From IMG/VR virus record IMGVR_UViG_3300028844_001300, positions 1-25,389 of that record: a stretch of DNA of 25,389 nt; one strand, given 5' to 3'. Of the stretch, positions 1 to 25,389 are shown piece after piece. The stretch is from a virus. A program made the translations under genes and the position numbers. A model generated the notes under the pieces. It searched no databases, was not told where the DNA came from, and saw only the letters and a program-made list of their open reading frames with translations. Within the stretch, counting starts at the first letter, position 1, and every line of letters begins with the position of its first letter.

Positions 1-1287
1 CTGAGCTACTCCACTTACAGAACATCCTATTCTACGATTTCTTAACATAACCCTATTGGTTTCAGCCCAATGAGTTCTTCCTAATGTAACCGTTTTAGCA
101 TATAGATATGCATATTTTAAAGTTCTTTGATAGTCTTCTAATGAATCGTGATTAGATGGAAATGTTTCTACCAAACAGCACAGCTCATATGATTCTAATG
201 ATTGTTCCAAACAAGGATTACCACCCATAACTCTGTGGTCTTTGTTATCTCCACCATTCTTCATACGTGAATACTTTTGCATATTCTCTAACCAAGCAAA
301 ACCAGGCTCACCATTGTCCACAATTCGTTTACATACATCAGTATAATCCATCCCAAGTTCTGCATAAATACTATTATTACTTGTCCATCCATATTGCTCC
401 CTATGTGGGTTAACTTCATAATTCTTTAAATCTAAATATTCTTCATCATGTGGATTTCCAAATACAATCTCAGCAGTTCTTCTAACATTACCAGCTACAA
501 CACATTTACCGATAAGATTCATTATATCTACGATTGTAGTAATTGTAATTGGTTCATTTTTGTTTTTATCTAATACTTTTCTAATATCTTCGTGCACTTC
601 TAAGAGAGGTTCATGACCACTACTAACTCCACCAAATCCTGCGATTGGTTCACCAGCACCTCGTATCTTTGTGTAATCAAATTTAACAGGAGCGGTTCCG
701 TGAAAATAACTTTCTAAGAGAACTTTCAGAGACTCTACCCAACCCTCACGAGTATCAGGTATTTCAAATAAGGATTCATCACGACTTCCATCTACACCCT
801 TTACGATAATCTCACCAGCACCCTTACAATCAAACCCAACTCCTACTCCTAACATACTTGCGTCCATAAGGAAACAAAATGGTTTTGAGTAATCTTCTTT
901 GATTGTTGATGTCGATACAAATGCACAATTGTTAAGAGCTGCGTATAAACCTTTCTCTTCGGTTATAGCTGTTCCCATAGCCCAAAGTCCACGGCCTGGT
1001 GGTAAGAACTTCATATTAAAAATACGTTCATACATATCTTGAGCTGACTTTTGAGCTTGCCACGGATTCCACCCTAATTGATGTGAATCAATGTGATTCT
1101 TTTGCATAGAGTATGTTCCCTCTACGACTCTTCTAACTGTCTCCCACCATCTTTCGTTCTTTCCATCTTCTTTAATTCTTGAGTATGTCCTCATATAAAC
1201 TAACTCACCTAATCCATTAAAACCAAATGGTGGTTTTTTTCTTTTGTATTTATTTATAAAATTCTCTGATAATGTAAACTTTTCCAT
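1..1287 (-). CDS. nrdJ: Class II (adenosylcobalamin-dependent) ribonucleoside-triphosphate reductase, partial at C-terminus
   Basis: Converts ribonucleotides to deoxyribonucleotides for phage DNA synthesis using adenosylcobalamin as radical source. The frame is open for 429 codons from ATG at 1287 to the window edge, so the C-terminus, with the expected cysteine pair, lies outside. The layout matches the monomeric Lactobacillus leichmannii-type enzyme: LPPGRGLWAMGT at residues 95-106, NNCAFVST with Cys121 (counterpart of Cys119), a glycine-rich MLGVGVGFD stretch near 145-153, and NPCLEQSLESYELC with Cys359, Glu361 and Cys370. The C-x-E spacing and the 11-residue gap from Cys359 to Cys370 agree with the active-site Cys408, Glu410 and Cys419 of that enzyme. 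Cys121 to Cys359 is about 50 residues shorter than in L. leichmannii. The start is preceded by AAGGA six bases upstream. It is the last visible gene of the replication block, 68 bases after the helicase. Confidence 0.9.
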   Translation of the reverse strand, partial: MEKFTLSENFINKYKRKKPPFGFNGLGELVYMRTYSRIKEDGKNERWWETVRRVVEGTYSMQKNHIDSHQLGWNPWQAQKSAQDMYERIFNMKFLPPGRGLWAMGTAITEEKGLYAALNNCAFVSTSTIKEDYSKPFCFLMDASMLGVGVGFDCKGAGEIIVKGVDGSRDESLFEIPDTREGWVESLKVLLESYFHGTAPVKFDYTKIRGAGEPIAGFGGVSSGHEPLLEVHEDIRKVLDKNKNEPITITTIVDIMNLIGKCVVAGNVRRTAEIVFGNPHDEEYLDLKNYEVNPHREQYGWTSNNSIYAELGMDYTDVCKRIVDNGEPGFAWLENMQKYSRMKNGGDNKDHRVMGGNPCLEQSLESYELCCLVETFPSNHDSLEDYQRTLKYAYLYAKTVTLGRTHWAETNRVMLRNRRIGCSVSGVAQ

Positions 1288-1355
1288 AATAATCCTTATA
1301 ATCTTTTAATCGTAACATAGATAAATATAATATATATTCAATCTTAATTCACTAT

Positions 1356-2723
1356 TTATTCAAATCCTTCAACTTTTTTTCCCATATCCTTGTATTTGTT
1401 AGCCAATTCTTTTCTGAGAAACTCTTCACTATTATTCATCTTACCTTGAGTCTCTTTTCCAAACTGACTACTACCTTCATGTATTTTTACAACACCAATA
1501 TTTGTATTTATGGTAGATGGGTATGTAACACCATCTATACCAAATCTATTTTTTATTACGTGAAACCTACCTGTGTTAGCAATCTTATCCTCTACCTTAC
1601 GACTCATACTGATAACAAAGTCAGCAGTCATAACCTTAGAGTAATCCTCAGAAACTTTATCAGCACCAATCACATCTTCTTCAAGAGCTGAACGATTAGC
1701 CTGTGAAGCAGTCCATATTGGAATCTCTAACTCACCAGCTAGTCCACGTAAATCTTCATATATAGTTCCAATTGCATGTCTCTTCTCCTTGAAGTTTCCT
1801 GTAGGCATTAGGATATCAGCATAATCTACAATAACCATATCAATATCCACACCACTTAACTCTATCTGTTTTAGATGTGAACCTATTGTATTTACTGATG
1901 CTGCTTTAGTTGGGAAATACTTAATAAGTAACTTACCTGGTAAAGATTGTAATTTTTTCTCTACGTCTTCTTTGTGGTACTTTATATTACCAGTTGTTAC
2001 ACCACTAAAGATAGAATCATATCTAAGTCCAACATAATTTTCATTTAATTCTAAAGTATAGTGAACTACAGTCTTACCTTGTCTGACAACTTCTGAGCCT
2101 AAAGCTTGTAATGTCCAAGACTTACCAATACCAGCAGGAGCAACCACAACACCCAACTCACCAGCACCAAGACCACCATCTGTTATATCATTGATAACAT
2201 CCCACGGAGTCTTAACTGTTATCCTAGCTGATTCTGATAACCTTACCTCTAACGATGGAATGTAATCATGACCTAAATCTCGTTCCGAACCAGCCTTCAT
2301 TGCATTATCTATGAGAGATTTTATACCATCATAGTTTTTATTTTCTAACATATCAACAGACTCTAAGATAGCACTCTTCAATGTTTGATTCTTACAAAAG
2401 TCTAATGTTTCTGATTGAACAAACTCTAAGTCTGTTGCTTCTATATTTTTCCAAACATCACGTAGTTTATCTACTACACCAGATTTCAATACATCATTAT
2501 CTATCTCATCTATCTTATATTTTACAACTTCTAATGTAGGTTGTTTCTTATATTCATAAAAGTAATCTCTGATAGATTTGACTAACCACTTATTTGAATC
2601 TGAATCAAACATATCTGGTTCTAATATATCACTAATAGTTTGAATGAATTTTATATCACTCATTAGTGAAGCTACTATTTTAGATTGAAACGATGTTCCA
2701 AATTGTGTTAACGTTTCACTCAT
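1356..2723 (-). CDS. Replicative DNA helicase, DnaB/T4 gp41-like
   Basis: Probable hexameric 5'-3' replicative helicase that unwinds the fork for the phage polymerase. The 455-residue protein has an N-terminal helical region (about 1-150) and a RecA-fold motor. Visible motifs are a Walker A, APAGIGKSW at 195-203, whose first glycine is replaced by Ala as is common in DnaB relatives; a TLELNE motif near 223-228 resembling the DnaB SLEM region; and a Walker B-like MVIVDYADIL near 300, followed by ASQANRSALEED, which resembles the arginine-containing motif of the family. The ATG overlaps the methyltransferase stop (TAATG) and has AGGAG just upstream, inside the end of the upstream gene, so translation is probably coupled. 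Size fits gp41 and DnaB (about 450-475 residues). The helicase assignment is firm; gp41 equivalence is inferred from context. Confidence 0.9.
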   Translation of the reverse strand: MSETLTQFGTSFQSKIVASLMSDIKFIQTISDILEPDMFDSDSNKWLVKSIRDYFYEYKKQPTLEVVKYKIDEIDNDVLKSGVVDKLRDVWKNIEATDLEFVQSETLDFCKNQTLKSAILESVDMLENKNYDGIKSLIDNAMKAGSERDLGHDYIPSLEVRLSESARITVKTPWDVINDITDGGLGAGELGVVVAPAGIGKSWTLQALGSEVVRQGKTVVHYTLELNENYVGLRYDSIFSGVTTGNIKYHKEDVEKKLQSLPGKLLIKYFPTKAASVNTIGSHLKQIELSGVDIDMVIVDYADILMPTGNFKEKRHAIGTIYEDLRGLAGELEIPIWTASQANRSALEEDVIGADKVSEDYSKVMTADFVISMSRKVEDKIANTGRFHVIKNRFGIDGVTYPSTINTNIGVVKIHEGSSQFGKETQGKMNNSEEFLRKELANKYKDMGKKVEGFE

Positions 2724-3805
2724 TAACTCTCCTTTCTAAAAACAAAAATTGGTTCATATTTGTAACCAGCACCCATAACACTTGATAAGGTTAATTGTAC
2801 TGTATCTTCTTGGGTAAACCCCAACTCTTTTGAAATTCGTATTGTTTCATCTTCTATGAATTTATACTTTGGTGTATTAGCAATGTTGATTAACATATAA
2901 CTATCTTTTTTTAATCCGTAATAACAATTTTCCATTGTCTTCTTTAAAAACCCATTTACCCAACCATCTTCAGTTGGAAACTTTTTAAAACTTTGAGTAT
3001 CTTCATCTGAATATTTTTCAGTATCAAAGTAAGGTGGTGAAGTAAAACACAAGTCGAGCGACTCTTTTTTAGGTTTGTATTCTTCACTACCGAGTTTATA
3101 AATATCAACTTGTTTTCCCAAATACGAAAAATCTTTCTTCATCTTTAGAAGTCCATCGTATGTTTTGGTGGATGGTTCTGTACCTATGTAATGTTTTGTA
3201 TTTTTAGCTGATAAGAATCCAAGTAACCTACCACCCCATCCACATGACATATCCCAAATAGTTTCACCACCAAACTTCTCATAGATTAGTTTAGCAGCAG
3301 TTGGTCGGAAGTTACTGACAGATTGTGTACCAGAGTATATCTTTAAAGATTGTCTAAATCTATTCTCATGAAACTTATTTTTATTTCTACCTTCTTCACC
3401 CTTATAGTGTTTTAACTCAAAGTTCCATGTTTTTCTGATTGTTGACTTTAACTTATCATCATCTAAAAATATTTCCATAGGAGACATCTTTGCACCACCA
3501 CATCTAACTTCCCAAAAATGTGGGAAGTAAGTCCAAGCTAGTCTCAAACAATGCATTGTCTGAACTATTTTATTATCAAGAAAAATAGTATCCACATTAA
3601 ACTTTTTTAGTTTTTTTATATGTTTATACTTTTCATCATCTCTAATCGTATAGTGTGGGAATCCATATTTCCTATAATACCTAAATATAATTTCTGTACC
3701 ATATTCTATGTCTACATTTTTAATATCATTGGTGACTTTATGATATTCTAATTCGAGGGTGTCTGTATCTAAAAACTTATTTAATACTTCGTAATTTACA
3801 CTCAT
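2723..3805 (-). CDS. DNA (amino) methyltransferase, SPPY type
   Basis: A 360-residue S-adenosylmethionine-dependent DNA methyltransferase. An SAM-binding motif I is seen as WDMSCGWGGRLLG at residues 184-196, with an acidic motif II-like GTEPS near 208-212, and catalytic motif IV TSPPY at 255-259. Motif I precedes motif IV, which excludes the beta-class order. S-P-P-Y is typical of N4-cytosine and some N6-adenine enzymes, so the methylated base cannot be settled. The N-terminal 170 residues (charged, with KTWNF and FRQSLKIYSGTQS) are not recognisable to me and may hold target recognition. No restriction endonuclease lies nearby, so it is an orphan enzyme, perhaps protecting phage DNA or marking it during replication. 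The start overlaps the exonuclease stop as ATGA, and its own stop overlaps the helicase ATG, placing it firmly within the replication operon. Confidence 0.85.
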   Translation of the reverse strand: MSVNYEVLNKFLDTDTLELEYHKVTNDIKNVDIEYGTEIIFRYYRKYGFPHYTIRDDEKYKHIKKLKKFNVDTIFLDNKIVQTMHCLRLAWTYFPHFWEVRCGGAKMSPMEIFLDDDKLKSTIRKTWNFELKHYKGEEGRNKNKFHENRFRQSLKIYSGTQSVSNFRPTAAKLIYEKFGGETIWDMSCGWGGRLLGFLSAKNTKHYIGTEPSTKTYDGLLKMKKDFSYLGKQVDIYKLGSEEYKPKKESLDLCFTSPPYFDTEKYSDEDTQSFKKFPTEDGWVNGFLKKTMENCYYGLKKDSYMLINIANTPKYKFIEDETIRISKELGFTQEDTVQLTLSSVMGAGYKYEPIFVFRKES

Positions 3806-4821
3806 TGATTATGTGATTTTTCTGCATAACGATTTAATTGATTGAAGTTAGTCAATAACCAACTAGTTAAATTAGGTAATGCTGTGTATAACTTATCTTC
3901 TAAAAACATTTTTTCAAACTTAAACTTTACCAACCTATTGATTGGTGCATTTACTCTGTCTACTATCTTTGTTTTTGTAGAAGCTGAGATATCAACATCA
4001 GATAATTGCATTAATCTGTAGTTTAAATCAATAGTGTCCTTATGTTCTGGTAATTCATTTACAACTTCATCCATCTCTACTATACGATTTTCACTAAGGA
4101 ATGGTAACTTCTTCTGTATTGTTTTTAGTCCAAGACCACGAACACCACTAATATTATCTGATTTATCACCATCCAATACTCTATACCAAATCAGATTGTG
4201 AGATGAAATACCGTACTCTTCTAACACAGTATTCTCATCATACATTTTCTTTTTGGTTGGACTCCAAATCTTTATCCTACCATTAGCTAATTGTAAGAAG
4301 TCTTTATCAGTAGACATGATTGTAATTTGAGATTTAGTAAGAACTTGTCTACAGATATATCCTATGGTATCATCTGCTTCAATGTTATCATAAGACAAAA
4401 CAGTAAGTGGTAAAGCTTCTAAGTACTCAACTACTCTTTGTATCTGCATAATCATATTCATTCTCTCATCATCTTTTGATGCAAAACTATTAGAACGATT
4501 TACACGATACTTTGTTTTTCTGTTTTGTTTATACTGAGGATATATCTTACGACGCCGACTAGAACCCCCCTTGCCATCAAATGCTATGATGACACGGGTA
4601 GGTCTAATCATGTTCACGACATAAGCAATACTTCTTAGAAAACCAACTATTCCACCAATGTGAATACCATCCTCATTAGTAGTTGGTATAACACTAAACA
4701 CTCGGATAAACGTGTTTAGACCATCTATTATTAGTACTTTGTCGTTAGGGTTTCCATCATCTAATGAACCACCCTTTTTCTTTATCTCTTCGAATATGGA
4801 TAAGTATTTTTTATTACTCAC
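3802..4821 (-). CDS. 5'-3' exonuclease / RNase H, T4 Rnh-FEN family
   Basis: Probable flap/RNA-primer exonuclease that trims Okazaki fragments. From the GTG start at 4821 it has 339 residues. Acidic metal-binding motifs of the PIN/FEN fold are visible in order: IIDGLN with Asp33, AFDGKGG with Asp82, IEADD at 147-151, STDKD at 170-174, then the helix-3-turn-helix start DGDKSDNISGVRGLGLKT at about 217-234 with Asp219 and Asp222. A longer reading from TTG at 4836 is possible but has no ribosome binding site. GTG at 4821 has GAGG six bases upstream, so I prefer it; the gene then overlaps the recA stop by eight bases. Length is close to T4 RNase H (305 residues). The C-terminal 100 residues are poorly recognisable. 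It sits between recombinase and methyltransferase in an overlapping operon. Confidence 0.88.
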   Translation of the reverse strand: MSNKKYLSIFEEIKKKGGSLDDGNPNDKVLIIDGLNTFIRVFSVIPTTNEDGIHIGGIVGFLRSIAYVVNMIRPTRVIIAFDGKGGSSRRRKIYPQYKQNRKTKYRVNRSNSFASKDDERMNMIMQIQRVVEYLEALPLTVLSYDNIEADDTIGYICRQVLTKSQITIMSTDKDFLQLANGRIKIWSPTKKKMYDENTVLEEYGISSHNLIWYRVLDGDKSDNISGVRGLGLKTIQKKLPFLSENRIVEMDEVVNELPEHKDTIDLNYRLMQLSDVDISASTKTKIVDRVNAPINRLVKFKFEKMFLEDKLYTALPNLTSWLLTNFNQLNRYAEKSHNQ

Positions 4822-5905
4822 TAACTTCCTCTTCAACTACAACGTCATCAATACCAAAGTTCTTTTCGTATTTAAGAACGACTTTACTACAAATCATCTC
4901 ATAACAATATGATTTAAATTCGTCATCCTCTAGATATTCAGCCCAATCCTTAGATTGAAACTTAATCTCTTTACCATTGTGGTCGTCCATAGTATACCAA
5001 GCACCACCTTGTTTTACAAGTTTGTGTTCTTTCATAACGTGTAACCAACTACCTTCGTTATCAATACCACTCTCAAAGTAAAGTTCAAAGTCAGCATGTC
5101 TCATGGGTGGCCCAAGTCTATTCTTTATGACCTGTGCTCTCATCTTCATACCGATAGTGTTTTTCTTAGTATCTTTTATCTGACCAACATTCTTTAGTCT
5201 GATACGAGTTGAAGCATGGAATGGTAATGCTTTACCGCCACTTGTAGTCCACGGATCTCCAAACATTACACCAAGTTTCTGTCGTAACTGATTTGTGAAT
5301 ACCAAAGCTACTCTCTGTCTACCAATCATCTGAGTAATCTTTCTCATAGCTTTAGAAAGGATAATAGCCTTAGAAGTAGCCCAACCATCTTTGTCGAACT
5401 CTGCTTCTAATTCTACTTTTGTTGTAGCGGCAGCTAATGAATCTACTAAGATAGTTACTAACCTATCTTTGTCTGATTCACGAACCTTAGCGACTATCTC
5501 TTCGATAGCTGAAAATATATCTTCTACTGTTTCTAAGTGTAGATATAACATACTCTCAACATCGACTCCGATAGCCTCAAGGAAATCAGTACTAACTGCA
5601 GTTTCTGTATCTATGTAAACAGCAACACCACCTTTTTTCTGTGTTTCAGCAAGTACGTGAGCTCCAATTAAGGATTTACCACTACTCTCTAAACCATTCA
5701 ATTCTGTTATTCTACCAACAGCAATCCCACCATCAGGTCGGTTTGATATTGCCAAGTCCAACATAGTTGAACCAGTAGAAATAAAGTCTTTGATATCAGT
5801 AGGTGTTGTGTCTGAACCATCAAGGAAATATGCTACTTTCATATCCTTGAATTGTTTGTTAATGGTGTCCGCTAAGACACCAGCTAAGTCATCTCTTGTT
5901 GACAT
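4814..5905 (-). CDS. RecA/UvsX-type recombinase
   Basis: ATP-dependent strand-exchange protein for recombination-dependent replication and repair. It has 363 residues, near the size of bacterial RecA (about 350) and T4 UvsX (391). Visible features are Walker A GLESSGKS at residues 71-78; IDTETA at 98-103, with the catalytic Glu position equivalent to that of RecA; a Walker B-like ILVDSLAAA near 155; and TNQLRQK followed by GVMFGDPWTTSGGKALPF, which reads like loops L1 and L2 of bacterial RecA rather than the more divergent T4 UvsX loops. The tail is acidic (VVVEEEVSE), also as in RecA. ATG at 5905 follows an AGGAG at 5912-5916. The structured intergenic element at 5924-6096 ends eight bases before that site, so its translation may be controlled there. 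Confidence 0.93.
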   Translation of the reverse strand: MSTRDDLAGVLADTINKQFKDMKVAYFLDGSDTTPTDIKDFISTGSTMLDLAISNRPDGGIAVGRITELNGLESSGKSLIGAHVLAETQKKGGVAVYIDTETAVSTDFLEAIGVDVESMLYLHLETVEDIFSAIEEIVAKVRESDKDRLVTILVDSLAAATTKVELEAEFDKDGWATSKAIILSKAMRKITQMIGRQRVALVFTNQLRQKLGVMFGDPWTTSGGKALPFHASTRIRLKNVGQIKDTKKNTIGMKMRAQVIKNRLGPPMRHADFELYFESGIDNEGSWLHVMKEHKLVKQGGAWYTMDDHNGKEIKFQSKDWAEYLEDDEFKSYCYEMICSKVVLKYEKNFGIDDVVVEEEVSE

Positions 5906-5923
5906 ATAGTTCTCCTATATAAA

Positions 5924-6096
5924 AGTGGGTATGTCCGGCTTTTACACACACTCGGTTTTATTAGTGTTGGCTTCAACACCCACTATTGTGTTTTTTATTT
6001 AATTGTTAAATAGGTGGGCAGTTAGTGTCACTGCACTTACATTCATCTCTGTGAACAACTACCCACTATTATGTTTTTATTTAGTTATTAAATAAG
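5924..6096 (-). promoter_or_regulatory. Tandemly duplicated structured element between ssb and recA
   Basis: Two related units, offset by 82 bases, fill the gap. The copies at 5974-6014 and 6056-6096 agree at about 35 of 42 aligned positions; the second includes the last ssb codons (LFNN-stop), and the first still spells LFNN-stop. Each unit can fold on the minus-strand RNA. The ssb-side stem is 6014-6023 with 6057-6066, ten pairs including one G-U. The recA-side stem is 5924-5930 with 5978-5984, seven pairs. A six-pair hairpin with a four-base loop (5964-5979) competes with the latter stem. The last stem ends eight bases before the recA ribosome binding site. A role in mRNA processing or translational control is inference. 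Confidence 0.6.
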
Positions 6097-6836
6097 TCGT
6101 CAAATGCATCTGAAGTTTCTTTAGAACTGTAAGTAGTACTTGGAGCATCTACTTTCTTTTCTTCTTTAGATTCTTCTTCAGTTGTAGAACCACCTTGAAG
6201 GTAGTCGTTCAACGCTTGAGTTAGGTCATCATAAGATTGTTCTTGATATATATCAGTAATATTCTTTTGATTCTCTGTTAACGTCTCAAGTAAAGATGCG
6301 TCTTCTGTGATAGGAGTCTGATTAGGTTTGACTCTGATTGAAGTCGATGGATACTGTGCACCAGTTTCCTCGGCTGTTTTGAACTCTACAGCAACATCAC
6401 GACCGCTTACTGCATCTGTGATATCACCATAATCTGGATCTGCGATTATAGAAAGTAGTTCTTGATAAACTGTTTTTCCAAATCCCCAAAACTTAACACC
6501 TTGTGATTCCTCACCACGTACAATAACAGGAGCATATGTCCTCATCTTCGCTTCAACTTTTCTAGCTAGACGATAATCATCTTTTGAACCTGTTCCCTTT
6601 AATTTCTGAGCGAACTCTTCAAACGGGTCTGGTCTACCAAATGATATAGGTGAAAGATAATTCTTTCCAGCTAAACCGTAATGAAAATACAACTCGATAA
6701 ACGGATTGTCTTTATTGAACTTATAAGGTACAATACGAACAATTTGATTACCAGGTGATGGTTTCCAAAGATTTGATGTTCTATTATTTGTGGTTTGTAA
6801 TTGATTAAGGCGACTTTTGATTGCATTTAAATCCAT
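6081..6836 (-). CDS. gp32-like single-stranded DNA-binding protein
   Basis: Coats single-stranded DNA at forks and during strand exchange, and would work directly with the recombinase, polymerase and helicase encoded beside it. The 251-residue protein begins with a short basic segment (MDLNAIKSRLNQLQ), like the self-association region of gp32. A core follows with LWKPSPGNQIVRIVPYKF at 23-40 and FIELYFHYGL at 46-55, then aromatic and basic residues (VKFWGFGKTVYQEL, 114-127). The C-terminal part is low-complexity and acidic (TTEEESKEEKK) and ends DAFDDLFNN, resembling the acidic interaction tails of SSB proteins. Unlike T4 gp32 there is no cysteine anywhere, so the zinc site is absent. T4 gp32 is 301 residues. 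GGAG precedes the ATG, and a promoter-like pair of boxes lies at 6911-6937. Confidence 0.88.
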   Translation of the reverse strand: MDLNAIKSRLNQLQTTNNRTSNLWKPSPGNQIVRIVPYKFNKDNPFIELYFHYGLAGKNYLSPISFGRPDPFEEFAQKLKGTGSKDDYRLARKVEAKMRTYAPVIVRGEESQGVKFWGFGKTVYQELLSIIADPDYGDITDAVSGRDVAVEFKTAEETGAQYPSTSIRVKPNQTPITEDASLLETLTENQKNITDIYQEQSYDDLTQALNDYLQGGSTTEEESKEEKKVDAPSTTYSSKETSDAFDDLFNN

Positions 6837-6910
6837 TTTATATTCTCCATTGTTTAATTAGTTAGTTGTTATTTGTTAGTTACTTTCGTTGTGTAACCAT
6901 TGTTTATATA

Positions 6911-6937
6911 AGTATAATCAAGTTTTTGAAAATACAA
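6911..6937 (-). promoter_or_regulatory. Candidate sigma70-like promoter upstream of ssb
   Basis: Minus-strand TTGTAT (6932-6937) and TATACT (6911-6916) are separated by 15 bases in the 101-base gap before ssb. The same two boxes with the same 15-base spacing occur upstream of the coiled-coil gene at 23351. The spacing is shorter than the usual 17, so assignment is tentative. Confidence 0.4.
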
Positions 6938-7354
6938 TTATTTTTCGCTGTCTTCCCAAGTATTTACGTTTACTATTGTATAGATTCTAGTAGGTATTTT
7001 ATTCAACCCATCTTCACCTGTTAGTAATAATGAATTTCTATAATTCTTCCAATCTATTGGAAATGTTTTATCTAATTTACCATCATTAAGTTCACGAATT
7101 AAATCGTTAAGTGCGTTGATTGTATATAATGTGTTCGTGTCTTTCTTTCTATGTAATGAGATAGTGTCTGGTATACCTTGTACAAAGTCTTCATCATACT
7201 CTACATTATATGTACATATTAATTGACCATAATCATTTTCATTTTGAAATACATAAATTTTATCAAATACGATATCATTACAAGCTATAATAATACCTAT
7301 GATTTCTTTAAATCTATTTCGTTTTACGAATGTACACAGTAGTTGAGTTCTCAT
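6938..7354 (-). CDS. Conserved-looking phage protein of unknown function, 138 residues
   Basis: I do not recognise this protein. It is 138 residues, soluble, with mixed charge and no signal peptide or membrane segment. The N-terminus (RTQLLCTFVKR, then IIGIIIACNDIVFDKIYVF) suggests beta strands. The middle holds DTISLHRKKDTNTLYTINAL, and the end holds IPTRIYTIVNVNTW. The ATG overlaps the stop of the 663-residue gene (TAATG), so the two are probably co-translated. It lies just upstream of ssb and within the replication block, so a DNA-metabolism or regulatory role is plausible. No catalytic motif is evident. A small accessory factor such as a recombination mediator or transcription factor is possible but not supported by any motif I can see. 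Confidence 0.8.
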   Translation of the reverse strand: MRTQLLCTFVKRNRFKEIIGIIIACNDIVFDKIYVFQNENDYGQLICTYNVEYDEDFVQGIPDTISLHRKKDTNTLYTINALNDLIRELNDGKLDKTFPIDWKNYRNSLLLTGEDGLNKIPTRIYTIVNVNTWEDSEK

Positions 7355-9345
7355 TACTGATTATCCTTTATTAATTTTTCAAACTCTGGTGTCCATTTAT
7401 AAACCGTCTGTAACTTTCCGAGAGGGCCATCTTTTGTTCTTTGTCTTTTTTCCATAATTGGAACTTTCTCTTTACCAACCATTATGTAAGCTAGACCAGT
7501 AGAACCTGTAACTCTATTGGTTCTTGATACCTGAACATTTGCTTTGTCTACTTGTAATTTTTTCAAAAATTCTTTTTTAGAATTAACACCCAAAGCTTTC
7601 TTTAAGACATTTCCATCCAACACAACACCAGCATGATTTGTTTCAAACATACCCCTATATTTATGAACACCTTTTTTACCATCTATTGCATCCATATGCC
7701 CTTGTTTCCAAATATTATTTCCTTCAATAAAAGTTCCCAAACCAACACCATCAATTTTTATTTGGTCAAGTTCTTCTATTTGTTTATCAAGTAAATCAAT
7801 TGAATCTTTTCTTATTTTTTCAACAGAATCGTCTACATCAGGACCTCCTACTTGAGAATTTGCCCTACCAATCATCTTCTGTTGGTCTGTAGTTAAGTCT
7901 TTCACACCAGATGTAGAGTAATTCAAAAATGATTGTGCAACTTGTTTATCAGTTGGTGGTGTATCTGAACCATCAGGTAGGAAATCTGAATACTTTTTGT
8001 CTGTTTTAGGTATTTTTTTATCGGTGCTAAAACTCTTTTTTATTGCATCAAAATACTTCCTCGAATTACTACCAGCTGAAGAATTAATTAAAGCGTTAAG
8101 TATTTTATCATCAAAGTTATCTTTGAGGTGTTTAGCTGGTTCATTAGTAACACTTTTTAACTTAGTTTCTATTTCTGATAAACCATCTGCATAATTTCTT
8201 CTCTCTCCAGCCACAGCTTCTGACTCACTTTGTGATAATTTTCCATCATCACCTAATTGTAAAATAGCATCATCAGTTTGTGTTGCTTCCGCTTTATTAG
8301 AAGATTGAGCAATAATAGCACTTGTAGAATCTTTATCTGATGTAAACAGAATTGTGGCTTGACCTTTATCATTCTTAATAATAGTTGCAGTATCTGATGG
8401 ATTATCTCCACCCCCACCAACTCTAATTAATTCTATTATTTCGTCTTTTGGTATTTCATTACCATCTAAATCAACTACACTTGATGAGGATTTTATATCT
8501 TCCTCTTGTTTTTTTAATCCAGCCTTATCACCAAAATATTCTGATGTTTCTGTATTTTTCCATCCTAAGTCATTTGATGCATTTTGTGACCTTTGATGTT
8601 TTCTTTTACCACTTCTAACTGCAATCAATGTTTTAGTATATAATTCTCTTTGTTCTTTTGGTAGTCCATCTGGTAATTCACCTGTTTTTAAACCACCAGC
8701 CATCTTACTACTTGAATTTTGTTTTGCTAAATTAGAATCACCATATTTATCTAAAATACTTTTTACCAAATCTTCTTCTGTTGCATCAGGATTATCTTGT
8801 AATAAATCAGAAACCTCTCCACTCATAATCTCGTTATACATAGAACCAGCATTACCAGGTGCAGCTCCTTTTACATAACCACTTGATATATGTTTTTGTT
8901 TGGATTCATTGTCACCTTTTTCTTTTGGTTCATCTTTACCTATGTCTCTTTGAAAATCTTTACTAGGTGTAAGTTGTTTAGCATCTCTATCGAAATCACT
9001 TTTACCTTTTAAATCTTTACCATCTGGTTCTTTTGGTTTTTCACCTTTGTCATCGCTTTTTTGGTCTGATGATTTTACGTATTTACCAGCATCAGTTTTT
9101 ACAAAAACATCAGCATTAGAATCTTTTTCTTTACCTTTTTCTTTATATCTACCATAACCAATGGATACATATTTATCATCTTCATCTTCAGTTAAATTCT
9201 GAATAAATTCATTTGTAGCATCATATGACCAATCTTCTTCTATTAGTATACTTTTTAATTCTTCTAGATGTTCTATATTAGTTGGCTTAATAACACCAAC
9301 TCTGTAACTCCATTCCTTTAATATTTTCTGTAGATTTGGAATCAT
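7354..9345 (-). CDS. Large lysine-rich phage protein of unknown function, 663 residues
   Basis: Unrecognised. Residues 1-52 look like a compact helical domain: LQKILKEWSYRVG, then a helix LEELKSILIEEDWS and a helix ATNEFIQNL. Residues about 60-150 are low-complexity, rich in Lys, Asp and Ser (KEKGKEKDSN, KDLKGKSD), probably a disordered linker. A globular region follows, with RSGKRKHQRSQNAS near 240 and RVGGGGDNPSDTATIIKND near 307-325, a Gly-rich turn followed by beta strands. The C-terminal part includes FETNHAGVVLDGNVLKKALG, VQVSRTNRVTGSTGLAYIMV and TVYKWTPEFEKLI. Start ATG overlaps the polymerase stop (ATGA); its stop overlaps the next ATG. Position between the polymerase and ssb suggests DNA metabolism, but a virion protein is equally possible because structural genes lie directly upstream. 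Confidence 0.8.
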   Translation of the reverse strand: MIPNLQKILKEWSYRVGVIKPTNIEHLEELKSILIEEDWSYDATNEFIQNLTEDEDDKYVSIGYGRYKEKGKEKDSNADVFVKTDAGKYVKSSDQKSDDKGEKPKEPDGKDLKGKSDFDRDAKQLTPSKDFQRDIGKDEPKEKGDNESKQKHISSGYVKGAAPGNAGSMYNEIMSGEVSDLLQDNPDATEEDLVKSILDKYGDSNLAKQNSSSKMAGGLKTGELPDGLPKEQRELYTKTLIAVRSGKRKHQRSQNASNDLGWKNTETSEYFGDKAGLKKQEEDIKSSSSVVDLDGNEIPKDEIIELIRVGGGGDNPSDTATIIKNDKGQATILFTSDKDSTSAIIAQSSNKAEATQTDDAILQLGDDGKLSQSESEAVAGERRNYADGLSEIETKLKSVTNEPAKHLKDNFDDKILNALINSSAGSNSRKYFDAIKKSFSTDKKIPKTDKKYSDFLPDGSDTPPTDKQVAQSFLNYSTSGVKDLTTDQQKMIGRANSQVGGPDVDDSVEKIRKDSIDLLDKQIEELDQIKIDGVGLGTFIEGNNIWKQGHMDAIDGKKGVHKYRGMFETNHAGVVLDGNVLKKALGVNSKKEFLKKLQVDKANVQVSRTNRVTGSTGLAYIMVGKEKVPIMEKRQRTKDGPLGKLQTVYKWTPEFEKLIKDNQ

Positions 9346-10622
9346 ACAAACTTCTCCGTAATGTCTTTCATTTCATGATAATTTAATCCCCAGCTCACTT
9401 TAACTGGATACTTACCATCTTGTTCTAATATTTCTTTGACTTCCTTTAGGTAATCTAATCCATCTTCCATATTAAAGTCAAACAAAAAACTATCGTAACT
9501 ATATAGTATCAATTTACTTTCATAGTCTTTGATTTTAGGAATTAACTCTGATAAAGCTTTCATATTGTTTTCTGTTTCCATCAACTGAATCGTGTAGTTA
9601 AACAATTTATTAGCGTTCATACCTGTTAAATTTTTCCTATATATCTTCTTACTATAAATATCTGAAAGAATAAAATCATTTGATTTGTATTCCCTCCAAA
9701 GAGTGTTTATATAAATACTAACTTGATTAAAATATTCATTATTTTCTTTCACTTCATCGGGAATATAACCATATAAATACTTAAATGAAAGCTTTTTACT
9801 TTCTTCATAATCAACACCATACAACTTAGCCATATGTTCATGAACAGAACCATCTTCAAATTGATAACCGATTCTATCACCAATCAACCTAAGATGATAC
9901 GCATCATAATCCATCTCAACTAACACACCTGCTTTATGTCTACTAACATATGGTTTTCTACTACCATCTTTCTTATTAAGAGCTGCAAAGTTAACACCAC
10001 CATACCTATTTGATGGTCTACCAGTAGAAGTATATATGTTATATTCACTATATACCAAGTTAGACTCCGATTGTATACCATTTTGTTCAATATATGACAA
10101 GTTGTCTAGCACGTCATTATTATATGTCATTTTGTCATCACTATCACGCGTGCTTTCTATTTCAATTTTTAATTTTTTGGTTAATTTACGACAATATTCT
10201 AAATGTTTTAATATAGGAATTACTCTGTTTACATTTTTCTTTCGGTAGTGTTTCATATTAAAAAAGTTATGAGCATTGGTATCAATGTTATCGATATTTA
10301 ACGGTTCATTGGTTTTCATATAATGTAATAGATTTACATCAATGACATTATTAGTAGAAATAAGATGGTTTAATTTCTTTTTATCGTATGTGTATTTCTT
10401 AGTATCGGAGTGTAAGTTGGGAACTTCAATGTTTAAAGCTTCACTATGACTGAACGGTAGGATAAATTCATCACCACTCATGAATTGAACATATAGTAGA
10501 CATATATCTATTTCTGCTGGGTGTTTGTGTTCATCAGAAGATATTGGTATTAAAATACTATCTTCTTGTGAATATACTTTTAGGAATGAATCTAAACGTT
10601 CATTGTTTTCTATTATAACCAT
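9342..10622 (-). CDS. Minimal family A DNA polymerase
   Basis: Probable phage replicative polymerase. In its 426 residues the palm and fingers motifs are visible in the family A order: TSTGRPSNRYGGVNFAAL at 198-215 (the TGR...NLQN region), motif A MDYDAYHLRLIGDRIG at 237-252 with Asp238, a motif B-like KKLSFKYLYGY at 276-286, IQLMETENNMKAL near 345-357, and motif C YSYDSFLF with Asp377. Two deviations stand out: the motif B arginine position is Tyr272, and the residue after the motif C aspartate is Ser rather than Glu. The N-terminal 190 residues have strands such as IDICLLYVQFMSGDEFILPF resembling a 3'-5' exonuclease scaffold, but the D-x-E motif is not visible, so proofreading is probably absent. 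Typical family A phage polymerases are 600-700 residues. ATG has no strong binding site and follows the 207-residue gene after about 30 bases. Confidence 0.8.
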   Translation of the reverse strand: MVIIENNERLDSFLKVYSQEDSILIPISSDEHKHPAEIDICLLYVQFMSGDEFILPFSHSEALNIEVPNLHSDTKKYTYDKKKLNHLISTNNVIDVNLLHYMKTNEPLNIDNIDTNAHNFFNMKHYRKKNVNRVIPILKHLEYCRKLTKKLKIEIESTRDSDDKMTYNNDVLDNLSYIEQNGIQSESNLVYSEYNIYTSTGRPSNRYGGVNFAALNKKDGSRKPYVSRHKAGVLVEMDYDAYHLRLIGDRIGYQFEDGSVHEHMAKLYGVDYEESKKLSFKYLYGYIPDEVKENNEYFNQVSIYINTLWREYKSNDFILSDIYSKKIYRKNLTGMNANKLFNYTIQLMETENNMKALSELIPKIKDYESKLILYSYDSFLFDFNMEDGLDYLKEVKEILEQDGKYPVKVSWGLNYHEMKDITEKFV

Positions 10623-10652
10623 TGATAATACATATCATGTAACTTTACCAAA

Positions 10653-11276
10653 TTAAATTATTTTTCTCCTTGAGAGTTTACTCGTTACATCATCTATCGA
10701 ACCCTTTGGTGCTTTCCATAATTGTGAGGGAGATAGTATTTTTCGTAACTCTTCGTTTCCTCTTGTAGTACTAAAAGTATTTATTGTTCTTGTATTATCT
10801 CTAATAACTTCTGATTTCTTACCAGTCAATCTCCAAGATATTTTAACGTATCTAAATAATGTATTTTTGTTATCAAAATCTTCTTTAGAAATTTCAAACA
10901 ATTCACCGTTTAAGTTGTTTGCTTTCTGTGTAAAATATCTATTTAAACTACCACCACCATAATCACCTTCGGATGGAATTGGATTATATTTCTTTGGATA
11001 TTCATTTTTTACCACATTTTTTATTTTAGTATAAGTTGAAAATAAACTGTTACTACCGTCAATCTTTTCTATAATTTTTGAACTAGTACTATGACTACCA
11101 CCTGTCATAAATACTTCTCGTTTGGTATTTGTATAGTGTATATGATATTCTAATTCAGGTCTAACTGAACCACCATGTGTATATTTAAACTCATTTGGTT
11201 GTGTGATACCAACAACACTCGATTTAAAATCGGTGTCCTCATGTACTTGTTTTGCTTCTTCTTTTAATTTTGACAT
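10653..11276 (-). CDS. Phage protein of unknown function, probably virion-associated, 207 residues
   Basis: Not recognised with certainty. The protein has 207 residues, many aromatic and Gly residues, and no signal peptide, membrane segment or cysteine. Its first 60 residues include ELEYHIHYTNTKREVFMTGG, and a central part PSEGDYGGGSLNRYFTQKAN is followed by LFEISKEDFDNKNTLFRYVK and ISWRLTGKK, a pattern of beta strands seen in small phage structural proteins. The end (PSQLWKAPKGSIDDVTSKLSRRK) is basic. The ATG overlaps the stop of the 980-residue hub-like gene (TAATG), with GGAGG twelve bases upstream. Tight coupling to a baseplate gene argues for a tail or neck component; the next gene downstream is the polymerase, so this gene marks the boundary of the structural block. 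Confidence 0.75.
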   Translation of the reverse strand: MSKLKEEAKQVHEDTDFKSSVVGITQPNEFKYTHGGSVRPELEYHIHYTNTKREVFMTGGSHSTSSKIIEKIDGSNSLFSTYTKIKNVVKNEYPKKYNPIPSEGDYGGGSLNRYFTQKANNLNGELFEISKEDFDNKNTLFRYVKISWRLTGKKSEVIRDNTRTINTFSTTRGNEELRKILSPSQLWKAPKGSIDDVTSKLSRRKII

Positions 11277-14218
11277 TATGGCATGACACCTCCAGATTTT
11301 TCAAATAAATCCTGTGAGTTATTTTCTATTAATTTAGCTGATAATTTTTCGAATTTTTTCTTAGCTTCTGCTTCAACGCTTTCTTCAACTTTTTTCTTTT
11401 TAAAAATATTACCTTGTAAATTTTTTAATTGTTCTTTAGTTTTTTGAGGTATAGTTCTAGTATCAAAAATATAACCAAGTGTAGACCTCATCATTCCAGT
11501 TATAGTTGTAGTCCATCCACTAGAGTCAACCGAGTGTTCTACATTTGAAGCTTGAAATACACATGATTGTTTATATTTATTTGGTAGATATACTGAATGA
11601 AATGAGTTTCCAGGTTGTATTCCACCTATACCATCTGTATCCAATCCCAAATCAAACAACATTTCTATTGGTCTATTATCTGTAGTATTATCATCTTCAT
11701 CCCAAAAAGTTATCAAATCACTAATCGTTGAAATGTATTCATTTCTCATATTACCAGCTTCATCATACTTACTTGAAAAAAGTTGTTTATAGTTATCTGC
11801 TAACTTAGCCTGTACAGGACCATTAGGTCCTACTACAGCTTTCTGTTGACCTTGAGTTATCAATTGTTTTTTTTCATCAGTAGATAGGCTATCAAAAAAA
11901 GGTGGTGATATACTTGAATCAAAAAAATCTTCATTACCGCCACCAAAATTTGCAGATAACTTTTCAGCAACATCAGTTAATTCATCATTTAATGTACTTG
12001 ACAAATCTACTCCTTGTTTTGTTATAAATGTACGAATATCATCACCATCTGTCACACTTAGTGGTTCACTAGCAAGACCAGTTTTTGTTCCAATATTTTT
12101 TGTTGATTCATTTATATAAGCTAAATCAAGTCCTTTGTTTCTTTGGTCTTCTTTATCATTGAAAAGACCACCCGCCGCAACTCCAGCCATTTCTTGAAAT
12201 GAAGACTTTGAAAATGATTTTAAATTACTAGTATTTCCACCATACATTGCAGCTAACTGCATTTTAGATGGAATTTTAGCTGTTAAACTTTGACCTTTAA
12301 CAATACTATTATGTGTCCATACTGGAAAGTAAAATATACCTGGTTTTCCAAGAATTTTACCATCACTATCGAAGTTAGTTGCGTATGAACTTGGTGGTCG
12401 TTGAAAATCTATCCAAGTATGAGATGCGTCTATAATTTTTAATCTATAAGTTTCTACTTCATCACTAACTAACTTAAACTGCCAAAAATTTATTTTCTGA
12501 TTTAATAAATCAAACATAGACTCAAGAGCTTCGAATATATTAATCGACTCTACACCAATGTCATCACCAACACCAAAAGCTTGTTGTATTAATCTTGTAT
12601 TAATTAACATATTTCTCATGTATCCATATTTTATTTTACTTGTTTCTTCTTGTGGATATGCTTTATAATATTGTTTTTTTCTAACTTCTAATGGTTGACC
12701 TTTCATTTCTGGAAAATCTTTGTATAATTTTAAATTTTGTTCTGCTGATAGTCCTTTAGACTTAGATTCGATAGTATCAACGTCAAATTTAGAAAAGTTT
12801 TCTTCTTCATTGATAATTTTAGACAATCCTATAAGAGAATCTTTATCACCAGGAAATGTTACATCAGATCCAAAAACTTCTGTTGTAAACTTTTGTGACT
12901 GTGGTGTAAATTTACCAGGTAAAATATAATCTCTTATACTAAGAGTTTGCATTGCTTCATGACTTTTTATTTTTGTAGATACATAACTACTTGGTATTTT
13001 TGGTTTTAATGTATCGAGTTCTAGTTGTCTTTCTACTGACCTAAATTCAGAAACTATATCCGTATCCGATGTTAATGAAATAAATTTTGATAATATATTA
13101 TCCTCAAACCAACCCCATCGAACCCAACTATTTATATTACTCCTACCTTCATCCAATCTTATAAATTTATTAGGTGTATATCGTATTGTATAATTGACTT
13201 TTGTATCCCTTTCATGGTGCACTGCATTTGTTTCTGGAACAGGATTTTCATTAATTTCTGTGTTTAGAAATATATACTGATTAATATTTCTAAGAAAAAT
13301 TTTCAAAGAAACTGTACTGTTTAGTTTTATTAATTGATTAGTACCATCCTCTTCTAAAGAACCATTTTCTGCTTGTTTTATTGTGAATATGGTTTTATCA
13401 TCAGCTGATTTAGCGGCTTTTACTGTTTCTTGTTCTATATTATAAATAATAGTAGGATCTATTGTTGATATAGTACCTTCCGTATTACTCAATATGTTAA
13501 CACCAACACTAGTTATTATAGTTTCACAATCAAACCCACCATCTGGTCTTGTAGTAAACGAAAAATTTTTTATTACACCAGTCATCATATCATAATCACC
13601 GTTTTGTTCTATAACATCACGTAAATGATTACTATTATACGCATCTTCCTCAATCTCATTACCATCAGTATATGATCTAATATTTTGTAATGTATTTTTA
13701 TCATATACCCAACCCCATTGTATCATAACTGATTTACCATGAGCTAAAAAATGTGGCATCAATCTTTCAACATCATCAAAACTCCAACAAGTCCAACTTA
13801 TGGTTGCTTCTCTTCTAGCTTTTATTCCACCTAAAAAAGTAGCAGTAATTGATTTTATACCAGGCATTGGTCTTTTAGTTTTATTTTCTCCTGCATCAAA
13901 GTCGTAGTCATTTGAATAATATCTAGAACCATAAATGTCATCATAGCCAGCAGCCATATGGTCACCACCATATCCCATCAACGGATTTCCATCATCATCA
14001 GTTACTGTACCACCTGGAACTAACTCACCGCCCATTAGAATAACAGGATTTTTTTGACTAGATACCATTTTTGTAAAAGTAGTTCTAGTTAACATTTTTT
14101 CTTGAGTTAATTTTGGAGTTTTACTATCAGGATAGTATGGTGTCTCACGGCCAAATGCGTCCATTTTTTCACGCATTCTTTCTTGTAATTTTTTTGCAAT
14201 TGGTGTTAAGTTAATCAT
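11276..14218 (-). CDS. Large baseplate/tail hub-like protein, 980 residues
   Basis: Probable baseplate component. Near residues 125-165 a segment GIKSITATFLGGIKARREAT precedes ISWTCWSFDDVERLMPHFL and SVMIQWGWVYD, a beta-rich arrangement like hub proteins that ring the tail axis. Close to the C-terminus, CVFQASNVEHSVDSSGWTTT followed by ITGMMRSTLGY matches the common hub-protein pattern in which a 'V..HSI...GW.T' strand pair closes a barrel (the gp27/gpD type). The first 100 residues (charged helix, then MGGELVPGGTVTDDDGNPL) and the last 60 (Lys-rich helix ending KSGGVMP) look peripheral. T4 gp27 is only 391 residues, so this protein would carry large insertions, and no lysozyme domain is visible. 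It lies right after the LysM-type gene, matching the T4 order gp53 then hub genes. The hub call is inference. Confidence 0.6.
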   Translation of the reverse strand: MINLTPIAKKLQERMREKMDAFGRETPYYPDSKTPKLTQEKMLTRTTFTKMVSSQKNPVILMGGELVPGGTVTDDDGNPLMGYGGDHMAAGYDDIYGSRYYSNDYDFDAGENKTKRPMPGIKSITATFLGGIKARREATISWTCWSFDDVERLMPHFLAHGKSVMIQWGWVYDKNTLQNIRSYTDGNEIEEDAYNSNHLRDVIEQNGDYDMMTGVIKNFSFTTRPDGGFDCETIITSVGVNILSNTEGTISTIDPTIIYNIEQETVKAAKSADDKTIFTIKQAENGSLEEDGTNQLIKLNSTVSLKIFLRNINQYIFLNTEINENPVPETNAVHHERDTKVNYTIRYTPNKFIRLDEGRSNINSWVRWGWFEDNILSKFISLTSDTDIVSEFRSVERQLELDTLKPKIPSSYVSTKIKSHEAMQTLSIRDYILPGKFTPQSQKFTTEVFGSDVTFPGDKDSLIGLSKIINEEENFSKFDVDTIESKSKGLSAEQNLKLYKDFPEMKGQPLEVRKKQYYKAYPQEETSKIKYGYMRNMLINTRLIQQAFGVGDDIGVESINIFEALESMFDLLNQKINFWQFKLVSDEVETYRLKIIDASHTWIDFQRPPSSYATNFDSDGKILGKPGIFYFPVWTHNSIVKGQSLTAKIPSKMQLAAMYGGNTSNLKSFSKSSFQEMAGVAAGGLFNDKEDQRNKGLDLAYINESTKNIGTKTGLASEPLSVTDGDDIRTFITKQGVDLSSTLNDELTDVAEKLSANFGGGNEDFFDSSISPPFFDSLSTDEKKQLITQGQQKAVVGPNGPVQAKLADNYKQLFSSKYDEAGNMRNEYISTISDLITFWDEDDNTTDNRPIEMLFDLGLDTDGIGGIQPGNSFHSVYLPNKYKQSCVFQASNVEHSVDSSGWTTTITGMMRSTLGYIFDTRTIPQKTKEQLKNLQGNIFKKKKVEESVEAEAKKKFEKLSAKLIENNSQDLFEKSGGVMP

Positions 14219-14220
14219 AA

Positions 14221-14517
14221 CTATTCACCATTCAATTGTTTGAATTTCCGTATAATTTTATTAGTATTTGTTGGGATTCTTATAAGTTCACCAGTATTAA
14301 TAATTACTCTTCCTTTTATACCATTTGCTTTTGCAATTATCCACCATAAACTATTATCACCATAGTATTGAAAAGCCAAATTGTCTATTCTAGTACCTTG
14401 TTTTGCAGATATAAATTGATCTGAATTTTCAATTGGTATTGGGGGATATAGAGTAGTAGTATACACTCTGTTACCAGCTCTATCTATTTTTGTATTAGTA
14501 TTTGAATATCTTTTCAT
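14221..14517 (-). CDS. LysM-domain baseplate protein, gp53-like
   Basis: A 98-residue protein whose central part is a LysM-type fold: GTRIDNLAFQYYGDNSLWWI at about 41-60, IAKANGI, then INTGELIRIP near the end. The order 'low strand, D.LA..YYGD..LWW.IA.AN, ..G..L.IP' is the pattern of tail LysM proteins such as the C-terminal part of T4 gp53 (196 residues) and P2 gpX. In a virion this domain joins baseplate wedges or hub to the tail tube, not peptidoglycan. N-terminal residues 1-35 (KRYSNTNTKIDRAGNRVYTT) look like an extended strand. It starts one base after the stop of the 852-residue gene (TAA A ATG) and ends two bases before the hub-like ATG, so it is translated with both. Confidence 0.75.
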   Translation of the reverse strand: MKRYSNTNTKIDRAGNRVYTTTLYPPIPIENSDQFISAKQGTRIDNLAFQYYGDNSLWWIIAKANGIKGRVIINTGELIRIPTNTNKIIRKFKQLNGE

Positions 14518-14518
14518 T

Positions 14519-17077
14519 TTAATTTATATAATCTGTTAATTTTTTTAATTGTTTTGAATCTAGTCTACCATCTGAAAGTCTAGAGGTTTCTAGAAATTCA
14601 CCAAGACCTTGACCAAGAAACGCTGCACCTTCTCCAAATTGTGCATTTTGTTCTCCAATTTTGTGTTCAGGAATCCAAGATGCTTCAAATTGTTTTTGTA
14701 GTGCTGATGGTAATCTTTTACCAATGTAAACAAAAGTACAAGAAACTTGAATATATTTAGGTAGTTTTGCAAAGTTAGTTTCCCAAGTTCCAACATCCAT
14801 TACTGTATAAGTTAATGATGATATATAACCTGGAGCGTCTGTGTACATTTCTCCGATTGTCAATTCTGTAAACGGTGATATCATTCCAAGTCCACCGTTC
14901 TCGTCACCACCTGTCCAATGTGGATATGTCTGTCCAGCTAAGTAATTTAACTTTTCCCACAACGTTATCATTTCAACATCAGATTTAGGATATACGTCAA
15001 AAGTAAATGATATTTCCCTTGATGTACCTTGATAAACATAAACACTATCTGGTCGACCAATGTATCTTTCCGAACCGTATTCAGGTGAAAAGGTATCTGT
15101 TATTCCACTTAGTATTGCTCTGAATATTATATTACCACCACCTTTATCATTTATCATTCTAACATCTCTAAACTTAAATGGAATCCAATCTAATTCATCA
15201 TGTGGAACATCCATTGCTGAATTTTTATAACTGTCTTTACCATATGGTATTAAATTTACTCTATCTCTACCCTTTTCATCAAAAGCATTTTTAGATAATT
15301 TTGCTAAAGCTGCTTTTGAAACATTAGCATTTTCGTTAGATGGTATGTCACCAAATCCAGCTACTACCTCTGCAGCTTTTTTCAATGTTTTTTGAGCACC
15401 ATCGAGTACAGATGTAGCTGTTTTAAAACCTTTAGCTAAACCAGGTGAACTTATATCTGGAAGATTAATTTTTGGGGCTTTAAAATTTATAAGTTTCTCT
15501 TTACTTTTTTTAGCACCGATATTTATACTTGGAAATTTAATTTTACTTAGACTATCTCCTATTTGATCTAAACCTTTTCCTGCAGCTTGAGCTAAATCTT
15601 TACCATATGATAATAATTGTTCTCCGACATACGTACCCAATCTTATTGCAGATTCTTCAACTTGTTCATAAACTTGTTCGGATACAAAATCTGCTAAAGT
15701 TCCTTTGTTAATAACATTAGAAAGGTCTACATAAGAATTTCTATTTATACCTAATACACCAGGTACACTAAAAACTGATAGTGGATTGTATGCTTTTGGA
15801 TTTAAATTTAATTTTAGTGGATCTGGTCCTAAACTGTTAACAAAGTCTGCTCCAGCTATATCTTGAATTGATTTAGGAACTATATCATTAGCTCCAACTG
15901 ATATTTTACCTTCGTCTGATAAATCATATAATGTAGTTGTTATAACATTAAATGGGTTTTGTCTTTGTAACGACTGTTGTGCTTGAACAAATCTAGAACC
16001 TTTGAGTAAAAAATCAAGTGAATTTGTTGCACCGTTTATTCTACGTACATCTGCAAAATATCTATCTAAAAATACACTAGGTTGTCTACCAATTATTCTA
16101 CCACCAACATCATCTATTGCATTTATAAATGATTTTACAGCATCTTCACCTTTATGTGCAGGTTTATCTATCTGAACTAATCCAGCCATAACTCCTGTAA
16201 ACTCTGGTTTTGAAACTCTATCTATACCCCACCGTTGTCCTATACCTCTAATTATAAATGGCTCTCTTTTATCACTAGGAACTTCAAAACTAGGTATAAG
16301 ATTACTAAATGAGTTTGGATCGTCACCTAGAACATACTGTCTTATAAGATTTACACCAGCGTTTGTACGTTTTAATTTTGGATTTAAAATACCACTAAAA
16401 CCTAAATTTCTAGCTGGAGCATTATTGTTACTCCTCATACCAAGACCAGAGTCACCACCTACCTGTGAGTAGTATGTATCAAAGAAACCATTAGTACCTA
16501 TATCTTCTAACCTAGAACCATTAAACTTAGTAGAAAAAAGGTTGTTTTGATTGAAAATAGTTTCAAATCCACTTCTTTGGTCATTTGAAATACCAGCATA
16601 TGTCGGTATGGTAATTGAATTTAATTTAAAAGCTATAGCAGGTGCATCTGTTGATTTTTTATTTACAGTAAATTGGGATGCACGTATATCACCTTTTGCA
16701 TCTTTTGGAGCAATGTTTGGTCTTAATGGAGAAACATGATCTGTATTTTGAAAATATGTATTTGTAACAAATCCTTTTACATTATCATTACCAAAAAAAT
16801 CAACTCCTTGACCAAGTTGTGGTGTAGGTTTTGGTGGTGTTTTTGGTAATTTGGGTGGTGTTAAAGGTGTTTCAGGTAGAACCTTACGTTGAGGTGTTAC
16901 GTTTATCTCAGTATTTTGAGCTGCTTCAATTGCAGCTACTACATTATCAGGTGTAACACTAACTGATGCTGGAACGCTTGTATTTGTTGTAATAGTACCA
17001 GCACCACGACCAGACATATCTCTCTTTCCACCTGTAGATAGTCTTGATAAATCTGCTGTTTCTTCTAATAATGGCAT
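14519..17077 (-). CDS. Tail/baseplate structural protein, possibly tail-tube initiator, 852 residues
   Basis: Probable inner-tail or baseplate protein. Residues 62-86 are a proline- and lysine-rich linker (LPETPLTPPKLPKTPPKPTP). Residues about 480-600 form helices (EQLLSYGKDLAQAAGKGLDQ). The C-terminal 200 residues form a beta-rich domain: DWIPFKFRDVRMIN, RAILSGITDTFSPEYGSERY, GRPDSVYVYQGTSREISFTF, ITLWEKLNYLAGQTYPHW, then YIQVSCTFVYIGKRLPS. The run 'GR.D.VYVYQGT.R.I.FTF..YP....E...LW.KLN.L...TYP' is what I associate with tube-initiator or baseplate-tube junction proteins, the role of T4 gp48/gp54. No membrane segment or enzyme motif is seen. The ATG has AGGAAAA upstream and lies 13 bases after the tape-measure-like gene. 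Placement between tape measure and LysM protein supports a baseplate role; exact function is inferred. Confidence 0.6.
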   Translation of the reverse strand: MPLLEETADLSRLSTGGKRDMSGRGAGTITTNTSVPASVSVTPDNVVAAIEAAQNTEINVTPQRKVLPETPLTPPKLPKTPPKPTPQLGQGVDFFGNDNVKGFVTNTYFQNTDHVSPLRPNIAPKDAKGDIRASQFTVNKKSTDAPAIAFKLNSITIPTYAGISNDQRSGFETIFNQNNLFSTKFNGSRLEDIGTNGFFDTYYSQVGGDSGLGMRSNNNAPARNLGFSGILNPKLKRTNAGVNLIRQYVLGDDPNSFSNLIPSFEVPSDKREPFIIRGIGQRWGIDRVSKPEFTGVMAGLVQIDKPAHKGEDAVKSFINAIDDVGGRIIGRQPSVFLDRYFADVRRINGATNSLDFLLKGSRFVQAQQSLQRQNPFNVITTTLYDLSDEGKISVGANDIVPKSIQDIAGADFVNSLGPDPLKLNLNPKAYNPLSVFSVPGVLGINRNSYVDLSNVINKGTLADFVSEQVYEQVEESAIRLGTYVGEQLLSYGKDLAQAAGKGLDQIGDSLSKIKFPSINIGAKKSKEKLINFKAPKINLPDISSPGLAKGFKTATSVLDGAQKTLKKAAEVVAGFGDIPSNENANVSKAALAKLSKNAFDEKGRDRVNLIPYGKDSYKNSAMDVPHDELDWIPFKFRDVRMINDKGGGNIIFRAILSGITDTFSPEYGSERYIGRPDSVYVYQGTSREISFTFDVYPKSDVEMITLWEKLNYLAGQTYPHWTGGDENGGLGMISPFTELTIGEMYTDAPGYISSLTYTVMDVGTWETNFAKLPKYIQVSCTFVYIGKRLPSALQKQFEASWIPEHKIGEQNAQFGEGAAFLGQGLGEFLETSRLSDGRLDSKQLKKLTDYIN

Positions 17078-17090
17078 TATTTTTCCTATC

Positions 17091-18359
17091 TTAATCTATT
17101 AATGCACCAATAAATCCTTTGGTATTTTTTTCAATATTACCAAGAATATCATTTGTTTTTCCTGAAGCTTCGGTTGAAGCTTTTTCATATGCACTCATCG
17201 CTGATTTAGTAGCTTCCATTTTACCACCAGTTTCTCGTGCTCTTACTAACCTAGCAAGTGTTTCTACGTCTGTTCCAACAGCTTTTGCAAGCACTTGTCT
17301 TTCCACTCTCAACATCTTACTAAACTCAGCTTCTCCTCCAACTTGTTTTAATATTTCTTTCATCATTCCTTCAGTATCGTCTAGGTATGATAATTGTCTT
17401 GCTCTATCTAAATTAAGCTGTCGTCCTAATAAAACAGAAGCCTCCATTTGAGCTTCAATTGAAGATTCAAAATCTAATAAATTATCTGCTATTTGAGTTA
17501 CTGATGATAAATTTAATCCTAATTTACGAGCACCAACTGCTGCTGCCATAACATTTTTACCACCATCTTTCATAGTTGATGCAAAAAACTCAGAATTTTC
17601 TGCTATATCTCTAAATATAGCACCTGGTGCAACACCAGCTAATCTTATTGTTGCTGCTTCCGCTTCTAATTGTGATAATAATGTTTCTCTAGAAGCATCT
17701 GATACAGATTCTTGTAATGACAAAACTTTTGCAATTTGATCGGAAGTTGCTCCGATAGATAACTGTGCTGAAGCTAAGTTCATTATAAATCCATTTGAAG
17801 CTTCATCTATACCACCAAAATTAGTTCTAATTGCCTCAAATGAACCTCGTATATCTTCTGATGACAACCCTAATCCTTTTGCAGCAATACCTAAACCAAA
17901 AAATCGTGCTTCTAGTTTTCCAGCTTCAAAAGTTGATAAACCTAATTCTTTTCTAGTTTCAGCTACCGCTTTTTGTAATTTTAAAAATCCAACAACTAAT
18001 GCAGTAACTATACCAGCAATAGCCAATAAAGGATTTGCTGCTAGTATTAAGTTTATTGCAGATGAGATACTTTTGAATTTTTTTAAGAATCCAAGTTGAC
18101 TCATTATAGAACCAGCTATTTCTTTGTTGGCTCTTATGGTCTTCAAAGCAGTCTTAGCCTGGTCATTCGTTATATCTCTTTTTAATGATTCTTTTGCGAC
18201 TAACTTGTCGTTGATGACGGTTGCGTCTTTGGTTATACCTAACAGTTTAGAAGCCAAAAAACCCTGTTCTTCTAAAAACTGTTTTTGTTCTTGTAATTCT
18301 TGTTTTAGAGCTGAGGCGATATCTTTCCGTGTCTTTAAATCATTTAAACTTTCTGCCAT
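17091..18359 (-). CDS. Tape-measure-like protein, 422 residues
   Basis: Probable tail-length determinant lying inside the tube. The N-terminal 90 residues are a charged coiled coil (LKQELQEQKQFLEEQGFLAS). A hydrophobic stretch near 100-127 (AINLILAANPLLAIAGIVTA, then LVVGFL) is typical of tape-measure proteins. The rest is Ala-rich amphipathic helix (LEAEAATIRLAGVAPGAIFR, DNLLDFESSIEAQMEASVLL). It follows the tail-assembly chaperone-like gene and a 77-residue gene, the usual place of the tape measure. At the usual rule of about 1.5 angstrom per residue, 422 residues would give a tail near 60 nm, shorter than T4 (gp29, 590 residues, about 100 nm). The ATG shares one base with the preceding stop (TAATG). 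I rate the tape-measure role likely but not proven. Confidence 0.65.
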   Translation of the reverse strand: MAESLNDLKTRKDIASALKQELQEQKQFLEEQGFLASKLLGITKDATVINDKLVAKESLKRDITNDQAKTALKTIRANKEIAGSIMSQLGFLKKFKSISSAINLILAANPLLAIAGIVTALVVGFLKLQKAVAETRKELGLSTFEAGKLEARFFGLGIAAKGLGLSSEDIRGSFEAIRTNFGGIDEASNGFIMNLASAQLSIGATSDQIAKVLSLQESVSDASRETLLSQLEAEAATIRLAGVAPGAIFRDIAENSEFFASTMKDGGKNVMAAAVGARKLGLNLSSVTQIADNLLDFESSIEAQMEASVLLGRQLNLDRARQLSYLDDTEGMMKEILKQVGGEAEFSKMLRVERQVLAKAVGTDVETLARLVRARETGGKMEATKSAMSAYEKASTEASGKTNDILGNIEKNTKGFIGALID

Positions 18360-18592
18360 TATAGATTCCTAAGTATGTCGGCACCTCTTTGATCGATATC
18401 AATACCCTTTGATTTTAAATCCCTTTCCAAATCATCTCTCATTTTAAGTAACTCTTTAAAGTTCTTAGCAAATTTAGGATCTTTTTTACTTAGTTTTTTA
18501 ATAGCTCTACTATGACCTTTTGCTGCAGCATTTGCAAATATCTTTTCAATAAATTTATCTATTATACCTTCAGTAATTTTATATTTTGCCAT
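18359..18592 (-). CDS. Small basic helical protein, 77 residues, unknown
   Basis: Unrecognised. A longer frame reaches an ATG at 18628, but I choose the ATG at 18592 because it has GGAG at 18600-18603, seven bases upstream, whereas the upstream ATG has no binding site and lies in a hairpin (18610-18629). From 18592 the protein is MAKYKITEGIIDKFIEKIFA followed by a basic stretch (AAAKGHSRAIKKLSKKDPKF) and a heptad-like helix (LLKMRDDLERDLKSKGIDID). No membrane segment is visible. It lies between the chaperone-like frameshift region and the tape-measure-like gene, overlapping the latter's ATG by one base, so it may take part in tail assembly. Confidence 0.75.
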   Translation of the reverse strand: MAKYKITEGIIDKFIEKIFANAAAKGHSRAIKKLSKKDPKFAKNFKELLKMRDDLERDLKSKGIDIDQRGADILRNL

Positions 18593-18609
18593 GTAAAATC
18601 TCCAATTAA

Positions 18610-18629
18610 ATTGAGTCTTATAACTCAAT
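18610..18629 (-). other. Hairpin upstream of the 77-residue gene
   Basis: Seven perfect pairs (18610-18616 with 18623-18629) and a six-base loop lie seven bases 5' of the ribosome binding site and 14 bases after the chaperone-extension stop. There is no T run after it on the minus strand, so it is not an intrinsic terminator. It could affect translation of the 77-residue gene or mRNA ends. Confidence 0.5.
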
Positions 18630-18642
18630 AATAAATATCTAC

Positions 18643-18849
18643 TTACTTATTTTTGTGTTTATCTATTTCTTTTTTAATTTCAGAAGCTTCTTTTTTATAG
18701 TAAGTTGTCAATCTTTTTAAATAGAATGTACGTAAATATATAGGTAAGTTATACGCTTCGGTAAAAGTAAATCCACCTTTTGAATGTAATATTAATTGAA
18801 ATATCTGTTCGTGTATTTCTCTTTTATATTCCTGATGAAGGCCAAAAAA
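18643..18849 (-). CDS. Frameshift-expressed C-terminal extension of the tail-assembly chaperone (T-like frame)
   Basis: An open frame of 68 codons with no ATG, GTG or TTG near its beginning; upstream it is closed by TAG and TGA, and it can be entered only in the short stretch around the seven-T run at 18844-18850. The peptide (FFGLHQEYKREIHEQIFQLI, then LHSKGGFTFTEAYNLPIYL, ending in a charged helix KKEASEIKKEIDKHKNK) looks like real protein, with an amphipathic 'GGF....AYNLPIYLR.FYL..L' pattern. A +1 shift (or -2) after TTT TTT would join 242 residues of the gp26-like protein to GLHQ, giving about 308 residues. The location between tube and tape measure is that of G/GT-type chaperone pairs. 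An assembly error in the T run would look the same. Confidence 0.7.
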   Translation of the reverse strand, partial: FFGLHQEYKREIHEQIFQLILHSKGGFTFTEAYNLPIYLRTFYLKRLTTYYKKEASEIKKEIDKHKNK

Positions 18850-19570
18850 ATCGGAGGGTGATTGGAATCACCACTACTTTCTCCTTTCCATTCGAATCTA
18901 CAACTTCTGCGTTCATGTCTATATCTGGTGTTATTGATGTTAAATAATTTCTAAAAGCAAGTGAATCTCTAGATAAAAATTCATTATCTACAAAACTAGA
19001 TATAAAAGCTTTATCAGTATTACCATCTACTGATAGTAACATTTTTTTAAGTCTAGTAGTTAATTCAGAACTAGTATCCTTTGATATTTTTTTTAAAGCT
19101 TTTAATTCTGTTTCAATCTGCTGTTCATCTCTACCAGTTAGTAATCTGAAAGTTATTGTTCTTTTTGAATTTGGTAAATCAAAAGAAAATTCATTCTTAC
19201 CTTTAGTAAATTTACTAAAATCCAATTTAGCTGGTTCTAATTTAGATAAATCAACAGTCTGTTCTTCATCACCATACTCAAAATTATAATCTTTACCATA
19301 ACCAAGAATACGAGCCGCTACCATAATAGCATTTTTATCACCAATAAGTAAATCTTGAACATTTATTGTTTTATCTACAATTAATGCTTGTAATAAAACT
19401 TCAATAACAGTTCCTTGTTGTATTAGATTCTGAGAGGTTAGGATGTCCTCTTCTTTTGCGGTCATGTATTTTACTTCTACTTTACCCTTAGATAAAGGAT
19501 GACCATCAACATAGAAGTATCCTCTGGATGGTAAGTCTACCATTTCCGTAGGAAATTTGTAATCAGCCAT
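18824..19570 (-). CDS. gp26-like baseplate / tail-assembly chaperone (G-like)
   Basis: A 248-residue relative of the T4 baseplate hub protein gp26 family (T4_baseplate type). Visible family-like features are LPSRGYFYVDGHPLSKGKVE at 13-32, YMTAKEEDILTSQNLIQQG at 35-53, VLLQALIVDKTINVQDLLIG near 59-78, and AAARILGYGKDY near 85-96 in the pattern '..ARILGYGK.Y'. The ending VVIPITLRFFWPSSGI carries the Phe-rich strand typical of these proteins. T4 gp26 has 208 residues. By place in the gene order (tube, then this, then tape measure) it would be the tail-assembly chaperone that holds the tape measure before tube polymerisation. The run TTTTTTT at codons 241-243 looks like a slippery site leading into a second frame. 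ATG 19570 has AGGAG upstream. Confidence 0.85.
   Translation of the reverse strand: MADYKFPTEMVDLPSRGYFYVDGHPLSKGKVEVKYMTAKEEDILTSQNLIQQGTVIEVLLQALIVDKTINVQDLLIGDKNAIMVAARILGYGKDYNFEYGDEEQTVDLSKLEPAKLDFSKFTKGKNEFSFDLPNSKRTITFRLLTGRDEQQIETELKALKKISKDTSSELTTRLKKMLLSVDGNTDKAFISSFVDNEFLSRDSLAFRNYLTSITPDIDMNAEVVDSNGKEKVVVIPITLRFFWPSSGI
18844..18850 (-). other. Candidate frameshift (slippery) site, seven T
   Basis: Minus strand reads CGA TTT TTT TGG in the zero frame. Skipping one T (or slipping back two) leads into the 68-codon open frame that ends at 18643; a -1 slip gives only about 17 codons before TAA. No Shine-Dalgarno-like element lies at the usual 3-14 base spacing; AGGAG occurs about 27 bases upstream. 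Confidence 0.55.
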
Positions 19571-19626
19571 AAATGACTCCTTTATATTGTGTACTTATAT
19601 ATATAACTAATTTTGTCTTAAAACTA

Positions 19627-19836
19627 TTATTTTTTACCAAACTTCTCAGCTGCTGTAACACCAAGTCCAACTACTGAAATGTACATAAAACATTCAAGTA
19701 TTTTGTCCTTGACTTCAAATGTAGAAAAGGTATCAGCACCCCAACTACAAATCAACATAAAGAATGCAGCGAAACCGACAAATCTTTTACTAGAGATTTT
19801 AGCATCACTAGAAAGCATTTCTCTTAAAAAACTCAT
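19627..19836 (-). CDS. Small membrane protein, holin-like, 69 residues
   Basis: Predicted inner-membrane protein with two hydrophobic segments: FVGFAAFFMLICSWGADTF at about 19-37 and CFMYISVVGLGVTAAEKF at about 49-66, joined by a short charged loop. The N-terminus (SFLREMLSSDAKISSKR) is charged and cytosolic-looking, and the end is KFGKK. Size and two-helix topology fit a holin or holin-like protein, but many phage genomes carry similar small membrane proteins of unproven role, and no endolysin lies in this window. The ATG has AGGAG upstream and lies nine bases after the tube gene's stop, so it is expressed with the tube. It could instead be a tail-associated membrane component. I cannot choose between these on sequence alone. 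Confidence 0.7.
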   Translation of the reverse strand: MSFLREMLSSDAKISSKRFVGFAAFFMLICSWGADTFSTFEVKDKILECFMYISVVGLGVTAAEKFGKK

Positions 19837-19845
19837 ATTTACTCC

Positions 19846-20331
19846 TTAGAATTGTAAGATTGCGTAATCGTATTTAAGTGTTAGGGTGATTTCAGCAGGA
19901 TCACTAGAAGCATAATCTAGTTCACCAAAGTTAGCTGTTTGAATATAAGCACCTTTTAGTACCCATTCTTCAACAACATCACCAACTGGACCTAACAAAT
20001 TAAATGTAATATCTTTCTTATAAAAATCTGAGTATCCATCACGACCTGTTACTGATTCATGTGATAAACGAACCCATTCCATAACTGCCTGTGCACCTGA
20101 TGGAACAACTGGATCGTATAAAGTGATATCAATAGGTTGCCAAGCACCTTTACCTTTTATATATCTTTTAACATTGATGTGGTCTAAAACTATTTCTTCA
20201 AACTCTATTTGAGGTCTGTTTGCAGTTTTAATTAAATAAGATGGTATACCTTCTACATACATTATAAACCGATTTTTTGTTTTCGGTTCAAACGGTGTGA
20301 ACATAATTTCTGAAGGATCTAATGTAGCCAT
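19846..20331 (-). CDS. Tail tube protein, gp19-like
   Basis: Structural subunit of the inner tail tube, 161 residues (T4 gp19 is 163). The beta-barrel pattern is visible: KNRFIMYVEGIPSYLIKTAN at about 19-38, RPQIEFEEIVLDHINVKRYI, KGAWQPIDITLYDPVVP near 60-77, VGDVVEEWVLKGAYIQTANF near 115-135 and AEITLTLKYDYAIL at the end. Order and length match the tube proteins of contractile tails, and the gene follows the sheath gene directly as in T4. ATG 20331 has AGGAG (in TTTAGGAG) upstream. A terminator at 20406-20435 separates it from the sheath, so it would need its own start or read-through. Confidence 0.92.
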   Translation of the reverse strand: MATLDPSEIMFTPFEPKTKNRFIMYVEGIPSYLIKTANRPQIEFEEIVLDHINVKRYIKGKGAWQPIDITLYDPVVPSGAQAVMEWVRLSHESVTGRDGYSDFYKKDITFNLLGPVGDVVEEWVLKGAYIQTANFGELDYASSDPAEITLTLKYDYAILQF

Positions 20332-20405
20332 TTCTTTTTTCTCCTAAAAAGTCGTTTATTTCTACTCATAAATAAATATCAATTAAAGAAATTTTTAGTA
20401 AAAAG

Positions 20406-20435
20406 AAAAAACCCCACGATTAAATGGGGTTTTTT
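20406..20435. terminator. Bidirectional intrinsic terminator between sheath and tube
   Basis: Perfect eleven-pair stem (20406-20416 with 20425-20435), A6-CCCCA on one arm and TGGGG-T7 on the other, with an eight-base loop. U-rich tracts follow on both strands. It lies 24 bases after the sheath stop and would end sheath transcripts, leaving the tube gene to a separate promoter or partial read-through. A second seven-pair palindrome lies at 20442-20457 between the stop and the terminator. Confidence 0.9.
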
Positions 20436-20458
20436 TCATGTATTAGTTTTAACTAATT

Positions 20459-22909
20459 TTACTCAGGAAACGTAGCTCCAGTTGGTTGTACTACGAAATC
20501 AAGTACAATGAACTCTGCAGTTCTTGTAGGTTGGATAAATATCTGTCCTACCAATTGATTTCTATCTACAACATCTGGTGTGTTATTAGTGTCATCCATG
20601 ACAACCCTAAAAGCACTTAAACCACTATTAGACTGAACTTGTTCTAGATAAGGATTCACAATGTTTAAGAAACGATTCCTTAGAGCTTGAGTATTCTGTT
20701 CAAATACCAAGTATCTTGAAGCACTTGCAATAAATTTCCTTAATGCAATTAGTAATCTACGAACATTGATTCTATCTAGAGCTGATGGTTTAGATTGTAA
20801 TGTTTTCTGTCCGAAAACGACTACACCTTGACCAGGAAAAGAAGCAATTGGATTAACTCTACCTTCATAAAGGTCATCTCTTTCAGCATGAGTCAATCTT
20901 GTTTTAGCTTCCAATACACTTGTCAATCCACCACGATTCAATCCAGCTGGTGCAAACCATTCGTGAGCTACTTGGTCGTTATATGAAATAACACCAGGTA
21001 AAACAACTGAAGGCGGAACCCATACTGGTATTGAACTGTCTCTATTTGGAATCATTACCCAAGGATAATATGTAGCCACATAGTTAGTATCAAGATTCTT
21101 CACAGTATCTAATACTGTTTCAACAGTATCACCATATGCTGCAGCATCCATAATATAAAGTGCATCTGCTCTAGACTCAACCTTAGATATAGCATGGTTT
21201 GTTACGTTAGAATGTAATCTATGAATAACACCAGGTGTTACTAACAAGTTGATATCAAATTCATCTGGATTACTGATAGCGTTTAGAGCTCTTTTGTAAG
21301 CTAAACTACCACTAGATGTAGAACTTGATAAATCAAACCCTTGTGTATTTCCTGCTGTTATTGCAGTTCCAACATTATAAGCTGTTGCTGGATTTCTACC
21401 ATCAAATCCCCATTGTAGAGGAACAACAAATTTTCTTTGAGCCAATGTTGAATTAGTCAAAGTAATTGTTGTTGAACCATCAGCATATGTTGTCTCACCA
21501 TTTGGATTAGCATCATTATCACCATTCATGTCTTCTAAACTCATGGTTATATTGTTACCTACATTAGCTGGATATGGTATTGGAGCTAAATAATTAGCAT
21601 TATCGTCTTTTATATTAGTAGACAGATAATCAAATCCATAGAATGTATTACCATCGTATGTTCCAATAGCACTTGTTTGATTTGATTTGAATATTACTGC
21701 AGGTATTTCAGTTGTACCCGCTGTAGGATTATATACTGCATCATGGCCCATAGGAACAAGTTCTTTTGGATGTGTTGCAAGGTTATTCTCTCCTGCTGTT
21801 TTAGAAGCATAATCACCTACTCTAATAAATTTACTTAAATTAGGCATTGTACCAAAGAAAGTAAGTTTTCCATTAGAATCAATACTAACGTGTCTATCAC
21901 CAATTCTTTTTGCAAAGTAGTTTGGTGATGTTGAATCAAATGTTAAGTTATCAAACTGTTCTATAATATTATCTTCAGTATTATTAGATCGTACTTGTAT
22001 AGTAAAAGTACCAAAATCCGAACCAGCTATATCTGCAGCTGGTTTAACGTCTCTAATAGCAATCTTTATTTCAGAATTTATATTACTTCCATGTGAACGA
22101 GTATATATTCTAAATAGTTTATATCTTGTAGCATTTACTAATTGAGATTGTATCCACGGTGTTCTTGCAGTTTGATATGCTTTGTTTCCAGTCCAATCTG
22201 TTGATTCATTTCCATCATTGTCTACTGTATTAGTACCATCATAAAAGTTTAATCCATTTGAATCTATATCTAATGATGCAGATGAAAATGAATCATATGT
22301 AGTAGAATTTCCTGTGTGAGTCCATACTTTATAAACATATACAGATGAATTTGAATTTCCACTTCTTGTAGATTGTGGATCTTGACTAAGTACTTTTGTA
22401 ATGTAATTTGCACTACTTGAGTTAAATGATAAAGCATATGACTCTGTTGCAGCTCCAACTGGTACGACATTTAATTCAAATGAATCCCAAGATTGTACAG
22501 ATCCACTTATAGGATTATTTAGTGTTATATTACTACCAGCAAAACTGGTACCACCATTACCTCTTGATGGAGCTAATACTGCTAGTGATTGAGTCACACC
22601 ACCGTCTGCATGTACGTTTAATCTTAAATTATCATGTTTATATCCACCTAGTCCAAGAATCCTAACAACTGTTACGACTCCCGCACTCTTTAAATATTGT
22701 TCTACTGTATTAGGTGTATAAAACCTATCATCCATACCACCAAAAACTTGTTCAAAGTCTTGAAACGAAGTTATCTGTGTTGGTACAAAAGCAGGGCCTT
22801 TTTTTGTAGGCCCTACAATAGCTGCACCGATAGCTCCAATAGCTTGTGGTAAAAACGATAAATCACTCTCGCGAGTAAATACACCAGGCGAAACGATTCT
22901 TTCTGCCAT
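20459..22909 (-). CDS. Tail sheath protein, gp18-like
   Basis: Contractile outer tail sheath subunit, 816 residues (T4 gp18 has 659). The N-terminus (MAERIVSPGVFTRESDLSFL) and IGAIGAAIVGPTKKGPAF near 22-39 carry the family pattern, including SPGVYT-like residues. The last 110 residues hold the conserved C-terminal domain: RLLIALRKFIASASRYLVFE, QALRNRFLNIVNPYLEQV, RVVMDDTNNTPDVVDRNQLV, then PTRTAEFIVLDFVV. The middle is enlarged with Ser-, Asn- and Thr-rich stretches (residues about 130-560), so it would have extra surface domains. ATG 22909 follows AGGAG and a good sigma70-like promoter at 22933-22961. Sheath and tube are the most secure calls of the window. Confidence 0.95.
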   Translation of the reverse strand: MAERIVSPGVFTRESDLSFLPQAIGAIGAAIVGPTKKGPAFVPTQITSFQDFEQVFGGMDDRFYTPNTVEQYLKSAGVVTVVRILGLGGYKHDNLRLNVHADGGVTQSLAVLAPSRGNGGTSFAGSNITLNNPISGSVQSWDSFELNVVPVGAATESYALSFNSSSANYITKVLSQDPQSTRSGNSNSSVYVYKVWTHTGNSTTYDSFSSASLDIDSNGLNFYDGTNTVDNDGNESTDWTGNKAYQTARTPWIQSQLVNATRYKLFRIYTRSHGSNINSEIKIAIRDVKPAADIAGSDFGTFTIQVRSNNTEDNIIEQFDNLTFDSTSPNYFAKRIGDRHVSIDSNGKLTFFGTMPNLSKFIRVGDYASKTAGENNLATHPKELVPMGHDAVYNPTAGTTEIPAVIFKSNQTSAIGTYDGNTFYGFDYLSTNIKDDNANYLAPIPYPANVGNNITMSLEDMNGDNDANPNGETTYADGSTTITLTNSTLAQRKFVVPLQWGFDGRNPATAYNVGTAITAGNTQGFDLSSSTSSGSLAYKRALNAISNPDEFDINLLVTPGVIHRLHSNVTNHAISKVESRADALYIMDAAAYGDTVETVLDTVKNLDTNYVATYYPWVMIPNRDSSIPVWVPPSVVLPGVISYNDQVAHEWFAPAGLNRGGLTSVLEAKTRLTHAERDDLYEGRVNPIASFPGQGVVVFGQKTLQSKPSALDRINVRRLLIALRKFIASASRYLVFEQNTQALRNRFLNIVNPYLEQVQSNSGLSAFRVVMDDTNNTPDVVDRNQLVGQIFIQPTRTAEFIVLDFVVQPTGATFPE

Positions 22910-22932
22910 TATTTTTCTCCTAGTTAATCTTT

Positions 22933-22961
22933 ATTATACAAATTTTTTTGAATAAATACAA
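22933..22961 (-). promoter_or_regulatory. Candidate sigma70 promoter upstream of the sheath gene
   Basis: Minus-strand TTGTAT (22956-22961), a 17-base spacer, then TATAAT (22933-22938), a perfect -10 box and a four-of-six -35 box. It lies about 24 bases 5' of the sheath ATG and after a hairpin at 22988-23013. The -35 hexamer recurs in front of ssb and the coiled-coil gene. Confidence 0.6.
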
Positions 22962-22987
22962 TTATTCTACTATAAGTATAACCTAAG

Positions 22988-23013
22988 TTCCCCAAAATGT
23001 ACTATTTGGAGAA
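22988..23013 (-). other. RNA hairpin after the coiled-coil gene
   Basis: On the minus strand, nine pairs (22988-22996 with 23005-23013) with an eight-base loop form 12 bases after the stop at 23025. One pair is G-U on the minus-strand RNA but C-A on the other strand, so the fold belongs to the coding strand. The base run after it is not T-rich, so this is more likely an mRNA 3'-end or processing hairpin than a classical terminator. Confidence 0.5.
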
Positions 23014-23024
23014 GTTTTTTAATA

Positions 23025-23351
23025 TTAACCTTCAGCCGGTGCTTCTTCTTGAGGTATTGGTGTAAATACTCCACTCTGTGGATCTAATTGACCAGGTCCG
23101 TACTTTTCGTTTAATTTCTGTACTAAATCACGTTCAGATTGTTGAACTGCCTCGTATTCAGACTCAAGTTCTGTTTGACGATTTTCAATTGCTTCAACTT
23201 GTTGATTTAAAAGTATCTTTTGTACAGCGATTTGCCCTAACTGAGCTTGTTTTTCTTGATAACTTGTTTGTAGTTCACCTAGTTCTTTTAATTCTTCTTC
23301 TGAAAATTTAATTTCATTAGATGCTTCTACAACCTTTGCTTCTTCAGCCAT
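23025..23351 (-). CDS. Small acidic coiled-coil protein, 108 residues
   Basis: I do not recognise a named family. The protein is acidic and mostly helical: residues about 14-85 are a coiled coil (SEEELKELGELQTSYQEKQA, QAQLGQIAVQKILLNQQVEA, then ENRQTELESEYEAVQQSERD). A short end follows: NEKYGPGQLDPQSGVFTPIP, then EEAPAEG. No membrane segment, signal peptide or cysteine is visible. It lies between the tail appendage gene and the sheath, with its own AGGAG and promoter-like boxes upstream (23389-23415). A structural or assembly role (chaperone or scaffold for the appendage) is plausible from position and coiled-coil form only. Confidence 0.8.
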   Translation of the reverse strand: MAEEAKVVEASNEIKFSEEELKELGELQTSYQEKQAQLGQIAVQKILLNQQVEAIENRQTELESEYEAVQQSERDLVQKLNEKYGPGQLDPQSGVFTPIPQEEAPAEG

Positions 23352-23388
23352 AACTTATCTCCTATGTTTTGGTTAGTTACTTTATATA

Positions 23389-23415
23389 AATATAACGTAA
23401 TTATGTTAAATACAA
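23389..23415 (-). promoter_or_regulatory. Candidate sigma70-like promoter upstream of the coiled-coil gene
   Basis: Minus-strand TTGTAT (23410-23415) and TATATT (23389-23394) with a 15-base spacer, the same hexamer and spacing as in front of ssb. It lies between the fibre stop and the coiled-coil ATG. The short spacer makes it tentative. Confidence 0.4.
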
Positions 23416-23419
23416 TTTT

Positions 23420-25389
23420 TTATTTCTTTTTTAGCTCTTCTATCTCTTTTTGTTGAGCTTTTACGATTTCTGTTAGTTCTTGAACTGCTTTTACCAATGG
23501 TGTAATCAATTCTGTTTCACCCAATTCCTGCATACCATCTCTGTTTTCTTTCCACACAGGAAACTCTGAGTGTCCTACCGAATCCATAGCTTCTTTAACT
23601 TCTTGTGCTACAAACCCATAATGTATCCTATCAGGATTCTTACGTTCTGTTTGACTTTCATCATATTGCATAAACTCAGGTGGATACTCACTTGGAGCTT
23701 TCTTCTTAAATTCTTTTGGTTGTAGTTTAAGTATAAATTCTAATCCTAAGTTGGTATCCTTTATATCTTTCTTAATTCTTCTATCAGATGAATGTGTCCA
23801 AGTAGCATTCTCACCGAAATCATTTGTAATAAAATCAGATGCTCTGCCTATTCTAATTGTTTCCGTACCAGCTCCATCAAAATCATCGTTTTGCCCAGCC
23901 CCACTTCCAATAACATATTCATAATCAACATCTACTGCTGACATATTAATATGATGCCCTAAAGCAATATTGTTATTGCCAGTTGTAACATTTTCTCCAC
24001 TATAAGCACCTAGAAAAGTATTATATGCTCCAGTAGTTATCTGAGTACCACTTCCTGCACCATAAAGAGCATTCCTTTCCCCAGTAGTCATTAAGAAACC
24101 AGCTTTTCTTCCCACTGCGGTTACGGCAGTTCCTTCAGTTCCAGTAGTAGGTAACAAACTTAATAATGCTTGGTATCCTATAGCAGTATTATGATAACCA
24201 GTTGTATTAGCTTTTAATGTTTCATGACCAATGGCGACATTTTCAGCACCTGAAGTAAGTGCAGTAAGAGCTTGATATCCTATCGCTATTGTACCTGATT
24301 GGTTATTAGCTCCAGTAGCATCCATTGCATCCATACCAATTACAACGCATCGTTTCAATTCACCAGTACCACCTACGCCAGCACCTTCTCCAATAATTAC
24401 ATTATTGTCAGCATTATCATGATTAATAGACGAACCAGCATCTTTTCCAATAATAACATTTCTATCTTCTCCACCATCAGCAGAGCTAAATGCGTTATAG
24501 CCCATTATAGTGTTACTATTACCAGTAGTTAGTGCATCTCCAGCTAGATATCCGATTGCAGTATTTGAACCACCTGAAGTAAGTGCAGTAAGAGCATTCC
24601 GACCTATAGCTATTTGTCCAGTAGATGCATGATTTGCAGTTGAGTTCATAGCACTTTCACCTATAATTACCGCACTTGCTAATGTACCAGTTCCTCCAGT
24701 ACCCGCTTCTTTTCCAATGATAACATTATTACTTGCATCATTACTATTCATACTCATTCCAGCTTGCCAACCAATAATAGTATTATTATTTTCTCCACCA
24801 TCTGAAGATAAAGCAGCTTGATAACCAATAATAGTACTTCTTTGGTGATTAGTAAAAGCAGTAGCTGCTTGATAACCTATAACAGTATTTCCTGCTGTAG
24901 AACTATCCACATTATTAAGTTTTAATGCTTGATAACCTATTGCTGTGTTACCACCACCTGTGTCTTCTGTTAATAATGCCTCATAACCGATTGCCGTATT
25001 TCCAGCTCCTGAAGTGAGTGAAGTAAGAGCATCTGTACCTATTGCAATAGTGCCATGAACACCGCTATTTATATCTTGACCAGCTCTTTTACCTATAAGA
25101 ATTGCGTTCTGTAAGTTGGTAGCAGTTTCTCCAGCATCAGGTCCAATGATAATATTTTGATAACCACTCGTTAAATTTTGACCAGCATCTCTACCCATTA
25201 AAACATTACTATGTCCAGTAGTTAAATCATGACCAGCATTATAGCCAAATATAGAGTTATCAGTACCAGTTGTGCTTCCATCTACACCTAAATAGGCTTC
25301 AGTACCTACAGCAGTATTGTGTGCTCCAGTTGCATAATAACCAGCTCCATAACCTATATAAGTAATATTATCACTATCGGTTATTTTAT
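23420..25389 (-). CDS. Tail fibre/appendage with beta-solenoid repeats and C-terminal S74 intramolecular chaperone (partial at N-terminus)
   Basis: The frame stays open to the right edge, 63 codons past the ATG at 25198 (repeat sequence continues there), so the true start lies outside. Almost all of it consists of short repeats of the form 'N-T-A-I-G-Y-Q-A-L' with TSG or GGG turns, the pattern of YadA-like trimeric stalks. Two 94-residue copies with period 108 lie at 24551-24832 and 24227-24508. The C-terminal 122 residues are a peptidase S74 chaperone: SDRRIKKDI, with the catalytic Ser471 (numbered from the ATG at 25198) and Lys476 five residues later, then LKLQPKEF, YGFVAQEVKEAM and a terminal helix ending in lysines. 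S74 domains trimerise the fibre and are released by cleavage before this serine. Role: host binding or side fibre, inferred. Confidence 0.85.
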   Translation of the reverse strand, partial: KITDSDNITYIGYGAGYYATGAHNTAVGTEAYLGVDGSTTGTDNSIFGYNAGHDLTTGHSNVLMGRDAGQNLTSGYQNIIIGPDAGETATNLQNAILIGKRAGQDINSGVHGTIAIGTDALTSLTSGAGNTAIGYEALLTEDTGGGNTAIGYQALKLNNVDSSTAGNTVIGYQAATAFTNHQRSTIIGYQAALSSDGGENNNTIIGWQAGMSMNSNDASNNVIIGKEAGTGGTGTLASAVIIGESAMNSTANHASTGQIAIGRNALTALTSGGSNTAIGYLAGDALTTGNSNTIMGYNAFSSADGGEDRNVIIGKDAGSSINHDNADNNVIIGEGAGVGGTGELKRCVVIGMDAMDATGANNQSGTIAIGYQALTALTSGAENVAIGHETLKANTTGYHNTAIGYQALLSLLPTTGTEGTAVTAVGRKAGFLMTTGERNALYGAGSGTQITTGAYNTFLGAYSGENVTTGNNNIALGHHINMSAVDVDYEYVIGSGAGQNDDFDGAGTETIRIGRASDFITNDFGENATWTHSSDRRIKKDIKDTNLGLEFILKLQPKEFKKKAPSEYPPEFMQYDESQTERKNPDRIHYGFVAQEVKEAMDSVGHSEFPVWKENRDGMQELGETELITPLVKAVQELTEIVKAQQKEIEELKKK
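24227..24832 (-). repeat. Two-copy internal duplication in the appendage gene, period 324 bases
   Basis: Copies at 24551-24832 and 24227-24508 align over 94 codons without a gap; a stretch of 24 bases at 24248-24271 is identical to 24572-24595, exactly 324 bases apart. The shared parts encode N-N-V-I-I-G blocks and LTALTSG turns. This duplicated segment lengthens the stalk. Confidence 0.8.

Follow-up and report, generated by a model that had tools for sequence, protein, structure and literature searches.

Predicted structured RNAs in an apparently exchangeable spacer between ssb and uvsX of a marine phage

The DNA analysed here, called the window, is a whole virus record of 25,389 bases, which by its gene content belongs to a contractile-tailed phage, and the phage is marine. 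It encodes a tail sheath, a baseplate hub, an exonuclease, a methyltransferase-like protein, a DnaB-like helicase, a gp32-like single-stranded DNA binding protein (ssb) and a UvsX-like recombinase. The spacer that leads from ssb to uvsX on the minus strand is 175 nt long and carries two RNA modules on the coding strand. The features of this locus are as follows.

6081 to 6836, minus strand: ssb, gp32-like (PHROG 1192, E 2.3e-16, and PHROG 224, E 2.9e-13, single strand DNA binding protein)
6061 to 6102, minus strand: first repeat copy, consisting of the real ssb 3' end (LFNN-stop) and the start of unit 1 (repeat comparison and sequence)
6014 to 6066, minus strand: unit 1, tentatively assigned as a diverged relative of motif B (model R2 match 6014-6065, alignment A2)
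5978 to 6020, minus strand: second repeat copy, consisting of an ssb 3' end and a cassette start, with an untranslated LFNN-stop relic (repeat comparison; TATTTAACAATTAAATAAAAAAC is the real ssb end of locus L028)
5925 to 5983, minus strand: unit 2, assigned as a motif A RNA (model R1 match 5926-5982; covariation in 45 aligned sequences)
5912 to 5916, minus strand: uvsX Shine-Dalgarno AGGAG, 8 nt 3' of unit 2 (sequence), mostly unpaired in ensemble folds across spacer classes
4814 to 5905, minus strand: uvsX/recA-like gene (PHROG 97 UvsX-like recombinase, E 6.1e-70)

The original prediction placed a tandem folded RNA element on the mRNA strand at this site, together with a duplicated ssb 3' end, and this general picture held. 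Both units fold on the coding-strand RNA, with a P1 stem of 10 pairs in unit 1 and 8 pairs in unit 2, and the G-U pairs are found on the coding strand as proposed (U6061-G6019 in unit 1, G5977-U5931 in unit 2). The folding z-score of the spacer was -2.79 for the coding strand (3 of 200 shuffles as good) and -1.97 for the other strand (5 of 200). No terminator-like site, i.e., a G+C stem with an immediate T run, was present in positions 5850-7000 of the window, and directly after unit 2 there is only TTTTATA. The proposal of a competing hairpin beside the recA ribosome site is inexact in its position. The hairpin in question (GTGTTG-AAGC-CAACAC) sits at 5964-5979, about 50 nt from the Shine-Dalgarno; it is favoured by plain folding, but L015, L046, L176 and other relatives have lost it, so that it is not a conserved alternative.

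Unit 2 can be assigned to a structured RNA that we call motif A, since it carries the traits that define membership, namely a P1 closing stem, UGAAG, a P2 stem with a AUAAAACCG loop, and a CCG in this loop that would pair with a downstream CGG. In unit 2, P1 pairs 5983-5976 with 5932-5925 and P2 pairs 5967-5963 with 5952-5948, the conserved UGAAGCCA and the loop AAUAAAACCG are present, and a pseudoknot is predicted between C5955-C5954-G5953 and C5937-G5936-G5935. The consensus of the motif A RNA is P1-GU-UGAAGCCA-P2-UAAUAAAACCGA-P2'-GUG-(optional hairpin)-AAAGCCGGAYAC-P1', with P1 and P2 variable, a size of about 55-110 nt, and a shorter form in which P2 adjoins UGAAG. Model R1, which was built from the 45-sequence alignment A1 described below, matched 5926-5982 with 72.8 bits (E 2.9e-16) as the sole match in the window; this match is partly by construction because L001, identical to the window here, is one row of A1, and the structure is supported by the 44 other rows.

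A pattern scan together with the earlier loci yielded at least 122 distinct contexts of motif A, 76 of them with the P1 stem. Five of these (L089, L130, L142, L144 and L188) were removed by eye as coincidences, the remaining 71 contexts were trimmed to 61 distinct sequences, and 45 were aligned as A1, the 16 excluded sequences being mostly near-copies. In A1, where P1 had been selected for pairing, 98.5% of the 600 pair cells were paired, and changes on both sides were found in 128 cells and at nine of the 14 pairs. The covariation score was 0.552, as compared to 0.157 in shuffles and 0.06-0.14 in slid controls. Covariation across related phages had been proposed as a check, and with 128 cells changed on both sides it was strongly positive for unit 2. 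The invariance of GUUGAAG and AUAAAACCG in A1 arises because the search pattern demanded both, and that of CGG because of the filter. P2 was unselected, and here 97.3% of the cells were paired and all four counted pairs showed changes on both sides. The complementarity of the loop suggests the pseudoknot, which is not proven by covariation because its three pairs never vary in A1. On this alignment, motif A is a family of RNAs conserved by covariation and predicted to be pseudoknotted.

The stems of A1 contained 25 G-U as against 3 A-C pairs on the coding strand (21:1 in P1 and 4:2 in P2). The stem filter is not the source of this excess; among the at least 122 contexts, 70 passed it with Watson-Crick pairs only, 76 with G-U and 71 with A-C, and none passed solely by A-C. 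Since G-U outnumbers A-C, the motif A molecule is most likely RNA of the ssb/uvsX coding strand. R1 found exactly one copy in 30 of 32 records and none in two; among 40 other records there was exactly one copy in 16 (one of them, G045, weak at E 4e-4) and none in 24. A DNA-level hairpin or a dispersed repeat was rejected, because G-U outnumbers A-C on the mRNA strand and there is a single copy per record.

Unit 1 appears to be a diverged relative of a second motif, B, and this assignment is less certain than that of unit 2. Motif B is characterized by a P1 stem, CUACAGA, a GGC...GCC inner helix and CUAAC before P1', and model R2 was built from 13 motif-B sequences. In unit 1, P1 pairs 6066-6057 with 6023-6014, CACAGA and CUAAC are conserved, and the inner helix is shortened. 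R2 gave 21.2 bits here (E 2.3e-4, filters off), the best match in the window; it aligns at ACAGA/CUAAC with the shortened inner helix, and P1 contributes part of the score. The alignments of B and of a further motif, E, both contain some changes that preserve the pairing of P1. Away from uvsX, motif B was seen once among the matches listed, at 12820-12880 of L232 (minus strand), between a gene end and a promoter-like TTGACT..TATATT sequence.

The two units are linked by a direct repeat, which had been noticed between ssb and recA and which the comparison confirmed. The segments 5992-6020 and 6074-6102 are 83% identical and 5978-5995 and 6061-6078 are 94% identical, with a spacing of 82-83; in the gapped alignment, 37 of 43 columns were identical (score 58), a score reached by none of 1000 dinucleotide shuffles (best 41). 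Leu-Phe-Asn-Asn-stop is indeed kept in both copies, and ssb truly ends at the first copy only. The duplication of the ssb 3' end is therefore real, but a simple duplication was rejected because the copied flank is closer to the ssb end of L028, an A-type relative, than to the phage's own: the stretch before unit 2, TATTTAACAATTAAATAAAAAAC, is the true ssb end of L028, whereas the window phage's own ssb end is TATTTAATAACTAAATAAAAACA. The duplicated LFNN-stop flank looks like that of a second cassette stacked by recombination, and in the simplest account an L028-like 'ssb end + A' would have been placed behind 'ssb end + B'. This tandem of A plus B is the only one among the at least 154 distinct spacers listed and is held by L001, L200 and L536. 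In three other spacers (L410/L587, L428/L429 and L579), the tip of a G-type stem (UCUGG...UUAACUG) carries a nested E core, and these spacers can be read as one RNA module grafted onto another.

The spacers of relatives were collected in two samples that started from uvsX, the first being an IMG/VR uvsX search with 80 loci kept, 79 of them with an upstream ssb and a readable spacer, and the remaining loci were recruited through RNA patterns. They share one layout, in which the ssb stop is followed by a short A/T-rich stretch, then by an inner core enclosed between the two arms of a closing stem, and lastly by the Shine-Dalgarno and the uvsX ATG. The inner core is wholly different from class to class, and a GUGGG/CCCAC closing stem is often retained while the cores change. 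The at least 299 loci gave at least 154 distinct spacers, which were assigned with regular expressions and by eye to A (54), E (30), B (21), none (19, shorter than 45 nt), other (18, mostly plain hairpins), F (6), C (4) and G (2), classes C, F and G having few sequences each. The first uvsX-first sample contained 54 distinct spacers (A 20, other 15, none 9, B 6, C 4) and the second one 48 (E 25, A 10, F 5, other 3, none 3, G 2). The original prediction had treated a different, unstructured gap in relatives as grounds against it; such gaps do occur in 19 of the 154 distinct gaps listed (below 45 nt, no element), i.e., in a part of the relatives, so the spacer element is dispensable. In the annotated relative Microcystis phage Mel-JY01, the gap between ssb and uvsX is 8 nt.

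Scans for the other motifs gave correctly structured members of E only before uvsX among the matches listed, five stretches for F, and mostly noise for C among the matches listed. Classes F (GAGCUCUCG...GUAAGU) and G (GAGGUCUCUGGA...GACCUC) are candidate structured RNAs with few members (L400, L401, L390, L395, L409, L442, L453 and L640). A TAAATA late-promoter motif before the modules (88 of 135 spacers) was not used because TAAATA is frequent in the window, with 28 and 31 occurrences on the two strands.

The spacer classes do not simply follow the genes around them. On a FastTree phylogeny of 152 UvsX proteins, in which 53 of 149 inner branches are open, the classes required 48 changes, where the minimum possible is 7 and the mean after shuffling 86.4, and the starred branches alone require at least 8 changes for A, 7 for B and 9 for hairpins. 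L233 (class B) and L041 (plain hairpin) are 100% identical over 600 nt of ssb and 99.7% over 600 nt of uvsX, and L239 (B) and L515 (A) are 93.9% identical in the ssb flank and 96.8% in the uvsX flank. By these comparisons the contents of the slot differ between close relatives, whichever the direction of the swap, and turnover at the ssb-uvsX slot appears to be fast.

Motif A is not confined to this junction. Among 642 loci there were at least 124 distinct motif-A contexts, 53 before uvsX and 71 elsewhere; after removal of the coincidences L089, L144, L188 and L208 (the last of which had passed a looser stem filter by chance) and of the ssb-side contig ends L499 and L517, 65 contexts elsewhere remained. 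A loosened form of the consensus for Bacteroidota-type promoters matched within 60 nt before P1 in 21 of the 65 contexts listed, as compared to 66 of 749 windows in the control, which is thus non-zero, and in 0 of 53 uvsX-type contexts. The promoter-like match often ends 4-13 nt before P1 of motif A, so P1 would start near the transcript start. A tRNA-Met lay within 200 nt in 22 of the 65 contexts listed (abutting in 10) as against 107 of 3250 random spots, a tmRNA within 1500 nt in 17 of them, and any tRNA or tmRNA within 1500 nt in 29, with 0 of 53 for the uvsX type. Among the same contexts, 18 copies were followed within 70 nt by a ribosome site and ATG, some copies have no gene just downstream, and in some other contigs motif A lies between two genes, e.g., exonuclease and DnaB-like helicase (L529). 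Just 3' of motif A in L085, L093, L101, L103, L124, L138, L157 and L172 there is a second conserved short motif, ATAGGTGATGAAAGATACTCG or close to it, apparently behind a promoter of its own; these loci are tRNA regions in phages of the Bacteroidota type.

In records that have motif A at another place and also show the junction, ssb and uvsX are separated by only 5-14 nt (L500, L518, L529, L548, L552 and L125/L474), these six records representing at most a few clades and four being shorter than 8 kb. Six records of the class without an element were searched and motif A was absent there too, so motif A is dispensable. R2 matched three of the 40 records mentioned above and none of these also matched R1; A and B never occurred together in those 40.

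Database searches connected neither unit with a known RNA. With Rfam 15 at relaxed thresholds, the window spacer matched only PsrR1, on the opposite strand and at 23.1 bits against a cut-off of 42, and the spacers of 17 further loci gave nothing credible, with no riboswitch, ribozyme, GOLLD or ROOL. Elsewhere in the window, positions 20377-20470, where one gene (19846-20331) is separated from the next (20459-22909), gave sub-threshold matches to BSnc120 (35.6 bits versus 114) and AgrB (29.4 versus 40), which are probably chance, and the gap is possibly structured. Blastn of motif A against INPHARED returned short matches or none and thus no member of the family, and the three places inspected were not motif A. 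A strict pattern scan of GTDB gave 10 stretches, none of which proved to be motif A on reading, and the motif A pattern had no match in 295 genomes of one class; a bacterial or prophage element was rejected on these two scans. R1 had no match in three whole genomes, an empty answer that carries no weight. No description of such an element turned up in the open-access literature, which was searched for structured RNAs of phages, for RNA elements of uvsX or gp32 and for RNAs of tRNA clusters.

In setting, the nearest analogues of motif A appear to be GOLLD and ROOL, structured phage and prophage RNAs near tRNA islands whose function is unsolved according to the accessible text of PMC12286853. 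GOLLD env-38 lies downstream of a Met-tRNA (PMC12286853, accessible text), and motif A is likewise often beside tRNA-Met and tmRNA. GOLLD is giant, many members exceeding 800 nt (PMC12286853, same part), whereas motif A has a different fold and a length of about 55-110 nt. No GOLLD or ROOL match in Rfam came from the window or from the 17 loci. The accessible part of PMC12286853 describes no swapped intercistronic slot for these RNAs, such as is proposed here for ssb-uvsX. T4 rnaC and rnaD are also small stable phage RNAs beside tRNA genes, where some motif A copies lie too, but they measure 139 and 119 nt (NC_000866 annotation), and their identity with motif A was rejected as R1 had no match in T4 69500-73500.

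These comparisons indicate, as far as sequences can, that the RNAs belong to the mRNA strand and that motif A covaries, occurs once per record and recurs outside the operon. We give an even chance to the reading that the spacer between ssb and uvsX serves as an exchangeable slot, filled by small, self-contained structured RNAs which probably act in trans. In the window phage, the slot would hold a diverged motif-B RNA and, behind the ssb end copied by recombination, a motif-A RNA. The RNA would be cotranscribed with ssb and uvsX and fold with P1 closing both ends and the pseudoknot inside; it may persist as a stable small RNA after trimming of the A/U-rich flanks, or as a segment of the mRNA, and would act in trans on a host or phage factor. 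A self-contained trans-acting RNA is favoured because of the promoter and stable-RNA-gene settings, the single copy, the positional freedom and the swapping. A role in phage-host conflict is possible, and the promoter-like, tRNA-Met and tmRNA settings fit a trans role together with the fast turnover of the slot.

Against the trans reading, the modules of marine T4-like phages sit exactly between the stop codon and the Shine-Dalgarno, and this position, together with the 18 'other' spacers among the 154 listed, which are mostly plain hairpins, would suit a cis role. The ribosome site and ATG that follow 18 of the 65 copies listed elsewhere, the dispensability of motif A and the looseness of the promoter pattern also weigh against it. 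The main rival, because plain hairpins occupy the same slot, is an intercistronic element whose closed stem would either shield the 3' end of the ssb mRNA or act on an RNase, by blocking or positioning it, with unequal amounts of the ssb and uvsX products as the result; the cores would be extra stabilisers. This reading agrees with the fixed position of the modules, close behind the ssb stop and a short distance ahead of the uvsX start, and with the GUGGG/CCCAC stem that is often kept as cores change, and in T4 RNase E processes the gene 32 mRNA and has a site near its stop codon (PMC3014915, accessible text). However, a mere barrier needs neither a conserved core nor a pseudoknot, copies of motif A are also found with no ssb near them and next to tRNA genes, 5850-7000 has no terminator-like site, and nothing at all is found in 19 of the 154 distinct gaps listed. 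A cis element is possible on this evidence, though less probable than the trans-acting RNAs.

Riboswitch-like ligand-binding or self-cleaving RNAs controlling uvsX would explain compact conserved cores, a pseudoknot and several unrelated architectures at one site, as in aptamers and small ribozymes. This is unlikely, as Rfam 15 held no credible match to either kind at relaxed thresholds, the Shine-Dalgarno is mostly open in all spacer-bearing classes with no terminator, and some motif A copies lack a gene just downstream.

The original prediction also suggested, with T4 gp32 as the model, that SSB could act on this element. As a translational operator of uvsX, the spacer would let SSB nucleate on the pseudoknot and spread over the uvsX ribosome site, much as gp32 is described to do at its own mRNA leader (PMC535899 and PMC3014915, accessible parts). 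In the T4/RB69 operator, a pseudoknot comes first and then UUAAA/UAAA repeats that overlap the ribosome site of gene 32 (same parts of PMC535899 and PMC3014915), and the operator, of about 28 nt plus repeats, lies before gene 32 (PMC535899, accessible part). Our spacer resembles it in having a pseudoknot (predicted here) in a gp32-related mRNA, a short distance upstream of a ribosome site; it differs in that unit 2 follows the ssb gene, has an outer closing stem and is without the repeats, none of which occur in the ssb-uvsX spacer including the stretch between unit 2 and the Shine-Dalgarno. Judged by the T4 operator, the pseudoknot is likely, and repeats and location do not agree. The mean unpaired probability of the uvsX Shine-Dalgarno was 0.52-0.70 in spacer-bearing classes and 0.43 in gaps without an element, and no occlusion was seen in ensemble folds of the spacer-bearing classes. 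A T4-like layout lies instead upstream of ssb. The leader at 6837-6937 (minus strand) contains a promoter-like TTGTAT..TATACT and a small hairpin, and a stretch rich in UUAA/UAAA precedes its Shine-Dalgarno; the layout of this leader is similar in the 22 related leaders listed, and it is a possible autoregulatory operator of the gp32 type. Because the Shine-Dalgarno is mostly open and this layout lies upstream of ssb, an SSB operator at uvsX is disfavoured, and with motif A in at least 65 contexts off the junction and with unlike folds or empty spacers serving equally before uvsX it is the most improbable of the readings.

For the trans-acting RNAs, a wider and doubtful proposal is that the dedicated slot behind ssb swaps unrelated RNAs (A, B, C, E, F and G) as protein counter-defence genes are swapped elsewhere, each being a decoy or inhibitor acting in trans on a host factor, with motif A widespread and also a free-standing gene beside tRNA-Met and tmRNA. 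By sequence comparison, what is new is a family of small phage RNAs, found in a slot that is occupied by one or another of several unlike structured RNAs, and we know of no precedent for such a slot. Motif A is a family of 55-110-nt RNAs with very strong covariation and more than 100 distinct viral contexts. It has no counterpart in Rfam 15, and in its proximity to tRNA and tmRNA genes it is reminiscent of GOLLD and ROOL, which are themselves unsolved. The ssb-uvsX site is a natural experiment, in which near-identical phages carry different RNAs, a plain hairpin or none, and therefore both the RNA family and the idea of swappable cassettes are directly testable.

Follow-up and report, generated by a model that had tools for sequence, protein, structure and literature searches.

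A probable +1 ribosomal frameshift, with a conserved upstream RNA hairpin, in a gp26-like phage tail chaperone gene

The window, as we call the whole of the DNA analysed here, is a 25,389-base virus record from IMG/VR with its tail genes on the minus strand. One of its loci very probably encodes a G/GT-like pair of tail assembly chaperones of the T4-type gp26/gp51 family, made by +1 ribosomal frameshifting that an RNA hairpin on the 5' side of the slip site would probably stimulate; the long member of the pair is predicted from sequence comparison. An initial annotation had inferred a shift at the site that would extend a gp26-like tail chaperone into a longer version, and this reading gained support from the frame relation in relatives (137 of 138 loci among the matches listed), from dN/dS, from gene order and from fold similarity. 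Missing from it were the upstream hairpin and the relatives in which a −1 arrangement (cyanophages) or two paralogous genes (T4 26/51) occupy the homologous position.

In the zero frame, the gp26-like gene spans positions 18824-19570 (minus strand) and encodes 248 residues, the proposed short chaperone (TAC-N, G-like) by its profile match to phrog_150 and its predicted fold. The gene ends ...CTC CGA TTT TTT TGG CCT TCA TCA GGA ATA TAA, and the T7 run within CGA TTT TTT TGG (18844-18850, minus strand) is the slip site suggested by the sequence and by comparison of sites. A +1-frame extension of 68 codons (18849-18646) plus a TAA (18645-18643), occupying 18643-18849 on the minus strand, would supply a helical, GT-like C-terminal domain. 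Upstream, this frame is closed by TAG and TGA, and in the window no ATG, GTG or TTG stands ahead of its conserved part. Fusing the two frames in silico gives the predicted product P0001 of 308 residues (18643-19570, minus strand), the proposed long chaperone (TAC-NC, GT-like), in which the 66 residues past the shift (GLHQEYK...KHKNK) have no counterpart in the short form.

On re-reading the sequence, the initial description of a gene ending just past CGA TTT TTT TGG, with a start-less second frame of 68 codons, proved exact. The same was true of the statement that a −1 slip would end after about 17 codons, the stop lying 29 nt past the zero-frame stop. A +1 open run as long as the observed one occurred in 0.36% of mononucleotide shuffles of the region.

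The neighbouring genes are a tail sheath gene (20459-22909, by profile match) and, as the upstream neighbour, a tail tube gene (19846-20331; phrog_4542, E = 1.3e-30), together with a probable tape measure gene on the downstream side (17091-18359), all on the minus strand. The last was assigned from a weak match to phrog_12506 (E = 0.021) and from its position, which is that of the annotated tape measure gene in phage immuto. The order in the window is sheath, tube, gp26-like gene, small ORF and probable tape measure, and phage immuto is annotated in the same order. The small ORF between the extension and the tape measure gene (18359-18628, minus strand) encodes 77-89 residues, and in phage Mel-JY01 a small ORF is annotated at a similar place. 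A further ORF of 69 residues (19627-19836, minus strand), between the tube and chaperone genes, has likely membrane segments and may encode a holin or another membrane protein.

The short protein matched phrog_150 ("baseplate hub") over residues 5-243 with an E value of 1.4e-9, and scored 21.3 bits against PF12322, under the cut-off of 24.5. We folded the short protein and the extension as two separate models. The zero-frame model (pLDDT 89, pTM 0.84) was compared with 516 candidate chains from the PDB, and the two entries listed at Z ≥ 2 were YqbN (3klu; 82 residues, 3.5 Å) and the HK97 tail assembly chaperone (2ob9; 97 residues, 4.2 Å), with modest Z values of 5.1 and 4.2, respectively; YqbN belongs to the XkdN-like chaperones. 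Matches in BFVD were T4-like baseplate hub/chaperone proteins. By these comparisons the predicted fold of the short protein bears a modest resemblance to those of known tail assembly chaperones. The extension was modelled as three helices (pLDDT 89), and a fold look-up with the extension alone returned nothing convincing (Z at most 2.7).

At the profile level, the extension matched the extension of cyanophage gp51 (E = 1.1e-5, probability 82%), which in turn matched the C-terminus of T4 gp51 (E = 9.5e-11). When the fused protein was matched to T4 gp51 directly, again at the profile level, the result was not significant (E = 0.21), so that the link to gp51 goes through the cyanophage sequences as an intermediate. 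By these matches, the extension is probably related to the C-terminus of cyanophage gp51 and, through it, to that of T4 gp51. Both T4 proteins match phrog_150, gp51 up to position 280 of 282 and gp26 up to 235; since gp51 reaches the end of the profile and gp26 stops short of it, gp26 looks like the short form and gp51 like the long form. The same pair thus appears, from the sequences compared, as two genes in T4, as a −1 shift in cyanophages and as a +1 shift in the clade of the window.

Relatives of the locus were collected through a search with the zero-frame protein (64) and through alignment to the fused protein (at least 80 more; 589 of 600 candidate stretches were confirmed). Comparison showed the frame relation to be conserved: among the matches listed, 137 of the 138 loci with both parts have their extension in frame +1 as counted from the core, and the extension is kept in all complete relatives. 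Two isolates share the arrangement, namely Microcystis phage Mel-JY01, whose annotation gives each part as a hypothetical protein of its own, and Flavobacterium phage immuto, where the extension figures only as a 111-base ORF. The +1 arrangement also occurs in MAG contigs labelled Winogradskyella, Flavobacteriaceae, Flavobacteriales and Alphaproteobacteria. Four IMG/VR contigs from other samples carry an identical gene with exactly seven T, meaning that a base-calling error in the T run is ruled out; the conservation among relatives agrees with this.

The extension past the overlap is constrained as protein, with a dN/dS of 0.05 over 26 distinct sequences of the window's clade, as against pN/pS values of 2.0 and 1.2 for the same DNA in the other two frames. 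Constraint is weaker in the core, whose last 100 codons gave a dN/dS of 0.31. Judged by these ratios, the extension is under strong purifying selection.

In one lineage, five contigs (L045, L046, L047, L048 and L061) have one in-frame TGA inside the gp26-like core (EFS-TGA-TLPKSK; L048:3324-3326), the slip site and extension being intact. Their neighbouring ORFs suggest no general reassignment of TGA, so the codon may reflect readthrough, a pseudogene or a local recoding event.

Among the matches listed, the first codon at the slip site is TTT in all 137 loci. Elsewhere in these genes 21% of the Phe codons are TTC, and an all-TTT first codon has a probability of about 2e-11. The second codon varies (TTT in 118 loci, CTT in 16, CTA in two and TTA in one) with the shift the same throughout, and the codon after it is TGG in 132 loci, TTC in four and TAC in one. 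The 484-kb uncultured phage LR756508 has the site AAC TTT CTA TTC CCT, and a further clade has TTC TTT TGG, with the slip at the second codon. Every site shares an in-frame UUU, at either codon, with U or C as its next base (UUU-Y), so that a Phe-tRNA would be able to re-pair one base on; in the window the P-site UUU proposed from the site comparison is 18850-18848 and/or 18847-18845 (minus strand). The A-site codon at the slip would be UUU, CUU, UUA, CUA or UGG, none of them obviously slow. For slips at the first codon it is one of the first four, UGG following in 132 of the 137 loci and UUC or UAC in the rest. The initial annotation had looked to homologues for the same relative shift and a conserved T run: the former is there, and an unbroken run is absent from 19 of the 137 sites.

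Directly upstream of the slip site, the window can form a hairpin (18853-18884, minus strand) with the core stem GGTGAT-TCCA-ATCACC (18872-18857) and outer pairs GGAG/CTCC (18884-18881 with 18856-18853), its predicted minimum free energy being −10.2 kcal/mol over 36 nt. We assessed folding of the 27 nt ahead of the slip codon (−27 to −1) at 104 non-redundant loci, using as controls sequences encoding the same peptide with the same codon usage. The mean folding energy was −6.4 kcal/mol vs −2.7 kcal/mol in the synonymous controls (z −18 to −21), and 65 of the 104 loci fell within the lowest 5% of their own controls. Windows more than about 70 nt upstream gave z values near 0 (−3.2 to +1.1), and those nearer the site −3 to −5. 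The stem typically comprises 6-8 pairs with a loop of 4-7; its 3' end most often lies 2-4 nt ahead of the slip codon (at −4, −3 or −5 in 50 of 103 loci), the distribution peaking again at 6 nt (−7). LR756508, for example, has a 7-pair GC-rich hairpin with a 3-nt spacer.

The stem varies in sequence: counting those with 6 pairs or more, 40 different ones occur. Pairing held in 91% of the cells for the commonest register, as against at most 52% when the register was slid, and both sides of the stem had changed in 28 cells vs at most 8 in the slid controls. A covariation score of 0.52, vs 0.21 in shuffles (0 of 500 as high), was obtained on 23 rows chosen mostly for the commonest register, which makes the slid controls the fairer yardstick for change on both sides. 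By these comparisons a hairpin directly upstream of the slip site is conserved and covarying. About a quarter of the loci have a weak hairpin; most of these belong to a Bacteroidota-like clade, for which z was −7.6 and 18 of 47 loci were significant when taken singly. A Shine–Dalgarno-type stimulator was not seen upstream as a common feature; the conserved element is the hairpin with its changing sequence.

Downstream of the slip site, folding looked somewhat stronger than in the synonymous controls (z mostly −3 to −10, about −10 at +67 to +111), with a codon-usage control that comes from the other frame and is uncalibrated there. The minus-strand hairpin was also considered as an intrinsic terminator, but it did not pass a terminator scan, its stem and the T run standing too far apart.

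A hairpin close upstream of a T7 run would also suit transcriptional slippage, in which the nascent hairpin would help RNA polymerase to skip one U of the run, such that some mRNAs encode the long protein; a stem-loop-mediated loss of one base is known from a Roseiflexus IS630 element (PMC5009743). We nevertheless regard this route as unlikely. The run is broken at 19 of the 137 sites (TTTCTTT, TTTTTA, TTTCTA) and another clade has only TTCTTTTGG, yet the shift is retained in all of them, and most broken-run sites keep the hairpin (z −6.7 for the interrupted-run group and −6.0 for the TTC TTT TGG group). The CTT, CTA, TTA and TTC-TTT sites leave no long homopolymer on which simple slippage could occur. 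Moreover, the run varies in its middle and stays fixed in its first codon, which is the opposite of what a homopolymer mechanism needs and fits re-pairing from UUU to UUY, and the usual spacing of 2-4 nt places the stem beside the E-site codon.

More distant relatives reach the extension in other ways. In the cyanophages P-SSM2 and S-PM2 and the pelagiphage HTVC008M (Kyanoviridae), a homologous core is followed at the same point by a homologous extension in the −1 frame, at T TTT TTC in the two cyanophages and T TTT TTT in HTVC008M. All 80 viral-contig relatives of S-PM2 have the −1 arrangement, and no hairpin signal was found among 43 non-redundant cyanophage −1 loci (z about +1). The extension is annotated in the three phages as a separate gp51 (loci L169:1496-2391, L170:972-1864 and L171:1867-2756, the last on the minus strand); HTVC008M has no Met near the junction, and P-SSM2 and S-PM2 have an ATG there. 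From the arrangement of the frames, this "gp51" looks like the −1-frame C-terminus of gp26, not an independent gene. PMC12846349 credits Vladimirov et al. 2022 (Virology 566:9) with a −1 poly-T signal in T4-like chaperone genes.

In the jumbo phages XacN1 and RAS14 the frame at the corresponding place, where the gp26-like gene ends (L071:2956-4001 and L072:2929-3989), is −1, and the sequence makes a −1 frameshift at TTT TTT A likely; a search of viral contigs with the XacN1 protein gave no match. In the Gram-positive phages LIS04 and GXN1 the frame is +1, with a weak hairpin in LIS04 (−4.1) and none in GXN1.

Three loci nested within the +1 clade, L122 (2708-2830), L276 and L280, have lost the slip site (TTC TTC, TTC TTG and TTC CTT), and their extension is a separate ATG-started ORF. 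On the tree these are two separate losses, one in L122 and one in L276 with L280. The hairpin there is weak or missing (0, −4.1 and −3.6 kcal/mol), showing that, at the sequence level, slip motif and hairpin vanish or weaken together.

Such loci might suggest that the extension is generally a separate small protein, made by re-initiation past the zero-frame stop, and in some others an in-frame ATG, GTG or TTG is available (an ATG in 30 of 104). However, the extension frame near the site is devoid of ATG in 74 of the 104 non-redundant loci and of any ATG, GTG or TTG in 50 of them, as it is in the window, and the slip motif and hairpin are kept exactly where a start is missing and are gone or weak where an ATG arose. 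A non-functional relic, the other form this explanation could take, is ruled out by purifying selection. Altogether, we consider it very unlikely that the extension is expressed separately or is a relic.

Least probable of all is a −2 ribosomal shift at the T run with one extra Phe, as in phage Mu, which would reach the same frame and for which the T7 run would permit re-pairing, but which finds no acceptable re-pairing two bases back at the CTT, CTA, TTA and TTC-TTT sites (such as TTT CTT TGG, TTT CTA TGG and TTC TTT TGG) and would be opposed by an upstream hairpin, reported to act against backward movement. The initial annotation had left the shift as "+1 or −2"; its +1 half was upheld by the frame relation in relatives and by the variant sites, and its −2 half fell with the latter.

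We infer that the +1 shift takes place in the ribosome, and would picture it as follows. Most ribosomes would finish the 248-residue short protein. A fraction would move +1 with the Phe tRNA on the P-site UUU, re-pairing to UUU or UUC one base on, and read the +1 frame to give the 308-residue long protein with its helical C-terminal domain. The hairpin would refold behind the ribosome, beside the E site, pushing the balance forward. If lambda gpG/gpGT is a guide, the tape measure protein may be coated by the short form, with tube subunits recruited by the long one.

The lambda gpG/gpGT and other TAC-N/TAC-NC pairs resemble the window in having a gene between tube and tape measure, two products and a shift near the 3' end; the usual shift there is −1, whereas in the window's clade it is +1 and the structure lies upstream of the slip site. 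T4 gp26/gp51 (Straboviridae) belong to the same family (phrog_150) as the short protein, but are two separate paralogous genes with no frameshift, instead of one gene and a shift. P-SSM2, S-PM2 and HTVC008M share the homologous core and extension, and differ by the −1 relation and by having no upstream hairpin signal.

In mechanistic terms, one parallel is prfB (RF2) of E. coli, which combines a +1 P-site slip with a 5' duplex by the E site, as proposed here. In prfB the duplex is formed between a Shine–Dalgarno sequence and rRNA, and a UGA codon contributes; the clade of the window has an mRNA hairpin and sense codons. At the influenza PA-X +1 site, UUU C, the P-site UUU re-pairs to UUY. The same re-pairing is proposed for the window's clade, which differs in having a hairpin. 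For PA-X, no stimulator is evident (PMC5009743).

Upstream structure is also known to favour forward movement. In the bypassing of T4 gene 60, a 5' stem-loop that forms in the wake of the ribosome helps it to slide forward (PMC11194080), much as we propose, although that case involves a 50-nt hop and other signals. In yeast and in a 70S system, a hairpin upstream of the shift site stimulated +1 and attenuated −1 frameshifting (PMC6321510, PMC3639245). These engineered refolding hairpins (Cho 2013; IJMS 2018) sit by the E site like the one described here; they are tested constructs, the first of which (Cho 2013) was derived from a −1-attenuating element of SARS-CoV, whereas the clade of the window offers a natural +1 site with a covarying hairpin.

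We think it likely, if with less assurance than for the chaperone pair itself, that this clade, which includes marine, freshwater, Bacteroidota and huge phages, drives +1 frameshifting by an evolved, covarying hairpin beside the E site, where the pair otherwise arises from −1 slippage (cyanophages) or duplication (T4). The hairpin would set the direction by hindering a move backward and helping one forward.

Pairs of tail chaperones made by frameshifting are already well known, and PMC12846349 attributes a −1 signal in T4-like chaperone genes to Vladimirov et al. 2022. For a +1 shift in the gp26 family, or for a phage +1 site with a conserved 5' hairpin, we found no report in the literature searched, most subscription papers lying outside it. 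Upstream hairpins have been studied in reporter constructs (PMC3639245, PMC6321510), and that work asked for such elements to be sought by bioinformatics. The present loci form a natural set of about 100 with covarying hairpins, for which the −1 relatives and the lost-shift relatives can serve as controls, making the refolding-hairpin model directly testable.

If our reading is true, annotations would also be corrected, given that the long product is missing or split in Mel-JY01 and immuto and that the cyanophage extension is listed as a separate gp51. The chaperone frameshift has been described as conserved among long-tailed phages "except T4" (PMC5009743). The clade of the window would then provide a +1, 5'-hairpin-stimulated version of the best-known conserved phage frameshift, in the very family listed as the exception.
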